Of a DNA stretch of 64,000 nt, positions 1-64,000 are shown in pieces. Origin of the DNA: Allorhodopirellula heiligendammensis (GTDB lineage Bacteria > Planctomycetota > Planctomycetia > Pirellulales > Pirellulaceae); contig NZ_SJPU01000001.1 in assembly GCF_007860105.1 (NCBI RefSeq), forward strand, positions 880,090-944,089, written 5' to 3'. Position numbers and translations under genes: made by a program. The notes under the pieces were generated by a model, which made no database searches, was not told the origin of the DNA, and worked only from the letters and a program-made list of their open reading frames with translations. The first letter of the stretch is position 1. Every line of letters begins with the position of its first letter.

Positions 1-2
1 CC

Positions 3-1091
3 GAGGGGCGTGGCGTTGTCGCAGCGGCAAACTACGAGGCGCGTAAATTTGGCGTGCATAGTGCCATGCCAATGGCGACAGCGTTGCGGCTCTGCCCCGA
101 TGTCGTCGTCTTGCCCGTTCGGATGAGCTATTACGCCGAAGTCTCGCGCCAGATCCGGGACATCTTCTTTCGCTACACACCGCTCGTTGAACCGCTATCG
201 CTTGATGAAGCCTTTCTCGACGTTACCGGATGTGAGTCACTGTTTGGCACCGCCGCAAATATCGCTCGCCTGATTAAAGACGAGATCATGGAGGAAACGT
301 CGCTCGTCGCATCTGTCGGTGTTGCCCCGAACAAATTCCTAGCGAAGATCGCCAGTGACGTGAGAAAGCCTGACGGCCTCGTCGTCGTCCCGCCCGATCA
401 AATCCAATCTTTCCTGGATCCGTTGCCGGTGGGACGGATTTGGGGCGTCGGGAAGGTCACCGGTGGCTTGTTCGATCGACTTGGCATTCACACGATCGAG
501 CAACTTCGCCAACGCTCGGTTGAAACACTCAAGCAAGACTTCGGAAGTCAGGGCGAGCACTTTTGGAAGCTGGCTCGCGGGATCGACGATCGTGCCGTTG
601 TGTCAGACCGTGAAGCGAAGTCGATCTCCCACGAGACAACGTTTGCAACAGACATCGCTGACCGAGATCTGTCACGGGCGTGGTTGCTGGATCTGACTGA
701 GCAGATCATGCGACGATTGCGGCGGAAGAACGAGCAAGCGAGAACGGTCCATTTGAAAATCCGCTTTGCCACCCTTCGGACGATTACGCGATCTCGGACG
801 CTCTCGCGTTCTACAGACGTGACGGCCGAGGTTTGGCAAGTTGCGAAAGAGTTGCATGATGCAGCCCTTTCAGGCAATCGTTCGAGCATCCGCTTGATCG
901 GTGTCGGAGTCAGCAATTTCAGCGGCGATCAGTTGGTCCAACAGACCCTGTTTGATGCGGACCCGGAAAGCCAAGAACACGCGAAGCAACGGAAACTGGA
1001 TGCGGTTAGCGATGCGGTGCGTGATAAGTTCGGCAGTTCATCGCTGAGCAAGGGAAACACGCGGCCGCGAACTCAAGCAGAGAGTCGCTGA
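3..1091 (+). CDS. dinB: DNA polymerase IV (Y-family), 5' end outside window
   Basis: Error-prone translesion polymerase. The reading frame is open from base 3, where the conserved NYEARKFGV and SAMP segments of Pol IV are visible, so the gene starts upstream of the window and the GTG at 54 is not the real start. The palm motif SLDEAFLDVT is at about residues 49-58 counting from that GTG. It is followed by the helix-hairpin-helix stretch (GVAPNKFLAKIAS, WGVGKVT) and the little-finger domain. The C-terminal tail is polar and ends without an obvious clamp-binding motif. The first catalytic aspartate lies before the window. Downstream begins a run of small orphan genes resembling an integron cassette array; whether an integrase gene lies upstream cannot be seen. 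Confidence 0.93.
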   Translation, partial: EGRGVVAAANYEARKFGVHSAMPMATALRLCPDVVVLPVRMSYYAEVSRQIRDIFFRYTPLVEPLSLDEAFLDVTGCESLFGTAANIARLIKDEIMEETSLVASVGVAPNKFLAKIASDVRKPDGLVVVPPDQIQSFLDPLPVGRIWGVGKVTGGLFDRLGIHTIEQLRQRSVETLKQDFGSQGEHFWKLARGIDDRAVVSDREAKSISHETTFATDIADRDLSRAWLLDLTEQIMRRLRRKNEQARTVHLKIRFATLRTITRSRTLSRSTDVTAEVWQVAKELHDAALSGNRSSIRLIGVGVSNFSGDQLVQQTLFDADPESQEHAKQRKLDAVSDAVRDKFGSSSLSKGNTRPRTQAESR

Positions 1092-1092
1092 A

Positions 1093-1400
1093 CCTAGTGC
1101 CGTATCGGCTGTGTCAGGATCCTCTTATGAGAGAAAAAGATCACTTGGGCTCAGATCCCAGGATCTCTGGGTTCTCTGCGACACGGTCGTCCACTCTCGG
1201 TTTGAAAGCTGTCCGTTGGACTCCCGCGACCAATTGGGAAGGGGCCTGGAACGCAGGCCGAGTCACCCGTGGCCTCTGAACCGACGCGTCCCCGAGAACA
1301 CCGTTCCAAATCCGGATTTTAGCAATCTCTTCCAAAGAGTTCCCTGCCCGGGCGACATTGCCCGCCACGCCCTTTGTTCTCCTTCCTGGCTGCATCCCTC
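1093..1400. repeat. Degenerate copy of dispersed repeat family A
   Basis: This non-coding stretch shares TCGGCTGTGT and CTCTTATG with 11958-11995 and carries the palindromic core near 1306-1322 (AAATCCGGATTTT). I see no credible gene between 1092 and 1856; open frames here lack coding character. Confidence 0.5.
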
Positions 1401-1750
1401 AGCGGACCCTGAGTCACACACTCTCCACATGATGTTCGTGCATGCGGTCGCCTGTTCGCCCCTCGCGACCCGTGCCGCTGGATTCTGCTTACAACCGGCC
1501 CCCGAACTTGCCATGCTATACCGAGACAGACGGGGGCCTGCGATAAGTTCCCGCCGAACCGGCGAGAGCACGCCTGATCGCTGAAGAAGTCGAAGGCACA
1601 CCCGGCGATAATTCGTTTCTCTCGCCCTTATCTCCGGTCCAACCGGGGATGATTCCCGACCCGATCCAATACCGAGAACCCACTGGAAGCTCGAGTTGAT
1701 GTACGCTGCGGCTCAGGCCGTGATACGTGGCGTGTCGCCCATCGGAGACG

Positions 1751-1839
1751 ACGAACATTTCGATCCACGGCAGCGGGCAAGACGCCTCTTTTGAACTTCA
1801 AGATTACAATGGCCGCCACGTGATCGGCGGCGTTCCCCG
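1751..1839 (+). other. attC-like hairpin (degenerate cassette recombination site)
   Basis: The left arm CGAACATTTCGATCCACGG pairs imperfectly with the right arm CCACGTGATCGGCGGCGTTC, with about 45 bases between them. The GATC/GTGATC arms and the terminal GTTC resemble planctomycete integron attC sites as I remember them. It lies 17 bases before the next gene, where a cassette boundary would be expected. Seen: the imperfect inverted repeat. Inferred: the attC identity. Confidence 0.42.
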
Positions 1840-1856
1840 ACTGAAGAACCAAGGAC

Positions 1857-2288
1857 ATGACGCGATTCGCGACCACTGCTGAGATTCGAGCTGTAAACGA
1901 TTCGTCGGCGTTCAACTACGCGTTCCGATATGCTGCATTCTATATTGCTGCAATCGCACTCAGCTTTGTTCTCCAGGTATTCAAACTCACTTCCACGAAC
2001 CCAACGTTCTTTGCCGTGATGGTTGCCTATCTCTGCACAAGGCCCAGTACGAAGCCACGGTTTCGAGCGTTGTCAAGATTTGCAGTTGCAGTCGTTCTCT
2101 CTGCAATATTGTCGCTGTTGTCGTGGTTGGTTTACCGCTACCTCGGCAAGACTGAATCGACATCTGCTGCCTGGGTATTTGCTGCCGTGTTCTACACCGT
2201 CATCTTCGGCAACATCGAAAGCTTGTCGTATTGGTGGACTTGCCTTGTAACGCCAGGTCGATCACCTGAAACGAAAAACGAAAGATAA
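1857..2288 (+). CDS. Small integral membrane protein, unknown function
   Basis: I do not recognise this 143-residue protein. It has about three hydrophobic segments (near residues 27-45, 75-95 and 103-120) and a charged C-terminal tail, so it is probably an inner-membrane protein. The ATG follows the attC-like hairpin ending at 1839, which supports this start and suggests the gene is a cassette. A second attC-like site was not found clearly downstream; the 262 bases to the next gene show nothing else. Confidence 0.6.
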   Translation: MTRFATTAEIRAVNDSSAFNYAFRYAAFYIAAIALSFVLQVFKLTSTNPTFFAVMVAYLCTRPSTKPRFRALSRFAVAVVLSAILSLLSWLVYRYLGKTESTSAAWVFAAVFYTVIFGNIESLSYWWTCLVTPGRSPETKNER

Positions 2289-2550
2289 CGATACTGTTTA
2301 ACCCGGACGGTTCAGCTGAGCTTGGTTGTTGGGGCGTTGTCGCTAATGAATGAGTGGCCTGAATTGTGTGCATTGGCGAACAGGCGTTTTGCTCATGCCC
2401 TGCGGCGAGCCCCAGTGACGCACGAGAAAGCTTGCACTTCCGGGACGATTCAGACGCCCCGGTTCGCGTTCCCAATGATATGATCTTTGGGATTACTCGC
2501 GTCAGGCAATCGACCTCAGCGTGAGGTGATCCAATTCGAGATTCAATACA

Positions 2551-2970
2551 ATGCAAAACAACAGAGATGTCGTCAATGGATTCGTCGAAAGTGTGCTGAA
2601 TCGGGGACAATTCGATGCCACCAGTGAATACTTTTGGGAGGATGTGGTGGAGCAGGCTCCCTTTCCTGGGCAAGCTCCCGGAATCGAAGGGCTCAAGGAT
2701 GTGGTACGTGGCCTTAGAATCTCCTTTCCTGACATGCATTGGACCATTGACGAGCAGATCACTGAGGGCGAAAAGGTCTTGTCAAGATTTCATTGGAAAG
2801 GCACCCACCGAGGCGAATTTCTCGGAGTACCCGCTACCAATCGTCCTGTATCTGTTTGGGGCATGGTAATCGATCGTGTCGAGGACGGACGAATCAAGGA
2901 GACACGCATCATCATGGATACCCTTGGCCTCATGACGCAGTTAGGAGTTCTGCTACCGCCTCCCAGGTGA
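2551..2970 (+). CDS. SnoaL-like / NTF2-fold ester cyclase-type protein
   Basis: This 139-residue protein matches the SnoaL-like polyketide-cyclase pattern: an N-terminal helix with FVESVLNRGQFD, an FPDMHWTIDEQI strand, FHWKGTHRGEFLGVPAT, and a final VEDGRIKE segment. The fold is a cone-shaped alpha+beta barrel that binds small hydrophobic substrates, often in the cytoplasm. The substrate cannot be inferred. Genes of this family are common integron cassette cargo, which fits the setting. The length is normal for the family and it appears intact. Confidence 0.8.
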   Translation: MQNNRDVVNGFVESVLNRGQFDATSEYFWEDVVEQAPFPGQAPGIEGLKDVVRGLRISFPDMHWTIDEQITEGEKVLSRFHWKGTHRGEFLGVPATNRPVSVWGMVIDRVEDGRIKETRIIMDTLGLMTQLGVLLPPPR

Positions 2971-3071
2971 CTCGGCCCCAAAAGTGGCTACTCAAATCCA
3001 TTGGACAGAAGAAATGACGGACTGTAAATCAGCGATGCCAATGAACCAGCGGCGTCGCAGAGAGTTCATCG

Positions 3072-3515
3072 GTGACCCCGAACCTAAACCTGTTCCTGGG
3101 CGCGTGCATCGACCTTGGGCTCGATCCCTCAGCCTGGATTTACGCTGAGGACCGCGGCCATCGCCTTACGTGGCCGGCCGCATCCGGCAAACTCGGCCCC
3201 ATTGTCGTTCACGAGGACGGCGACGAGTTCATTGTCGATGTTGGCACCATCCACCACACGCACTTTCGCGGATTTCAATACCCGGCCACAACTGACGTTT
3301 TCAGGGCAGCGATTGACGCGGCTCGCTTCGTTCTCGCGGTGATGTCTGACGGTGTTTGTGTGACCGTCGACTACCTCGATGGTCGCTGCATTTGCTCCAG
3401 TCACTTTTTTCTTGACTCAGAGAATCTAACCCCGGATACTATCGGCAATTCGCCGGTGGGCGTCCGGGGTGGCAACATTCACACCGAACGCTTTCTTTGG
3501 TCCGGTCCTGTGTAA
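3072..3515 (+). CDS. Hypothetical protein (cassette-like)
   Basis: A 147-residue soluble protein with a GTG start and no recognised domain. It is rich in His, Asp and aromatic residues (for example TIHHTHFRGF) and has no membrane segment. The region just upstream (3030-3071) contains a short imperfect hairpin with CAATGAAC and GTTCATCGG arms that could be a shrunken attC-like site. Coding character is moderate. The next gene starts 20 bases downstream, so the two may be co-transcribed. Confidence 0.55.
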   Translation: MTPNLNLFLGACIDLGLDPSAWIYAEDRGHRLTWPAASGKLGPIVVHEDGDEFIVDVGTIHHTHFRGFQYPATTDVFRAAIDAARFVLAVMSDGVCVTVDYLDGRCICSSHFFLDSENLTPDTIGNSPVGVRGGNIHTERFLWSGPV

Positions 3516-3534
3516 TGAAAACGAGCGGAGGCGA

Positions 3535-3945
3535 ATGAAAAACGTCGATCGAGAAATAGTATCACCCTACCATCCGCCGCCATCCGATTCGTCATCCGAA
3601 GCTCCTCGGTCTCCGGGATTTGGTCTGTATGTGGTGTTGGTGGCCGCACTTGGAGCCGTCATTTCACTGACGCTTCCTGAAGCGGCGAACCACGACAACA
3701 TTTTTGGCCCTGGTACGAGATACTGGATAGCAGTGATCAACAACCATCGTTGGTTCACTCCGACCGTGATTCTGGGACCGCCTGTGCTGCTGGTGGTCCT
3801 GTTTGCATTGACGAAATGGTTTCTGCCTGATCATTGGAGCAGACGATTTCACTGGTGGACGGAACCGATCGAGGTTATCGCCGCCCGCCATCGTGTCTCT
3901 CCGAACGTCGCCGACGATGACAACGATAAACGACCACAGTTCTAA
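3535..3945 (+). CDS. Small membrane protein, two predicted TM segments
   Basis: A 136-residue protein starting at an ATG preceded by GGAGG. An earlier in-frame start at 3469 would overlap the preceding gene. There is a proline-rich cytoplasmic N-terminus, TM segments near residues 30-47 and 80-100 (VILGPPVLLVVLFALTK), and a polar tail ending DDNDKRPQF. Function unknown. Its stop codon lies within a copy of the dispersed palindrome (3942-3957), so the tail may have been altered by that insertion. Confidence 0.6.
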   Translation: MKNVDREIVSPYHPPPSDSSSEAPRSPGFGLYVVLVAALGAVISLTLPEAANHDNIFGPGTRYWIAVINNHRWFTPTVILGPPVLLVVLFALTKWFLPDHWSRRFHWWTEPIEVIAARHRVSPNVADDDNDKRPQF

Positions 3946-4459
3946 AATCCGGAATTTGTCGCGAGCTTCCTCTCGACTGACGAGTCCATTGAGCGAGTGA
4001 AAACGATCAGCACGTTCCCCGTCGAAATGTCCACTCGGACTGGAGTTTCTGCACGATTCTGCTGAATTCCTATGCCATCTACACCGATTCTCCCCTACAG
4101 TTTAGGCGTCAATGCGAAATGATTCTTCGCGGCACTGGTCTCAGCCACCGTGCAGGGTGTGTAGGGTGTGCCCTGAAACTGTCCGTTCAGCTCACCTGAA
4201 TCATCCTCCACGCTCATCCCGCACCTGCAGCAACATCGTGCTGATTTTTCGCGCCTATGCCGGACAGGTCAATCCATTCGTGGAAAACTGGGATCACATT
4301 TGCTTGACCGACGTTGTGGGATCGCCCATATTCGGTAAGCGCTCAACCGGTGATAGGCCCCGTCAATCCGGCGACAACACTCGACAGGTCACCATAAGCA
4401 CCGAAGGTCCAACCGCTGGTGACAATCCCTGGACCGACTTGCCTCCGCCTAAGCTGGCA
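3946..4459. other. Gap with repeat fragment; no gene seen
   Basis: It begins with a partial palindromic repeat (AAAATCCGGAATTTG). An open plus-strand frame from 4112 runs into the phosphatase gene, but its first 116 residues have no family resemblance and probably represent non-coding read-through. Confidence 0.4.
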
Positions 4460-4960
4460 GTGCTTGCCTCATTATTCGACAGAAATCTCCGCTGCGGTAA
4501 CGTCACGTTGATTCGATCCACGCACCATAGTCTGCTCTTTATCGGCGACGCGATCAATGCTCGCGATTTGCGTCAACTCTACGATCGTGAAGTTGCCGCC
4601 GTCGTTGATCTCGCCGCGAATGAACCTCCTGCACAACTTGGGCGTGACCTAATCTATTGCCGATTTCCGTTGCACGATGATGGATCCAACTCGCCGCACT
4701 TGTTGCGTGCTGCCATCGATTGCGTGAGGTCACTCTTGCTTAACGACGTTCGTCTTCTTGTTGCCTGTTCCGCAGGCATGAGCCGGTCGCCCGTGGTCGC
4801 GTCCGCCGCTGTTTCGTTGCTGACTGGTGCTTCGCTCGACGATTCGCTTTCCACGATCGTTCAGGACTCGCCGCACGATGTTTCGCCAGCGTTCCTGTCA
4901 TCTGTCGCGGAAATTCACGCTACAATGCTCGGTGCGGACGTGAGCCAAGCCGGCGATTAA
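4460..4960 (+). CDS. Dual-specificity protein phosphatase-like protein
   Basis: Cysteine-based phosphatase of the DSP fold. The signature CSAGMSRS (C-x5-R with the following Ser) is present. Upstream, the loop FPLHDDGSNS offers the general-acid aspartate, and FIGDAINARDLRQLYD is the usual N-terminal helix entry. With the GTG at 4460 the protein is 166 residues, normal for this family; the open frame extends to 4112 but the extra part is unlike any phosphatase. It probably acts on phosphoproteins or small phosphates in the cytosol. It sits in the cassette-like run and has no partner gene. Confidence 0.75.
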   Translation: MLASLFDRNLRCGNVTLIRSTHHSLLFIGDAINARDLRQLYDREVAAVVDLAANEPPAQLGRDLIYCRFPLHDDGSNSPHLLRAAIDCVRSLLLNDVRLLVACSAGMSRSPVVASAAVSLLTGASLDDSLSTIVQDSPHDVSPAFLSSVAEIHATMLGADVSQAGD

Positions 4961-4987
4961 CGCACCTAAACCGCACTTCGAAGACGA

Positions 4988-5077
4988 CTGATAGCCAAAG
5001 TATTGGACTGGAGCGGCGACAACTTCTGTTTTGATTTCAATGAATTGGATCTCCGCCTGGAGAACACACCGTTCGCC
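4988..5077 (+). other. attC-like hairpin
   Basis: Left arm GGACTGGAGCGGCG, a TTTTGATTTCAATG spacer and right arm CTCCGCCTGGAG ending in CGTTCGCC. This layout (GGAG..GGCG, T-rich spacer, CTCCGCC, GTTCGCC) is close to Rhodopirellula integron attC sites as I remember them. It overlaps the first residues of the longest open frame that follows, which argues for the later start at 5120. Confidence 0.48.
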
Positions 5078-5119
5078 AACCGATTGAATGGTCGCACCGC
5101 AGACTCGTTCACAAAATGC

Positions 5120-5578
5120 ATGCCGGAGACAACAATTAATAAATTGCTGATACGCCGCAATTTGCGTTTGCTTGGTGCCGTCACATTGATTGCGTTTGCT
5201 TGCATGTTTCTTTCGACTGCTGGACCTTTCCGATCCGTGTATGGCCATGGGGTTAGTGCAGAGGAGGCAAACGCGAGGCTGTGGCACTGCCACCTCCCTA
5301 TGGATGCCAAGAACGTTTGGTTTGAATCAGGGTATCGTATGACGCGTGTCGAATGCGAACTTGGTCAGGATGCGTTCCGTTCATGGTGCGACTCCGTCGA
5401 CTGGAAGCCAATCGTGATCGTCGATGACGTGCCAGAATGGGTGTTTTCCATGCGTATCAAGTCGTGGGTCGAAGTTCGACGAGGCCTTGAGTTCAGCAAC
5501 AGGGACGGCGACGTTGGATATCGAGCAACTTTTGATGCTGACACACAAACGGCTTATGCCGTCTATAGCGGCGGGTAA
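5120..5578 (+). CDS. Hypothetical membrane-anchored protein
   Basis: A 152-residue protein using the ATG at 5120; the frame is open from 5003 but that part overlaps the attC-like site. A single TM segment (LLGAVTLIAFACMFLSTAG) near the N-terminus is followed by a soluble periplasmic domain with two close Cys-Trp patches (RLWHCHLP, RSWCDSVDW). This layout is common in Pirellulaceae cassette proteins. No function can be assigned. Confidence 0.6.
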   Translation: MPETTINKLLIRRNLRLLGAVTLIAFACMFLSTAGPFRSVYGHGVSAEEANARLWHCHLPMDAKNVWFESGYRMTRVECELGQDAFRSWCDSVDWKPIVIVDDVPEWVFSMRIKSWVEVRRGLEFSNRDGDVGYRATFDADTQTAYAVYSGG

Positions 5579-5714
5579 CGCTTTTCGAGAATTCCGTCCA
5601 CGACACGGACGGCGAACCTTGCGATGATGACCGAGCGGCCGTGATTGCCGCTGACAATTGGAAAGCCGTCTTCTGCCCCAGTGATCTCTAACGCTCTGTC
5701 ACCGACTATTTCTC

Positions 5715-6251
5715 ATGAGTGGAACCTCCAAAAGAAGCCAGGAGTCCCGTGTAGATTTCGACGCGGATGTCAACTGGACCGAAATCCAACTGGTGGAACG
5801 CGATATCTGCCTGCTTTATCATCAGCTAGCTGATTACTCATGCATCATGGGGGATCTCTACTACGAAGAGGTGTTTTCGCTACCGTATTGGGAGTACCTT
5901 CACCTCGAAGAGTTGACTCCCGATCGCCAGCGATTTATTTGCGACGGCTGCTTGGTCATGCTATATGCCATGGCAGTGGAAGTCCTCGATGGAAGCGGAA
6001 CCTATCTGACAATGGATCGTAATCGCTATGACGCGGTGCGTGATGCGTTGGCTTGCCTGCAGCCCAGCGGCTGCGATACGGATCGACTTGCTTCCGCTTT
6101 AAAGGCATTAATACGGCTGATAGACTGTCCCTCTTCGGACACCCAAGGATCCGTGTATTTGATGGAAGAGGCTGCCGACCTGACATGGGTGCATGAACGC
6201 TTTGTTCGCGGCTACTTCACTGACCGGGCAAGTGGATTTTTGCGAAAATGA
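5715..6251 (+). CDS. Hypothetical helical protein
   Basis: A soluble 178-residue protein with no recognised domain, rich in Leu, Asp and Tyr (YYEEVFSLPYWEYLHLEEL) and likely all-helical. The ATG at 5715 is the first in a coherent frame. Upstream (5579-5714) there is a GC-rich stretch with a CCGTCC/GGACGG hairpin but no convincing attC-like site. The stop is followed by a repeat-filled gap. Confidence 0.55.
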   Translation: MSGTSKRSQESRVDFDADVNWTEIQLVERDICLLYHQLADYSCIMGDLYYEEVFSLPYWEYLHLEELTPDRQRFICDGCLVMLYAMAVEVLDGSGTYLTMDRNRYDAVRDALACLQPSGCDTDRLASALKALIRLIDCPSSDTQGSVYLMEEAADLTWVHERFVRGYFTDRASGFLRK

Positions 6252-6860
6252 ATGCCGTTACCTCCATTATTGATAGCCAGTGCAAGAAATAACACTCCGC
6301 ATCATGACAGGTCCATGGTTATTCGGGACCGCTGAATGACCATGAAGCATCAATTATTGAACGATCCAACGATTACCCGATCCGACTGGCGTGGTTTCTT
6401 TTGAATAACGCAAGATCCGAGAACGCATTGTAAAATCCGGATTTTAAACCTCTGTTTCGAGAGTCTGTCGGCCACCATCGAGGCGACTCGTCCCGAGCAT
6501 AACCTGCCCGGAAAGTTGCATGCCAAACGTTCACGAGCTTGGGAATGCGTCGAGTCAAGCTACCGCCTCGTCTGAGGGGAGTGCTATCTCACGTCATTGT
6601 TGACGGAGGGGTGGGCGCCAGTGAGAATGGATGTGATCACCTGCGTCGGTGAGACCAGTCTGTTGGATCGATGAGAATACGCGAGGGTCACTCACCACCC
6701 CAACGTGAAGCTGGCGAGAATGCTGGGCTGCGGTGTGCTCACCGGATTGACGGCTCAAACGCAAGGTATCGGACTGAAATGAACCGATCTCAACACAATG
6801 CCGCCACCACTGGCAGCTCCGCATTGCGTACGAGAGAGTAGCAGACAACCGCTGCGATGA
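6252..6860. repeat. Dispersed repeat family A, copy with core at 6430
   Basis: The core TAAAATCCGGATTTTAAA is at 6431-6448. It is followed by segments matching 12183-12560 (GGCCACCATCGAGGC, AAACGTTC, and near 6700 CCAACGTGAAGCTGGCGAGA versus CCAATGTGAAGATAGCGAGA). The whole gap appears non-coding; open frames on either strand are shadows of the repeat. Confidence 0.6.
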
Positions 6861-6959
6861 ACCGTAGTGATGCGTTCTCAGTTATGCCAGATGGATTCGC
6901 TATTTCACCTCCTCTGTTGCAATGCCACGTTCCCAGTGACCTCCACGTGATTCCATGCT

Positions 6960-7616
6960 ATGACGCGTACTGCAGACGCCTTTTCGGACTACGTGCTCCA
7001 CCCTCGCTACGGGCGGGGGCCACGGATCACCGGCATGACAGTTCAACCCGGCACTTACTCGGAAGTCCGGCTTGGATGGTGGGCATCACCGGAAGACCGC
7101 ATACCTGAAACTGCTATTGAAGCTCGACCGTCCCAACAAATCAAAGCGACAATCCCGGTCACGCACTACGTCGACCTCAAGCGACGATGTCGCGACTGTT
7201 CTCGGCCGTTCATCTTTTTCGCAGAGGAGCAGCAGTACTGGTGCGAGACACTCCACTTTTACGTCGGGGCAGACTGTGTTCGCTGCACCGAGTGCCGTAA
7301 GGAACAGCGTCGCGTGAATGGGCTGGCCGAGAAAAAGGTGGCCGGAGCCGAAAAGATCGGTTCCGGCCACCTTTTCAGTCCCCGCGCTCAAGCTCGCCTA
7401 TCGGCTCGGAGCGTGCGCGGTCGTCCAGCGTGGCGGGCTTCCGGCCCGATTGTTGCGACGACTTCGTGTCGTCGCGGCAGTCGCTTCGCGACCCGCCAAG
7501 AACGCAAGCGATCACCAAGCGACGTTGGGGTTCCAACGGCTTGCGAGGGCGCTCGGATGGTGAATCGCTTGGCCGTCGGTCTCAAAATTACTTGCGACGA
7601 GCGAAGTTCAACGTAA
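6960..7616 (+). CDS. Zinc-ribbon protein, native 3' end probably lost
   Basis: The first 120 residues are coherent: LHPRYGRGPRITGM, a strand-rich middle, then a zinc ribbon CRDCSRPFIFFAEEQQYW and CVRCTECRKEQRR with four paired cysteines. This matches the small zinc-ribbon proteins of the zf-trcl type common in planctomycetes. After about residue 125 the sequence turns Arg/Ser-rich and runs through a strong hairpin at 7333-7375, so the native gene most likely ended there and the remaining frame is read-through. Function unknown; probably zinc- or nucleic-acid-binding. Confidence 0.6.
   Translation: MTRTADAFSDYVLHPRYGRGPRITGMTVQPGTYSEVRLGWWASPEDRIPETAIEARPSQQIKATIPVTHYVDLKRRCRDCSRPFIFFAEEQQYWCETLHFYVGADCVRCTECRKEQRRVNGLAEKKVAGAEKIGSGHLFSPRAQARLSARSVRGRPAWRASGPIVATTSCRRGSRFATRQERKRSPSDVGVPTACEGARMVNRLAVGLKITCDERSST
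7333..7375 (+). terminator. Strong hairpin, terminator-like
   Basis: Perfect 14-bp inverted repeat AAAAGGTGGCCGGA / TCCGGCCACCTTTT with a 15-base loop. The A-run and T-run flanks make it terminator-like on both strands. It lies at the likely end of the zinc-ribbon gene and faces the minus-strand toxin operon. Confidence 0.65.
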
Positions 7617-7842
7617 TTTGGCAGTGACTCTGATTTGTCGGACAGTAAACTCCCGGTGGATTGCCGCTCACCTTCGCCGCCTCCGGCGTCAAAGCCACTT
7701 GCAACCTCACGCCACATTTCGCACAGATAGGATGCTTGCCTTCCTCGATCAACGGACGAACGTCGAAAAGTTCATCTTCCAACCCATCGAAAACGAACTC
7801 GTCAGCTTGGAGCTTAGCTTCAACTGCTTCTCGATGATTCAT
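7588..7842 (-). CDS. Small zinc-ribbon protein, candidate immunity protein
   Basis: An 84-residue acidic protein directly downstream of the large toxin-like gene: its ATG begins 3 bases after that gene ends. It has CAKC and a later CPTNQSHC that together could bind one zinc. The first half is helical and acidic (FDGLEDELFDVRPLIEE). Position and size fit an immunity protein protecting against the C-terminal domain of the upstream gene; that is inference from context only. It lacks a signal peptide, so it would act in the cytoplasm. Confidence 0.65.
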   Translation of the reverse strand: MNHREAVEAKLQADEFVFDGLEDELFDVRPLIEEGKHPICAKCGVRLQVALTPEAAKVSGNPPGVYCPTNQSHCQITLNFARRK

Positions 7843-7845
7843 AAC

Positions 7846-10800
7846 TCAATATCCCAGGTCGATTATTTCTTGAATGATGCTGTAACGCTCCGATTGGCTC
7901 GGTCGGCGTCCTTCACGGAAGAAGAACTCGCGAGCACGCGCGGCGTATTCGCCTTTGCGAATACCTCGAAGACCGTTCAAATCGCCGGTAGTGCGAAGGA
8001 GATCAACGTGCTTGCTCTCATGCACCAGTGTTTCCAATGCATCTTGGACCGAACCGTTGTAACGACGATTGATATTTACAACACCCTTCAGCGATGTTTG
8101 GCCAGCAAGATCATCAGCACGATTTACGATCCTGATATCGAATCCCATTTGCTGTAGCTTCTGATACGCTCGTGCCGCTTGAGGGTTGGAACTGATTGCT
8201 TCGCCCAACTCACGCGCCGTAAAACTACCAGGACTTCCGGCATCAATAATCTTGCCTGCACCCTTTGGGGTAACCGCCTTCTTCACATCAGACACGGCAT
8301 CGACGGCGTCGTCAACCAAGCCGAGAGCGCCCTTGCCAATGATGCCGAGGCCGCCTCCTACGCGGCGGATGGTGGAGCCCATAGGCAGGACTCCCAGGCC
8401 TGCCCCGGCGCGGTCAGCAAATGAGAGTTCGCCGAATCGGGCGTCGTAGCCGGTGCCAGCTTCCAGCCCTCCTTTGATGCTGCCGAATATGGGTACTTCA
8501 TCGGCGACGGCGTTGGCGACCTGGTAGGCTCCTTCGGCCATGAACGCCTTGAAACCCGCCCAGGCGGCGCTGCCGCCACCGTCGTCGTTGTAGGGTACTG
8601 GTTCGCTGCCGCCGCCCTCATCGTCGTCATCAGGCGGTGAGTCTTCTTCATCGGGATCGTCAGAGGATTCCTCTTCGCCCGAATCGAACGGGTTGCGTTC
8701 GCTCTCCTCAAATTCGACACCGACATAGTGCTCCGGTGTGATGCCGAAGTCGGCCTCGTCCGTCCAGTCCACCAGTTCGTCGCGTTCACGTAGCAGCGGT
8801 TCGGAATTCTCATCAGCCGTGAAGTGCCACGTGTAAGTTGACTGCTCGCCTTTCACATACGTTGCCATGCCTGGTTGATCACCGGGAATAATCATCCAGG
8901 TATACCCGGCGAACTCGTTGAAACTCTGGCCGATGCCGCGGTCCTCTACCGAGTAGGTATCGATCAGTGAGCTTTCATTTTCGCCTGCCGTCCACTCGAA
9001 CTTGCTGCGGATCTTTGTCGTGGAGAAGAATACTCCGCCCGAGGTGTCGCCGTTCTGATGAAAATGTTCCTCATCCGATCCGATTGACCGAGCGTCACTG
9101 CCGAACAGGTGCAGCAGGGCTTCATCAAATTGATCCTCATCGCTGAGTTTAATTCCGTCATCCGGCGAAACGGAGAATTCGTATTGGCTCGATCCGCTAC
9201 GCGTTCCAGCAAAGCGTTCGAATTCATTTTCGTGCCCGTGCAGCGAGCTGCGACGGGCTTGACTGGCGAAGATCAGTTTGCTGGCGAAGTCGACGCCCTG
9301 ATCGGTGCTGTAATGAAGCGTGAAGTCAACGTCGATCGGCAGATCATCATCGCCGTCATCAGGCTCTGCGTCACTGCCGGAATCCTCTTCGGGATCGTCG
9401 TCAGATTGCGCCTCCAACTGAGACCTCAGCAGTGCTGCCAGATCGTCCAGCTCGGCAGTGAAACCGACGCCAAAATCGGTTTGACCGTGCCCCTTGGCGA
9501 GGTCAGCGAAATACAGCGATTCGTCGCTGTAGTTCGGAGTCAGTTCTCCCTCATCTTCATCCGCCAATGCTCCCTCCAGAGCATCGCGTCCCAATTCCGG
9601 GTCGGTGCTGGCGTCGGGCACGCTCGGACCCGCCGCAGGATCGCCTGAGGAGGTCTGGAAAGCGACGAAGAGTGCATCCGACCAGGCTGAGCCTGACTGG
9701 ACGCGGAAGTCCGACGAGACGGTGAGCGTACCGGATTGCGGCAGCAAGGGTTCATCCTCCTCTTCGCCGCCTTCTTCGCCCTCGTCTGGAAGATTCAGGT
9801 CAGTGGTGGGTAACACGAGCGCGACGGTGAGGCTGAGTTTTTCAGAAACAATTTGATAGGACCGAGCCCGGGACGCGAGTTCCAGGTACAGGCCATTGCC
9901 GCCCGGTTGGATTCCATTGAGACTGTCTTGCAGGCCTGCCGAGCCAGCCAATGCATTGGCGTTATTGGCTGCACCGTCCCCCTCAGGCTCGTCCCCTGCG
10001 TCATCCACAGGTGCGAGCGAGTTGAGATCTCCTTCGCTGACTATGAACGTGAACGAGCCGCCCATCATCAGTGTCGAAACGCGAGAAGTCGCTATCGTGA
10101 CCGTGCGTGATATACCCGGCGTCCCATCGGGCAGCACGACATCGGATTCCACGACCGTGACGGTCGTCGAGACGTCGATGCGGAATCGCACGCCCGATTG
10201 ATTTCCGTCATTGCCGCCGATGGGCTGGGGGGCGGGGCCGGGGCCGTCATCGGGCTCAGCGTCGGGGTCGCCACCGCCCGCTGCATCGCCGGTGAACCGT
10301 GAGAATGGATCGGACGAACCACTCGATGTATTCGAACCGGCGTTCTGTCCTGACTGCGAACCGCTTTCAATGCTGGCGTCATCCACAGAGCCACCAGCAT
10401 CGTCAATCCAACTTTCGGGAACCTGCCAGTACGCCGGATCATCGCTGGTTGCATCCGAATCAGGCAGCGTCCCGGTATCGAACGTAAATGTGTCGGCGAT
10501 GGTGTAGATCGTGGTGGTTTGTTTCCCATCGACGATACTGATGCTCAGAGACTCTGTACCGGTTCGTTGAAACGTGACGGTTTGACCATCCGCATTGGTC
10601 GACTGTTCGTTGCTGGAGTAGGTTCGCTGTACCGACTCGTGAATCGACCATTGATCTGGCCCAGTGAATTGCTGGGACGAAGTCGATTGACGATCGCTGC
10701 TGACGGTTTTCGTACCAGTACCAAGGTCAGGGTCGGTCGTCGACTCCTGTGGATCGGATGCCTCGTCAGTGACGACGTCAACTGTTTCGTTGTTCTCAGG

Positions 10801-11511
10801 TGAAACAGTTTGGTGATCGTCACCGAAATCGAGAGTCGGAAGTTGCAGTTCAAATTCCAGTGGCCCGTCGATGAAGTCGAACGCCTCCCAATCAAACCGG
10901 GGATCAGTTTCAGCGGGCGATTCCGGATCCGGCGTCGGATCGGAATCCTCTTCGCTGTCGTCGATCGCCTCGTCCGGGTCTTCTTCATCACCGTCCTCGG
11001 ACTCATCCTCATCATCGGCAGCTTGTTCTTCCTCTTCTTCGGCCTCGTCCCATTCGTTCTCGAAATACTCTGATGCGGAATCTTCAGCGTTGTTAAACTC
11101 GTCTTCGTAGTCTTCGATGTCGGACGCCACTGGACTATTCTGGGCAGCATCCCAGTAGTCAGGGTCCTCGAAGCTTTCCGTCATCGCCGCCAATTCATCA
11201 TCGCTATAGGCATACTCAGCGTCACCGTATCCCGGATCATTTCCGTCGTTGGTTTGTGTGTACTGATCCGCGTAGCCTTGCGCCACCTCTTCGTATTGAT
11301 CATAGATGTCGGGTTCTTCATCAGGGGGCACTCCTGGTGGAGAATCGGCCGCCATCAATCGACGCGACTCACACCTTTCGACTCTCAGGAGTCGATGACG
11401 GCGATGTCGTCGCGTCGCCGAGTGAAGTGGTTGTTCGCAGCGCCAGCTCACGCTTCGCTGGGCGACGCTACAGACCCACTGATAGAGAACTGCGATTGCA
11501 CGAAATGACAT
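7846..11511 (-). CDS. Giant secreted polymorphic-toxin-like protein with C-terminal HExxH domain
   Basis: A 1221-residue, very acidic protein. Near residues 40-55 it has a basic stretch followed by VERCESRRLMAAD, a variant of the LEPR-XLL leader of planctomycete surface proteins. Residues 60-220 and several later blocks are Asp/Glu/Ser low complexity; the middle is beta-rich. Residues about 1040-1120 resemble a glycine-rich pre-toxin linker (GAGLGVLPMGSTIRRVGGG). The last 120 residues form a separate domain with HESKH at about 1164-1168 and EYAARAREFF about 20 residues later, a zinc-metallopeptidase-like pattern. The toxin role is inferred from architecture and from the following small gene. 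No frameshift is seen. Confidence 0.8.
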   Translation of the reverse strand: MSFRAIAVLYQWVCSVAQRSVSWRCEQPLHSATRRHRRHRLLRVERCESRRLMAADSPPGVPPDEEPDIYDQYEEVAQGYADQYTQTNDGNDPGYGDAEYAYSDDELAAMTESFEDPDYWDAAQNSPVASDIEDYEDEFNNAEDSASEYFENEWDEAEEEEEQAADDEDESEDGDEEDPDEAIDDSEEDSDPTPDPESPAETDPRFDWEAFDFIDGPLEFELQLPTLDFGDDHQTVSPENNETVDVVTDEASDPQESTTDPDLGTGTKTVSSDRQSTSSQQFTGPDQWSIHESVQRTYSSNEQSTNADGQTVTFQRTGTESLSISIVDGKQTTTIYTIADTFTFDTGTLPDSDATSDDPAYWQVPESWIDDAGGSVDDASIESGSQSGQNAGSNTSSGSSDPFSRFTGDAAGGGDPDAEPDDGPGPAPQPIGGNDGNQSGVRFRIDVSTTVTVVESDVVLPDGTPGISRTVTIATSRVSTLMMGGSFTFIVSEGDLNSLAPVDDAGDEPEGDGAANNANALAGSAGLQDSLNGIQPGGNGLYLELASRARSYQIVSEKLSLTVALVLPTTDLNLPDEGEEGGEEEDEPLLPQSGTLTVSSDFRVQSGSAWSDALFVAFQTSSGDPAAGPSVPDASTDPELGRDALEGALADEDEGELTPNYSDESLYFADLAKGHGQTDFGVGFTAELDDLAALLRSQLEAQSDDDPEEDSGSDAEPDDGDDDLPIDVDFTLHYSTDQGVDFASKLIFASQARRSSLHGHENEFERFAGTRSGSSQYEFSVSPDDGIKLSDEDQFDEALLHLFGSDARSIGSDEEHFHQNGDTSGGVFFSTTKIRSKFEWTAGENESSLIDTYSVEDRGIGQSFNEFAGYTWMIIPGDQPGMATYVKGEQSTYTWHFTADENSEPLLRERDELVDWTDEADFGITPEHYVGVEFEESERNPFDSGEEESSDDPDEEDSPPDDDDEGGGSEPVPYNDDGGGSAAWAGFKAFMAEGAYQVANAVADEVPIFGSIKGGLEAGTGYDARFGELSFADRAGAGLGVLPMGSTIRRVGGGLGIIGKGALGLVDDAVDAVSDVKKAVTPKGAGKIIDAGSPGSFTARELGEAISSNPQAARAYQKLQQMGFDIRIVNRADDLAGQTSLKGVVNINRRYNGSVQDALETLVHESKHVDLLRTTGDLNGLRGIRKGEYAARAREFFFREGRRPSQSERYSIIQEIIDLGY

Positions 11512-11703
11512 TGATGGTCCTTGCTGACCTCACCGAGAGGATGGGTTTGCAGGACGCTCTGCTGAGCGATGCGGCAGCAATCTACATGTCTACGGAGTCA
11601 GTGCAATATCGATCTGGCAAAGTTAACTATAGCTTCACCCATTGAACATATTAGATGAGTCGACGCATAGTTCGCACGCGTCAAGACGCCAGGGTGAGCG
11701 CAT

Positions 11704-11889
11704 TTAATTGACGACGGGCACCGAGTTTAGAATTTCCAGCAAGAACTCGAAGTCGTATCCAGCGCGAAGTCGCTTTTGACGGATGTGGATGTTTGGCTCG
11801 GGGACAGCATTCAACTCGACGCCCTTTCGGTTCTGAGCGGACTTTCCGTTGAATCTGGTCGCGAAATCGAGCAGTTCGTCGAAGAGCAT
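11704..11889 (-). CDS. Short hypothetical protein or C-terminal gene fragment
   Basis: A 61-residue minus-strand frame with clear protein character (FDELLDFATRFN, NIHIRQKRLRAGYDFEFLL). No ribosome-binding site is visible before the ATG and it is bounded by repeat DNA, so it may be the end of a larger gene. The function is unknown. The 190 bases between it and the toxin gene show nothing. Confidence 0.45.
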   Translation of the reverse strand: MLFDELLDFATRFNGKSAQNRKGVELNAVPEPNIHIRQKRLRAGYDFEFLLEILNSVPVVN

Positions 11890-11949
11890 GCCAGCCGCAA
11901 GTGAACCGACGGATGCGAATGATCAATGGATTCCACTCGCCTTTTCCTC

Positions 11950-12560
11950 CGCGACGCCATGTCGGCTGTGTAGGCCGGCAGGGGCCTCTTATGGGAGCGC
12001 ACAATATGAACGGGGCTCTGCTCCCGGGAGCCTCCGACTTCACCGTGGCACAATCTGGATGCTGGAATTGCTCGGCCGGACGCTCTCGATGCTATCATGA
12101 AGTCGCTTCCAACGCAGTCCGAGTCACCGGTGACCCAACTGACGTTGATTCTTTGATTAAAGATATGTCAGAAAACGTGTTGTAAAATCCGGCTTTTAAA
12201 CCGCCGTTCTGAAGGTTTGGCGGCCGGCGTCGAGGCTACACGTTAGCGAACATTGCCTGTCGGAAAGATGCATTTCAAACGTTCTGATCATTAAAATGCA
12301 TCCCACCGACGAAGACACTGCTGAGCCCTCTGTAGCGTCTGACGCGACTGTTCTGAAACCGCAAGACGGCGAATAGCGATTCCGTGTGCACTGGATCAGA
12401 GCAGTCAGATCTTTCTGGAAATCGTAATTTCCTTGTCGCGACCTCACGATCGGTGACGGCATTCCCCGGCATGCCCAATGTGAAGATAGCGAGAGCGCTG
12501 CTGTCTGCTGTTCTCACACGACCGACCGCTGAAAAGCAAGTTGTTTGACTGAAGCCCATT
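11950..12560. repeat. Dispersed repeat family A, longest copy
   Basis: It starts with ATGTCGGCTGTGT and CCTCTTATGGGAG, as at 1100-1135, and carries TAAAATCCGGCTTTTAAA at 12183-12200. It continues with segments alignable to 6440-6800. It is about 600 bases long and non-coding in all frames. Two other copies begin at the palindrome only. Confidence 0.6.
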
Positions 12561-12570
12561 TACTGCGAGT

Positions 12571-13002
12571 TTGACACTGCCTGCTGTACTTCGATTATCT
12601 GGCAACCGCCAAGCGATCGCAAACATCTTGAGCGACTGCTCGCTTTCGTTCAAGGAATCTCACGCTTCAACACGTAGGCGACGTATTGATCCAACCGGAC
12701 AATACCCAACTACAACGTTCAACTTGACGATATCGGACGCATCCGGTGACTCTGTTCCGCTTCAACTTGACGAAAGCCTCGCCTTCCTTCGAGCGAACAT
12801 CGCGGCGATATCGCGATTGGCCGACGTCGCCGCGGACTGCAAACTGACGCTCGATCTGTCTTGGAACTTCCCTCGTGGCACCATCGGGCAATACAATACG
12901 CTACCGGCAGAGTTGATGGGCGTGATGTCGTCCCTCGGCATCGACTTGATGCTCTCGGTGTATGACATCGCCTCACGTCCCAAATCCCCAAACAGTGATT
13001 AG
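12571..13002 (+). CDS. DUF4279-like protein
   Basis: A 143-residue protein with the outline of DUF4279: a strand pair at the start, a central TGQYPTTTF, a helix ESLAFLRANIAAISRLADVA, then LTLDLSWNF and a closing LPAELMGVMSSLGIDLMLSVYD. It is a small soluble protein of unknown function, often found in toxin-immunity or cassette contexts. The start is a TTG right at the edge of the upstream repeat, so the true 5' end may have been replaced. Identification is by pattern only. Confidence 0.55.
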   Translation: MTLPAVLRLSGNRQAIANILSDCSLSFKESHASTRRRRIDPTGQYPTTTFNLTISDASGDSVPLQLDESLAFLRANIAAISRLADVAADCKLTLDLSWNFPRGTIGQYNTLPAELMGVMSSLGIDLMLSVYDIASRPKSPNSD

Positions 13003-13128
13003 CGAGGCGATAAACCGGAATAATTTGCTCACCGCTACAGCGGTTGGTTTCGCCATTTTTGACGCGTTCGCTGGGATCACCTTTCTCGGGTATCGCCGAC
13101 GCACTCCCATGAAGGCGCTGACATTGCT

Positions 13129-13569
13129 GTGACATCAAACCCATACGCTCCGCCCACGACAGAGTTGACGCTTGTGGCGCCGAACGCGGCGACTCAGCGG
13201 GCTCGTCGTGGACCTGCCCTCTATATAGTCGGTTTAGGATTTCTGGGAGGGGTTGGTTCGATACCGTTTCTCGCACTTCAGAATCCGATTGGATTCGTCG
13301 TAGTGCTCACCGGGTGCATCCTAGGCGGACTGGTCTATCGCATTCGGTCACGCGATTGGCCGCACGACCCGACAATTCGTCAAAAGCAAATCCTCTACTC
13401 GGCACTTGCTGTCGCGTTGCCTCCTGCGGTCTTGTTTCTGTTCGCAGGGCCCAATGGACAAGGACCCGCAATCGTGATGATCGGATTGATTGTTGGCGTG
13501 TCGGTTGCCTGTGGTATTTTCATCAGTGGAACACGACGCCTCAACATACCGCTGAAGGCAGCACAATGA
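13129..13569 (+). CDS. NPYAPP-type four-TM membrane protein
   Basis: A 146-residue protein beginning MTSNPYAPPTTE, the N-terminal signature of many small planctomycete membrane proteins. About four hydrophobic segments follow (near 31-48, 50-70, 90-108 and 115-133). The start is a GTG. Function unknown. Its TGA overlaps an in-frame ATG of the next frame, although the next gene more likely starts at 13659. Confidence 0.7.
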   Translation: MTSNPYAPPTTELTLVAPNAATQRARRGPALYIVGLGFLGGVGSIPFLALQNPIGFVVVLTGCILGGLVYRIRSRDWPHDPTIRQKQILYSALAVALPPAVLFLFAGPNGQGPAIVMIGLIVGVSVACGIFISGTRRLNIPLKAAQ

Positions 13570-13658
13570 CGTGCCCAGGCGGAGGGCTTGCGGCGTCTGC
13601 TAGAATGGGTGATCAGCTCACTGTCCGCCGTGATTTGCCGGAAACCCTCACAACTGCA

Positions 13659-14108
13659 ATGGAGCGTTCGCATCGACATCCGCTGATGACGTGGCTCATC
13701 CGTTTTCTCGGATGGGATGGGCTCGTGCCAGCGGCAATCTGGCTCCTACCATTTGCGGTTAGATTGCTAGTGCCGAAGGTCCCACTACTCATCGAAGTAA
13801 TGGCTGTCATCCTGCCGATTGTCGCGTTCTTTCTTCGTTTCAAAGTCGGCGTCTGGCACATCTCCATAAACCGATGCGGACGTATCGTTCGATCTGGCCA
13901 ATTTGTTGCGTTGTGCTGTGCGATACTTGTGCTCGCTTTGGTTGACGCGGTCATCATCCTCACCAACGTGATGCCGGAGGGTGCTTTAACCAGATCGGAT
14001 CTAGTGTTTCTTGGCTACATCTACGTCTTTTACCTATCGTGTATGATTTTTGCACTTTATCCTGGATTGACAAATAGCCCGAAACCACCACACGAGTACT
14101 GCGAATAG
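13659..14108 (+). CDS. Hypothetical membrane protein (cassette family)
   Basis: A 149-residue protein with four hydrophobic segments, starting MERSHRHPLMTWLIRFLGWDG. As I remember it, homologous Pirellulaceae proteins begin at this point, so I prefer the ATG at 13659 to the upstream ones at 13566 and 13605. The end is hydrophilic (NSPKPPHEYCE). It is followed at once by an attC-like hairpin at 14112, the normal gene-then-attC order of a cassette. Confidence 0.65.
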   Translation: MERSHRHPLMTWLIRFLGWDGLVPAAIWLLPFAVRLLVPKVPLLIEVMAVILPIVAFFLRFKVGVWHISINRCGRIVRSGQFVALCCAILVLALVDAVIILTNVMPEGALTRSDLVFLGYIYVFYLSCMIFALYPGLTNSPKPPHEYCE

Positions 14109-14111
14109 AAA

Positions 14112-14203
14112 AGCCATGCAACGGGACCGCGTGTCAAGGTTTTTTCGCAGTGGATGAACCTGAATCGCTCGTCGCGGCCCGCTGCTGGCGAGCGTCGTCC
14201 GAC
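14112..14203 (+). other. attC-like hairpin
   Basis: The left arm ATGCAACGGGACCGCG pairs with the right arm CGCGGCCCGCTGCTGG around a T-rich spacer. It lies immediately after the stop of the membrane-protein gene, as expected for a cassette attC. The ends are degenerate, lacking clean GTTRRRY. Confidence 0.48.
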
Positions 14204-14241
14204 TGAAATCCGACTCCCCACCTATTGAGCTGGAACGATCG

Positions 14242-14340
14242 ATGAGACTCTTGATCTGCATTTGCTTGCTCGCTGTCACTGGCCTCGTTCACGCAGAGGA
14301 TCCGACATCAGCACCCGAAGCCGAAAAAGCAAGCGATTGA
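14242..14340 (+). CDS. Tiny signal-peptide ORF, possible truncated gene
   Basis: A 32-residue frame, MRLLICICLLAVTGLVHA followed by EDPTSAPEAEKASD, i.e. a textbook signal peptide and a short acidic tail. GGAACGATCG precedes the ATG. It is probably the start of a secreted protein whose remainder was lost. Confidence 0.35.
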   Translation: MRLLICICLLAVTGLVHAEDPTSAPEAEKASD

Positions 14341-14382
14341 TCAGCCTGATAGGAAGCCTGCGGCAATGGGGGCGAGACTGAT

Positions 14383-14847
14383 ATGAAACCAGCATTTGCA
14401 AATCTTGAAATCGATCTCTGGGTCCATTGTGGAAAGCTCGGCTTCACAGAACCTTCGCTTTGCCTACATCACGATTCACTGGATTCCGGATCACCGATTC
14501 TCAATGCCCTGAACGAACTGACGGGCGAGAAGTGCCCAGCACAACGCAAGCTCACAGTCGCCGCTTGTTCTCGCGAACGAGCCATGTCGAACTTGCGGCT
14601 GATGGTTGTTCCCAAGCGTGAAGACTTACGGGTCATGAGCGTCCGGCATGACTCTGATACTGCGACAATTGAAATGACTGGCGCGGGCCTGAGATTACTG
14701 ATTGAAGCGTTCACTTCTTGGCTCAACGGAGCGGAGGATTTTGGCATCTCACCGCGACATTCTAGCATGAAGCCAAAAGCTTTCGGTAAACTGGATCGTG
14801 AGTCAGGCGAGCTATGGTTTTGGGGGCCGAGCTTGGCTGGACCGTAG
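14383..14847 (+). CDS. Hypothetical protein (cassette family)
   Basis: A soluble 154-residue protein starting MKPAFANLEIDLWVH. It contains SRERAMSNLRLMVVPKREDLRVM and ends with GELWFWGPSLAGP. I believe it belongs to an uncharacterised Pirellulaceae family with the same beginning and end, but no function is known to me. GGGGGCGAG upstream of the ATG can serve as ribosome-binding site. Mixed alpha/beta composition, no membrane segment. Confidence 0.6.
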   Translation: MKPAFANLEIDLWVHCGKLGFTEPSLCLHHDSLDSGSPILNALNELTGEKCPAQRKLTVAACSRERAMSNLRLMVVPKREDLRVMSVRHDSDTATIEMTGAGLRLLIEAFTSWLNGAEDFGISPRHSSMKPKAFGKLDRESGELWFWGPSLAGP

Positions 14848-15098
14848 GCGACTTGCAGCAAGCGAAATGGTCGAGATCGCCCCCAAACAATCGTTGGATT
14901 GGCGAGCGGAGGAGACGGATCTCTGGACTGCGGTATACTCGAAAACGCTCCTTAAAAGCCGGATTTGAAAAACGCATTTCCGAAGGTCCGTCTGTCATCG
15001 CCGAGACCGCACGCTCGCGAGCATTGCCTGCTCGGCAACGTGCAGGAGTCGGTTTACTAAGGTGGAAACTCAGTCGTAACGAGCGATGACCACGGAGG
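14848..15098. repeat. Dispersed repeat family A fragment, core near 14952
   Basis: It contains TTAAAAGCCGGATTTGAAA followed by GAGCATTGCCTGCTCGGCA, matching the order of elements at 12183-12280. No gene seen. Confidence 0.5.
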
Positions 15099-15311
15099 GT
15101 GCTTTCCCGGTTCTTGTTGACGGGTGACCCGCTCACCGGCGTTCATGCAACCATCGAAACTCGACTCGGTAAGTACGAGGAGATCGACAGCATTCCGGTG
15201 CCAATGGCATTCTCGGCAACATCCGACGGTACAAAAATGCTTGAAGTGGAGATCACGCGCGTGGAATTCAAAGATTCGCTGCCAGCATCAACTTTCGCTA
15301 ATCCGATGTAG
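15099..15311 (+). pseudogene. C-terminal remnant of a secreted or lipoprotein-type gene
   Basis: A 70-residue open frame whose coherent part starts about five codons in (TGDPLTGVHATIETRLGKYEEID) and ends KMLEVEITRVEFKDSLPASTFANP. Such endings belong to longer exported planctomycete proteins (my recollection), so this is most likely the 3' end of a gene cut by the upstream repeat. No start context is seen. Confidence 0.45.
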
Positions 15312-15317
15312 TCGGAA

Positions 15318-15402
15318 CTATGGCAGACACCGGAGGACAGGTGGCCTATTTGCTGCTCAGCATGCAAGCCATTCGCACTTCCTCCGTGATCTCTAGCTTT
15401 GG
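15318..15402 (+). other. attC-like hairpin
   Basis: The arms CACCGGAGGA and TCCTCCGTGATC flank a spacer of about 45 bases. CACCGGAG..CTCCGTGATC is the recurrent signature of the other attC-like sites in this window. It follows the remnant gene by 7 bases and precedes the next gene by about 20. Confidence 0.48.
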
Positions 15403-15421
15403 TCCCTGAAATCCATTGAAC

Positions 15422-15895
15422 ATGATGCGTCGACTCCTCCTTTGCACTGCCGTTGCGATCGTACTGGGCGTCATCGCGATTGTCGGTGCTGCTATCGCTT
15501 CGCTGAACCGTCTTGACGATGCTTACGCTCAATGGGGTGCCGCCGACATGCTCGTTGACTACATGAGCGACCACGATGGCGACTGGCCAAGCCAATGGGC
15601 TGACCTAAAACCCTATTTCGACGCTGGTGGAGGCCGTGTCTCTGGCTGGGACTTCAACCGGTTCACCGAACATGTTTGGATCGATTTCACTGCGAACGCC
15701 GACGATCTGCGTGCCGCGTCTGCTTCTTCGGACTCCGCTCCGTTTGACGTTGTCGGCTCAACGTCCATTTTCGGCCCATGCTTCGGGGATGGGCCAGATG
15801 GTATGCTGCATCGTCATTTTAATCCCGACGCACCTAACCCGAACCCACCAACAACCGCAACCGTCGTGTCGACCGTCCCTCAACGCGGCAGATGA
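15422..15895 (+). CDS. Membrane-anchored hypothetical protein (cassette family)
   Basis: A 157-residue protein with one N-terminal TM segment (AIVLGVIAIVGAAIASL) and an extracytoplasmic domain containing VDYMSDHDGDWPSQWADLKPYF, EHVWIDFT and GDGPDGMLHRHFNP. I recognise the architecture (a short helix with HDxxWP, then DGPxGMLxxxF) as a recurring uncharacterised family in Pirellulaceae. ATG codons at 15422 and 15425 are equally possible. The proline-rich tail is probably disordered. Confidence 0.65.
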   Translation: MMRRLLLCTAVAIVLGVIAIVGAAIASLNRLDDAYAQWGAADMLVDYMSDHDGDWPSQWADLKPYFDAGGGRVSGWDFNRFTEHVWIDFTANADDLRAASASSDSAPFDVVGSTSIFGPCFGDGPDGMLHRHFNPDAPNPNPPTTATVVSTVPQRGR

Positions 15896-15995
15896 CGAGA
15901 AGGTTAAACTGCTATCGCTGTGCCGTCAGACTGTTCTCGTCGCAACGACAACTGGCAGATAAGTTAGTCGCTCAAACCTGGAACCAGCACCCCGC

Positions 15996-16295
15996 ATGCC
16001 CGATCCCAAGACGCTTCAGGTTGGCGACCGCATTCAGATCCTGCGTGTTCCCGAGAACGACTTGCGACAACGCGAACGAGAACTTGCCGAGAAGACGGAC
16101 ATGGCGGGCTGGACGGCTGACAGTATTGAATGCATCATCGAACAATCGCCGGTCGTCAGGGTTTCACGCATCGATGAATACGGATGCGTCTGGTACGACG
16201 CGGCAGTAGTTGGCCCCGACGGTGTCGAGGAAGAGCATTCACTGATCGTGTACGATGATGACACTTGGGAACGCCTGGATCCTTTCAGGGAGTGA
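15996..16295 (+). CDS. Small hypothetical protein (cassette family, MPDPKTL type)
   Basis: A 99-residue soluble protein starting MPDPKTLQVGDRIQI, with helices in the middle and ending YDDDTWERLDPFRE. The start and the VVRVSRIDEYGCVWYDA block fit a small beta-barrel-like family seen repeatedly in Pirellulaceae gene arrays (recollection). No catalytic motif. An attC-like site overlaps the stop codon region and follows it, which supports cassette identity. Confidence 0.62.
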   Translation: MPDPKTLQVGDRIQILRVPENDLRQRERELAEKTDMAGWTADSIECIIEQSPVVRVSRIDEYGCVWYDAAVVGPDGVEEEHSLIVYDDDTWERLDPFRE

Positions 16296-16383
16296 CGCAT
16301 CATCGGTTGCATGTGAGTCGCCACGTCAAGTTTCCTGAAGTGTGCAGTCCGGCCCAGCGACCACGTGAGCCGTAGCGTAATCA
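16290..16383 (+). other. attC-like hairpin, best preserved in the window
   Basis: The left arm ACGCATCATCGGTTGCATGTG plus AGTCGCC pairs with the right arm AGCGACCACGTGAGCCGTAGCGT, with a spacer of about 25-30 bases and single-base bulges. Bulged, asymmetric arms are the hallmark of attC. It begins at the 3' end of the MPDPKTL-type gene. Confidence 0.52.
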
Positions 16384-16715
16384 CCAAGAAGCCTAGCTCT
16401 TTGGACAGATTTTGCATCGGGTTGATTGTCACCGTATTCCTGGCGGGGTGTAACTCGCAAGGAAAGAGCCTTCAGGGCACGGACGTTTCAGAGAATTGTT
16501 CACCATCCGTACTGGCTGACCGCCAGCGAGACCTTTTCAGCTTCTTGCTCACGAAAATCGATGAACCTGAAAAGTACGTGGATAAGGATGAGCCGAACGG
16601 CAGAATCTATCTTCTGACGTTGACTCCAATGGATCAATGGGGAGACTCAGGTGACTGGTAAGATCTCCCCAAGGAGTACCTTGCGATAAATCCACGACTG
16701 GAAAAGTGGTATTGA
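16365..16715 (+). pseudogene. Lipoprotein gene with in-frame stop
   Basis: The frame encodes a hydrophobic leader with lipobox FLAGC (C about 29 residues after the GTG at 16365), then a polar domain DLFSFLLTKIDEPEKY and GRIYLLTLTPMDQWGDSGDW. It stops at TAA (16659-16661) and continues in the same frame as DLPKEYLAINPRLEKWY to 16715. The sense of the continuation suggests one mutated codon in a longer lipoprotein. The start overlaps the attC-like site, so a TTG at 16400 may be the true start. Confidence 0.5.
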
Positions 16716-16743
16716 AATACACGGATGTCTCAGCACTGACGCT

Positions 16744-17010
16744 GAACCAGGAATTGCATTTCAAAATCCGGATTTTAAACGCAGTTCTGAAAGCCTGGTA
16801 GCCATCATCGAGTCCGTTCGTCACGCACTTCGACTGAGCTTCCTGCTTCTCAATTGAACAATGCAATGAGTCTTGTTCCCGGAGAAGCGATGCCTGGGCG
16901 GTTCATGCAGACACACTGCCAGGATGCCCGCAATGAACCCACCGAGCCCCGCTGAGCGGTTCAGGGCCTTCTTGAGCGATTCTCGCTATCGAGCACCAGT
17001 GACCTTGCGG
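16744..17010. repeat. Dispersed repeat family A copy, core at 16762
   Basis: TCAAAATCCGGATTTTAAAC is followed by TTCTGAAAGCCTGGTAGCC and CATCATCGAG, parallel to 6431-6480 and 12183-12240. Non-coding. Confidence 0.55.
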
Positions 17011-17106
17011 GAGCGTCAGGACTGGCAGGCAGTTTTCGTGCGTACCACGTGAGTGAATCGTTCATGTTGACGATGTGATCGTTTTCGATGATCGCGTGAG
17101 TGATGC

Positions 17107-17337
17107 GTGGAGTTTTGGTTGGTTCAGCAAGGAACGATATCCAAACTCCTGTTTGCAGTCGTCGACAGAACATGTGGCTCGAGAAGCCAAAGAAGGATCA
17201 GCATCGCACTGTGCAAAGAGCAGTGTGAGGAGGTTGCTGCATCGCTTCTGTCCAGAGTTGATCCCCTGGTGAGTGCTCGTCTTGGCTTTCAGTTCGTGAG
17301 GGTCATTGAGGCTCAGAATCCGATTGAATTTCTCTAG
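17107..17337 (+). CDS. Doubtful small ORF
   Basis: A 76-residue GTG-start frame with partial protein character (LCKEQCEEVAASLLSRVDPLVSARLGFQFVRV). The overlapping frame from 17075 looks equally plausible in its first half (DDRVSDAWSFGWFSKERYP), which suggests a frameshifted relic rather than a working gene. No domain is recognised. Confidence 0.25.
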   Translation: MEFWLVQQGTISKLLFAVVDRTCGSRSQRRISIALCKEQCEEVAASLLSRVDPLVSARLGFQFVRVIEAQNPIEFL

Positions 17338-17510
17338 CGACGTGGCAGTAGTTCAGTGCCGATGTGACTCACTCGATCGGCTTTCGTTTTGAGAGAGTAT
17401 TTTTTGCAATCTTGTTGACCACGTAATGCGCCACGGTATATTGAGCACCTACGTTTAATTAGTGCCGCGAAGGCATTGAGGTCACGAGAATTATAACTAA
17501 AGGCTGAACG

Positions 17511-17720
17511 ATGAAAACGAACAAAAGCAGCGACGTGAAGAAACCCAATCGATTGATGAAAGTCTTATTCACACCGGACGAACAGACATTCGTGAAACTC
17601 GTGGCGAGCATGAATAGAATACCGGCAAACCAGTACATGCGAGCAACCGTTATCGCCCAAGCAAAATTGGATATCCAGGCGATGGAAGGCAAGATCAGCA
17701 AGTTGGTCGACTCCATTTAA
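17511..17720 (+). CDS. Small ribbon-helix-helix-like protein
   Basis: A basic 69-residue protein. After a Lys-rich start it reads KVLFTPDEQTFVKLVASMNRIPANQYMRATVIAQAK, i.e. one strand followed by two helices. This is the pattern of ribbon-helix-helix proteins (CopG/MobC-like) that bind DNA in plasmid copy control, mobilisation or toxin-antitoxin systems. The stop lies inside a palindromic repeat copy (17718-17733). It may mark the start of the mobile-element debris that includes the reverse transcriptase. Confidence 0.55.
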   Translation: MKTNKSSDVKKPNRLMKVLFTPDEQTFVKLVASMNRIPANQYMRATVIAQAKLDIQAMEGKISKLVDSI

Positions 17721-17955
17721 AATCCGGCTTTTAGAACTGGAGTGAAAGTTAAAGCAGGAGTGAAACAGATTTTACATTTTGACTGAAGCATGCATCTGAT
17801 TCGAAACACTTCTCCATGAATTGTTCAAGTGCTGATCCAGAGATGGACCGGCCAAGGTTAGCGAGAGCAACCGGAGAACAGTTACTTCTTTCCACTGACA
17901 CAGAAACGAAAAAGCGATTTGGAAACAGAGACAGGGAAACGAAGGAGAGAGGACA
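17721..17955. other. Intergenic, repeat fragment then nothing recognised
   Basis: Begins with the palindrome fragment AAAATCCGGCTTTTAG. The remainder is A-rich and shows no gene. Confidence 0.4.
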
Positions 17956-18165
17956 ATGAAGCAATGCATAACCAACAACGAGAAACAAAGAGGAGGTGGT
18001 AAACGTTCCCGTAACAGCGAGGGAATCCAGAACAAATTTGAAGACGTACCTTTTACGTCGCTGTTAGATTTTCAATCGGCCCTTAGAACGCTGAAGAGAG
18101 CACAGTTGATCTTTCCTTTTACTAGGGGATCAATAGAGATCTCGGAATTCGTCTTGGTCGGTTGA
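17956..18165 (+). CDS. Small basic protein upstream of the reverse transcriptase
   Basis: A 69-residue frame preceded by a strong purine-rich ribosome-binding site (AAGGAGAGAGGACA just before ATG). The protein is basic (KQRGGGKRSRNSEG) with a helix LLDFQSALRTLKRAQLIF. No family is recognised. The good translation signal and the position 184 bases before the reverse-transcriptase gene suggest it belongs to that unit. Confidence 0.5.
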   Translation: MKQCITNNEKQRGGGKRSRNSEGIQNKFEDVPFTSLLDFQSALRTLKRAQLIFPFTRGSIEISEFVLVG

Positions 18166-18191
18166 AGGGAGGAAGCATCAGAGGCTTTTCG

Positions 18192-18253
18192 GGCCTTGGC
18201 TCCGCCGTAAGACCCATTGCAAAATTTTATGGCCTTACCTCCGCCGTAAGGCC
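18192..18253 (+). repeat. Two tandem hairpins upstream of the reverse transcriptase
   Basis: GGCCTTGGCTCCGCCGTAAG.. (18192-18214) and GGCCTTACCTCCGCCGTAAG.. (18231-18253) are tandem copies spaced 39 bases start to start. The second is a perfect 8-bp stem GGCCTTAC/GTAAGGCC with loop CTCCGCC; the first has two mismatches. They may be part of a structured RNA recognised by the reverse transcriptase, or a regulatory or terminator structure. Confidence 0.6.
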
Positions 18254-18348
18254 AATCGCAGATTTCTTGCCCACGCCTTGAACGCAGTGATTTTCTGTCC
18301 GCGTTCAGTCCGGGTACCACAAATCGTTTTCAACACTGCAGCATACGC

Positions 18349-19779
18349 ATGCCAAAGCAAACGATAGGACCTCCATTCAACCCGCTCGCTCTCGCCAAAG
18401 AGACACAGGTAGCGGTCGAGCTATTACTGCTGGAGGATCAGACAAAATCCCAGGCTCAGACTTCGGAGCCTGCTGCAGAGTTCGAGGCGAAGCGACAGTA
18501 CTCGCGTTTGCAAAGCTGCTATCTCAGCAATCGTGTCCGAGGACTTTATGGGCCACTCGAGGCTTATAGGCTGGCCGTCAAGGAATGGGCTTTGGTTTCC
18601 GCTGACAAAAAACATGAGCACTGTCAGACGTTGCTTGCGGCGGTCGCCAATCCGATGATGCTCAATATCTCGCTGGAAAAGCTGATGCCCAAGCTGATCC
18701 GTCGTGATGCAGATTTGGAACTGTTTCTTCACGATTCTTCCGCGAAGTGGAACTGGCTTCGTGGACTTCAGCGTGACCTGACTGAGAACCGTTTTCGCCG
18801 AGGCAAGTACGAAAAGTACAAGATCGCCAAGCCGGGCAATTCTGGATTCCGCACGATCGAAGTGCCCAACTCCGAAGCCCGCATTGTCGCCCGCACCTTG
18901 GCGAGTGTCTTGCAGCCGCTAGTTGATCCATTGTTTTACCCACTGAGCGTCGGTTTCCGCCCAGGTCGCTCCGTTTTGCACGGCATCGCTGCTGCCGAGC
19001 AACTGTTGCAAAGAGGTTTAACCCACTGGGTGGCATGTGACATTCGCGATGCTTTTGGCCAGGTGCCCAAGCAACCGCTGCTGGACGTACTCACCTCTCG
19101 CCTGCACGGTTCATCAGTGATGTGCTTAGTGCGAGAAATCCTGGACACTCATCGTAAACGAGGGATCCCCCAAGGGATCGCGATTAGCCCGCTGGCAATG
19201 AACGTGTACCTCGATCATTTCCTGGATCGTTGGTGGACTGAACGTTTCCCTCACACCTGCCTGGTCCGATACGCTGACGACATCATGATCGCGTGCCCCA
19301 GCCGTCAGTTGGCCATCGCTGCCTTCGAGGCATTGGAAACACGAGGCACAGCAATCGGGATGCCCATAAAGGAGACGCAGACGGATGCCGTCTTGGATCT
19401 GACGAAAGGCGACGTGGTGGATTGGCTGGGATTTCGGATTCGGCTGTGCGGCGACGATATGAAGGTGACGCTTGGCACCAAGAGCTGGGAAAATCTGGAA
19501 TTCAAACTCAAAGAAGTGCAGTCTCGTAAATGCAGGGGCGAAACCTATTCGCGCGAAGATATCGCCTCGATTGGATTTGGACGCATGCTGGAAAAGGCAA
19601 TTGCCTTCGGCGAGCAGCAAGTGCCAGCAGCCGCAGTTAAGATCCGCGATCTTGCCAATGAATTGAATCTCGACATGTCAGCGTTTACCAACGAGCGAGC
19701 TCAGTCAGCATGGTCGGTCGGTCAGCAAAAGTGGCAGGAGGCACGTGAGAAAGTCACTGACTGGCTGCCATTGAATTGA
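18349..19779 (+). CDS. Stand-alone reverse transcriptase (group II intron-like)
   Basis: RNA-directed DNA polymerase of 476 residues. Palm motifs are intact: VACDIRDAFG with D231, RGIPQGIAISPLAMN with PQG at 274-276, and YADD at 308-311. The PNSEARIVARTLASVLQPL..GFRPGRS block is typical of group II-like enzymes. After LGFRI there is a thumb-like region of about 115 residues but no HNH endonuclease. No intron 5' GTGYG or domain V hairpin is visible around it, so it may be a domesticated or defence-type (UG, retron-like) enzyme. The first 140 residues have no recognised domain. Confidence 0.85.
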   Translation: MPKQTIGPPFNPLALAKETQVAVELLLLEDQTKSQAQTSEPAAEFEAKRQYSRLQSCYLSNRVRGLYGPLEAYRLAVKEWALVSADKKHEHCQTLLAAVANPMMLNISLEKLMPKLIRRDADLELFLHDSSAKWNWLRGLQRDLTENRFRRGKYEKYKIAKPGNSGFRTIEVPNSEARIVARTLASVLQPLVDPLFYPLSVGFRPGRSVLHGIAAAEQLLQRGLTHWVACDIRDAFGQVPKQPLLDVLTSRLHGSSVMCLVREILDTHRKRGIPQGIAISPLAMNVYLDHFLDRWWTERFPHTCLVRYADDIMIACPSRQLAIAAFEALETRGTAIGMPIKETQTDAVLDLTKGDVVDWLGFRIRLCGDDMKVTLGTKSWENLEFKLKEVQSRKCRGETYSREDIASIGFGRMLEKAIAFGEQQVPAAAVKIRDLANELNLDMSAFTNERAQSAWSVGQQKWQEAREKVTDWLPLN

Positions 19780-20284
19780 TCAATCTATCGGACGTGCTCA
19801 AGCGAGAGACGGCGTGCTTTGTGATCCACCCGGTGGCCTACCGCGTACGACTTTCCGAGCGAGACGGACCGTCAGGCCCAGGCTTTGACTTCAGTCACGA
19901 AGCGGCGATCGGCATCGTTGCGATAGAAACCGTGAACGCCTTTGAATTTCACGTTTCCTATAGTAGTACCCGACACACCCTGCACACCCGACACGCCCGT
20001 CACACGCCCACGCTCTGCCTCAAACCAAAATCCCGCCAACTGCGAATGATCGCAGCCAGCGGGCCGACAGATGTGGCCTGGGCCATCATTCAGGTGATGA
20101 TGGCACCGACACGCGATCGGCTTGTGACGAGGCATCACAGCGGTGAATATCAGCGGCAACTACACCACCCAAGCCAGAGACGACATCGCGACTTTGGATT
20201 GGTTGATGGACGCCACCGCCGTCGAAGCGGCATCGCTGATCGCTTTTGCACCCCCAACGACGTTGACTATCCCTTCAGGCCCCG
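19780..20284. other. Degenerate stretch between convergent units
   Basis: Open frames exist on both strands. The minus-strand frame 19872-20159 contains GFWFEAERGRVTGVSGVQGVSG and could be the decayed tail of a replication or primase-type gene, but I cannot identify it. No confident gene. Confidence 0.35.
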
Positions 20285-20536
20285 TCAGGCCGGGCTCCTG
20301 GCCGCGGGAAGCCGAACGGAGCAAAGAGGCCCGGCCACGAGAAGTCCCCTGGCGGCCTCAGGGAGGCGATGGATCGGCCATTGTCGAGGAATGCACTTTC
20401 GGCCCATCAGGCCTGACGCCTCCATGTTCGCCCAGGCCTCCTGATTCAGTGTCCAATCAAAAAGGGCACTCAGCGTCCAGAACAGTTGCTCCGGGCTTGT
20501 CGAGTCCTTCGGAAACGGGGGTGAGTCAATCTCCAT
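20285..20536 (-). CDS. Small hypothetical protein downstream of the cysteine-cluster protein
   Basis: An 83-residue frame, MEIDSPPFPKDSTSPEQLFWTL and so on, with AAGGAT seven bases before the ATG. The gene starts 10 bases after the end of the 20547-21356 gene, so the two are likely translated from one message. The N-terminal half looks like a real protein with a helix around EQLFWTLSALFDWTL; the C-terminal third is low-quality and may be read-through. Confidence 0.5.
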   Translation of the reverse strand: MEIDSPPFPKDSTSPEQLFWTLSALFDWTLNQEAWANMEASGLMGRKCIPRQWPIHRLPEAARGLLVAGPLCSVRLPAARSPA

Positions 20537-20546
20537 GGAGATATCC

Positions 20547-21356
20547 TTAGGGTTTGTATCGGCTGATCCGCAGTAGTTGCTTCCGCGGGTACATGTCGAG
20601 TAAGTCAATGAAGTGAGGGAAGTTGTCAGGCTCGTACAGATCCATCCAAGGGATCCGCGATGAGGCCTTAAGTGCCATCAAGATGCCAGCATGGGTACAC
20701 GAAGGTGCCTCCTTAACGTGCAACGGCGGTCCGTCGTTCTTATGGTTCACCTTGTCGATGACGCCGGTAGTGGTTTTCGGGACCACCTGAATCCCAACGT
20801 GGGATAGGTAGAACGACTGAGTATGAGGGTTGAAGGTCGGTATCATCAGCTGAGCGGTCGCCAAGGCTTTACACCGTTGGTGTGGTCCACGGGTCGAAGG
20901 GAGGAACGGGAGTTCGTCAGTCAACGGAAGGCTACGCTTCCAGATCACCATCTTGCTCACCTTCCGGACTCTAAGTGAAGGCTCGGTCAGTACTCTGAAC
21001 ACATCAAACATCCGACGAGAGAAGCACCAAGGGCACACCCGAGAGTTCCCGCACAGCTTGGTGTACGGGGTGACGTCGAACCCGCTAGGCGGGCAGTTCA
21101 TGTCGTACGTGTACTTCTTCGCCAGTTTGTAGTTGTACGTTATGGCCTTGAGGTAGTGACCGCGAATCGCGAACTGCAATGCCAGCGTCGCCCCGAGATG
21201 CTTGTGAATCCAGCGTAACTCAGGGTTGGCTATCATCGCGTCAGTAACGCAAGATCGTGTGACCTGAGCGAGAGCCGGGTACGAGGATTTAGCGAACGCG
21301 TGTCTGACGACCCCTTTCAAGGGAGTAGGGTCGACAAGGCGAGGGGACTCAACCAT
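20547..21356 (-). CDS. Cysteine-cluster protein, possible replication or mobilisation protein
   Basis: A 269-residue basic protein with GAAGG before the ATG. The central segment CGNSRVCPWCFSRRMFDVFR holds three cysteines within 11 residues, plus an earlier NCPPSGFD, resembling zinc knuckles of plasmid replication initiators. The N-terminal half is aromatic and basic (HYLKAITYNYKLAKKYTYD). I do not recognise the family. Its promoter must lie in or beside the 82-bp inverted repeat that begins 30 bases upstream, which invites comparison with replicon control regions, but no catalytic motif (HUH, Tyr) is seen. Confidence 0.55.
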   Translation of the reverse strand: MVESPRLVDPTPLKGVVRHAFAKSSYPALAQVTRSCVTDAMIANPELRWIHKHLGATLALQFAIRGHYLKAITYNYKLAKKYTYDMNCPPSGFDVTPYTKLCGNSRVCPWCFSRRMFDVFRVLTEPSLRVRKVSKMVIWKRSLPLTDELPFLPSTRGPHQRCKALATAQLMIPTFNPHTQSFYLSHVGIQVVPKTTTGVIDKVNHKNDGPPLHVKEAPSCTHAGILMALKASSRIPWMDLYEPDNFPHFIDLLDMYPRKQLLRISRYKP

Positions 21357-21385
21357 AGGAACCTTCAGGGTTAGAGGGATAGTTT

Positions 21386-21742
21386 TGTAGAATTAGCGTA
21401 GTATGTCATTTATAATGACATAGTGGGGCACGTTAAGATGCCCATACGATTGTGTTGGTATTGATAGACGTCGTCAAACAGAGTTCAAGATTGGGTGTTT
21501 CAAAAGCCGGAATTTAAACGGCTTTCAGTACTCCAAGTTTGACCGCCTGAAAGTTAGGTTAAATGGCACGCCTCTAAAAAACGTGTCATCTAACCTAACT
21601 TTCAGGCCAGACGACACGGGTTAAAAGCCGGAATTGAAAGAGGTATCTGAAAGCGACTCACTATCAATACCAACACAATCGTATGGGCATCTTAACGTGC
21701 CCCACTATGTCATTGTAAATGACATACTACGCTAATTCTACA
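21386..21742. repeat. Nested inverted repeat of 357 bp
   Basis: Outer arms 21386-21467 and 21661-21742 are 82 bp each and complementary at 81 positions. Inner arms 21546-21570 and 21582-21606 are 25 bp with two mismatches and an 11-base loop. Between outer and inner arms, both sides carry a palindromic repeat fragment in the same orientation (21501-21518, 21622-21638). The outer arm itself contains a small hairpin (ATGTCATTTATAATGACAT). No open frame inside. It could be an origin, a transposon-derived palindrome or a long structured RNA. Confidence 0.9.
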
Positions 21743-21749
21743 TAACCCG

Positions 21750-21782
21750 GCGGCAGGACCCGTGAAAGTCAGGTCCTGCCGC
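21750..21782. terminator. Perfect hairpin, possible terminator
   Basis: CGGCAGGACC / GGTCCTGCCG, 10-bp perfect stem extended by a G-C pair, loop of 11 bases. It lies 14 bases beyond the stop codon of the minus-strand gene ending at 21796. There is no T-run, so factor-independent termination is uncertain. Confidence 0.55.
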
Positions 21783-21795
21783 TCAGCGGTTAGTC

Positions 21796-22182
21796 TTAGC
21801 GTTTCACGATGATGCGAAAGCCGTCCTGATCGTAGTCACCTGGGGCTTGGTGGGCGTACTGAACGCCGTGAGTGGAGAAGTGCTCTCCTGACTCCACCTC
21901 GACAACGTCACCGAGTGCGGCGGCCGTGGTCTCGGCGAGTCCACCCCAGCAGCTCTTCGTGATTATTGCGATGTCATCGATGCCGACCTCGTCAGTGTGA
22001 CTCCAGGCCAGACATTGGTTCGGACTGACGAGGCATCCAGGGGCCTCCAGTGCGACGGGATTCGCGTGTTCGCTGGACGACGGATGATGATGACGACCAC
22101 GCCATAATCCGTGACGACGTGCTGTCGAGATGCAGTCGCTCGACGATTGCCGTAGTTGATCAGCGAGTTGTTGCTGATGCAT
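21796..22182 (-). CDS. Hypothetical protein
   Basis: A 128-residue protein of unknown function. The ATG at 22182 has GAAGGTAG eight bases upstream. The N-terminus is His/Gln-rich (MHQQQLADQL, RGRHHHPSSSEH); the C-terminal half is acidic and ends FRIIVKR. No domain is recognised. A copy of the 25-bp motif lies on the same strand 109-135 bases upstream and a strong hairpin follows, so it looks like a complete single-gene transcription unit. Confidence 0.6.
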   Translation of the reverse strand: MHQQQLADQLRQSSSDCISTARRHGLWRGRHHHPSSSEHANPVALEAPGCLVSPNQCLAWSHTDEVGIDDIAIITKSCWGGLAETTAAALGDVVEVESGEHFSTHGVQYAHQAPGDYDQDGFRIIVKR

Positions 22183-22290
22183 TAAAACTACCTTCGTTTA
22201 ATGAGGGTTTGAAACGTCCATCAGGTTTGGACGGCGTAGCGTGACACGCTTGATTTCCGCGTCTGGCCAGTCGTCTTCGCCTGCGACACC

Positions 22291-22317
22291 CAATACCTAT
22301 CGCAGGGGCGTAACACG
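22291..22317 (-). promoter_or_regulatory. Recurrent motif copy D
   Basis: On the minus strand this reads CGTGTTACG, six bases, CGATAGGTATTG. The same spacing and sequence occur at 24548, 27181 and 46484. It precedes the gene starting at 22182. Confidence 0.55.
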
Positions 22318-22624
22318 AAGTGCCAGAATTTTCCAAGGGTGCCGTGCTGGCAGAGCTAGAGAGGCGGGTTAAAAGGCCTGCAATGGCTTCATCTAGCCTA
22401 TTTCCTTTGATTCTGATCGCCGACTTCGGATTGCCTGGTTAGTAGCAGTGCCGAAGCCCCTGAGACGCAGTTGAGAGCTTCAGGGCCGTGATTGGCTCCA
22501 ACTGGCGGAATCTGCTGCCTCGGGGCAGTCTCAGTACTCACAGAAGCTCCAGCGGCCTCAGACGGGATAAGGACACCCTTAGCGATGGGAGCCAACTAAG
22601 CTGACGCCAACTTCGCAATTGATA
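22318..22624. other. Intergenic, nothing recognised
   Basis: No coherent open frame, hairpin or repeat copy seen in about 300 bases. Confidence 0.4.
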
Positions 22625-22975
22625 ATGACGAAATGCAAGCTTTGTCCGGATTCGCCGCTGCTGCATTCGCGGTGAACGAGGCAGCAACGGCTACAGCAAC
22701 TGGAAATCGAAAAGGAAGCCGAGTCGAGCGAACTACATGAGTTGGTCGAGGAGCACGCGGGCGAAGAGGGCTTGATGGCTGAAGTGACGGGCGACAACGG
22801 CAAGTTCAGCAAAGGGAATGTCGACAGGCGAGCCAAAGCACTCATTAAGGCAATCCGTGCTGAAGATCTCCGGGACCGGCCGGTGTGTCCGGGCTCCTCA
22901 GAGCAAACGAAAACTCAGGTATCTTTACCGCCTGCTTGCCGGACGGTTTCCCGAATGCACGCCGCGTCGGATTGA
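22625..22975 (+). pseudogene. Small gene broken by an in-frame TGA
   Basis: The ATG at 22625 opens MTKCKLCPDSPLLHSR, then TGA at 22673-22675. The same frame continues RLQQLEIEKEAESSELHELVEEHAGEEGLMAEVTGDN and on to 22975. The N-terminal CKLC suggests a zinc site and the middle a Glu-rich helix. The continuity of protein-like sequence on both sides of the stop indicates a recent nonsense mutation (or recoding). Function unknown; perhaps a mobile-element accessory gene. Confidence 0.55.
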
Positions 22976-23364
22976 GGCAAGACTGGTCCCCACGATTGCC
23001 TTCGATCCGGGTTTAAAAGCCAGGTTTTGAAGTGCCGTCTCAGATTAAAATCCGCCGACAGGCAGCCGAGCAGTCAAAGCGTCACTGAGCCCAATCCGGC
23101 TGCGTGACGTCGGTGGGCGCCGAACACTTTACCTCGAAGCACCCTGCTTCCGGACGCGAGGCGTAGTCGATGTATGCGACGGGATATTTGCAGACGAGGC
23201 CGAAGTGATGGCTGACGGGCATGCGGCGGCAATACAAGGACTCCCTGGGATTCGGGCCTCAGGTACTGGAGGGCCGGCCCTTCCTTGCTGTGTTCCTCCG
23301 CAGACTCTGTTACCCTTTGGGGGGCAGAAACCACGACGGTCTCACTCCACTGACGGGGGAAGAG

Positions 23365-23571
23365 ATGAGCGAGAAACTGAGCGATTACTTGATGACGGCA
23401 GAGGCGGCGGAATTCCTGGGCGTCTCGTAGAACACGCTACGGGCCTGGGTCAAGCAGGGAAAGATTGCAGTGCAGGTCAATCCAGTGAACAACTACCGGT
23501 TGTTTCGTCGCAGGGACCTGCAGACATTCCTCGACTCAGTGGCCAAACCGGTGACGCGAAAAGCGAAGTGA
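23365..23571 (+). pseudogene. Excisionase-family helix-turn-helix gene with in-frame TAG
   Basis: The 68-codon frame reads LMTAEAAEFLGVS, TAG (23428-23430), NTLRAWVKQGKIAVQVNPVNNYRLFRR and so on. This is the classic winged helix-turn-helix of excisionase/MerR-like small DNA binders (AAEFLGVS-Q-NTLRAW), in which the stop replaces the usual Gln at the helix turn (CAG to TAG). The rest is intact and in frame, so the loss is a single base change. It sits next to another gene with a nonsense codon. Confidence 0.7.
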
Positions 23572-23759
23572 TGGCAATTGTGCCGCAGGCCGTGGCACAA
23601 TTGCCCGCCCAGCCGGATCAGCCGTCTTCCTCGTTCTTGCTTGGCATTCCTTGGTATCACAATGTCGTTTTGATTGAGAAAATCATCGACGCGATGGATG
23701 TGCAGGTCGACCTGAGCGGCAATGCATTGAACTCAGCGGAAGTCCACGAAAGCCTGTAA
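23571..23759 (+). CDS. Fragment of a DUF1016 (YhcG-type nuclease) N-terminus
   Basis: A 62-residue frame whose ATG overlaps the preceding stop (TGATG). The segment LLGIPWYHNVVLIEKI matches the N-terminal helix motif of DUF1016 proteins (PWGHN.xLLEK), which are PDDEXK-type nucleases associated with mobile elements. After IEKI the sequence changes to IDAMDVQVDLSGNALNSAEV and ends, so the nuclease is lost and replaced by unrelated DNA. Probably a non-functional chimera. Confidence 0.5.
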   Translation: MAIVPQAVAQLPAQPDQPSSSFLLGIPWYHNVVLIEKIIDAMDVQVDLSGNALNSAEVHESL

Positions 23760-23824
23760 GGTCTGATGCTGAATCAACTGGGGCTGTACGAGAAACTCAA
23801 ATCCCGAGCGACAGGAGCGTGAGC

Positions 23825-24535
23825 ATGACGAGAAGCGAGAGACCAGGGAAAGATGAACTTAGTGGGGTTCCGATGCGACTTGATGACCATTCCACGCCGT
23901 CATCGCACTCTCAATCTCAGTCCAGATTGGCAACTCGATCCAGCATGATCGTTGACTTGAAGGGGCTTTCGCCAGAGCGGTGGAATGAGTTTGTTGCGGT
24001 CTACTCGAAATGGCTGAGGTATTACATTCGGCACGAGGGGGTGCCACGCGAGGCAGTCGACGATGTGCTACAGGACGTTTTGAACTCACTTTACGGGAGT
24101 ATCGGTAAATTCGAACGAGATCCCAAGCTGGGCAAGTTTCGGGGCTGGATGCGGAACATCATCCGTTGGAAGGCTGCCGATTACCGCCGAAAACGGCCCG
24201 AGGGCAAACTCGAGTTTGACCCTGCTTACTTTGACGCGGTGGAGGATCCCTTGGTCGAATCCATGCTGGACCATTCCGCTGGCGAAGAGGGCCAAAGCAA
24301 CGACGAGGATTTGAAGATACTCAGAGAGGCGGTCAGTGCCGCGATGAACATCGTTCGGAGCAAGGTCAAACCCAAGACCTGGGAGATGTTTGAGCGACGA
24401 GAGTTGAATGATGAGGATCCTGCCGACATTGCATCGGATCTGGGCGTGACGCTGGAAAACATCCGCATGAGCGTGAGTCGAGTCAAAGCGAAACTGCGAG
24501 AAATCCTCAGGGATGATTTTGCCCCGAAGTCATAG
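23825..24535 (+). CDS. ECF-type RNA polymerase sigma factor
   Basis: A 236-residue sigma-70 family protein. After a polar N-terminus of about 35 residues come region 2 (WNEFVAVYSKWLRYYIRHEGV, AVDDVLQDVLNSLYGSIGKF, GKFRGWMRNIIRWKAADYRRK) and region 4 (MFERRELNDEDPADIASDLGVTLENIRMSVSRVKAKLRE). AGGAG lies 7 bases before the ATG at 23825, better placed than for the GTG at 23819. The pairing with a downstream kinase carrying an N-terminal zinc-binding domain is typical of planctomycete ECF groups, where the kinase partner may control the sigma factor. Confidence 0.9.
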   Translation: MTRSERPGKDELSGVPMRLDDHSTPSSHSQSQSRLATRSSMIVDLKGLSPERWNEFVAVYSKWLRYYIRHEGVPREAVDDVLQDVLNSLYGSIGKFERDPKLGKFRGWMRNIIRWKAADYRRKRPEGKLEFDPAYFDAVEDPLVESMLDHSAGEEGQSNDEDLKILREAVSAAMNIVRSKVKPKTWEMFERRELNDEDPADIASDLGVTLENIRMSVSRVKAKLREILRDDFAPKS

Positions 24536-24547
24536 TTTGCTCAATTT

Positions 24548-24573
24548 CGTGTTACGGTCACGCGATAGGCATG
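24548..24573 (+). promoter_or_regulatory. Recurrent motif copy A, upstream of the kinase gene
   Basis: CGTGTTACG, six bases, CGATAGGCATG, about 50 bases before the kinase start codon in the intergenic region after the sigma-factor gene. Conserved position and spacing suggest a promoter or leader element. Confidence 0.55.
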
Positions 24574-24622
24574 TGCTAGGGCATTTCCTCGAAGACTGAA
24601 AACTCAAACACGTTGTCTGCAA

Positions 24623-27115
24623 ATGATCGCATCACCAACTTGCCCTGAGCGGGAGCACTTGATTCGCCTTAGCAGGGGAGAAATCTACGGCGATGAAATT
24701 GACCAGTTGTATGACCATTTGGATTCTTGCCCGGAATGCCAGCAGATCTTCTTTGGAATCGAGAAACCAGACGATAACTTTCGCAACTTGATCGCTGGGA
24801 TCACCCCGGAAGACCTGAAACAAGCGAAAGTCTTCACTGATAGGGAGTTACTCAACGAAACAGCAGTTTCGGTCGTTGATTTCTTCTCGAACAAGGTCAA
24901 TGCGTCCCGGCGAGAACCTGTCCTCCAATTGCCGTGCACGATTCGGCAATACAACGTCACTCGGCTGATTGGCATGGGCGGCATGGGTGAGGTGTACGAG
25001 GCACAGCACACGAAGCTGAAACGGCGGGCCGCCGTCAAAGTCATTCGCAGTTTCCGACAGGAAGATCCGGCGGCCTACGACCAGTTCATTAAAGAGATTG
25101 AGACCGCTGGCCAATTGGGTCATCCCAACCTGGTGCTGGCCCACGATGCCTGGGAGGACAAAGGGTGTCACTACCTGATCCAGGAATACTTAGAAGGCGA
25201 GTCGCTTCACGAGTTAGGGCAGCACCAGAAGATCGGCGCGACTGCCGAGGTCATTGAGATTCTGCTCGGTACTTGCCGGGGTCTGGATCAACTTCACGCA
25301 CAGGGCTTCGTGCATCGGGACGTCACGCCGCGAAACGTCATGCGGCTCCATGACGGCACGATCAAGCTGATTGATTTCGGACTGACTTTGGCGACTGAAT
25401 CCGGAAAGACGGTCCCGCGATCTCGGGCCGGGACCCCGGGGTACATGTCGCCCGAACAGACGCTGGGGAATGTTTCGATCGACCACCGGTCAGATATTTA
25501 CTCAGTGGGCCGCGTGCTGATGTATTTACTCAGTAAGTTGCCTGAAGTTGTCGCAGAAACGAGGCGAACCGAGCCCGTCCAGAAGCTCACCACACTCGCG
25601 GAGCGATTGACGCAGCAGAAACCGAAGGATCGCCTTCAAAGCGTCTACGCCGTCATCGTGCTGCTGGAGCAACTCGAGTATCCGGACCTGCCAGCGCACG
25701 CGCCGTTGAAAGTGGACGCTCCTCCGATCGTTCCGCCACCTCCGCCGGTTTCACGTACTCAAGAGACCGAGCGGGCATTCCCTCGCATACGCACAGCTGT
25801 ACCGGCAGACGCTGCAAAACCGAAACCGAAACCGAAACCGAAGCCAAAACGTCGCGGCATCGGCGGGCTAATTTTGGTCGCGTTGATGCTCGCAGCGGGT
25901 GGATTCGCCGCGTTTCAGATCATCTTCAAGACTGACCGCCAAGCCACCGTTTTTGTCGAGAATCACCAACCCGGTGACGTCGTTCGGATCACCAGCGAGG
26001 ATGGGGAAGTTCGATCGGTTGAACTTGGGGATCAGGCGAAGTTCGTCGTTGATCGAGGTACTTACAAGCTGTCACTCAAGGGCCCCGACAATCGTCGACT
26101 CAGCCCCGCCAGCATCACGGTCACAGGCCAAGACCAGCTGACGGTACGAATCGAGGACCGCATCGCCAAAAACAACGATATCGAGCCGACCATTGCTGCG
26201 CCGATGGTTGCTGAGAATACCGCGCAGACCCCGAATGAGCAGGAGCCGATCAGCCAAGGGACCAGCACCGGTTCGGCTCCGTTAACGGCACCTCTCACCG
26301 CGACGGACATTCCAACCGTTCGCCAGGCTTGGAGCAACGACCGAAAGCTTCCCGAGATGATCACGGTTGGGATGCCCAACGATCGAGCCTTTCAGCTTGA
26401 GTTCGTTCTCATTCCGCCGGGCACTTTTGAAATGGGCATGCCGGCAACGCTGCCGATGATGCCAGGAAACAAGCAGGAATGGGCTGCCGCCAGTCGACCG
26501 GTTCATCAGGTCACGATCACGCAGCCGTTCTACCTGAGCCCCTACGAAGTGACGCAAAAGCAGTTCCGTGATGTCATGGGAGGCGGATTGACACCCGTCA
26601 CGGGCGACGGAACCAAATTTCCCGCCACACAGATTCCGTGGGACGCCTGCGTCGACTTTTGCGATCGCTTATCAAATTCCGGAACGAACATCCCGGAGGG
26701 CGGTAAAGTCCGTCTGCCCACCGAAGCCGAATGGGAGTATGCCTGCCGAGCCGGCACGACGACTCGATTTTGGAGCGGTGACGAGATCGGGCCGCATCAG
26801 GCCACCCTCAGGATCAGCGGTCGCGAGATGAAGTTGGAACCCGTTAACTCATTCCAACCCAATCCGTTCGGCCTCTACCAGGTGCACGGGAACGTTGCCG
26901 AATGGTGCTCAGACTGGTTTTCCCCGGGTTTCTACGCCTCATCCGGCAAAGCCGACCCCAGAGGCCCAACCGATGGCTCCCGCAAGGTGATCCGCGGCGG
27001 CGGCTATTCCAACCCGCCATTCTCTGCGACGTCTTATTGGCGGCAAAGTTCCGAGCCCGACACCCGCAGCGGCAACATCGGTCTGCGGCCCGTCATTGAG
27101 CTGCCTGCCCGGTAA
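24623..27115 (+). CDS. Ser/Thr protein kinase with C-terminal FGE-sulfatase domain
   Basis: An 830-residue membrane protein. Residues 7-39 carry a zf-HC2-like site (C7, H32, C36, C39). The kinase spans about 108-355: glycine loop IGMGGMGEVYEA, AVKV lysine, HRDVTPRN catalytic loop (Thr where Lys is usual), DFG, and AGTPGYMSPEQ. A Pro/Lys-rich linker (KPKPKPKPK) precedes one TM segment near 413-433. A small beta domain follows, then about 590-828 a formylglycine-generating-enzyme-like fold (PPGTFEMGMP, RLPTEAEWEYACRAG, GNVAEWCSDW, RSGNIGLRPV). The kinase is cytoplasmic and the FGE-like domain is outside. It probably works with the upstream ECF sigma factor in signal transduction. Confidence 0.93.
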   Translation: MIASPTCPEREHLIRLSRGEIYGDEIDQLYDHLDSCPECQQIFFGIEKPDDNFRNLIAGITPEDLKQAKVFTDRELLNETAVSVVDFFSNKVNASRREPVLQLPCTIRQYNVTRLIGMGGMGEVYEAQHTKLKRRAAVKVIRSFRQEDPAAYDQFIKEIETAGQLGHPNLVLAHDAWEDKGCHYLIQEYLEGESLHELGQHQKIGATAEVIEILLGTCRGLDQLHAQGFVHRDVTPRNVMRLHDGTIKLIDFGLTLATESGKTVPRSRAGTPGYMSPEQTLGNVSIDHRSDIYSVGRVLMYLLSKLPEVVAETRRTEPVQKLTTLAERLTQQKPKDRLQSVYAVIVLLEQLEYPDLPAHAPLKVDAPPIVPPPPPVSRTQETERAFPRIRTAVPADAAKPKPKPKPKPKRRGIGGLILVALMLAAGGFAAFQIIFKTDRQATVFVENHQPGDVVRITSEDGEVRSVELGDQAKFVVDRGTYKLSLKGPDNRRLSPASITVTGQDQLTVRIEDRIAKNNDIEPTIAAPMVAENTAQTPNEQEPISQGTSTGSAPLTAPLTATDIPTVRQAWSNDRKLPEMITVGMPNDRAFQLEFVLIPPGTFEMGMPATLPMMPGNKQEWAAASRPVHQVTITQPFYLSPYEVTQKQFRDVMGGGLTPVTGDGTKFPATQIPWDACVDFCDRLSNSGTNIPEGGKVRLPTEAEWEYACRAGTTTRFWSGDEIGPHQATLRISGREMKLEPVNSFQPNPFGLYQVHGNVAEWCSDWFSPGFYASSGKADPRGPTDGSRKVIRGGGYSNPPFSATSYWRQSSEPDTRSGNIGLRPVIELPAR

Positions 27116-27180
27116 CCGTCTGCCCTCGGTGGCACCGGATTTCGCTAAATTTCAGGGCGATTCCCATTTTCTGCAGTCTC

Positions 27181-27206
27181 CGTGTTACGCGTTTGAGATA
27201 GGTAGA
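27181..27206 (+). promoter_or_regulatory. Recurrent motif copy B, after the kinase-FGE gene
   Basis: CGTGTTACG, six bases, AGATAGGTAG, beginning 66 bases after the kinase stop. Upstream TTTCAGG and GCAGTCTC resemble the bases before copy C. No intact gene follows in the same direction, so it may be the leader of a lost paralogue. Confidence 0.5.
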
Positions 27207-27672
27207 CACCCTGCCTTCAAACGCGATGCTCGATAGGCAGCACCGCACGTCGACCGGTCCACGCTTGAGGTCGTCAATCAGGGAGGTAGCTTCGCCAAAC
27301 GATATGTTTTCGAGACGGTCGACGTTCAATCGTTCGCGAACCAGACGTGAGGGATCGACTTTTTACACTCTGTTAAAGGCGAAGATACTTGAAATATAAG
27401 ATGGAATTTTCATTCCCTGGACGGGCGCAACCGCCGGTGCATCTGCGTTCCCAAAGTGGTCACCAGTTCATGCCGGTACTAGAATCCCGCGGATACTATG
27501 CAATAGAATGATATTCGTCGCAGCTGCTGCATTACTCGTCACACAGGCCAGAGTGTGGTGCGAAAGTTCAATGCTCGATCTATCCGCAAGTCAGGCGGCC
27601 AGTCCAACCAGCAAGTTGGCTTTTTTATCACGTGACCAGCGGATAGATCGCAATTCGTCACGCATGGCAATC
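27207..27672. other. Gap with repeat fragments and a hairpin
   Basis: CTGCCTTCAAACGCGATGCTCGA (27210-27232) recurs almost unchanged at 48049-48069. A 12-bp inverted repeat CGATCTATCCGC / GCGGATAGATCG flanks 27582-27652. Within it CCAAC-CAGCAA-GTTGG is followed by six T, a small terminator-like hairpin near 27606-27626. No gene recognised; the minus-strand frame ending at 27093 has a possible gene-tail segment (RLENISFGEATSLIDDLKRG). Confidence 0.45.
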
Positions 27673-27828
27673 CGCTACGCATGACGGGATCCAGGACTCG
27701 ATCAGTCAATGTTCCGCAGTCTAGGTCACGTCCGTCTAGGCAGACGGTCGCCTGCAATCGATCTTTTAAAATCCGGCTTTTACCGCGCTCTTCGATACGC
27801 CTGGCAGCGGAGAGGGGAGCCACACCTC
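27673..27828. repeat. Dispersed repeat family B, copy 1
   Basis: CGCATGACGGGATCCAGGACT to the palindrome TTTTAAAATCCGGCTTTTA and CTCTTCGATACGCCTGGCAGC match 48286-48430 over about 150 bases with scattered differences. Non-coding. Confidence 0.65.
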
Positions 27829-28299
27829 TTACTTGGAATTTGGCTTGCTCGCCCCGATGTCGGGTCCAACCTGGAGACCTGTGGCAACCTTTTTGACCAG
27901 CAGTAAGTCTTGCTGCTTGATCTTCGAGAGGCGGAAGTGGGGCATGTCCACTGACGCCAAGTCGATGGGTTCATCACTGGCGGCATCCTCGCGAAGCAGT
28001 GGTGCGAGGTGTCGTGCGCACAGATTCAGTTACTCGAGGTTGGTGCTGTCGTAATCGACGATTTGAGACAGGAATTCGTAGTAGCGAGTGAACGAGATGA
28101 GATCGGCGCGGAAGATCACCAAGGGGCGTTGTTCACGAGCACCGAGAGGCAGCACGTCGGAACTCGTATCGGTGCCACTGCGGCAGAGCCTAACGCGATC
28201 GATGCGGAAAACTGGAGATGCAGACGATTGGCGATAGTTGCCGAGAATATTCAGAAGGCTGATTCGGACGACGAACGTCTTGAGTACGTCGCGACACAA
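27829..28299 (-). pseudogene. hsdR: Decayed C-terminus of a type I restriction R subunit
   Basis: Minus-strand codons from about 28160 read DVLPLGAREQRPLVIFRADL, SFTRYYEFLSQIVDYDSTNLE, stop (28030-28032), then in the same frame LNLCARHLAPLLRED, DLASVDMPHFRLSKIKQQDL, ending at 27829. The RADL..F.R.Y.FLSQI.DY..T.LEK pattern is that of the C-terminal helical domain of HsdR-type helicase-nucleases as I remember it. The TAA replaces the codon after LE. The rest of the subunit and any HsdM/HsdS genes are absent, so this is a relic. Confidence 0.5.
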
Positions 28300-28862
28300 T
28301 CATGGCTTCCTCAATAGAGACCGGAGCGAATGCCTCTCTCGCCAGGAGATGCACCGGTCGAATCGGAACGGGGCGAGGAGCCCTTGCTTGCCGAGCTGCT
28401 TCGGCCAGCGGGAATCGGGCCCAACGATTGGCAACAGATGGCCAAGGACTCGACGACGATGACGGCGAAGACGACGAGTTCATTTTTGCGGCGATGCGGA
28501 ACGTTTTTCACATCGGATACCTGGAAGGGCTCAGCGCACGCGACCGAGAGTGACCATACACAATCGCAAAAGCTCTGCCGGAACTACCTCCTAGTCATCG
28601 ACGCGATGCCGCAGTCGGTCCCGTGGATCGTCATCGCCGTGGCCCGTCATTTCTTGGTTGCTGATTCCCGCGACGAAGCCGCAACGATGATCATGGAAGC
28701 CGTCACAGAGCGTTTCGGTGAAGATCATCGCCATGGACCGATTCCATCACGGAGACGTGACGCTGGCCCGCTCCTTGGCTGTCTCATCTAGATTGACAGC
28801 GGTGATGTTGACGAGATCACCGGGGATGTTCGCACTGCCTATCCGTCATAAATGGTCGATAA
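28300..28862 (+). other. Uncertain coding stretch
   Basis: Two overlapping plus-strand frames each look protein-like in part: 28302-28553 (LATDGQGLDDDDGEDDEFIFAAMRNVFHIGYLEGL) and 28330-28791 (NYLLVIDAMPQSVPWIVIAVARHFLVADSRDEAATMIMEAV). They may be halves of one frameshifted gene. No domain is recognised and no clear start signal is present. Confidence 0.3.
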
Positions 28863-29888
28863 TCAACGACCATCGTACACAGCCAGTTCACTGAAAAAGT
28901 CTTTCCAATCGTCCGCGGTAGACTCCATCGACCAGTGTGACGCGAGCCAATTCCGGGCTTCACGAATCATCGCTTTCCGCTCCTCGACCTCGTAAGCGGC
29001 TCGCGAAGCGTAGTACACGAAGTCGCGTTGGTCCGAACAGAGGAATCCAGTCTTGCCGTGTTGAACTAAGTCGCGCCAGCCACCGCGGTCGTCCACGATC
29101 AGCAGGCATCCGCTCGCCATCGCTTCGAAGCCCACGCGAGGAAGGTTCTCGTAAGTCTCGGTGGCTTGGATGATGCAGTGAGACTGTTTGTAGACAGCCT
29201 GCGGCGTCAGTTCTCCTGGCGGATAGGCACGGATCCAGTCTGGTTCTTGTCCGATTTTTGCACGCACGCCCGCGTCGACGCCCAACATGATCCCGCTTTT
29301 CAGCACAGGTGCCACCATCGTTTCATAAATCCACAACTGAGCCGGATGAAACTTCCCCGGATCTGCGCGAGAAAGACGGGCGAACCGAAAGGTCTCTTCG
29401 TCGCGATCTTCGATAAATGGAAAGGCATCCAAGTGAAAGTGTGGCCGCACCTTAATCGGCCGGTAGGTGTCGTTGATCGACCTCAACTCAGAGGAGACCT
29501 TCTCCATGGCGTGGTCCGTTTGGTAGAGAAAGAAGTCAATCATGCCACGGGCGTGCATCGCTTTTTCCTTTTCAAACAACCACGTCATGCAGTTGACGAA
29601 AGTGGTTGACTTGGCATGTGACCGGATCGCATCGAGGTTATCCAAGAACCCTGCATTGCAATAGGAAATGACGTGTTTCCCCGCACACGCGTTCCAGTCG
29701 CAGGGCTCGTGGACGATGCAACCGCGTTCGCTCATCCCCATCAGGTGGCAATTGTGATCCATCGGGCCGGTGTGAACCAGGTGCACCTTCACGCCCAGTT
29801 TCTGCCAAACATGGATCTGATGATCTAGTTCTGTATCAGCCCCGCCAAGGCGGGATGGATACCCAATCACGCAAATTTCATCGATCAA
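28863..29888 (-). CDS. Glycosyltransferase, group 1 (GT4-like)
   Basis: A 341-residue enzyme. The C-terminal domain has the GT-B donor-binding pattern: HCIIQATETYENLPRVGFEAMASGCLLIVDDRGGWRDLV, with the E-x-x-P-R-V-G-F-E-A-M-A motif typical of sugar-nucleotide glycosyltransferases. The TTG at 29888 preceded by GGGAAG is preferred; the longer frame from a GTG at 29999 would overlap the upstream gene by 85 bases. It follows the LicD-like gene by 26 bases and probably adds a sugar to a surface polysaccharide. Substrate unknown. Confidence 0.78.
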   Translation of the reverse strand: MIDEICVIGYPSRLGGADTELDHQIHVWQKLGVKVHLVHTGPMDHNCHLMGMSERGCIVHEPCDWNACAGKHVISYCNAGFLDNLDAIRSHAKSTTFVNCMTWLFEKEKAMHARGMIDFFLYQTDHAMEKVSSELRSINDTYRPIKVRPHFHLDAFPFIEDRDEETFRFARLSRADPGKFHPAQLWIYETMVAPVLKSGIMLGVDAGVRAKIGQEPDWIRAYPPGELTPQAVYKQSHCIIQATETYENLPRVGFEAMASGCLLIVDDRGGWRDLVQHGKTGFLCSDQRDFVYYASRAAYEVEERKAMIREARNWLASHWSMESTADDWKDFFSELAVYDGR

Positions 29889-29914
29889 CGAATCTTCCCT
29901 GGCTTTCAGATGAG

Positions 29915-30778
29915 CTAACGCGGGTAGAGAAAGAATGGCTTTGTGGGGTCGCGATAGGCAGATGTGGAGTCCTTGCGAACGAGAACCTCTGGCGCCCACC
30001 GATCCCAGAAAAGCGCTATTCCATGGTCCTCGATTTTCTCGTAGCGTCCTTCGTCAACGCCCGGCCTGCTCATCCGCCCGTCCGAGAAAAAATGGACGGG
30101 ACCTGACCAACTCGGATGCTCACCATGGTAGACAACCACTGAGTCGTCGGTGAAATCTAGATTCACATTGAACATCGGAAATTCATCAGCCAAGTCTGCG
30201 ATTCTACGTCGTTCAGATGGTTCGCTATAGGAGCCTTCGGAGCGATGGCTATAGTTACTTGAGGACGGCTGGCGGTTCCAGTAAGGATAAATCTGGTTTA
30301 AGAGAGTCTCGGGGGATTTGGGAACCGGAAGCTGCAAAGGCCCGAAACTCACTTTTTGCAATGGCAGCACAGCCGATTTCTCGACGACAGCGAAGAAACG
30401 ATGGTACATATACTCGATGATGATCGTCGACGAAGTTTCATCATAGAGAGTGATATCAGCAAACGGCCAGCTCCAATCGGCCCCGGTCTGGTACATGGCA
30501 GCTCGTGGATTCCAGATCTTTGCAAGGAAGGGCCCTAGGCGACGGAATTCCCAGCCGTTCGCTGCTGCCGTCGCTTGCAATTCAGAGATTCTTTCGCGAG
30601 GAAATGCTACGTCCAAGTCGTCATCCCAGGGAATGACATCGTGATGTCGCCACGCTCCGAGTAGCGTCCCGTGAGAGAGCCACCATGGATAACCGAGAGC
30701 ATCAAGCAGGCTACCCGCCTGCGTCACAGTCTCGTAAAGACACTGTTTTTCAGTATCACTCATTCGGGTAGTGAACAT
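29915..30778 (-). CDS. LicD-like protein with C-terminal W-x-G domain
   Basis: A 287-residue protein (ATG at 30778; a TTG at 30817 would add 13). The N-terminal domain has the LicD/fukutin pattern LSHGTLLGAWRHHDVIPWDDDLDVAF, with the DDDLD metal-binding motif of phosphosugar nucleotidyl-type transferases that add phosphocholine or similar groups to glycans. The last 90 residues (SGPVHFFSDGRMSR, DEGRYEKIEDHGIALFWDRWAPEVL) resemble the end of the neighbouring glycosyltransferase gene, pointing to a shared glycan-binding or assembly module. Likely cytoplasmic, acting on surface glycan precursors. Confidence 0.82.
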   Translation of the reverse strand: MFTTRMSDTEKQCLYETVTQAGSLLDALGYPWWLSHGTLLGAWRHHDVIPWDDDLDVAFPRERISELQATAAANGWEFRRLGPFLAKIWNPRAAMYQTGADWSWPFADITLYDETSSTIIIEYMYHRFFAVVEKSAVLPLQKVSFGPLQLPVPKSPETLLNQIYPYWNRQPSSSNYSHRSEGSYSEPSERRRIADLADEFPMFNVNLDFTDDSVVVYHGEHPSWSGPVHFFSDGRMSRPGVDEGRYEKIEDHGIALFWDRWAPEVLVRKDSTSAYRDPTKPFFLYPR

Positions 30779-30840
30779 GGTCGACTCTGCCTGTATTAGT
30801 AGTGTCACGATACGCAACCGCCTCAGTACATCTGCGGCGA

Positions 30841-32679
30841 CTAGGTGATTTCACGAGGGTTCGATTTTGCAATTAGTTCTTCAATTACGAAATGATACTC
30901 GGCACTCTTCCATTGATTACTTTCGTCGTCATGGAACAGCGTTTCCGCCGGCCAATCGTCCCACAGAAGGCTCAACACGTTCTGATCGGACCATTCGTAA
31001 CGTCCTCGGTCGCCGTGGCACGCCTGCATCGTGCCATCAGGATACAAGGAAATCTTTCCGGCCCAGTCCTTATGCGAGACGGAAAAATGCCTGACCTCAC
31101 GGTCTGCTGCCCGGCTGTCTACAAAGGCATGGAAATCGCTTTGCGGCGGGTTTTGATAGTTCTCGTGTCGACAGCGTTCTGGATGCCACTGGTGATAGAA
31201 GCCAGCTCCCTCGTCACGGCGAATATTCGCGATCCTGCGTACTCGCTCGTAAAAGATGTCGTCCTCGCCGCCCCAGCTTTGGAACTCGGGAACCCCTCCA
31301 GACGCGGCGAACATTTGTTTGGATAGAAACACATTACCGAAGCTCGCGTGCTCCAAGTCGAGCAAGCCTCCGTGAATGTTCAGATAGCGGAAAACGGGGA
31401 AATACGCCGTCGCCTGATCGATCGCTTCGATTCCATCACGCATCAACTGGGCCGTCACCAGCATGTCAGCATCCAGGAATAACAATCGATCGCTCGAAGC
31501 ATGCATCGCAGCCATATTGAGACCACGCCCCCGGGAAAAGCCTTCCGTCAAGTTGAAGTGCTTTAGCGTCAAGCTATCTGCGGTATTTGCAAGCCACTGA
31601 GAAAGTGGCCAGTCGTCTGAGTTGAAATCTGCGACTACCAACTCCACGGCCGCACGATGTGAAGGCAGCGATCCCTGCGGACTGGGCTCATCCCAAGTTT
31701 CCATAAGCTCTCGGGACGCTGCGACGATCGCCTCCACACACTTTGGAAATAGCTCCAACAGATGATCCTGATGGGCAATCCGAGAACGGTTTTTGAGGCT
31801 GACGCATACCGATAACGCTGGAAGATTCGAACAGAGCGAATCTTTGGTGGACAGCTCCCCCGATTTCGTAGCGGCTTCAGTGTGAGTTGCGATAATAGAC
31901 TCAGCGGCCTGGCGAAGACATGTGTCCGCGATGGGTATTGGGCGAACGTTGAACTCCCCAGGTGCCGAATCGAGTGATTTTTGGCCGCCGTTGATCGAGA
32001 GATGCTGGTAGGGCGACGCACCCCGCAAAATCCCTGGTCGCTTGTACTTCAGTACCGGCATCGTAATGAACGGCAGCCCGAGAAACTCGTGTATCCGCTT
32101 AAAGAATACCGCATCTTCACCCAAACTCTGTTGCGGATATCCCCCAACGGTCTCCCAGAGTTTCTTCGTAAAGCAACAAAATCCATGACTTACCCAGCCG
32201 GGCGTGGATTGATTGTCGTGCAAATTGGCGTCACCCCAGTACGCCCAAAATTCGCTCGGTCGGTAGAAGGCTGCTTGGCGGGACAACATTTCGCGCACTG
32301 CATCTGAGAATCTCCACGGCAGATAAACGTCATCGTCGTCCCATACGGCAATGACCTCCCCCACGGCGAGTTCGATGCAAGCATTGCGTTTCTCGCCCAG
32401 TGTTGCATACCGTTGAGACTGGTTGACGACGCGCACCTGCGGATGGTCAAAGCGAAAGATCTGTCCGTCACAATCGTTCAGGATGATGAGCTCTTTTTGC
32501 GGATAGTCTTGAGCCAAAAACATCGCAACGGATTCACTGACTAACTCAGGGCGTCCAAACGTTGGCATGATTGCCGACACCACTGGTTTGTTGCCCGTGG
32601 ACAGGCATGCAGCCGATTTCTGAGAATCCGACAGATCCGAAATTGGCGCGAGAGAGTGGTCAGTCTGTCGTGGTTGCAT
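30841..32679 (-). CDS. Two-domain family 2 glycosyltransferase
   Basis: A 612-residue protein. Domain 1 (about 35-250): VVSAIMPTFGRPELVSESV..ELIILNDCDG and VIAVWDDDDVYLPWRF with the D-x-D of GT2 enzymes. Domain 2 (about 280-520): ALSVCVSLKNRSRI, VELVVADFNSDDWPL, FNLTEGFSRGRGLNMA, LLFLDADML, and GGEDDIFYERV, the layout of GT2/galactosyltransferase domains. The final 70 residues (WAGKISLYPDGTMQ, DRGRYEWSDQNVLSLLWDDWPAETLF) match the tail of the next gene. Together with the two downstream genes it forms a surface-glycan operon. Bifunctional sugar chain extension is likely; sugars unknown. Confidence 0.88.
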   Translation of the reverse strand: MQPRQTDHSLAPISDLSDSQKSAACLSTGNKPVVSAIMPTFGRPELVSESVAMFLAQDYPQKELIILNDCDGQIFRFDHPQVRVVNQSQRYATLGEKRNACIELAVGEVIAVWDDDDVYLPWRFSDAVREMLSRQAAFYRPSEFWAYWGDANLHDNQSTPGWVSHGFCCFTKKLWETVGGYPQQSLGEDAVFFKRIHEFLGLPFITMPVLKYKRPGILRGASPYQHLSINGGQKSLDSAPGEFNVRPIPIADTCLRQAAESIIATHTEAATKSGELSTKDSLCSNLPALSVCVSLKNRSRIAHQDHLLELFPKCVEAIVAASRELMETWDEPSPQGSLPSHRAAVELVVADFNSDDWPLSQWLANTADSLTLKHFNLTEGFSRGRGLNMAAMHASSDRLLFLDADMLVTAQLMRDGIEAIDQATAYFPVFRYLNIHGGLLDLEHASFGNVFLSKQMFAASGGVPEFQSWGGEDDIFYERVRRIANIRRDEGAGFYHQWHPERCRHENYQNPPQSDFHAFVDSRAADREVRHFSVSHKDWAGKISLYPDGTMQACHGDRGRYEWSDQNVLSLLWDDWPAETLFHDDESNQWKSAEYHFVIEELIAKSNPREIT

Positions 32680-32700
32680 GCTAAGAACACGTAATGGCAC

Positions 32701-33084
32701 GGACGCGATATTGGCTCAGGGATCACGAGGTCAATGAGCAACGGTGCCCCTGTGCCTGGTGTTACGCATGGCTTCGCCACGTCGAGCCAGAAGGGCGTCT
32801 ACTCTCGCAGTCGCCAAGCCGAGTGTCAATCTCATCAGAGCAAGTCTTCGATCACCGATCACCGCGAACCGTATGGCTATCTCGTTAAGTTGGTGGCCCG
32901 TTATTGAATGCGATTCTCACAGGCGATTGCGTCTTCGGCACAAGTGTCCAGAAACATTGGTTGTGAATTAAAACGCTATTTGCGGAAAAACGCACCCCCC
33001 ATTAGCTTTAGCGTTTGACACTGCTCCTTCACGATTCAACACTGGCTTCAACTCACGCCTTCCCCGCATCGAAAGAGTCGATCG
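32701..33084. other. Divergent intergenic region
   Basis: It separates the minus-strand glycan genes from the plus-strand RHS gene and must hold both promoters, but I cannot point to clear -35/-10 boxes. No gene seen. Confidence 0.4.
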
Positions 33085-36000
33085 ATGAGTACTAGTAGCA
33101 GCAGTGGTTTTTCGAGTTCCAGCAGTTCTTCGTCTGGATCTTCGTCGTCGAGTAGCTCTCATTCGACGAGCAGCTCATCCTCCAGCAACTCGCTCAGTTC
33201 ATCTTCATCGGGTTCGCACTCGAGCTCTTCTTCGGGTGGTAACTCGTCGAGCAGTTCAACAGGATCCTCGTCGTCCAGTAGCTCGCTCAGTTCTTCGTCT
33301 TCGAGCGGGGGCTCGTCAAGCAGTTCGTGGCCATCGAGTTCATCATCCAGTCCCTGGCAAGGCCCGGGTCCTTTGCCCGATCCAGGACCACCCGACGAGC
33401 CCTGCGATCTCCCTCCAAGTGATTCGATGACATCGTCCGGCGGCGGGGCGAGTATGGCAAGATCGGCAGGTAGTGGTTCTGACGATGCTGGCACGTGTCC
33501 GCTACCGCCAGAGAACCCGTGTTCAACAGACGTTGATGGCGTGCCGAACCAGAGTGGTGCCCCTGTCCGCTACTTCAACGGCGAGTTGCAGCTGGCTGTC
33601 ACGGACCTGCAGGCGTTTGGAGCCGGTGGCCCCTGGGCGCAGCGACGCCAGTACAGCAATCAACTCCAAGGTCAGAACGAAGTGGGTCTGGGCTATAACT
33701 GGCTCGTTGAAGCCTGGCCTTACTTGCTCAAAGGGCCGGACGGGACGATCGCGTTTGTTCGCAGTACCCGCAATGCGATGTGGTTCGACCGCGTCGAATC
33801 CGGTGGTGACGTCTCGTTCGTAGCACGCTACGGCGGTAAATCCACACTGACGCACGACTGCGATTCGCGTCGATACGTCCTCACGCAGCCCTCCGGTGAG
33901 ATTTGGTTCTTCAAAGACTTTGGTGACGAACCCTGCGGCTCAACATCATCCTCGAGCGCTTCGGGTGCCCAGCCGCTGCCAGGTCAGTTGACCAGCATGA
34001 TCGACGTATCAGGACAGCAGACCGATGTGGTTGCCTACTCTGCCTCGGGGCGGATCCAGACCATTCAGCGTGAAACGGTTGTGGGCAGCGACACTACCAC
34101 GACTCAATTTGAATATGAATTCAACGGCATGGGACTCACCACCTCGGTGACCTACCGCCGCCAGGTCAACACGGACGGCTGGGTCAACATCCGCCGCGTG
34201 ACGTACGAATACTACGATGGCTCGAACAGCTTCGGCTCTTCGGGTGACCTGATGCGTGTGCGTATTCAGGTGCCTTCGGGGGCCACCTGGGTCAATGTCA
34301 AGCAGAGCTACTATCGCTACTACAAAACGGGTGACGCCAAAGGCTTTCAGCATGGTTTGCGATATGTCGTCGAGCCAGATGGTTACGAAGACCTGCTGGC
34401 TGATTCGCTCGATCCAACCACGGTCAGCAACGGAGTGCTCCTGCAATACGCCAAGTACTGCTTTGAGTATGACGCTCAGCACCGAGTGACGAAAGAGATT
34501 GTTGATCGGGGATCACTCACATACACCTTTGCTTATGAGCAGAGCCTGAATGCCGATGGCTACAACAACTGGAGCCGCAAGACCACCGAGACGCGTCCGG
34601 GAGGTTCCGTCAATACGGTTTACACCAACTTCATCGGACAGGGCCTGCTCAGTGAGCTCACCTCTGGGGCCGATCAGTGGCTACGTGCTAACGCGTACGA
34701 TGACGCGGGGCGACTTCTGCAAGTGGCATTGCCCTCGGCCGTGATCAGTTTTGATGAGGGTGAGGCAGACCTCGGGATCACGCTGCGATCCACAGAGGGT
34801 CTGATCAAGCTGCGTAGTTACTACTCGACCACGGGAAGCGGTGCAGTTGAAGGTTACCTGGAGTCGACATCACTGAAGCAGGGCAGCGGCGGCACCCCAG
34901 TACTCCAAAGCGAATTGGAATACACCCAACGAACCGGTGGCGGGGCGACGATCTATCCGGTCGCCAAGCAGACTCGGTACCGTGACGATGCCGGGGCCGA
35001 ACCACTTGAAACGACCTACGCCTACCAGTGGTACACCGACACGGTCCAAGTCAAGCAGCGAACGGTCACGCTGCCAGTAGTGACAACAGCCCAGAACGGT
35101 CCCAATACCGCGACCACTCAAAAGCAGTTTTATGATGAACGGGGTAACCTGACGTGGTCGATGGACGCCCGCGGGTTCATCACGCGAATGTTCTACGACC
35201 AAGTTCTCGGAGCGATGCTGCAGCAAATTGACGATGCCGACACCTCGTTGCTCTCCGGCGTGCCAGCGGGCTGGAGCACACCGAGCGGCGGTGGAAAACA
35301 CTTGATTTCTGATTACGAGATCGATTCACGGGGGCGCACCACCCAGCAACTGGGTCCTGTCCACACGGTCGACATCGGCGGTACAGCCACTGCGGTGCGA
35401 CGTGCCCACTGGACAGTTTACAAAGATGCCGAGCACGCGACTTGGACCGCCAGTGGCTACGCCACCGGAACGGCACCTGCTTACACTTACACGCTGATCA
35501 ACCCGGTCAACATCCAGCAACGGGATGCACGCGGGAATATTCTGGATCAGATCCAAGTGCCGCGTGGATCGACCTCGGGCCGTCTGCAGCCCACCGATAC
35601 GTTCTCGCAAGCGTCGTTCACGAGCTGGACGACTTGGCAGTACACCGATTGCTGCTTGGTTTCGTCGACACGCGTCTACCACACCATCCCGGCCTCTGGC
35701 GAAGGAACCAGTGGGACCAACTACGACCAGACAACCTACGGCTACGACAGCCAGAAGCGGCAGAACCTGCAGATTTCGCCCGGCGGCACCATTAGCCAAC
35801 GCGTTCATGACGTTCGCGACAACGTCATCGCGATCTTTGTGGGCACCAATGACACTGGGTCTACCGAGTCCGACCCAACCGGCGGCGGTGCCTCGGGCAA
35901 CAACATGGTGCAGGTCAGTGGCTATGTCTTCGACAACGGCAATGACGGGGGCGATAACAACCTCACCAGCCAGATCGCTTACGTCGATGGCGTCAACACC

Positions 36001-39000
36001 CGCACCACCGCGTTCACCTATGACTGGCGCAATCGCCGCGTGGACACCAACGGGGAGCTCGATCTCTTCCTGCGAGTTACCTATGACAACCTGAACCGGG
36101 TGATCCAGTCCGACCGCTATGATACTTCAGCAAGTGGTAATCTGGTCTCCCGAAATTTGACCAAGTACGACAACCTGGGACGGGTTTACCAGTCCATCGG
36201 CTATGCAGTCGATCCCAACACGGGCACGGTCGGCAACCCGATCACCGGCAATACCTGGTTCGATGCGGTCGGCAACCCGGTCAAATCGATGCCGGGAGGT
36301 TCGAGCCGCTTTACCAAACAGGTCTTCGACAGCACGGGCTGGATGATTCATTCGTACGTCGGCTATGGCAACGACACGACCTATGCCGACGCCTTGAACG
36401 TCACCGGCGACGTGATTCTCTCGCAATCGGACATGGCTTACGATGATGCGGGAAACTCGATCCAATCCACCACACGGCAGCGATACCACAATGCCCCGGC
36501 CGCCCAGACCGGTGAGTTGGGCTCGCCCTCGGCGACGCCCAATGCACGCGTTCAGTACTCAGCGAGCTACCCGGACGCCGTGGGCCGCATGATCGCCTCG
36601 GCCGAGTATGGAACGAACGGTGGCACCGCCCTGACCCGTTCGGCCACGATTCCCGCCAGCAGCGATACGATCCTGGTCTCCCGGCAAGTCTACGATAACG
36701 CGGGTCGACTGCGCGACAATATCGACCCTGCCGGCAAGATTTCGCGGACAATTTACGATGCGGCCAGTCGTCAAATCGAGACGATCGATAACGTGGTCGA
36801 TCCTCCGGCCAGTTCGAGCACCGGCACTGCTTGCACTGCATCAGACGATCAGAACCAAACCGTGCAGTTCACCTACACACCCGATGGTGATCTCAAAACA
36901 CTCACCGCCGTAAACGCCTCCACCGGCAATCAGGTGACGCAGTACATCTACGGCACCACGCTTTCAGACAGCGCGATCGCCTCGAGCAGCCTGCTGCGTC
37001 GAGAGATCTATCCGGATTCAACCGGCACGTCCGATAGCGTCAGCTACACGTATAACCGCCAGTCCCAGCGGACCAGCCTCACGGATCAAAACGGTTCGAC
37101 CCGCCAGTACGACTTCGACGCCCTCGGTCGTCAGACGCAAGACCGGGTGACGACCTTGGGTGCAGGCGTCGACGGAACCATTCGCCGCGTAGAGCAAACC
37201 TACGATGTTCGCGGGAATGTCTCGGCGGTGACTTGCTATAATAACCCGTCGGTCGGCAGCGGCTCGATCGTAAATCAAATCACCCGACAGTTCGATGGGT
37301 TCGGACAAGTGACCAACACGTTCCAATCGCACAGCGGCGCGGTCAACCCCGCCTCGACACCCAGCGTGGGACGGTCGTATACCGACGGCAGCGGCAACGT
37401 GCTGCGTCCCACCGCCACGCTCTATCCCAACGGGCGAGAAGTCACGCTCGACTACGGCAGCAGTGGATCGATCACCGATAAAATGAACCAGGTGTCCAGC
37501 CTGATCGATGATGATGCGACCGTCTTGGCCGCCTACGAATACCTGGGTTTAGGCACCTTCGTCCAACAGGACAGCACACAGGCCGATCTCCGTTACACGC
37601 TGATCTCGCCAACCCTGTCGACCGACCCCGACACTGGCGACATCTACAGCGGTCTAGATCGCTTCGGTCGGGTAAAAGACGTTCGCTGGCGAGATGTCTC
37701 GGCAGGCACCGATCTATCCCGGATCGAGTACGGCTACGATCGGGCCAGCAACCGCACTTGGCGAGAGAACCCGTCGGATCCCAACCGGGAACACGACTGG
37801 CTGTATCAGTATGACGGGCTCAATCGCCTGCAGTCTGCCCAACGTGGCCAGCTCAGTGGCACGCACACCGCGATCACTTCGCTCGACGCCGCCCAGTGCT
37901 GGACACTCGATCCGACGGGTAACTGGAAAGAATTCCGGCAGGACAAGAACGGCGACGGTACCTGGGATTTCAATCAAACTCGTACTGCGAACGAAGTCAA
38001 CGAGATCACCGACATCAGCAACACGCCGAGCGACATCTGGGCGACACCCGTTTACGACAGGAACGGGAACACGACAACGAACCCGCGTCCGGACCTGGGC
38101 ACCGATGCGACAATGACGGCGACGTTTGACGCCTGGAACCGAATGACGAAGCTGGTTGATGACGCGACTTCGAACGTGCTCCTAGAAAACCAGTTCGACG
38201 GCCGCAACTTCCGCGTCGCTGCCAAGGAATGCACCTCGGGAACACTCGCGAGGACGCGTGAGTACTACTTCACCGACGACTGGCAGTGTGTCGAAGAACA
38301 CGTCGACACGTCGAACACGCCTCGCCGACAGTATGTGTGGGGCATGCGTTACATCGACGATCTCGTACTCCGCGACCGTGACATCTCGCCGTCGGGTGGA
38401 CTCTTGACTGAGCGACTGTATTACCTGGCCGACGCGAACTGGAATACGACGGCGGTGGTGAGTGATTCGGGGAGCGTTCAAGAACGCTATGAGTACGACC
38501 CCTACGGCAACCTAAGTATCTTCGCGGCCAACTTCACACCGCGAGCGGTCAGTAATTACGCCGTCCACTACACGTATACCAGTCGCGAGTGGACACCGAA
38601 TGCCGGACTGTATTACTTCCGTAACCGCTGGTACGATGCTCAACTGGGCAGGTTTAGCTCCAGAGATCCTATCGGGTATGAGGGAAGTCCTTGGAACTTA
38701 TCTGAATTCCTGGATTCATCACCGTTGTTATACATAGACCCTTTAGGTGCCAAAGTTCATTTTGCTGCGGGCGAAGCGTGCAATAAATCAAAAGATCAAT
38801 GCGCAATTGTCTGGAGCGACCAATTTGGCTTTAGGATCCTTGGCCCGGAAAAGTGTATAACTCGTGGCAATACTGGCCCCGATCCGGTCGACTGGATTTA
38901 CGTTGATGGAGAATGGTATAAGATTCCGGCACTTCTTTTCGACACGCGGGTCTATTTGGATGACCAGCTAGTGTGCACCAAATGGAAGTCGACCCCTTAT

Positions 39001-39273
39001 AAAACAAGCCGAGGTACCCGCTACAAAAAGACTTGCGTTTCTTGGGGAATTCGACCTTACTACGATGGAAGGAAAGCACGAATAAGCTTGCCCCCTGGCC
39101 CCTACAAGAGATTCCCTTGGTCAGATCCCTGGAAACCGGGTGGCCCAAATAACGAAACTCCGACACTTGAATTGTGCGAGGAATACTGTCAGTGCTCGTT
39201 CGCAAGTTCAGTTGTGGAGCAACGTCGAGACTGCACAAGCATGTCGGACTGTCTTCTGCGATGTCAGCAGTAG
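33085..39273 (+). CDS. RHS-repeat protein with Ser-rich N-terminus and variable tip
   Basis: A 2062-residue protein. Residues 1-95 are almost pure serine with a few Gly, then a Pro-rich hinge. From about 150 begin RHS/YD-type repeats (YDNLNRVIQSDRYD, YDNAGRLRDNIDPAGK, IEYGYDRASNRT, YQYDGLNRLQ) running to about 1800. The conserved core-associated segment (YGNLSIFAANF, TPNAGLYYFRNRWYDAQLGRF, ending IDPLG at about 1884) closes a shell of the RHS/Tc type. The last 178 residues differ in composition and contain many Cys and Lys/Arg (DQCAIVW, CLLRCQQ), the position of toxin tips. No signal peptide is obvious. The toxin role is inferred from family architecture. Confidence 0.9.
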   Translation: MSTSSSSGFSSSSSSSSGSSSSSSSHSTSSSSSSNSLSSSSSGSHSSSSSGGNSSSSSTGSSSSSSSLSSSSSSGGSSSSSWPSSSSSSPWQGPGPLPDPGPPDEPCDLPPSDSMTSSGGGASMARSAGSGSDDAGTCPLPPENPCSTDVDGVPNQSGAPVRYFNGELQLAVTDLQAFGAGGPWAQRRQYSNQLQGQNEVGLGYNWLVEAWPYLLKGPDGTIAFVRSTRNAMWFDRVESGGDVSFVARYGGKSTLTHDCDSRRYVLTQPSGEIWFFKDFGDEPCGSTSSSSASGAQPLPGQLTSMIDVSGQQTDVVAYSASGRIQTIQRETVVGSDTTTTQFEYEFNGMGLTTSVTYRRQVNTDGWVNIRRVTYEYYDGSNSFGSSGDLMRVRIQVPSGATWVNVKQSYYRYYKTGDAKGFQHGLRYVVEPDGYEDLLADSLDPTTVSNGVLLQYAKYCFEYDAQHRVTKEIVDRGSLTYTFAYEQSLNADGYNNWSRKTTETRPGGSVNTVYTNFIGQGLLSELTSGADQWLRANAYDDAGRLLQVALPSAVISFDEGEADLGITLRSTEGLIKLRSYYSTTGSGAVEGYLESTSLKQGSGGTPVLQSELEYTQRTGGGATIYPVAKQTRYRDDAGAEPLETTYAYQWYTDTVQVKQRTVTLPVVTTAQNGPNTATTQKQFYDERGNLTWSMDARGFITRMFYDQVLGAMLQQIDDADTSLLSGVPAGWSTPSGGGKHLISDYEIDSRGRTTQQLGPVHTVDIGGTATAVRRAHWTVYKDAEHATWTASGYATGTAPAYTYTLINPVNIQQRDARGNILDQIQVPRGSTSGRLQPTDTFSQASFTSWTTWQYTDCCLVSSTRVYHTIPASGEGTSGTNYDQTTYGYDSQKRQNLQISPGGTISQRVHDVRDNVIAIFVGTNDTGSTESDPTGGGASGNNMVQVSGYVFDNGNDGGDNNLTSQIAYVDGVNTRTTAFTYDWRNRRVDTNGELDLFLRVTYDNLNRVIQSDRYDTSASGNLVSRNLTKYDNLGRVYQSIGYAVDPNTGTVGNPITGNTWFDAVGNPVKSMPGGSSRFTKQVFDSTGWMIHSYVGYGNDTTYADALNVTGDVILSQSDMAYDDAGNSIQSTTRQRYHNAPAAQTGELGSPSATPNARVQYSASYPDAVGRMIASAEYGTNGGTALTRSATIPASSDTILVSRQVYDNAGRLRDNIDPAGKISRTIYDAASRQIETIDNVVDPPASSSTGTACTASDDQNQTVQFTYTPDGDLKTLTAVNASTGNQVTQYIYGTTLSDSAIASSSLLRREIYPDSTGTSDSVSYTYNRQSQRTSLTDQNGSTRQYDFDALGRQTQDRVTTLGAGVDGTIRRVEQTYDVRGNVSAVTCYNNPSVGSGSIVNQITRQFDGFGQVTNTFQSHSGAVNPASTPSVGRSYTDGSGNVLRPTATLYPNGREVTLDYGSSGSITDKMNQVSSLIDDDATVLAAYEYLGLGTFVQQDSTQADLRYTLISPTLSTDPDTGDIYSGLDRFGRVKDVRWRDVSAGTDLSRIEYGYDRASNRTWRENPSDPNREHDWLYQYDGLNRLQSAQRGQLSGTHTAITSLDAAQCWTLDPTGNWKEFRQDKNGDGTWDFNQTRTANEVNEITDISNTPSDIWATPVYDRNGNTTTNPRPDLGTDATMTATFDAWNRMTKLVDDATSNVLLENQFDGRNFRVAAKECTSGTLARTREYYFTDDWQCVEEHVDTSNTPRRQYVWGMRYIDDLVLRDRDISPSGGLLTERLYYLADANWNTTAVVSDSGSVQERYEYDPYGNLSIFAANFTPRAVSNYAVHYTYTSREWTPNAGLYYFRNRWYDAQLGRFSSRDPIGYEGSPWNLSEFLDSSPLLYIDPLGAKVHFAAGEACNKSKDQCAIVWSDQFGFRILGPEKCITRGNTGPDPVDWIYVDGEWYKIPALLFDTRVYLDDQLVCTKWKSTPYKTSRGTRYKKTCVSWGIRPYYDGRKARISLPPGPYKRFPWSDPWKPGGPNNETPTLELCEEYCQCSFASSVVEQRRDCTSMSDCLLRCQQ

Positions 39274-39307
39274 AATCACTCCTGCTTAATACTGATAAGA
39301 TTGATAT

Positions 39308-39691
39308 ATGAAATCAAAAATCGCGAAACAATTCTGGTTTGCAAACGCTCTCCTGTTCGTGCTTTCTGGCATGATATGGTACACACATGTAGCCGCCGAG
39401 CCCATTTTTGGTTTCTTTGATATCGTCGACTGTGTGATCTTTGTCGGTGGAACATCGATCTTGATAATGTGGTGGGCGATCCTGGATTGTTGCATTGCTG
39501 TCAACATTTGCAGCCGGCGAGTGAGCTTTGTTCACAGCGTGGTTCTTTTGTTTTCGTTTCTGGGTATCGCTATGAATATCTATACGATTCAGGAATATGC
39601 TGATGATCGAACGAATTTTGAGCGCTCGCTCGATCCCGAAACCGCTAAGGCTAGGAACTCAGAATGGGGGCGCACTTCAGGTAATCTTTAA
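39308..39691 (+). CDS. Small membrane protein, candidate immunity to the RHS tip
   Basis: A 127-residue protein with about three to four hydrophobic segments (near 9-28, 30-58 and 80-98) and a charged tail ending EWGRTSGNL. It lies 34 bases after the RHS gene on the same strand and is followed by a terminator at 39764. Its base composition is more A+T-rich than the RHS core, as often seen for swapped toxin-tip/immunity segments. The position and membrane nature fit an immunity protein, by inference only. Confidence 0.6.
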   Translation: MKSKIAKQFWFANALLFVLSGMIWYTHVAAEPIFGFFDIVDCVIFVGGTSILIMWWAILDCCIAVNICSRRVSFVHSVVLLFSFLGIAMNIYTIQEYADDRTNFERSLDPETAKARNSEWGRTSGNL

Positions 39692-39761
39692 AGCGGCCCA
39701 AATGGGTCAGGGCTCTTTGTTGAGTGAACAGCCCTCTGCACCGGAGTGAACGACGCTTGAC

Positions 39762-39787
39762 GAGGCCACCTCAGGGTGGCCTTTCTT
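39762..39787 (+). terminator. Rho-independent terminator-like hairpin
   Basis: GGCCACC-TCAG-GGTGGCC followed by TTTCTT, just downstream of the putative immunity gene. Confidence 0.7.
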
Positions 39788-40320
39788 GTTGACGGACAGG
39801 AAGTCTGCCACACTTGCGGCACGAAGCCGCCCAGGCGTCGGTTCTTCCGGCAACCGCCCCGGCAGACTATGGCATCGACTTAGCCGTGATCCTCGACGAA
39901 GTTCGTCTGTTACCGGCCTTTTTGATGTCGCATTTTTGGCCGAATTGAGACTGTAGGGATTTGGCGGTGATTTTGGCGTGTTGGCCGAATTGTTGCGAAT
40001 TTTGGAGAAGGATTTCGCCTCTCTCCTCTTGGCCGATTTGGCGTCAGGGAATTGGATAATCCGGAACGTCCCGACGGGCTGCGCGAAGGATGGTGCCCCC
40101 CCGTGAATCTGCTCGGCGATTCGGACTCTTGATCGAAATCCGATTGCGATCGCTAGGGAACGATCAATGCCAACTGCGCAGCAAAAAGCTAACTGCGCAG
40201 CAAAAATGCGATCGTTCTGAGCGAACGATCGCATGGACGTGGGTTCCAATTCGATGATGCTGAACCGATGCTCGGACTCAACTCACGATGTCAGCATTCG
40301 CGCACAGTGACTGCCATCAC

Positions 40321-40662
40321 TCACGATGTCTGCAAGGAATCGGAGTTGGCCGGTGGCGTCGGATCGCCGAGGTCATCTCGGTAGTCTTCCAACCAACGAC
40401 GCAGAATCGTGACCGCTGGGACGAAGTCGTGACCCTGCAGTAGCATCAGGTCGATGTTGTTGGTGTTCTTCTGACAACAGAAGCAATGGGCCAAGTTGTT
40501 CTTCGGATTCACGGTCGCTCGCAACTCTTTGCAATGGGGACACTGAAAACGAAAGTAGCCATCGCTCTGCTTTGAAATCGGACCGTGCTGACCAAGTCGA
40601 GTGACCGTCAATTTCATCGGTAAGTCATTGCGAATCGCTCGCAGCAGTTCCTGCGTTATCAT
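40321..40662 (-). CDS. CHC2 zinc-finger protein of the transposon
   Basis: A 113-residue protein with the DnaG-type CHC2 zinc ribbon: CPHC, then HCFCC after about 20 residues (FQCPHCKELRATVNPKNN and LAHCFCCQKNTNNIDL). There is no primase catalytic domain. The family normally binds single-stranded or template DNA in primases. It is the last gene of the transposon, 47 bases after the ATPase. Possible roles are target-site or replication-fork recognition; this is inference. Confidence 0.82.
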   Translation of the reverse strand: MITQELLRAIRNDLPMKLTVTRLGQHGPISKQSDGYFRFQCPHCKELRATVNPKNNLAHCFCCQKNTNNIDLMLLQGHDFVPAVTILRRWLEDYRDDLGDPTPPANSDSLQTS

Positions 40663-40709
40663 AGTATTTCCTGGGTGTGTGTAAAGGTGTTTGAGTTGAT
40701 TTTCAATCG

Positions 40710-41513
40710 TTAGAAGTCCGTTAGGTCGACTTCTTTTTGCCAGTGCGGTTGAAGTAACACTCGGTTGACCACGTCGATGTCGATCGTGGTTCCAGAGGCG
40801 CTACGGACCGCTTCGAGCATCGAAGCCAAACACAGATTGCGGCAACGGCGCAGCACGCCATCTGCGGTGCGGACAATCAGTTCGGTCGCTCCGGTGGTGA
40901 ACGTGTTGTGGGCTAAGCCGATCCGATCCAACTGGCCTTCGATGAACTCTCGCATCGCATCGTCGTTCAGACGCTTGGTGATGACGGAGTACGTCACGCG
41001 GCTTTTGATGTCTTGATTGACCGCCAGATCCAAGCTGGCCATCAGTTCGACTTGACCGACCAGAATCAAGTTGTGGTTCTTCGGAAAATCCTCCAACAAC
41101 AGTCGCAATCGACGAAGATTTTCCATTTCCATAAGATGGGCGTCGTCGATCACTGTGACCAACATCTTGCCGCTGCGATTCAGAGCGAAGGCTTGCTGGA
41201 TCAGTTTGCGTTCGCACTTGAACGCTGAACTTTCGAACTCGATTTTGAATGCTTCGCAGAGGATTTTTACCGTGTTGGTGTAGGTATGCAGGGTGCGGGC
41301 GACGGTGGCGACCAAGTAATCTTTGTCGGGCAGAACCCGCAGAGATTCTTTGATAACACTCTTGCCGGTGCCGGGGCGTCCGACGACCAAACACAAGCCG
41401 CCTTGTTGGCTGTGAACGCGAAGCGTGTCATGGATCTCTTGTTGATGGCTCAGAAGCCGGATGTCACGCAGAGTGAATGGGTCTTCGCTGAGACCGAAGT
41501 AGGAACGAATCAT
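40710..41513 (-). CDS. ExeA/TniB-like AAA ATPase of the transposon
   Basis: A 267-residue AAA+ ATPase. Walker A GRPGTGKS at 45-52, Walker B VTVIDDAH around 120-125, a sensor-like ILVGQ, then a helical lid. The N-terminal YFGLSEDPFTL is typical of the ExeA/TniB/TnsC-like family that couples transposase to target DNA. It starts 83 bases after the transposase gene end; the gap holds a GAAGGGT tandem repeat. In transposition it would act as ATP-dependent target selector. Confidence 0.88.
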   Translation of the reverse strand: MIRSYFGLSEDPFTLRDIRLLSHQQEIHDTLRVHSQQGGLCLVVGRPGTGKSVIKESLRVLPDKDYLVATVARTLHTYTNTVKILCEAFKIEFESSAFKCERKLIQQAFALNRSGKMLVTVIDDAHLMEMENLRRLRLLLEDFPKNHNLILVGQVELMASLDLAVNQDIKSRVTYSVITKRLNDDAMREFIEGQLDRIGLAHNTFTTGATELIVRTADGVLRRCRNLCLASMLEAVRSASGTTIDIDVVNRVLLQPHWQKEVDLTDF

Positions 41514-41523
41514 GCTTGGAAGT

Positions 41524-41556
41524 TTGAAGGGTGAAGGGTGAAGGGTGAAGTTTGAA
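41524..41556. repeat. Short tandem repeat between transposon genes
   Basis: Four tandem GAAGGGT-type units (TGAAGGG) followed by TGAAGTTTGAA. No function assigned. Confidence 0.6.
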
Positions 41557-41596
41557 AAGATGAGGCGTGAGGTTTGGTTGGCTAACAGCTAACCAA

Positions 41597-42796
41597 CTAC
41601 GATTCCGTTCGCCTCAACAGGCCGTTGGCGACGGCATCCAATGGGCGCGCTTTGCCGATCCGGCGACCGCCTTGGTAGACGATCACGGCACCGTCGCGAT
41701 GACGTTCGTAACGCAAGTCAATCTTGCGACCGCGGAGGTCGATGGGCGTTTCGTAGCGTTGGCCTCGGAAGCTGAACGTGTTGTCTTTTTTGACCTGACG
41801 TTCCGCTTCGGCATAGAACAACTCGTCAGTGTCTTCACTGGGTGTGAGAAAACGAATTCGTGAAAGATCGACGCCGAAGCGGTCGATCGGTTTCATGCCC
41901 AGGGTTGAGTGAACGGTCGAGTTGTAGTCGCCTTCGACCCAGGCACTGAACTGTTTGTTAAGGCTTTCGATCGAAGAGAGATCCAGGTTGCGGATCAAGA
42001 ACTGGTCACGGACTCGGCGGAAGAAGCGTTCAATTTTCCCTTTCGCCGCCGCGTCTCGCACCGCCGTGTGACGCAGGATGCAGCCTACACGCGCCGCTAT
42101 CAGCGTGATTTCCTGGCAACAGTAGATCGAGCCGTTATCAACGTAGAGCTGTTCGGGAAGACCGCGTTTGTAAAACGCACAGCGGATTGCCTTGACCATC
42201 GAGTCGACGTTCTCTTCAAAGAAGAACTCGCCGTGGCACAGCACACGGCTGGCGTCATCAATGAACGCAATCAGCTTGGCTTGTCGGCCGACGATGTGCG
42301 GCCCGAACATCGTGTCGGCCTGCCAAAGCTGGTTAGCGTACTGCATGCTGAAGGCCCGACGCTGACGGCTCTCGCCGGAGTCCTCTTTGAGGAACTCGTA
42401 CTTGCCCACCATCCGGCTGAACGTGTTTCGTGCGATTTGGTTTGCGTTGAGCAAGCCTTTCTCGATACAGAAACGATAGATAGCGGTTTTGCCCGGTGTT
42501 TTCCCATGAAAATGAGGCAGCGCCGCATTGATCGCTTCGAGAACTTCTTCGGGGGTGACTTTCCGCGTGCGTCCCTTGTCGGACCGTGATTGGTTTTGCA
42601 TCGCGGTGATACCGTGATTCTTGTAGCGGTAGTGCCACGTTTGGATGGTTCGCCAGGTGAACTGGTATGGCTTTCCTTCTTCGTCGGTGAATGTCATTTC
42701 GGCGACATTCTTGATGCGTGCGTCACTCGTTTTCCCTTCGGCGATGTCGATCGCTCCGAGGACTTTCATTTTGAGATAGATCGATGGACGTTTCAT
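41597..42796 (-). CDS. DDE transposase (rve/Mu-like) of the transposon
   Basis: A 399-residue transposase starting MKRPSIYLKMKV (ATG at 42796; the frame is open to 43015 but that part is low-quality). An N-terminal helix-turn-helix region precedes the RNase H-fold core: D161 (QADTMFGP), D220 (LYVDNGSIY) and E256 (GKIERFF), i.e. a DD(35)E triad. A C-terminal beta domain (YETPIDLRGRKIDLRYE) follows, as in Mu-type integrases. It catalyses strand transfer of the element ends. Confidence 0.92.
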   Translation of the reverse strand: MKRPSIYLKMKVLGAIDIAEGKTSDARIKNVAEMTFTDEEGKPYQFTWRTIQTWHYRYKNHGITAMQNQSRSDKGRTRKVTPEEVLEAINAALPHFHGKTPGKTAIYRFCIEKGLLNANQIARNTFSRMVGKYEFLKEDSGESRQRRAFSMQYANQLWQADTMFGPHIVGRQAKLIAFIDDASRVLCHGEFFFEENVDSMVKAIRCAFYKRGLPEQLYVDNGSIYCCQEITLIAARVGCILRHTAVRDAAAKGKIERFFRRVRDQFLIRNLDLSSIESLNKQFSAWVEGDYNSTVHSTLGMKPIDRFGVDLSRIRFLTPSEDTDELFYAEAERQVKKDNTFSFRGQRYETPIDLRGRKIDLRYERHRDGAVIVYQGGRRIGKARPLDAVANGLLRRTES

Positions 42797-43080
42797 GCAG
42801 ACGCTCCGGTGATGAGGGTGAGGACTTCGGTGCCAATGGCAGCGGTCGGAAGTTCGACCGGCATCGAATTTAGAAGGGTCTGGCGGTGACTCAATCGTCG
42901 GGTTGTGTTGCTGGGTGGAAATCGAGTTTTCGTCGCGATCCGGTGCGACATCAAATCGGCCCAGTCGGCGTCGGCGGCGCGCCGACCGTGCCGACTTTGC
43001 CGGTGGTGGGGGCACCGCGTCAAATCATGGCGCGAGATTTCCGTTGTCTCAGCGGGATGTCCGTCAGAGCAGAACTGCCA

Positions 43081-43650
43081 TCAGATGAAGAAACGCTGTG
43101 TCGCGTTCTGGAAGGCGGCGATCGGGTTGATGGAAGAATCCTGGAAGGCTGCTTTGAGGTGGGCGATGGTCCCTTGGGCAGCGGACTGGGCAGGCGACGG
43201 CACTCCGTCTTGATGGACATGCTTAGGCGGCGGCCCGATCGCCGTCAGAGCGGTTCGTATCGCCGCCTGGGCTTGCAGAAATCGTTTCCAGATCCGGTAG
43301 GGTGCCGAGTCGCTCAGTGAGCTTTGCAGGTCTCTGAAAGCCTGGGACTTACTTCCCGTCGTAGCGGCTTGTTCAAGAAATTGCCACAGGCTGTCGGCAT
43401 CGAGGAAGAGCCTTTTGACTTTGTCGGCGATCCAGACACTGAAGGTTCTGCCGCAGCCGCCAGCGTTTGCACGATCGGAGCAGAAGACGCGAATCGCCCG
43501 GATGGCTTTTTGCTTGAAGTTCAGCTCGTCGTAACCTTTGAGGAATCCATGTCGCTTCAGTGCCCCAGTGTGTTTGCAGTGAGGACAGGGCAGGCACTTT
43601 AGCAGGGCGAGTCGCCGGTCACGCTGCTCCTTGGAGGCGAAAATCCACAC
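43081..43650 (-). CDS. Zinc-ribbon DNA-binding protein of the transposon
   Basis: A 189-residue protein with a zinc-ribbon (CLPCPHCKHTGALKRHGF, then C..GGCGRTFSVW) followed by a helical region, like the N-terminal DNA-binding part of IS1-type transposases but without a catalytic domain. The GTG at 43650 is used. In the other frame an ATG at 43690 reads MPCHFDPEPRELQQYRVD up to the same place, and the derivative copy at 46017 preserves it, so the true N-terminus may involve a frameshift. Possible role in end or target recognition. Confidence 0.65.
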   Translation of the reverse strand: MWIFASKEQRDRRLALLKCLPCPHCKHTGALKRHGFLKGYDELNFKQKAIRAIRVFCSDRANAGGCGRTFSVWIADKVKRLFLDADSLWQFLEQAATTGSKSQAFRDLQSSLSDSAPYRIWKRFLQAQAAIRTALTAIGPPPKHVHQDGVPSPAQSAAQGTIAHLKAAFQDSSINPIAAFQNATQRFFI

Positions 43651-44149
43651 GATACTGCTGAAGTTCCCGAGGCTCTGGATCGAAATGGCAGGGCATCAGC
43701 GCCAGCCTACCGGGTTTCAGTTTGGAGCACTGCGCGCATCCAAAGGGGCGGGGTCGAGGCGAGGTACGATTGATTTTTGAGAACGGCGGGTTGCGAGTTG
43801 CGGGTTACGAGGGCGGGCGAGACTGTACCGAATTAGCGGTGTAACCATCACTGCCACTTGCGACAACAATTCGGCCCAAAACCGGCGGAAAGTGCGACCA
43901 AAGCGAGGCCGGTAACAGTTCGTCCACACCTGGCAGGCAAAACCAACGCCGAAGTCGGTGAACTCGCTGGAATGAATCCCGTGGTAGTCAGCCAGATGTT
44001 CACACGAACGAAACCGGCATCCCTGGGAGCCGTCGCCGCGAATACCGGAGCCTGGGGACATAGCTCCTTTTCAGGTGTTGACTTGCCGCTCTTCAGGGTA
44101 ATGATGATTTGGTTGAGTTTTCCGAGTTCGAAGCCGATCGAGGTGAGTG

Positions 44150-45233
44150 ATGGCCCGGATGTGTCGAGCGGAAGTTTTTGATCCCGCCGAAGTTGCTGTC
44201 GCTCATGTCTTCAGCCGGACCGTCAGACGCTGTTTTCTGATGGGAGATGACCTGATCTCTGGCAAGAAGTTCGACCATCGCAAACGCTGGATTGAAGAGT
44301 ATTTGCAACAATTCGCAGCCTATTTCGGGATCGACCTGCTGTGCTTCAGTTTACTCTCAAATCATTTTCACTTGATCCTCCGATCACGCCCCGACGTGGG
44401 ACGACGCGGAAGTCGCTCGCCGGTGGTTGAGGCTGTGCCCGCATCGCCGCAAGCCGGATGGTACGGCCATGGAACCAACCCAGCCGGAGATTAACTCGAT
44501 CGCGGGTTGCCCGATCAAACGGGAGGAAATTCGTAGCAGGCTGAGTGATATCAGCTGGTGGATGCGGTTGCTGTGCCAGCGTGTGGCCATGCGGGCGAAT
44601 CGTGAAGACGACGAACACGGCCGATTTTTCCAAGATCGTTACAAAGCCACCCGGTTGACCGATGAAGCCTCGTTGCTGGCATGTGCGGCGTACGTGGATT
44701 TGAACCCCATTCGAGCCGCGATCTGCGAGCGACTCGAAGAGAGCGACTTCACTTCAGTGCAGTGCCGAATCGAGGCAGCGCAAGAGCGAGCCCAAGACGA
44801 ATCATTTGCTAACATTCAGTCGCAGCGAACGCCTGCGGCGAAATTGCGTCATCGGCGTGATTCGTTCCTGTCTCCGGTTTCGATCGACGAGCTACTCGAT
44901 CCGGTAGGCCCCTGTGCGAGTGAGTCGGAAGAACGCTGCAGTGAGAAAGGTTTTCTGGCCATGTCGCTGGCGAGCTACTTGGAATTGCTGGACTGGACCG
45001 CCCGCCAGACGGCCTCAGGCAAACGAGGCAAAACGCCTGCGAGTGTCCCACCCATACTGCAGCGTCTGGGCTTGGACCGGGCTTCGTGGTGTGAACTGGT
45101 TAGCGATTTTGGCAAGCTGTTTTGTACGGTAGCGGGCCGCCCCGGTTGTGTTGACGCGATGCGTAGTCACCGCACGCATCGCCGCTACCACATGCGTCGG
45201 CGGGCAAGAGAGCTATTCGCGGACGCTGGTTAA
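44150..45233 (+). pseudogene. RAYT-type (Y1, IS200-like) transposase with frameshift
   Basis: The first frame gives MARMCRAEVFDPAEVAVAHV and the HUH motif NHFHLILRS (His at 72 and 74). Near 44391-44399 the sense continues in another frame (TWDDAEVARRWLRLCPHRR and on), then WWMRLLCQRVAMRANRED, YKATRLTDEASLLACAAYVDLNPIRA, to 45233. The break occurs at GACGTGG, consistent with a small deletion between short direct repeats. REP-associated tyrosine transposases move or maintain short palindromic repeats; this one cannot be made as a single protein. Confidence 0.75.
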
Positions 45234-45433
45234 ACGGGACGATCGCATCTTCTTCGCTCCAGCGGATCACCTTCCCGGGTCGATAACGCTTGAGGTGCAC
45301 ACTTTCGGGCTGCCAAGACGGCAAAGTAGCTCGTTTCGGTACCTGAGCGGCTGGAGAGATCTCAGGGATTGCCGTCTACTCCCCAACGGGCCGCTTGCCA
45401 GGGGTCAACAAAGTGTCGTGTCCCCAGGTTTTC

Positions 45434-46239
45434 CCGCTGGGTGTGAGAAAACGAATTCGTGAAAGATCGACGCCGAAGCGGTCGATCGGTTTCATGCCCA
45501 GGGTTGAGTGAACGGTCGAGTTGTAGTCGCCTTCGACCCATGCACTGAACTGTTTGTTAAGGCTTTCGATCGAAGAGAGATCCAGGTTGCGGATCAAGAA
45601 CTGGTCACGGACTCGGCGGAAGAAGCGTTCAATTTTCCCTTTCGCTGCCGCGTCGCGCACCGCCGTGTGACGCAGGATGCAGCCTACACGCGCCGCTATC
45701 AGCGTGATTTCCTGGCAACAGTAGATCGAGCCGTTATCAACGTAGAGCTGTTCGGGAAGACCGCGTTTGTAAAACGCACAGCGGATTGCCTTGACCATCG
45801 AGTCGACGTTCTCTTCAAAGAAGAACTCGCCGTGGCACAGCACACGGCTGGCGTCATCAATGAACGCAATCAGCTTGGCTTGTCGGCCGACGATGTGCGG
45901 CCCGAACATCGTGTCGGCCTGCCAAAGCTGGTTAGCGTACTGCATGCTGAAGGCCCGACGCTGATCCACACGATACTGCTGGAGTTCCCGAGGCTCTAGA
46001 TCGATATGGCAGGGCATCAGCGCCAGCCTACCGGGTTTCAGTTTGGAGCACTGCGCGCATCCAAAGGGGCGGGGTCGAGGCGAGGTACGATTGATTTTTG
46101 AGAAAGGCGGGTTGCGAGTTGCGGGTTACGAGGGCGGGCGAGACTGTACCGAATTAGCGGTGTAACAATCGCTGCCACTTGCGACAACAATTCGGCCCAA
46201 AACCGGCGGGAAGTGCGACCAAAGCGAGGCCGGTAACAG
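45434..46239. mobile_element. Internal-deletion derivative of the four-gene transposon
   Basis: 45434-45964 matches the transposase gene around 41839-42366, and 45965-46239 matches 43643-43918, so about 1.28 kb is missing at the junction. The right end GGCCGGTAACAG is kept; the left end is absent. Scattered base differences show it is not a recent copy. The remaining frame (45376-46017, minus) encodes a transposase core with all three acidic residues but no C-terminus. Confidence 0.82.
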
Positions 46240-46334
46240 ATAATGCATGCTAGCAATGCGATCGTCGACAGGCGGGCAAATGGGACACTCGTCGTAACGT
46301 GAGTGAGGTTCGCAAACGCCAAACCGCATATGAC

Positions 46335-46400
46335 GCCCGCGGCAACCTTCGCGAGCGCCGTCACCCGCAGCGGCAACATCGGCCTCCGTCACGGTCTCCA
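46335..46400 (+). pseudogene. Relic of an FGE-sulfatase domain end
   Basis: Codons read VTRSGNIGLRHGL, matching DTRSGNIGLRPVI at the end of the kinase-FGE gene, including near-identical DNA (ACCCGCAGCGGCAACATCGG). Only the last few codons remain. Confidence 0.6.
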
Positions 46401-46483
46401 TATGCCCTCTTCGTAGCCCTCCCGGCATCGAAATCTTCGCTTTACACGGCGTTTTCTAGCTTTCAGGAATTAATTTCGCATTC

Positions 46484-46510
46484 CGTGTTGCGCCCTCGCG
46501 ATAGGTATGA
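46484..46510 (+). promoter_or_regulatory. Recurrent motif copy C
   Basis: CGTGTTGCG, six bases, CGATAGGTATG, about 90 bases before the 46599 gene and about 85 bases after the FGE relic. Copy B sits at the same place relative to a complete FGE end. Confidence 0.55.
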
Positions 46511-46598
46511 GTGTCAACGGCAGGAGCGGTTTGAAACGACTGGTCCGTACGCTACTGAAGCGACGCCGTACCCCAAAACCCTGTAGAAGAGATACGTG

Positions 46599-47981
46599 AT
46601 GACGAAAAAGAAACGTCAAAATCCAAGTTCAACGCCATCAGAAGGTGAAGAACAATCGGCGCGGGCAGCACTCAGCAAAGACGAAATCGTTCGCCGTTGG
46701 CGAAAAATCAAATCCAGTTTCCCCGATATGAGTGAAGCTGAACGAGTCGACGAATTTCGGAGGTTCTGGGAGTTTGAACTCGAAGCCACGGAGCTGGACC
46801 CAGCGGCAGACTGCCTTTACAGCAGTACTCCCATCATGCGGGTGTTCACAATCTGCCACGATGAACTGGCAAAAGGCTATCTCAGCTTTAAAGGAGAGAA
46901 GCTCTCGACGCATGAAGAAACCATGGTTGCCGTGCAGGACGTGAAAGACTCCATCGCGGCGACGATTTGTCGTCTTGGCGGAGTCGTCAAAGAGGGCGAC
47001 GGACCTGACTTTGGATACCTGCCATTAGACAAGCCATCCAGTCGCTTCCACGGATTCCAGGAAGGATTCGGGAGCGACGATCATCTGGTCGGCATGTTCT
47101 TCTCAGAAGTAAGTCGCACCGCAGCGATCCAGAAGGTGACAGCTGAATGGGGCCAATATGGAGTCAGGTCCGAACCCTATCGCGAAGGAGGTGACGTGCA
47201 CTACGCGAAAAAAGAAATTCGGAATTTCAATTTCGACAAGAAAGAATTTCGAAAACAGTTTGCCAAACTCTCCCATGAAGATCGATTGACCGCAATCGAT
47301 GACCTGTCGGCGAATGGCATCCAGTTTAAGAGCAAAGATCGAAAGACTCATTTTGACTACAAGACTCGCTCGATCCCTTTTGGCGAGGGAAAGAATTCAC
47401 GCTGCTTCTCCTATGAATTCCAACTCGGACACTCGAAAGGAAGTCTTCCGCCCGCACATGAAAAACGTGACGGAGTCGATCGAATCGAACGCACCTTGCT
47501 AGGCATTATCGCCAAACACGATGGATTTGTAACACGAATCCAACGCGATATCTTGGGCCTACCAAAACCGTGCATGAAACTTCAAGACTCCGAAAACTCA
47601 TATGGCTACGGGAATATTCAAGTCCAGTTTCCCAACGAAACTGCGAGAAGGCGCGCCTCAGAGGAAGTGTTTGAAACCTTGGCCAGCGACGGGGTTCGTT
47701 TTGAATCGGAAGCAGGAGAAACGCTCTCCGTTGATGAGCAGATTGCCAAAGCACACCAAGAGCTTGCCTCCAAACGCAAGGAGCTCGATTCATCTTGGAG
47801 TTCCCTGAGATCGATGCAAGAATTCCATCGGGACGGAGTAGCCGAATGCTTAGATGACGAAGCCAGGCTGAATCAACGAGAAATCGAATTCAAGGATTTT
47901 GAAAGTGAGGTAGCCGAACGCTTGGAAGAGCTAAGTCGTGAGCAGACGGATTCCAGCGACGGTGAATCGATGTGCACGTAA
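46599..47981 (+). CDS. Hypothetical protein, 460 residues
   Basis: I do not recognise this protein. It is soluble and highly charged. The N-terminal 30 residues are polar and Lys/Ser-rich, residues 100-350 have mixed alpha/beta character, and the last 90 (AKAHQELASKRKELDSSW, ERLEELSREQ) look coiled-coil. AGAAGAG precedes the start; ATG at 46599 is preferred over the adjoining GTG. It follows the 25-bp motif and an FGE relic, so the gene may use a promoter inherited from a kinase paralogue. Confidence 0.7.
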   Translation: MTKKKRQNPSSTPSEGEEQSARAALSKDEIVRRWRKIKSSFPDMSEAERVDEFRRFWEFELEATELDPAADCLYSSTPIMRVFTICHDELAKGYLSFKGEKLSTHEETMVAVQDVKDSIAATICRLGGVVKEGDGPDFGYLPLDKPSSRFHGFQEGFGSDDHLVGMFFSEVSRTAAIQKVTAEWGQYGVRSEPYREGGDVHYAKKEIRNFNFDKKEFRKQFAKLSHEDRLTAIDDLSANGIQFKSKDRKTHFDYKTRSIPFGEGKNSRCFSYEFQLGHSKGSLPPAHEKRDGVDRIERTLLGIIAKHDGFVTRIQRDILGLPKPCMKLQDSENSYGYGNIQVQFPNETARRRASEEVFETLASDGVRFESEAGETLSVDEQIAKAHQELASKRKELDSSWSSLRSMQEFHRDGVAECLDDEARLNQREIEFKDFESEVAERLEELSREQTDSSDGESMCT

Positions 47982-48171
47982 TCGAGCACGCGTCGCAATA
48001 GGATTGGTGAAGCGATCGATGGTAACGGCAAGAGTTCCACGAGCACCCCGCCTTCAAACGCGATGCTCGAGGGGCTATGCCGTACTTTCGAAGCGCGTGC
48101 TGCCAGCACACCTGGAACCGGGAAGATGCTTGCAGTCGAACGGTCTGAGCGGAAGTCTCTAATAGCCAATG

Positions 48172-48207
48172 AAAGTCTGCGATCCCCATCGGGGTCGCAG
48201 GCTTTTG
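48172..48207 (+). terminator. Rho-independent terminator
   Basis: AGTCTGCGATCCCC-ATC-GGGGTCGCAGGCT followed by TTTT; a 13-bp stem with G-T pairs. It lies about 190 bases beyond the 46599 gene. Confidence 0.75.
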
Positions 48208-48285
48208 CTGTTGCCCCATCCCGGCCATGCAGCGCATTGACTCCGGCGACCAGCGGCGATTCAACAGCCGAAGGCGTGCCCAGTA

Positions 48286-48440
48286 ACGCATGACGGGATC
48301 CAGGACTTGATTAGTCTCGCGTACGCTGTCTGAGTCACGTAGGTCTCGGCATACGTAACCTGCAATTGGCTTTATAAAATCCGGCTTTTAAACCGCTCTT
48401 CGATACGCCTGGCAGCGAAGAGGGGAGCATCCCCAAGGGG
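48286..48440. repeat. Dispersed repeat family B, copy 2
   Basis: Matches 27673-27828: CGCATGACGGGATCCAGGACT, the palindrome TATAAAATCCGGCTTTTAAA (48373-48392) and CTCTTCGATACGCCTGGCAGC. Just before it, 48049-48069 repeats the 27210-27232 sequence. Confidence 0.65.
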
Positions 48441-48707
48441 CGTTGTTCACCAGTTCCCAGAAACAGCACAGCGGAACTCGGAGCAACACCGACAGATTGG
48501 GTGTACCTTGAGGCAGGCGACAGCGACGAATCGTGAGCAAGTGCGGCACGGCCGCCACCGGTTCGCATGACTCGCTACACTGAGTGTGAAGTTCACCATT
48601 GCGAGGTTGCCCATGGGTTGGCGGCAGCAGTTCGTTTGGCAATAACTTCGATATTCTCACGCCAGTTCGACTGGCAAACTTCTCCAAGATTTGATTGGAT
48701 TGATTCG

Positions 48708-48896
48708 ATGAAACTGACTGATTTTTACAACGAAGTGTCACGCCGAGTGGACACTGACAAGACCGCTATCTCGGTTGCGGAAACAAAACGAGTGCTCAGC
48801 GAAGCATTCATGGTGCTAGCTGGCATGGACGCAACGGAGTCAGCGGACACAATCTCCAAAGGGTTAACCACGGCCAAGAAGAAGCTTTCGAAGTAG
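48708..48896 (+). CDS. Small Lys-rich helical protein
   Basis: A 62-residue protein, MKLTDFYNEVSRRVDTDKTAISVAE and so on, ending in LTTAKKKLSK. The heptad-like helices and Lys-rich end match a small uncharacterised family widespread in planctomycetes (recollection). The frame is open to 48567, but ATG 48708 gives the familiar start. Function unknown; possibly nucleic-acid associated. Confidence 0.65.
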   Translation: MKLTDFYNEVSRRVDTDKTAISVAETKRVLSEAFMVLAGMDATESADTISKGLTTAKKKLSK

Positions 48897-48935
48897 TCGG
48901 ATGTTTCGACAACGGATCTCGCAGCGAGATGACCC

Positions 48936-49721
48936 ATGAACGAAACAGATGTTTGCAAGCACAATCAAGGTGCGTGGGATCAGCTAGTCAATCAAGCGGA
49001 TCGTTGGACCAAGCCGGTGGATCGAGAGACTGTCGAAAGAGCGAGAACTGGCGATTTCACCATCGTGCTGACTCCCACCAAACCGGTCCCTGCCGATTGG
49101 TTCCCACCGCTCAATGGATCGGACACTCTTTGTCTCGCTTCAGCCGGTGGTCAGCAGGCTCCGATCCTTGCCGCAGCTGGTGCGAAAGTGACCGTGTTCG
49201 ACAACTCCCCGAAGCAGTTGGACCAAGACAGATTCGTAGCAGACCGAGACGGACTCGAAATGAAGTTTGTCGAAGGCGATATGGCCGACTTGTCAATGTT
49301 TTCTGACGAGTCGTTCGACTTCATCTTTCATCCCTGCTCTAACACGTTTGTGCCGAAGGTGATTCCAGTCTGGCAAGAATGCCATCGTGTACTCCGCAGT
49401 GGTGGCGTTCTGATGGCTGGCTTCACCAACGCAATGCGATTCATATTTGATGATGAACGCAAAGAGAACGGCAATCTGGAAGTCAGATACGCTCTTCCGT
49501 ATTCAGATTTGGACCACGTCGATGAAGAACACATACGGGCGACGATACGTGCCGGAAAACCGCTTGAGTTCGGTCACACTCTGGAAGATCAGATCGGAGG
49601 GCAGTTGCGAGCAGGTCTGCTGCTGACGGGACTATATGAAGATCGGTTTGGTAAACCCGACAACGACCCTCTGTCCGCATTTCTCGACACGTTCATTGCC
49701 ACTCGTGCAGTCAAGCCATGA
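48936..49721 (+). CDS. Class I SAM-dependent methyltransferase
   Basis: A 261-residue protein with the Rossmann-type methyltransferase motifs: motif I DTLCLASAGGQQAPILAAAG, motif II VTVFDNSPKQLDQD (acidic end of strand 2), FVEGDMADLSMFSDESFDFIFHPCSN (motif IV), and HRVLRSGGVLMAGFTN (post-IV). The motif I glycine pattern is LASAGGQQ rather than the commonest ExGxGxG. A small-molecule substrate is likely; it cannot be named. It starts 39 bases after the small helical protein gene. Confidence 0.88.
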   Translation: MNETDVCKHNQGAWDQLVNQADRWTKPVDRETVERARTGDFTIVLTPTKPVPADWFPPLNGSDTLCLASAGGQQAPILAAAGAKVTVFDNSPKQLDQDRFVADRDGLEMKFVEGDMADLSMFSDESFDFIFHPCSNTFVPKVIPVWQECHRVLRSGGVLMAGFTNAMRFIFDDERKENGNLEVRYALPYSDLDHVDEEHIRATIRAGKPLEFGHTLEDQIGGQLRAGLLLTGLYEDRFGKPDNDPLSAFLDTFIATRAVKP

Positions 49722-49827
49722 GCAGTGGATTGGGGTGTTCACTGGCTCAGTGGTCATACTCGTGATTTCCCGCCTAGCGATTTGATGGATCGGGGCGCAA
49801 CGACCAAATGAACTGCCGCTCGTCGGC

Positions 49828-50031
49828 TTGATCTGGCTCCTGGTTCCTGTTGAAGGCTTTGTCGCAGGGCTGTCTTGGGAACGGATTTCTTCCGGTTACA
49901 AAATCGCCCATGGTGGGTTGACGCCGTTGGGAATGCTTCTCGCTCTTCAACCATATGATTGCGGGGAATATGCATGGGAAAAGGTAGCGAAATCTTGGCT
50001 ACCTGAAGTCAGGCAATTCAGTAAGCCATAG
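49828..50031 (+). CDS. Doubtful small ORF
   Basis: A 67-residue frame with a hydrophobic start (MIWLLVPVEGFVAGLSWERI) and a plausible rest (YDCGEYAWEKVAKSWL). It has no good start signal, and the frame upstream (49754-49827) looks broken, so it may be a fragment. Apart from it, the 495 bases between 49722 and 50216 show no gene. Confidence 0.3.
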   Translation: MIWLLVPVEGFVAGLSWERISSGYKIAHGGLTPLGMLLALQPYDCGEYAWEKVAKSWLPEVRQFSKP

Positions 50032-50216
50032 CCCATCTCCTGTTCGCCGATTCTCCGCCGTGGCTCGTAGACAATGACCGAAGTTTTCGACACTGGGTGC
50101 ATGACCCGGAGAATTGAAACCTGCGGCAAGCTTTGCAGGCGGTGTCACTTGACATTCATCAGGCCGAGACATAGTTTTCTGCGATTATCTTAAATATTAC
50201 CTCGAAAGAAATGAAC

Positions 50217-50564
50217 ATGGCAAAGAAAAAGACAGCGACGAAGAAGACGACTGCGGCGCCAGCGAAGGCGATGACCAAGGCTGAGATCGTCACGGCTTTG
50301 GCGGAGGGCACGGGGCTGACCAAGAAAGAGATCGTGAGTGTGTTCGATGAGCTTTCGACGTTAATGGGGAAGAACCTTGGAAAACGAGGCCCAGGTGTTT
50401 TCAATCTCCCTAGCCTGTTGAAAGTGAAAGTGATCCGCAAACCAGCGACAAAAGCCCGCAAGGGAATTAACCCGTTCACCAAAGAGGAAACGGTTTTCCA
50501 GGCCAAGCCTGCTCGAAATGTGGTCAAAGTGCTGCCCCTCAAGGCTCTGAAAGACATGGTTTGA
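50217..50564 (+). CDS. HU-family DNA-binding protein
   Basis: A 115-residue nucleoid protein. A Lys/Ala/Thr-rich tail of about 20 residues (MAKKKTATKKTTAAPAKA) precedes the HU fold: helices MTKAEIVTALAEGTGLTKKEIVSVFDEL, strands with GPGVFNLPSLLKVKV, and the arm NPFTKEETVFQAKPA with an NPFT motif equivalent to the NPxT of HU. The extended tail is typical of planctomycete HU-like proteins. The ATG at 50217 gives the normal MAKKK start; 50211 is an upstream alternative. Binds and bends DNA. Confidence 0.92.
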   Translation: MAKKKTATKKTTAAPAKAMTKAEIVTALAEGTGLTKKEIVSVFDELSTLMGKNLGKRGPGVFNLPSLLKVKVIRKPATKARKGINPFTKEETVFQAKPARNVVKVLPLKALKDMV

Positions 50565-50592
50565 TCCGACCAATTATCAATGCAGAATGGGC

Positions 50593-50682
50593 TCAGTCTG
50601 AGGGACGCAGTAGACTTGCAAAGTGCTGACGCTCGTAGGCGGCCATCCGGTCGGCGAGTTCGCTTCGTCGTTTTCGATCCAT
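50593..50682 (-). CDS. Tiny basic ORF after the kinase fragment
   Basis: A 29-residue frame, MDRKRRSELADRMAAYERQH and so on, 27 bases after the kinase stop. It may be a separate micro-protein or the frameshifted end of the kinase gene. Low certainty. Confidence 0.3.
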   Translation of the reverse strand: MDRKRRSELADRMAAYERQHFASLLRPSD

Positions 50683-50709
50683 TACCAGGGCAGGATCCTG
50701 GTCCCGAGT

Positions 50710-51252
50710 TCATCTTGATGGACCAAGCATCGTCAGGATGTCTGCGACGGTAGCGGTTCGGTCTGCTGGCGATTTGCGGAGCGTGGCAGCGAGAATGTTG
50801 CGAAGTGCGTCGGAAATTGCTTCACTTGGCAGGACTTCCGAATCGTAGCTCGAGAGCGTTGACGCTAGCGATTCTTCGAGACTTGTGCCGTGATTTGGTG
50901 GCCTTCGGAAGATGAGCCAGTGAAGGAGACCGCCGATCGCATAGATGTCGGTCTTAGGGCCGATTGAACCGAACGCTGGGTCGATTTGCTCTGGAGCCGC
51001 GAAGCCCGGTGTTCCACCCAGTAGTCGAGGCTTGTCGATTGCGGACGCTGTTGTTTCGATGGTTGCTTGTGAAAAACCAAAGTCGGTGATCGTGATTCGA
51101 TTGTCCGCATCGACAAGGACGTTGCCCGGTGTAAGGTCGCCGTGGACCAGGCCGGCGCGATGCACGGCTTGGACAGCATCGCAGATCTGTCGGAACCAAT
51201 GGATGATCTGCTTCGGCGTGACGTCGGTATCTATCATCCGCTTTTGATCCAA
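50710..51252 (-). CDS. Ser/Thr kinase C-lobe fragment
   Basis: A 180-residue frame covering only the kinase C-lobe: FRQICDAVQAVHRAGLVHGDLTPGN (HGD in place of HRD, Thr in place of the catalytic-loop Lys), DFGFS, GGTPGFAAPEQ, then IYAIGGLLHWLIF and a complete end. The N-lobe with glycine loop and ATP lysine is missing. It begins head-to-head with the helicase gene, overlapping its open frame by about 50-110 bases. As it stands it cannot be an active kinase unless N-lobe sequence is supplied elsewhere. Confidence 0.75.
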   Translation of the reverse strand: MDQKRMIDTDVTPKQIIHWFRQICDAVQAVHRAGLVHGDLTPGNVLVDADNRITITDFGFSQATIETTASAIDKPRLLGGTPGFAAPEQIDPAFGSIGPKTDIYAIGGLLHWLIFRRPPNHGTSLEESLASTLSSYDSEVLPSEAISDALRNILAATLRKSPADRTATVADILTMLGPSR

Positions 51253-54200
51253 CGAGTCCAGTTGCTATTCGATCCCAAGATTCCCGAATTCACGATCCTC
51301 GACGCAGATCATGAATTGGAACTGTACTCATCTCTCTTTCAAACGATCTCGGAAGTTGATCCTCGCAAGCTTGGGAAGTGTCGTGAGGAATTGGCCGATT
51401 CCGTGCTCCACCCGCTTGATGAAGAGGCTTCGGCATATCTGAAGCGGCTCGCGATGACATTGTCGTCGAAGGGCGAACTAGTCGAGAAACGTCGGCCCGC
51501 GGTGATACACGAGCAACCTGTGATCGGAAGGTCACCTGTCTTGTTTCTGCGATCGCGTAGCATAGGACTGACCAGTGCGATCGAACAGACCATCACCCGC
51601 CTTTCGCAAAGAGATCACTTTTGCGAAGCACTCAACCGGATTGTCGGCGACAAGTCTATGGCGAGGATCGATGAGGATCTCAGCGAAGCAGAACACGAAG
51701 ATAGATCGGCACGAGTCCGCAGCGAGCAGACAGTACTTTTTGGAAAAAAATCAAACGCCGAGCAGCTGAAGATCGCGCAAAGGTTAAATCAACATGGTGC
51801 GGTGCTAGTTCAAGGTCCACCGGGCACCGGCAAGAGTCACACGATCGCGAACTTGATCGGGCATTTGCTCGCTCATGGGAAAAGCGTTCTCGTGACCAGT
51901 CACACAACGAAGGCGTTGCGAGTTCTCCGGGACCATGTGGTGCCCGACCTGCAACCATTATGCGTCAGCGTACTGGACAACGACAACACCAGCCGGCGAC
52001 AACTGGAGGAGTCCGTCGCTGTGATTAGCTCACGTCTGTCCGAATCTGACGTGCGCACGCTACAGCGGGAATCAGAAGAGTTTGCGCAGCAACGAGAGCG
52101 ATTTCTTGCGGCTCGACAACGATTAGTCGACACTCTCTTCCTCGCCAGAACAAACGAGTATCGAGAAATTGTGTTCGCTGGAGATTCGATTTCACCATCA
52201 AACGCCGCCCGTGAAGTTCATTGGGGCGTTGGTGAGCATGACTGGATACCGGGACCCGTTGCAGCGGGGGTGCCAATGCCGTTGTCAGTTCAAGAAGTCA
52301 GCGAACTGTACGCGACGAACTCCACGACGGCGATTCACGACGAACAGTTTGTCGAAGAGCCGTTCCCCGAACTAGCGAGTATTCTGACGCCGCAAGCGTT
52401 TTCAACGTGCGTCGTTTCAATGAGAAACGCGGAGCAACAACAATTGCATCTCGCTGGTCGTCGGTATTGGGGATCAACCCGTTTCACAACCAATCACATT
52501 CAGCAGTCAGCTCAGCTTGCTGACCAGTTTGAAACGTGTGTTGCGGATTTCATGGCTTTGGAGCTTTGGCAAATCGCTGCTTTGGAAGCGGGGCGTGAAG
52601 GTGGCTCCGAACGACAAGCTTGGCGATTGCTGCAGTCAAAGATCGCCGAGACCGTGCAGTTTGCCGCCGAATCCAAGCTCGACATGCTTCAGCACGATCC
52701 TACGATCGACGACGAGACTCCGGTCGGTACTCAGTTGGCGATCGCTCAGCAGCTTGTGCAGCACACGAGCGTGAGCGGCAAGATTGGGTTTTGGGCTGGT
52801 TTGACTAACAGAAGTTGGAACGACATGATCGCGAAGTGGAAAGTGAGATCGGGCCAACCGACCGAATCCATCCACTTTCTTGCGATCAGCAAACGATTGC
52901 GATTGCAGGACTCTCGCGAGTCGCTGGCAGTATTGTGGGACGGTTTGATGCACCGGAATGGCTCGCTCGCGTTTGCCGAACTCGGCGACCGTCCCGAAGA
53001 GTATTGTGAGCAGTTCGAGACAGGAATCGAAACGGCTCTTGCTCGCTGGCAGTCTTCATGGGGAGTAAGTCTGGAGGGACTCTCGGGATTAGGCTTCGAC
53101 TGGGACGCATTCCTGGCGAATGCTCCCCCCACTGCCGGATCGTTCGGAACGCTCAAACGAATTGTCGGCACCGTCCAGGGTCAACTCGTTCCCTTTCTAC
53201 GATCGACCAACGCGGCGCTGACGTCGACATATCAACACAATCGCCTAAAAACGCTCTCGTCTGAACTGCAAAAGTTTGGTCGACCGGAGATTGGCACGCT
53301 CCGAGCAGCGATCGCGAGTAAAGACATCGCTGCCTACGAGATAGCTTATCAAGCTATCCAGGTTGCCAGAACACGCCAACACAATGCGATCGTAAGGCGT
53401 CGACTGCTCGGGAAGCTCGATCAAGTTTCCGGTGATGGGGTTTCCGTTGCGGGTGCATGGGCCGCGGCCATTTGCGATCGCGATGGGGTTCATGGAAAGT
53501 CAACTCCACCTGGCGATCCAGGCAAAGCGTGGCGTTGGCGTCAACTCGATGACGAAATCCAGCGTCGCAACGACACAGACATCGAACAGTTACAACAGCA
53601 GATCGAGACCACCTCGGCGCAAATTGATCGCGCCACCGTCGAACTCATCGAACGCCGAGCTTGGGCGACCCAGGTCAAACAGGCGGGCGCCTATCAACAA
53701 GATCTTGTCGGTTGGCTGGATATCGTTCGCAGAATCGGAAAAGGGTACGGAAAACGAGTCGCACGATTGCAAACCGAGGCCAGGCTAAAGATGCGCAATT
53801 GTCGGGCCGCAGTTCCTGTTTGGATCATGCCCATCTCGCGACTAGTCGACAACTTTGACTTCGCCAAAACGAAGTTCGATGTCGTCATTATCGACGAGGC
53901 GAGCCAATGTGATGTGATGGGCTTGCTCGCCATTGCCCTTGCGAAACAAGTTGTCGTCGTTGGTGACCACGAACAGGTGAGTCCATCGGATGTCGGGCAA
54001 AACGCAGGCCAAGTCGACAACCTCATTAAATTGCACCTCGACGGCATTCCCAACAGTGTGCTGTATGATGGGAAGATGTCGATCTACGATCTTGCCCGGC
54101 AATCGTTTGGCGGCTTGATCTGCTTGTTGGAACACTTTCGCTGCACAACCGACATTATCCAGTTCAGCAATTACCTGTCCTACAACGGTGAAATCAAACC

Positions 54201-55578
54201 TCTTCGTGACGACGCGAAGTTTCAACAGCAGGTCGTCGAATACCGTGTGGAGTCGGTATCGCTTCGCAAGCATGTCAACTCAGCGGAGGCGGACGCAATT
54301 GTGTCGCTGATCGTCGCGGCGACCGAGTTTGCTGAATATGACGGAATGACGTTTGGTGTGATCGAGCTTGTTGGCAAACAACAAGCATTGGAAATTGAAC
54401 AGCAACTTCGCCGGAGACTCAGTCCGGAGGTTTACGAGGCCCGCCGCGTCATCTGCGGAAACTCGGCTCAGTTTCAAGGTGATGAGCGAGATGTCATGTT
54501 CCTCTCAATGATCGACGTACCCAATGGTGGACCACTCACCATGAAAGCTGCCGCTACCTTCCAACAACGCTACAACGTGGCAGCCAGCCGTGCCAAGAAT
54601 CAGATGTGGGTGGTGCATTCGCTCAACCCGCAAACCGATTTGAAAGCGGGCGATCTGCGAAAGCGACTGATTGACCATGCTCGAGACCCAAAGGCCGTCA
54701 CGCGAGAACTGGAAAAAGCCGAAGCGAGATCAGAGTCACCTTTTGAAGAAGCCGTCATCAAGCGGTTGGTCGCCGCTCGATTCAAGGTCACGCCACAATG
54801 GAAAGTAGGACGCTACCGCATCGACATGGTTGTACAAGATGGGAGTCGCAAGCTGGCCGTCGAGTGTGACGGTGATCGCTATCACGGTCCCGAAAAGATG
54901 GCGGATGACATGAATCGCCAAGCCATTTTAGAACGGCTCGGCTGGAAGTTTCATCGTATTCGTGGCACCGAGTTTTTTCGTGATCCCGACTCCGCCATGC
55001 AGCGTTTGTTCGCAAGATTTCTCGAGTTAGATATCCATCCCGTTGCTGATGACCAAGCCGACACTGCGGAGACGTACGACGAAGAATTGACGCAAAGGCT
55101 CATTCGCCGTGCTGCTGAAATCCGCCGATCGTGGGATGACCCTGGTGCTGACGAATCACCTGCATTGTTAGCGTTTGATACCACGCAAGAACAAGCTGTT
55201 TTGACCGAAGACTCGGACGCGGATGACGAATTCCTCGTTGTGACTGAGCCCGTGGAGGTCGCCCCGCCAACAATATCCCCACCCAATTCGGTAACCCAAA
55301 GTAGACAGACTGTATTGACGTTCACTGATCTCGATGATGATGAATCGCTCGAAACTACAAGCGAGAATTCGGATGTCGGTTTAGTCTCGCTTGATCAATT
55401 TGACGGAACAGAGGCTGAGATTATCGCCCTTTTGTCCGCTCAACCAGGACTTGGTGCCAAGCAACTCGCCACAAAGCTGAACCTGACCAAGACGGAAGTC
55501 AATCGCGTCCTCTATGGACCGCTCAGCGACCACGTTGCCTGCGATGAACAATACCGTTGGAGTCTCTCGGTGGGCTAG
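51199..55578 (+). CDS. SF1 (Upf1/Dna2-like) helicase fused to a PD-(D/E)XK nuclease; probable defence protein
   Basis: A 1459-residue protein. The helicase core has Walker A GPPGTGKS at 206-213, DEAS at 899-902, then HEQVSPSD, LLEHFRC, NSAQFQGDERDVMFLS and YNVAASRAKNQMWVV, i.e. COG1112-type SF1 motifs. From about 1180 follows a MTES_1575/Vsr-like endonuclease: FEEAVIKRLV, YRIDMVV with D1209, and AVECDGDRYHG with E1222. A winged-helix-like end (about 1405-1459, AKQLATKLNLTKTEVNRVLYG) closes it. Homology appears to begin at GIYHPLLIQRVQLLFDP, close to the junction with the inverted kinase fragment, so the native N-terminus may be missing. A role in anti-phage defence is inferred from the family. 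Confidence 0.9.
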   Translation: MDDLLRRDVGIYHPLLIQRVQLLFDPKIPEFTILDADHELELYSSLFQTISEVDPRKLGKCREELADSVLHPLDEEASAYLKRLAMTLSSKGELVEKRRPAVIHEQPVIGRSPVLFLRSRSIGLTSAIEQTITRLSQRDHFCEALNRIVGDKSMARIDEDLSEAEHEDRSARVRSEQTVLFGKKSNAEQLKIAQRLNQHGAVLVQGPPGTGKSHTIANLIGHLLAHGKSVLVTSHTTKALRVLRDHVVPDLQPLCVSVLDNDNTSRRQLEESVAVISSRLSESDVRTLQRESEEFAQQRERFLAARQRLVDTLFLARTNEYREIVFAGDSISPSNAAREVHWGVGEHDWIPGPVAAGVPMPLSVQEVSELYATNSTTAIHDEQFVEEPFPELASILTPQAFSTCVVSMRNAEQQQLHLAGRRYWGSTRFTTNHIQQSAQLADQFETCVADFMALELWQIAALEAGREGGSERQAWRLLQSKIAETVQFAAESKLDMLQHDPTIDDETPVGTQLAIAQQLVQHTSVSGKIGFWAGLTNRSWNDMIAKWKVRSGQPTESIHFLAISKRLRLQDSRESLAVLWDGLMHRNGSLAFAELGDRPEEYCEQFETGIETALARWQSSWGVSLEGLSGLGFDWDAFLANAPPTAGSFGTLKRIVGTVQGQLVPFLRSTNAALTSTYQHNRLKTLSSELQKFGRPEIGTLRAAIASKDIAAYEIAYQAIQVARTRQHNAIVRRRLLGKLDQVSGDGVSVAGAWAAAICDRDGVHGKSTPPGDPGKAWRWRQLDDEIQRRNDTDIEQLQQQIETTSAQIDRATVELIERRAWATQVKQAGAYQQDLVGWLDIVRRIGKGYGKRVARLQTEARLKMRNCRAAVPVWIMPISRLVDNFDFAKTKFDVVIIDEASQCDVMGLLAIALAKQVVVVGDHEQVSPSDVGQNAGQVDNLIKLHLDGIPNSVLYDGKMSIYDLARQSFGGLICLLEHFRCTTDIIQFSNYLSYNGEIKPLRDDAKFQQQVVEYRVESVSLRKHVNSAEADAIVSLIVAATEFAEYDGMTFGVIELVGKQQALEIEQQLRRRLSPEVYEARRVICGNSAQFQGDERDVMFLSMIDVPNGGPLTMKAAATFQQRYNVAASRAKNQMWVVHSLNPQTDLKAGDLRKRLIDHARDPKAVTRELEKAEARSESPFEEAVIKRLVAARFKVTPQWKVGRYRIDMVVQDGSRKLAVECDGDRYHGPEKMADDMNRQAILERLGWKFHRIRGTEFFRDPDSAMQRLFARFLELDIHPVADDQADTAETYDEELTQRLIRRAAEIRRSWDDPGADESPALLAFDTTQEQAVLTEDSDADDEFLVVTEPVEVAPPTISPPNSVTQSRQTVLTFTDLDDDESLETTSENSDVGLVSLDQFDGTEAEIIALLSAQPGLGAKQLATKLNLTKTEVNRVLYGPLSDHVACDEQYRWSLSVG

Positions 55579-56024
55579 TTCCGCATTTTAGCGGACCACA
55601 TCACCATACGTAAACAACCTGTGACGTCGATGGTATTATTGAAGCACTCCCAATTCGGAGGAACGACGAGCCCCCTGACAAATTCGCTCAGCTTTCCAAG
55701 CTGACAGCGATTTCGCGTTGGTTTTCGGAACGGGAAAGTCCTCCGTCGTTCGATTGGCGTCACCCACGTTCCTCGTCTGACAGCGTTTCAGGCGATGCTT
55801 CTTGGTGCTCGTATTGCTCAAGCAGCCTGAGCATCGCCACACCCGAAGCAACGGTTCGAGAAGTCAACGTACCCACCGGAGCACGGAAACATCCGCCGAA
55901 AGTCACGTCGGTCTCCGCCACCGACAGCAGATCAGAGACCTTGAAAGTGACGCCGGTTTGTCCAACTTCGCGGAGTTGCCTGTGGAGTAATCTCGCATCG
56001 GTGTTGCTTTGCGCAGGTCCACAC
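55579..56024 (-). pseudogene. IS-interrupted frame, left part
   Basis: Minus-strand codons 55760-56024 read REVGQTGVTFKVSDLLSVAETDVTFGG and on. If the IS and one duplication are removed, the frame continues upstream as GHKCCGVLGIINYSLCGPAQSNTDARLL at 57651-57700, preceded by a stop. So the IS landed in a pre-existing frame or repeated sequence, possibly itself a dispersed repeat. No domain recognised. Confidence 0.5.
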
Positions 56025-56032
56025 AACGAATA

Positions 56033-57642
56033 GGGTGCGATCCGCTCGATGCGCTGACTGAGTCGTACATTACGCGGCTTTCATGTTGATAAGGTCGCTG
56101 ACGGTTGGTTTTGTGGCGAGCCATTTCTCATAGACCGTGTCCCAGATTCCGCTCAGCAACAGACAGCGGAGCGTCATTGTTCGCTGCCCGCCTCCCTTCT
56201 TCCAACGCATGCCAGACAACTTCATTCGTTCACTGACGATCTGCTTGCAAGCCGACTCCACCACACCGCTGCCGATTGGATAGCCACGCGACTTCATGCC
56301 AGCGTAGTCCATGAAGCGATGATAACGGCGAAGGTACCGCTCCGCTTTTTCCGCATCGTCGCGGGCCGACGCTTTGTAACCGTGAAGCTCTCGCATGGTC
56401 GCAATGCTGCGAAGCAGCCGCCCATGGCCACCACGCTGCAGAAGCAGCCATCTCGCATGCTCCAACCACTCCTTCCGCTTCACCTTGTCCTTGCCAAACT
56501 TCAACGCGTCGGCGATCGTCGTCAAACGCTCGGCGGCATGGTAGTAATCCACCACTCGAGTGATCTTGATCCGCCTGCCGTTGACGAAGAACTTGCTCAG
56601 CGTGTTTCTCCAGTAGGCAGTTTCGATTTTCCCGGCGTCACTGACATACACGATATCGGGAACACAATCGCCGCAGCAACGAATCGTCGCCCTCAAAAGA
56701 TCAGAAAGCTGATTGGAAAGCGTGACTTGGTTGGTTTCGGGAACACAGCCCAGGTAGACCGTGCCAAGCTTGTTGCCGCCAGCGAGCACGCTGATGCAAG
56801 CGACACTCGCCATCTCAAAGAAGCTCCAGGGTGCCAGCCCGAGTGCCACGCCGTCACGACTGACCGACAACACGGGCGTTTGCTTGTTTTTGCGGGCCGT
56901 GTCGATCAACGCCATCAGCTTGCTGACCTGCGCCTCCTGGCGAAATGGTTCCATGCCGCCGGCGAGCGTTCCGACGAGCTTACGCAGTTTCTCGGTGCCT
57001 ATCTTGGCACCCATCTGATCGGCGATCATCTCGAGCGTCCGGCCCTGAGAACTTCCGCAAGCGGCGAACTGTTTGCCGATGCGAGTCGCTGCCGCTGGCG
57101 TGAACCCGTCTTCGATCCCAAGCAAGATCTCCAACGGAAAGATCGTCCGGCCGGAGCGGCCGCGTCGGTAGCGCCCGCGCCGCAGCGAGATCTTGCCGAA
57201 CCGTGTGAGGAGATCCGAGCGAAGTGTCTTGTCGGGCAGTCGACGATGGGATTGCTCACGATGCGACACGGTCCCGGGCATGTCCTCGAGTTTGGGCTCC
57301 AAGTGCAAAAAGATCCACTCGATCAATCGTCTCCCAAGTTCGCGAAGTTGTTCATGAAGATTGTTCTCCAAATCGTTGGTCTTCTGAGGCGTCGGCGGGT
57401 CATTGGCGAAGCGTTCGATCAGCGCGGTAGCCTGCTGGCCAAACGAGTCAGTCAATTCGTTGATCTGAGACGCAATTTCGCAATCTGCGATTGCTCGGGA
57501 GAGGCTTCCGGCGTTAACTTTGACATCCATGAGGCTTCCTTTCCTGCGGTGTTAGCTTAGTAACCAACATTTTGCGGGAGGAAGCCTCTTTTCATGAATA
57601 CCAATTCAGCCCAATCAAGGGCGCACTACGCGGATCGCACCC
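56033..57642. mobile_element. ISKra4-type insertion sequence
   Basis: Terminal inverted repeat GGGTGCGATCCGC / GCGGATCGCACCC (56033-56045, 57630-57642). Target duplication AACGAATA at 56025-56032 and 57643-57650. One transposase gene. Total 1610 bp; looks intact. Confidence 0.9.
56070..57530 (-). CDS. ISKra4-family transposase
   Basis: A 486-residue transposase. The catalytic core shows SRDGVALGLA (first D), VYVSDAGKIETAYW (second D), VDYYHAAERLTTIADAL, and GYPIGSGVVESACKQIVSERMKLSGMRWKKGGGQ, whose GSG.VE block and MRWxxxGxQ tail are diagnostic of ISKra4/UPF0236-like transposases. The N-terminal 130 residues are helical with a basic zinc-free DNA-binding region. Full length, no frameshift. 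Confidence 0.92.
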   Translation of the reverse strand: MDVKVNAGSLSRAIADCEIASQINELTDSFGQQATALIERFANDPPTPQKTNDLENNLHEQLRELGRRLIEWIFLHLEPKLEDMPGTVSHREQSHRRLPDKTLRSDLLTRFGKISLRRGRYRRGRSGRTIFPLEILLGIEDGFTPAAATRIGKQFAACGSSQGRTLEMIADQMGAKIGTEKLRKLVGTLAGGMEPFRQEAQVSKLMALIDTARKNKQTPVLSVSRDGVALGLAPWSFFEMASVACISVLAGGNKLGTVYLGCVPETNQVTLSNQLSDLLRATIRCCGDCVPDIVYVSDAGKIETAYWRNTLSKFFVNGRRIKITRVVDYYHAAERLTTIADALKFGKDKVKRKEWLEHARWLLLQRGGHGRLLRSIATMRELHGYKASARDDAEKAERYLRRYHRFMDYAGMKSRGYPIGSGVVESACKQIVSERMKLSGMRWKKGGGQRTMTLRCLLLSGIWDTVYEKWLATKPTVSDLINMKAA

Positions 57643-57818
57643 AACGAATAGTTTATGATGCCCAGAACGCCGCAGCATTTATGGCCGCAACAAGAACCTC
57701 AAGGGTCTAATAGTCGCTCGGGCTCAACAAAAAGGGATCGCCTCAATTCGTCCCACAGTCGCATCGGCCCAATGAGTTCGGAGAAGTTGGTAGCGCCGCG
57801 TGTAGCTTCGTCGCTGAC

Positions 57819-59135
57819 TCATTCCTGCATCTTTGTTTCAGGCAATCGTGATAGCATGTGAAGGTATGCGATCGGCTCCGTTGGGTGAAGGTTAAATGCC
57901 GCGCTGTGAACGCACAACACCTTCATGACAACCTCCAGAGCATGGATTCCAAGTATCGATCCTGCTACAAGCTTTGTTAGGTCCGAAGGGTCACCTTCTG
58001 CCAATAGGGCGAACAATGACAAGAACAGACTAGCGTCGTACGCGGACGAGAGAACCCCTGTCTTCGTTGTAAGCCCATGCTTCTTTAACGCTTCGTTGTA
58101 GTCTTCAAATCGCAAGCAAATCGCATCTTTCACCGCATCTGCAGGTTTACCAGAATACTCTAAGTCGAGCCAATTAAGAAAACGCCGAAGCGAACGTCTA
58201 GCCTTGGAGTCGCGGCGGACTTCCATTACTTGTTCCCAGGAAAGCTTCTCTTCATCGATCAATTCCATCGATTCGATCGATGCCGAAACGACTTGAAAGT
58301 CGCCCGGCGACAGCACATGCGAGTAAGCGCTACCAGAGCCGACAAATGGCTGCAAATTCCTTCCAGAGGCTTTTGCGAGGGGGCTTTGTAGCATCGATTC
58401 GTAGATTGTCGCGAGTTTTGATTCGACATCAAGACTCGCCATTTTCTCGAGGATCTCCCATTCCTTCGCGTCTTGTTCTTCATCGGGGAGTTGATCTAAC
58501 AGTACGTCGAACATGCCATCCATAAGCCCCAAGGCAAGCCTCTCTTCCAAGGTCCCGCAGCGAAATCCGACATCTAGCGGAACCGACATGTCCATACACC
58601 AGACTCGGTCGGAGAACAACGCTGCAGTCTTAGGGCTAGCGACGGCAATAACCGCAGATTCGTTGTTTCGTAGCGGCTGAAAGCGATAGCCACCCTGCGG
58701 AGCTGACATACGTATGGCTGTTGCTATTCGTTGTGGGTCGCCCTCTTTGAGCACGGCGGTAAGCGATGGATCGGAAAGAGCCGGACCAAGCACTTCGGCA
58801 GTCGCTCCTGCGTCGAACGCACGCGCTGCAATAAAGACAGCTACCGCTTCCTGTGCTTTGGAGTGCTTTCCGTCTGACGGCATGCTCTTCAAATTGTCCG
58901 TTGAGATGATCTTTGCCGTCAGAAGCTCAAATACGCACTTGCCAAAATGGTAAGGCCGACCACTTTGCAATTCCTTGGAATGCAACTTCCATTTTGATAG
59001 TCGATAGCATGAAACTCCAAGTGACTTCGCAACTTCTTTTAGACTCGATAACATCAAGACATTGTCGAGTTCTTCGATCGATCGCAATGTCCTGGGAAGA
59101 GGGAAGTTGAACCTCGGGTCTTTATTGGAATTCAC
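57819..59135 (-). CDS. Hypothetical protein, 438 residues
   Basis: A soluble protein with no family I recognise. Residues 30-75 look like a helix-turn-helix (LKEVAKSLGVSCYRLSKWKL), followed by KAQEAVAVFIAARAFDAGATAEVLG and a large, mostly helical body with a hydrophobic stretch near 370-400 (SAYDASLFLSLFALLAEG). The open frame is uninterrupted and has normal codon use. It lies among helicase, GIY-YIG and restriction-related genes, so a defence or mobile-element role is possible but unsupported. Confidence 0.7.
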   Translation of the reverse strand: MNSNKDPRFNFPLPRTLRSIEELDNVLMLSSLKEVAKSLGVSCYRLSKWKLHSKELQSGRPYHFGKCVFELLTAKIISTDNLKSMPSDGKHSKAQEAVAVFIAARAFDAGATAEVLGPALSDPSLTAVLKEGDPQRIATAIRMSAPQGGYRFQPLRNNESAVIAVASPKTAALFSDRVWCMDMSVPLDVGFRCGTLEERLALGLMDGMFDVLLDQLPDEEQDAKEWEILEKMASLDVESKLATIYESMLQSPLAKASGRNLQPFVGSGSAYSHVLSPGDFQVVSASIESMELIDEEKLSWEQVMEVRRDSKARRSLRRFLNWLDLEYSGKPADAVKDAICLRFEDYNEALKKHGLTTKTGVLSSAYDASLFLSLFALLAEGDPSDLTKLVAGSILGIHALEVVMKVLCVHSAAFNLHPTEPIAYLHMLSRLPETKMQE

Positions 59136-59704
59136 TATTCACATCGATGATTGGTTGGCACAGGAATTGAATGTGACTCATATTCTATCGTCTTTTGCTG
59201 AGCGGGTCGGTTTCGTGAAGCAGCGTGCCAATGAGCCTATATCCATCGAAGTGCAAATTACCCAAATTCTGATAACCGCCAAATTGTTGCACTGGGCGGC
59301 CGGGGCCAATGCGAAACCCCGTTGGACACCGACGCAGGCTTTCGCAAAACGCGATTGACCGAGGTTGCATCGACCGAGGCGATCTTCGATTGGCCCAAAT
59401 CCGCTTCGGTGTCTTCGGAACCTGTACACCGATGCGCCGAACCGGCCCAACTAAAGACGCTCTGGTTTCATCGGCCGGAGCAAAATCCGAAGTCAGCCAC
59501 CGGAGGATAGAAGGCGACCTCCAACTGCTTGAAAATGGATCTGTGCACTTGTCGCCAAGATTTTCGAGACTTTGTCACACTAAAGCCATCCAGCTCGAGA
59601 TCGAGGCGACTTCACGCGGCAAGAGAATCACTCGCGATTCACACCCGAAACCAATCCGCAACTAGAATGGGCCTGGATCATGTCGAGAACTCGGAGGCGT
59701 CGGT
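59136..59704. other. Gap of 569 bases, no gene recognised
   Basis: Several open frames overlap but none has a credible start or family resemblance. No hairpin or repeat-family copy identified. GGAGG at 59693-59697 belongs to the next gene. Confidence 0.4.
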
Positions 59705-60079
59705 TTGGAAAATTCGGGGATTTACTTCATCACGTGTGAATGCTTCGGCGCAAAGTTCGTAAAGGTCGGGAGATCGACAGACGTCGCCAGTCGCCGACGT
59801 GAACTGCAGTGCGGCTGTCCATTCGAATTGGTGATCGAATATGTTCAGCCGGTGGATGAAGAGGAGGCGATCATGCAGGAACGCCGCTACCGCGCGAAGC
59901 TCCGTTCGCTGCTACAGCGAATCCAACAAGCTGACGCCTGGCAGTTATCTGCTAGCGAGAACCTGATGCCGAGATGGTTCCCCTTTGTCGGTGAGATTGA
60001 AGCACACGTACTCGAGCTGAAAAATGAGGAATCACCGGAATCGTCCGTCGCGACCGACCAGCAGGCAATGTTGTTTTGA
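59705..60079 (+). CDS. GIY-YIG-type (T5orf172/Mug113) domain protein
   Basis: A 124-residue protein. The start GIYFITCECFGAKFVKVGRSTDVASRRRELQ fits the GIY-YIG fold variant of T5orf172/MUG113 proteins (GIY..I, K[VI]G, conserved RR..LQ), which are small nucleases or nuclease-like DNA binders of phages and mobile elements. The downstream Glu (EEEAIMQER) may be the metal ligand. TTG start with GGAGG seven bases upstream. Lone gene here, no obvious partner. Confidence 0.75.
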   Translation: MENSGIYFITCECFGAKFVKVGRSTDVASRRRELQCGCPFELVIEYVQPVDEEEAIMQERRYRAKLRSLLQRIQQADAWQLSASENLMPRWFPFVGEIEAHVLELKNEESPESSVATDQQAMLF

Positions 60080-60247
60080 GCCAGAATCGACGAATGCGGT
60101 CAACGCTGTCGGCAGAGTTCATTGCCAGCGGACGGCAACCTTCCACGACGCGGGGATGAGCAGCGAACAATTGTCGTCTCAGTGGCGACGCTGGCCAACA
60201 TCACTGCATGAGCGAATCGTCCAGTCGTCGTTGACAACGCATCATCG

Positions 60248-60412
60248 CTAGCCGCGACCACCTTCGCAGCAGGTCTCGCAAATTCGGTGGCACACCTCGC
60301 ACTGCAACTTGGCGCGAATGTCGATCAATCGCCCACCGCAGACCGGACACGCGGGATCGCAAGACGGCGGTGGGCTTTGCTGGGACGGGCGTTCATCCGA
60401 TTCGCTCGGCAT
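60248..60412 (-). CDS. Small zinc-ribbon protein, 54 residues
   Basis: After a Pro/Ser-rich start the protein reads CPVCGGRLIDIRAKLQCEVC and HRICETCCEGGRG, with eight cysteines forming one or two zinc sites. I recognise the C-terminal ETCCEGG motif from small planctomycete zinc proteins. GGAGA lies nine bases before the ATG. Too short to be noticed by length filters. Function unknown. Confidence 0.65.
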   Translation of the reverse strand: MPSESDERPSQQSPPPSCDPACPVCGGRLIDIRAKLQCEVCHRICETCCEGGRG

Positions 60413-60484
60413 CGTTTCGTATTCTCCGTTGGGATCAAAAGTTGATCGTACAGGAAATGCACCAACCTGACGACATTCACTCCG

Positions 60485-61760
60485 TCATGCACGCGTATGA
60501 AACCTGACAATTTCCATTGCAGACGTGACGTCCAGAAAGTCAACCGCGAGCGATTCGGCGAGTAATTCGTCTGACAGAAGTTCGTCAAGTTTGCGGAATT
60601 GTTTGGATGGCAAGAGATTCGCCAATGCAACTGGATCGATTTTTGAAGATGCAATCGAAGCAAGCTTCTTCTTGGATTCAGCTACCCCTGTTGAATCAAA
60701 TTCGATGGCAACGTCACGATCTGTGCACGGTAGCCCTGCGCGTTCCGCCAACAGGCAAAGTGTCCGTTGGATGCGGGTTCCGGTCCAGGTCAACCAAAGG
60801 CAGCGAGTCGGCGATAGCGAAACAAAACTCGTCTCGTGAAGTCGAGCTGCAATCGCTGTCGCCCGCGATTGAGCTAAAAGCTCGGAAGCAGCCTCATCAA
60901 GGTACTGCAGCTCTCGGTCGCTGCAGACGATCTCCTTCATCTTCTGGCGGATGCGCTGATGTATTTCGCCACCGCTTCCGAAGAATCTCGGCGGCTTCCT
61001 GCCCTTTGCTCGCTTTACAATGATCTCACGCCGCTGGTCGTCAATGATCACGACTTGCCAGCGACGGCCACCCAGAATGAAATGCTCGTCGACTTTCGGC
61101 AGCGAATCAGCCGGCAGCATTCCAATGGGGACGCTCCGATGCATCACGCTGTAGTCAATGCCGCTGGCAAACGCACTGTAAAACGAATAGTGCCTTACCA
61201 TTTGCTCGCCTTTTGGGGCGAGAATGAGGTCGCCTTGCGGCATTTGCTCTATGAGCTCCTTGGCAGCCAAGCATCGCAGGACTTTCGTGAACTGGCCAGT
61301 TGAAATGCTTCGGAACGCACCATCGGTGCAGAGAGTGGCATAAACGATTGATGCTTCTGCTCCGCCAGTCTGAGCAAGCACGCTGAGGATCTGATGTGTG
61401 AATGTGCTCAAATCAAATCTTGCAATCGATGGTGGCTCCACCCAAGTCGGTCGTTCCAACATCAACTCAGTCACAGCCGCCGCACGTAGCAAATCAAGAT
61501 GCAGCTTATCGATAAGCGTCGACTTCGCCGTGATCGGCGATTCAGTGATATAGAGACGCATACACTGCGGTTCACCCTCACCACGTCCACTCCGGCCAAG
61601 TCGCTGGACGAGTGAACTCACAGACCAAGGCGGATCCACCTGCCCAACTGCGGCAACATTCCCAATGTCAATTCCTAGCTCAAGAGTAGACGAACAAACA
61701 GTAGTCTTCGGACGCCGACCTTGCATTTCCCGTTCAGTAAATTCTCGACTCTCTTTGCTC
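60485..61760 (-). pseudogene. C-terminal part of an Lhr-like DEAD/DEAH helicase, truncated by IS66
   Basis: The reading frame runs from the IS end at 61760 without interruption: CSSTLELGIDIGNVAAVGQVDPPWSVSSLVQRLGRSGR (motifs IV-VI of SF2 helicases) followed by a long C-terminal region of about 300 residues typical of Lhr (Lhr-core winged helix and WH domains). The first RecA-like domain with Walker A/B and DEAH is missing. Upstream codons to the IS edge (KESREFTEREMQGRRP) are still coding. Cannot function as a helicase. Confidence 0.85.
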
Positions 61761-63314
61761 GTAACTGTTCACGGTTTAGCGCGTACGTCGAGCCAAACTG
61801 CTTGAGTTAGGTTCGATTCTAGCCGATTGGTAGCAGCGGCGGCGGTCGCTGGCCGCGAAAGAAATGCTCAAGCGATGTCCGCAGAACATCCAACAGTGAT
61901 TTGTTTTGATCCGAGCAGGTTGCCAATACCGTCCATATCCGTTCGAGCCATCGTTGCCCGCCTTCGCTCTTACTGCCCTGGGTCACCTTGCGGTCAATCA
62001 CCACAAAACGAATCGCTTGTTCGGCGATGTTGTTTGTCGGCTCCAGGCCGGGTGTCGTCAGGAACTTCAAGTAGCTCGCGCCATCATTGGCAAAACGCTT
62101 CGAAAGGTTGCGTGCTTTCTTGTCATCGGGAACGCGGAATCTTGCTCGCGTCAGGACCTCCATCGCCGCGTCTTCCAATTCGCCATCGAAACGTCTCCCC
62201 AATGCTTCGCGTCGATGAATCACACCGAACATTTCGCGAATCGCGTCGAGCAATCGACTCGACCAACCATGCGTCCGCCCAGTCGAGTGCTCTTGAAGGA
62301 AACGCAATTCACGAATTAGGTGGGCAAAGCAAAACTGGATGCTGCAATCAGTCAGTCCGCGATACTTGTGATACGCACTGAAGTAATCGCAGCCGATGAT
62401 TCCGTTAAACTCTTCACCGAGCACGTCGAGCAACACACCGCTGCCGCGCGAGGCATCGATTTTGAAAACGGTGAAGCCTGTGCCGCGAAAGCACCACGTC
62501 CACATGCGTTTGCCACTGTCGCGATGTCCTGTCTCGTCGATGTTGAGGATCCGCTGAGCCCTCAAGCTTCCCAAGAGGTCTTCGTAGATCGGTGCGATCG
62601 CTTGGCTGATCTTGTTGATAATCTTCGCCAACTGGCCGCGAGAGAGTTTCAGCTCGTAGACGTCGAGGAGGTATTTGCGGATCGTCGAAAGCGAGGCATG
62701 GCAAGTCCCTTTGAGAAAGCCAATGATGCTGGAAAGCTCGACGCCGCACAGTCCAGCTTTGCGAACCTCCGGTGGGATGGTGCAAACAACGGTCTTGTCA
62801 CAGGCGGCACAGTGGCTGGCAAGCGATTGATGCTCGGTTGTTTCGGTGCGGCTGACAATCTCAATCTGCTGGAGACGCGAGACAGGGTTGTCTGTGTCCG
62901 TCGTAACGGGGCCACCGCAACATGGGCATTGCTCGTACGAATACTGCGTCAGCCATTGCAGTTCGTCTTCGGGGACCGTTGGCCGCACCGTCCTCTGATG
63001 GCCCTTCTGGCCGCCCTTTTTACGTTTGCCGCTAGGCTTTCGCGGTCGGATCGGCTTCACAATGTCCGAGGAAGGAGGCTTGGAACTATTGGATGAATTC
63101 TTGGTCGCCGCGGCTAGCTTAGCGCTCACCTCGTCGAGCTTTGCCGTCGTTTCGCTGAGTTGTTTGACGATAGCGTCGAACTTCCGCTCCAACTCATTGA
63201 AGCGTTGCTCCCAGCGTTCACATTCCGGACATCCGTTCCCAGTGCTCATGGCGTAGAATTCTAACCGACATCGCCGAATCCGCGAATATCAGTTTTAAAA
63301 CCGTGAACAGTTAC
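61761..63314. mobile_element. IS66-type insertion sequence (single transposase gene)
   Basis: Terminal inverted repeat GTAACTGTTCACGGTTT / AAACCGTGAACAGTTAC (61761-61777, 63298-63314). No 8-bp target duplication is seen (left CTTTGCTC, right GCCGATTT), and the gene on the left has no continuation on the right, so the insertion was followed or accompanied by a deletion. Length 1554 bp. Confidence 0.85.
61819..63249 (-). CDS. IS66-family transposase (TnpC-like)
   Basis: A 476-residue protein with the IS66 hallmarks. Coiled-coil N-terminus with KNSSNSSKPPSSD and the Lys/Arg linker RPRKPSGKRKKGGQKGH, a zinc finger CPCCGG...CAACD, and the DDE domain LNIDETGHRDSGKRMWTWC, IIGCDYFSAYHKYRG, FCFAHLIRELRFLQ and NNIAEQAIR. 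There is no separate TnpA or TnpB, as in the ISBst12-type subgroup. Full length. Confidence 0.93.
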   Translation of the reverse strand: MSTGNGCPECERWEQRFNELERKFDAIVKQLSETTAKLDEVSAKLAAATKNSSNSSKPPSSDIVKPIRPRKPSGKRKKGGQKGHQRTVRPTVPEDELQWLTQYSYEQCPCCGGPVTTDTDNPVSRLQQIEIVSRTETTEHQSLASHCAACDKTVVCTIPPEVRKAGLCGVELSSIIGFLKGTCHASLSTIRKYLLDVYELKLSRGQLAKIINKISQAIAPIYEDLLGSLRAQRILNIDETGHRDSGKRMWTWCFRGTGFTVFKIDASRGSGVLLDVLGEEFNGIIGCDYFSAYHKYRGLTDCSIQFCFAHLIRELRFLQEHSTGRTHGWSSRLLDAIREMFGVIHRREALGRRFDGELEDAAMEVLTRARFRVPDDKKARNLSKRFANDGASYLKFLTTPGLEPTNNIAEQAIRFVVIDRKVTQGSKSEGGQRWLERIWTVLATCSDQNKSLLDVLRTSLEHFFRGQRPPPLLPIG

Positions 63315-63374
63315 GCCGATTTTACGATGAAACTCAGCGACTTGATTTAATTGTCTTTCCAAGGGTCTGTCTCT

Positions 63375-63755
63375 CTAGCAAACAAGCTTGCCGGTTTCTT
63401 GGCTGAGCATCCAGCGTTGGTCAGCGAAATCAAAATTGCCTTCGTTGCGGAACAGCATCACGTTCACGCCCGCAGGCACGTTCTTGAGCATTTCAGGTTG
63501 ATCGTCAACGTAAAGCGTGACGCCATGCTCGGCGATCACCTCCGCCTTCGCATCCATCCGATCAACCAGCACCACTTCGTCGTAGCGAATGTTGCGCTCA
63601 TTCAAGTCCGCAATCGCCTTCGCCCGATCGCGTCGATAAGTAATCACAATCACCTTCCCCGGCCATGAATGTGTCCAAGCCGAGAAGAACTCCGGTGCTT
63701 CAGTGATGCAACCGTCAAGGTCTAGACCGAGAGTGAATCTACTTCCTTCAACCAT
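63375..63755 (-). CDS. HAD-superfamily hydrolase (5'-nucleotidase-like)
   Basis: A 126-residue protein starting with the HAD motif I LGLDLDGCITE (nucleophile Asp, second Asp, as in cytosolic 5'(3')-deoxyribonucleotidases), then VIVITYRRD (motif II Thr), and TLYVDDQPEM (motif IV acidic pair). The size is shorter than most C1-cap enzymes, consistent with a minimal phosphatase. Its ATG lies within the end of the upstream gene (overlap of 8 bases), so the two are translationally coupled. Substrate is probably a small phosphomonoester. Confidence 0.8.
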   Translation of the reverse strand: MVEGSRFTLGLDLDGCITEAPEFFSAWTHSWPGKVIVITYRRDRAKAIADLNERNIRYDEVVLVDRMDAKAEVIAEHGVTLYVDDQPEMLKNVPAGVNVMLFRNEGNFDFADQRWMLSQETGKLVC

Positions 63756-64000
63756 GCTTGTTTACCTCTAGCTCGTTGACGCATTTGTTGGCATTGTCCC
63801 AGGCTTCGCGTACAGTCGGACAGCAAAGGCTGTCCGTGATTCTGGGAATCAGAAAATATCCCATGTCTTCCGTGCCCCACCAATCACATTTGCCGCGAAT
63901 CAAATCAACAAGATTTGCGAGACCCACCAGCGCATCCAATTCATCATCCGAAGACACTGGTGAATCTAATGTCGCAATCTCTTTGCTCAGCAGATCCACG
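63748..64000 (-). CDS. Hypothetical protein, possibly truncated by window end
   Basis: At least 83 residues, mostly helical, with LVDLIRGKCDWWGTEDMGYFLIP. No domain recognised. The last codons overlap the HAD gene start. The frame is open to the window edge; a GTG at 63999 is the last visible start but the gene may extend beyond. Confidence 0.55.
   Translation of the reverse strand, partial: VDLLSKEIATLDSPVSSDDELDALVGLANLVDLIRGKCDWWGTEDMGYFLIPRITDSLCCPTVREAWDNANKCVNELEVNKHG

What the first reader, a model, noticed from the sequence alone, without database searches (positions are those of the whole stretch)
50593..55578. Helicase-nuclease defence gene with an inverted, truncated kinase at its head
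The helicase gene (COG1112-type SF1 helicase, PD-(D/E)XK nuclease, winged helix) begins its family homology at GIYHPLLIQ, next to a kinase C-lobe fragment read on the opposite strand. Both lack their N-terminal parts at the shared junction, near 51200-51250. Defence systems of the Mokosh type combine a kinase with a COG1112 helicase (recalled), so this may be a kinase-helicase fusion rearranged by inversion, or an independent arrangement with a PD-(D/E)XK in place of the PLD nuclease.
Basis: partly seen in the sequence, partly recalled or inferred. Interest (0 to 1): 0.7.

Follow-up and report, generated by a model that had tools for sequence, protein, structure and literature searches.

The report
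Rearrangement scar truncating kinase and helicase
A DNA break-and-join in a planctomycete-type genome fused, head to head, the back end of a bacterial signalling kinase gene and the main body of a putative phage-defence helicase-nuclease gene; the two most likely never belonged together, so this is an ordinary scar rather than a new kinase-helicase defence system.

Summary
In detail: kinase homology (50646-51229, minus strand) and helicase homology (51229-55578, plus strand) meet at one base, 51229. A Mokosh-like kinase-helicase fusion is not supported. Of 23 relative loci examined, 18 could be tested, and all 18 helicases run about 182-243 residues further N-terminally. Pfam finds a kinase in 0 of 9 members scanned. 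The missing N-terminus has no match elsewhere in this genome.

The kinase piece is the last 166 residues of an ECF-sigma/kinase fusion gene whose intact paralogue lies at C1:8147-9598. An inverted, 98% identical partial copy of the HU/kinase-tail segment lies about 50 kb away beside an assembly gap.

Best reading: an illegitimate join in an unstable, IS-rich region removed the first ~200 codons of a PDC-S37-like helicase-nuclease and most of a duplicated sigma-kinase gene. The helicase body is open, keeps 99 of 102 conserved columns and shows no rate excess, so the break is recent or a shortened protein still works. Interest is low.

The parts
51142..55578 (+). N-terminally truncated helicase-nuclease gene (SF1 helicase + MTES_1575/Vsr-type REase); first 29 codons are antisense kinase DNA; alternative in-frame ATG at 51199
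51229..51229 (.). base-exact junction between kinase-derived and helicase-derived DNA; one shared base
51814..51837 (+). Walker A motif GPPGTGKS of the helicase
   Evidence: sequence; GPPGTGK invariant in alignment A1
54742..55017 (+). REase_MTES_1575 nuclease domain (PF18741)
   Evidence: residues 1201-1292
50710..51229 (-). kinase C-lobe remnant: last 166 residues of an ECF-sigma/Ser-Thr-kinase fusion gene; the ORF runs on to 51252 in antisense helicase DNA
50641..50715 (+). 25-residue C-terminal remnant of a 112-aa protein that follows the kinase in the intact copy; the rest is missing at 50641/50644
50211..50564 (+). HU-type DNA-binding protein gene; partial 98% copy in inverted orientation at G000:C1:879639-879989, cut there by the N gap

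Best explanation
It is a rearrangement scar. A segment carrying an HU gene and the 3' part of a sigma-factor/kinase fusion gene was duplicated and placed inverted about 50 kb from its near-identical partial copy. The join removed the helicase gene's own start and first ~200 codons. It also removed the kinase gene's sigma domain, N-lobe and the start of its C-lobe. The kinase piece cannot be an active kinase. The helicase-nuclease family (SF1 Upf1-type helicase plus Vsr-type nuclease; best PADLOC model PDC-S37, a defence candidate) probably moves along foreign nucleic acid and cuts it. This copy has lost its N-terminal region and is most likely inactive or weakened. Shown: junction, truncations, paralogue, copies, native N-terminus in relatives. 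Inferred: order of events, end joining, defence role, loss of function.
For: Junction at 51229 with one shared base. Native N-terminus of about 182-243 aa in all 18 testable loci of 23 examined, and 182 and 184 aa upstream of the match in two annotated plasmid relatives. No kinase in 9 of 9 members scanned. The lost N-terminus has no match at E <= 1 in the own genome. As controls, the same query found the helicase's own N-terminus in 5 of 6 other genomes: clearly in G120, G007 and G009 (E 1e-52, 3e-6, 9e-6), weakly in G019 and G045 (0.008, 0.2); in G060 it missed the helicase locus. Intact sigma-kinase paralogue in the same genome. Partial inverted 98% copy of the HU/kinase-tail segment at C1:879171-879989. 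A second deletion at 50641/50644 shows the segment broke more than once. Repeats, an IS66 transposase gene and an integrase-core gene lie within the window.
Against: The helicase body is not visibly decaying: no stop in 1478 codons, 99 of 102 post-junction columns kept, no rate excess (chi2 1.06, 0.15, 0.09). That would also fit a working shortened protein. No unbroken version of this locus was found in the 12 other genomes of the genus searched, and no reciprocal product. One plasmid relative's alignment starts at window residue 7 (H1), inside the stretch that is kinase DNA on the other strand; I take that as a chance extension. An assembly error cannot be excluded without reads.
Confidence: 0.9

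Rival explanations
1. The shortened helicase-nuclease still works (this shares the scar reading and differs only on function): it starts inside the antisense kinase DNA (GTG 51142 or ATG 51199) and the lost N-terminal region was dispensable, or its loss changed its trigger.
For: Open frame of 1478 codons, motifs intact, 99 of 102 conserved columns kept, relative rate equal to L005. HU lies upstream on the same strand.
Against: All 18 testable relatives of 23 loci examined keep the N-terminal region. The cut falls by eye inside a conserved stretch (VVGDGLLSW.../IYHPLLIQ). No promoter-like site lies between HU and the starts, and one terminator-like site does (50652-50670); both scans are at chance level and weak.
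Confidence: 0.2
2. A Mokosh-like kinase-helicase gene was broken by an inversion, so the kinase once headed the helicase.
For: Kinase and Upf1-type helicase sit side by side; MkoA models match both parts separately.
Against: Relatives have a non-kinase N-terminus. The kinase piece is 84% identical in protein to a sigma-kinase gene elsewhere in the genome. The best MkoA stretches of the helicase lie on helicase motifs. 58 kinase matches in this genome, itself included, make kinase neighbours common.
Confidence: 0.02
3. The junction is an assembly artefact joining two unrelated loci.
For: The assembly is scaffolded, with a run of 100 N just before the window start beside a 98% copy of the same segment.
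Against: Only one base is shared at 51229; assemblers usually mis-join at long shared words (general knowledge). The window holds no N. A separate deletion lies 0.6 kb away.
Confidence: 0.07

Closest known systems
PDC-S37 (PADLOC defence candidate; that 'S' means single-gene is recalled)
   Same: Best PADLOC model for the window protein (E 2.6e-60) and for 4 of 4 full-length relatives scanned.
   Different: The match is partial (best stretch model positions 918-1369 of 1550), and the window copy lacks its N-terminal ~200 aa.
Hhe and MTES_1575-type SF1 helicase-Vsr REase proteins
   Same: Upf1-type SF1 helicase (Hhe placed there in PMC10925250, passages) with MTES_1575 Vsr-type REase and a C-terminal wHTH by eye (layout in PMC3710099, passages).
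   Different: The best Hhe stretch covers only model positions 1348-1783 of 1911. No HEPN or transglutaminase family is among the Pfam matches of the 9 members.
Mokosh (MkoA/MkoB, MkoC)
   Same: SF1 Upf1-type helicase core; a kinase beside it.
   Different: No in-frame kinase in the 9 members scanned; nuclease is MTES_1575/Vsr type, not PLD; the kinase belongs to another gene.
ECF sigma factor fused to Ser/Thr kinase in one gene
   Same: The kinase remnant is 84% identical in protein to the C-terminus of such a gene in the same genome.
   Different: The remnant lacks the sigma domain and the kinase N-lobe.

Membership tests
Mokosh | Ser/Thr kinase joined to, or partnered with, the helicase (recalled; MkoA models contain kinase positions) | tested here: not met
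   0 of 9 members with Pkinase; kinase piece derives from a sigma-kinase gene
Mokosh | PLD nuclease, separate or fused (recalled) | tested here: not met
   Nuclease is PF18741 REase_MTES_1575; no PLD family among the Pfam matches of the 9 members; separate neighbouring PLD genes were not searched for systematically
Mokosh | MkoA/MkoC as best defence model | tested here: not met
   PDC-S37 (202.5 bits) ranks above Hhe 116.7, MkoC 94.7 and MkoA 79
PDC-S37 | Best match to the PDC-S37 profile | tested here: met
   no curated cut-off is given by the tool
PDC-S37 | Match over most of the profile | tested here: inconclusive
   Window: two stretches, best 918-1369 of 1550; relative L089 matches 292-1533
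PDC-S37 | Anti-phage activity | not testable with these tools
   No experiment; PDC is a candidate label
SF1 helicase-Vsr REase (MTES_1575 type) | SF1 helicase plus MTES_1575 REase | tested here: met
   9 of 9 members
SF1 helicase-Vsr REase (MTES_1575 type) | N-terminal region shared by this window's relatives, present in the window copy | tested here: not met
   30 aa instead of about 182-243 aa
Hhe | Full-length HheA match | tested here: not met
   Best stretch in the window protein covers model positions 1348-1783 of 1911 (a second stretch is counted but not shown); the intact relative L005 has one stretch, 1348-1785

The most novel reading that the evidence does not exclude
The helicase-nuclease is still made from a new start inside antisense kinase DNA. 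It works without its ancestral N-terminal region, for example as a nuclease whose normal sensing or restraining part has been removed.
Probability: 0.15. Interest if true: 0.35.

Novelty: new member of a known kind. Interest (0 to 1): 0.15.

Why it matters
It removes a false lead: a kinase next to an Upf1-type helicase here is not a Mokosh variant. It also shows that kinase-helicase neighbourhoods in kinase-rich genomes such as this one need a junction check before being called systems. The truncated copy and its intact relatives form a natural comparison for asking what the uncharacterised ~200-residue N-terminal region of this helicase-nuclease family does.

Tried and rejected
Kinase-helicase fusion: rejected. 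Native divergent kinase gene: rejected, because both genes are cut at the same base and the kinase has an intact paralogue elsewhere.

Inversion seen through a reciprocal junction: the lost helicase N-terminus was sought in the own genome and not found. In one search the control query hit 6 of 6 other genomes at E <= 1, but only five of those genomes have a hit at the helicase itself: three clear, two weak; G060's hits lie elsewhere and are chance level. The kinase 5' part is found complete only in two intact paralogues. So no reciprocal product was seen, and a simple inversion is not shown.

Inverted repeat at the breakpoint: one imperfect 20-nt pair (17 of 20; 51196-51215 and 51300-51319) encloses the junction. 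4 of 300 random window positions reach 17 or more. The right arm is poorly kept in L005 and the join is not at either arm, so I count it as a weak, unexplained sign.

dN/dS of the helicase could not be computed, because synonymous sites are saturated. The kinase remnant gives dN/dS 0.25 against its paralogue over 166 codons, close to 0.23 for the paralogue against G045's gene; this includes time before the break and does not date it.

Structure prediction of the lost N-terminal region (alignment A2) could not be run: the machine was busy at each of six tries.

Literature: six searches, of which I saw the listings. Passages were read in PMC11291487, PMC8103513, PMC3710099 and PMC10925250. The make-up of Mokosh (kinase, PLD) is recalled. 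In one search none of the four papers listed contains PDC-S37; papers holding that term alone would not have been listed.

Rows not used: one search examined 23 loci; five of them (L006, L095, L099, L103, L104) were not testable. The more distant loci L002-L004 and L013-L020 and L071-L078 were not tested for their N-terminus. Lengths assume the first in-frame ATG/GTG/TTG and ignore gaps, so they are approximate (L040: 182 there, 209 in the alignment). The kinase search of those 23 loci used one kinase sequence only; it found one kinase gene, separate and about 3 kb downstream of the helicase in L005.

Full report
What is there. The window's helicase ORF (51142-55578, +, 1478 aa) carries SF1 helicase domains (AAA_11, AAA_12) and a REase_MTES_1575 nuclease. 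Next to it on the other strand, ORF 50710-51252 matches only positions 94-253 of the 263-position Pkinase profile.

The junction. Comparison with an intact kinase gene of the same genome (matched at G000:C1:9097-9662, 85.6% over 584 bp) and with an intact helicase gene of a Pirellula MAG (L005, 68.7% over 579 bp) puts the end of one homology and the start of the other at the same base, 51229. A three-way view shows one shared base there. The helicase ORF continues upstream through 29 codons of antisense kinase to GTG 51142 (the open frame begins at 51073). The kinase ORF continues through about eight codons of antisense helicase.

The helicase's own head. In L005 the gene encodes 204 residues before the tyrosine that matches window residue 31; the window has 30. 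Of 23 loci with relatives, 18 have homology reaching that residue, and all 18 extend about 182-243 residues further (L094 and L100 are near copies); in the other five (L006, L095, L099, L103, L104) the match starts too far downstream to tell. More distant loci were not tested. Two annotated plasmid genes, in a Fusobacteria bacterium and in Variovorax, start 182 and 184 codons before the matched part. The extension is shared and is not a kinase: 0 of 9 members match Pkinase, and the 205-aa piece of L005 has no Pfam match up to E 0.5. That piece has no match at E <= 1 in the window's genome. As controls, the same query found the helicase's own N-terminus in 5 of 6 other genomes, clearly in three (G120, G007, G009) and weakly in two (G019, G045); in G060 it missed it. 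A remnant as close as L005's body is to the window (72% in protein) should have been seen, since G120's at 48% gave E 1e-52.

Where the kinase comes from. The remnant equals residues 318-483 of a 483-aa gene with a Sigma70_ECF domain followed by a kinase domain. Two intact genes of this kind exist in the genome, among 58 kinase matches in all, the remnant included. A 112-aa gene follows the intact kinase. In the window only its last 25 residues remain, between HU and the kinase remnant, with a deletion at 50641/50644. A partial copy of the same segment (part of HU, the whole 112-aa gene, and only the last 13 or so kinase codons) lies inverted at C1:879171-879989, 98% identical, against a 100-N gap just before the window. 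HU also lies in a broadly similar neighbourhood in a genome of the same genus, G166, downstream of the same large gene. So the 879-kb place is probably the older one, but the genes between differ and this is an inference.

How it arose and what it does. The likeliest course is duplication of the HU/kinase segment, then breaks and end joining with little or no homology, in a region with repeats, an IS66 transposase gene and an integrase-core gene. The kinase remnant lacks the ATP-binding N-lobe and cannot be an active kinase (family knowledge). The helicase-nuclease resembles the candidate defence protein PDC-S37 best. Its layout, SF1 helicase with a Vsr-type nuclease and C-terminal wHTH, is one described for MTES_1575 (PMC3710099, passages); Hhe and Mokosh helicases were placed in the Upf1 subfamily (PMC10925250, passages), and solved Upf1, Sen1 and Dna2 helicases are among the best matches by sequence in the Protein Data Bank. 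Relatives occur on plasmids (331 records of 72,556 at E <= 1e-20, all under 60% identity) and at 13 loci of the viral collection, out of 80 candidate stretches, in keeping with a mobile defence gene. Defence itself is not shown.

Dead or alive. After the junction the helicase keeps 99 of 102 columns that are invariant in eight relatives; the three changes are conservative. It shows no rate excess over L005 with three outgroup sets (chi2 1.06, 0.15, 0.09). The break is therefore recent, or the shortened protein still has a use. The lost region is present in all testable relatives, and the cut falls by eye within a conserved stretch, so loss or weakening of function is more likely.

Results against my reading. 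No unbroken version of this locus was found in the 12 other genomes of the genus. No reciprocal product was found. An imperfect inverted repeat encloses the junction at a strength reached by 4 of 300 random places and is unexplained. One plasmid relative (H1) aligns from window residue 7, and alignment A2 places part of the antisense stretch against the native N-terminus; the DNA there is kinase DNA, so I take both as chance. The assembly is scaffolded with a gap near the sister copy, so the join needs reads.

Verdict. Observation confirmed; rearrangement supported; kinase-helicase system not supported. The item is a truncated member of a known kind of candidate defence gene beside an unrelated gene remnant.

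Noticed in passing
window 60485-61726 (-): A second helicase remnant: it matches PADLOC SngC (Shango) only at model positions 315-717 of 720 (E 2.9e-114), and an IS66 transposase gene (61819-63249) lies where its N-terminal half should be. Three ORFs beyond the IS gave no SngC match.
   Followed up: partly
G000:C1:879171-879989 and N run 879990-880089 (L050 15172-16090): A 98% inverted partial copy of the HU/kinase-tail segment next to a 100-N scaffold gap; its kinase tail joins unrelated DNA just below 879171.
   Followed up: partly
window 41838-42365 / 45437-45964 and 43643-43918 / 45964-46239: Two pairs of 97-99% direct repeats at and beside an integrase-core (rve) gene (45376-46017), perhaps broken mobile-element copies.
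   Followed up: no
L036 4148-5599 and L037 2575-4008: Genes joining an ECF sigma factor and a Ser/Thr kinase in one polypeptide: two in this genome and one in G045 (L090 5634-7154). Domains were confirmed by Pfam for L036; the others by homology along the whole length.
   Followed up: partly
L092 1032-6134: In a viral-collection contig a 54% relative of the helicase is split into two ORFs, with IS66-like and integrase-like genes and a phage portal-like gene nearby (these by eye).
   Followed up: no
L005 3756-4688: An AAA_5 ATPase gene lies directly upstream of the intact helicase in the Pirellula MAG; it was not searched for beside the window copy beyond the ORF list.
   Followed up: no
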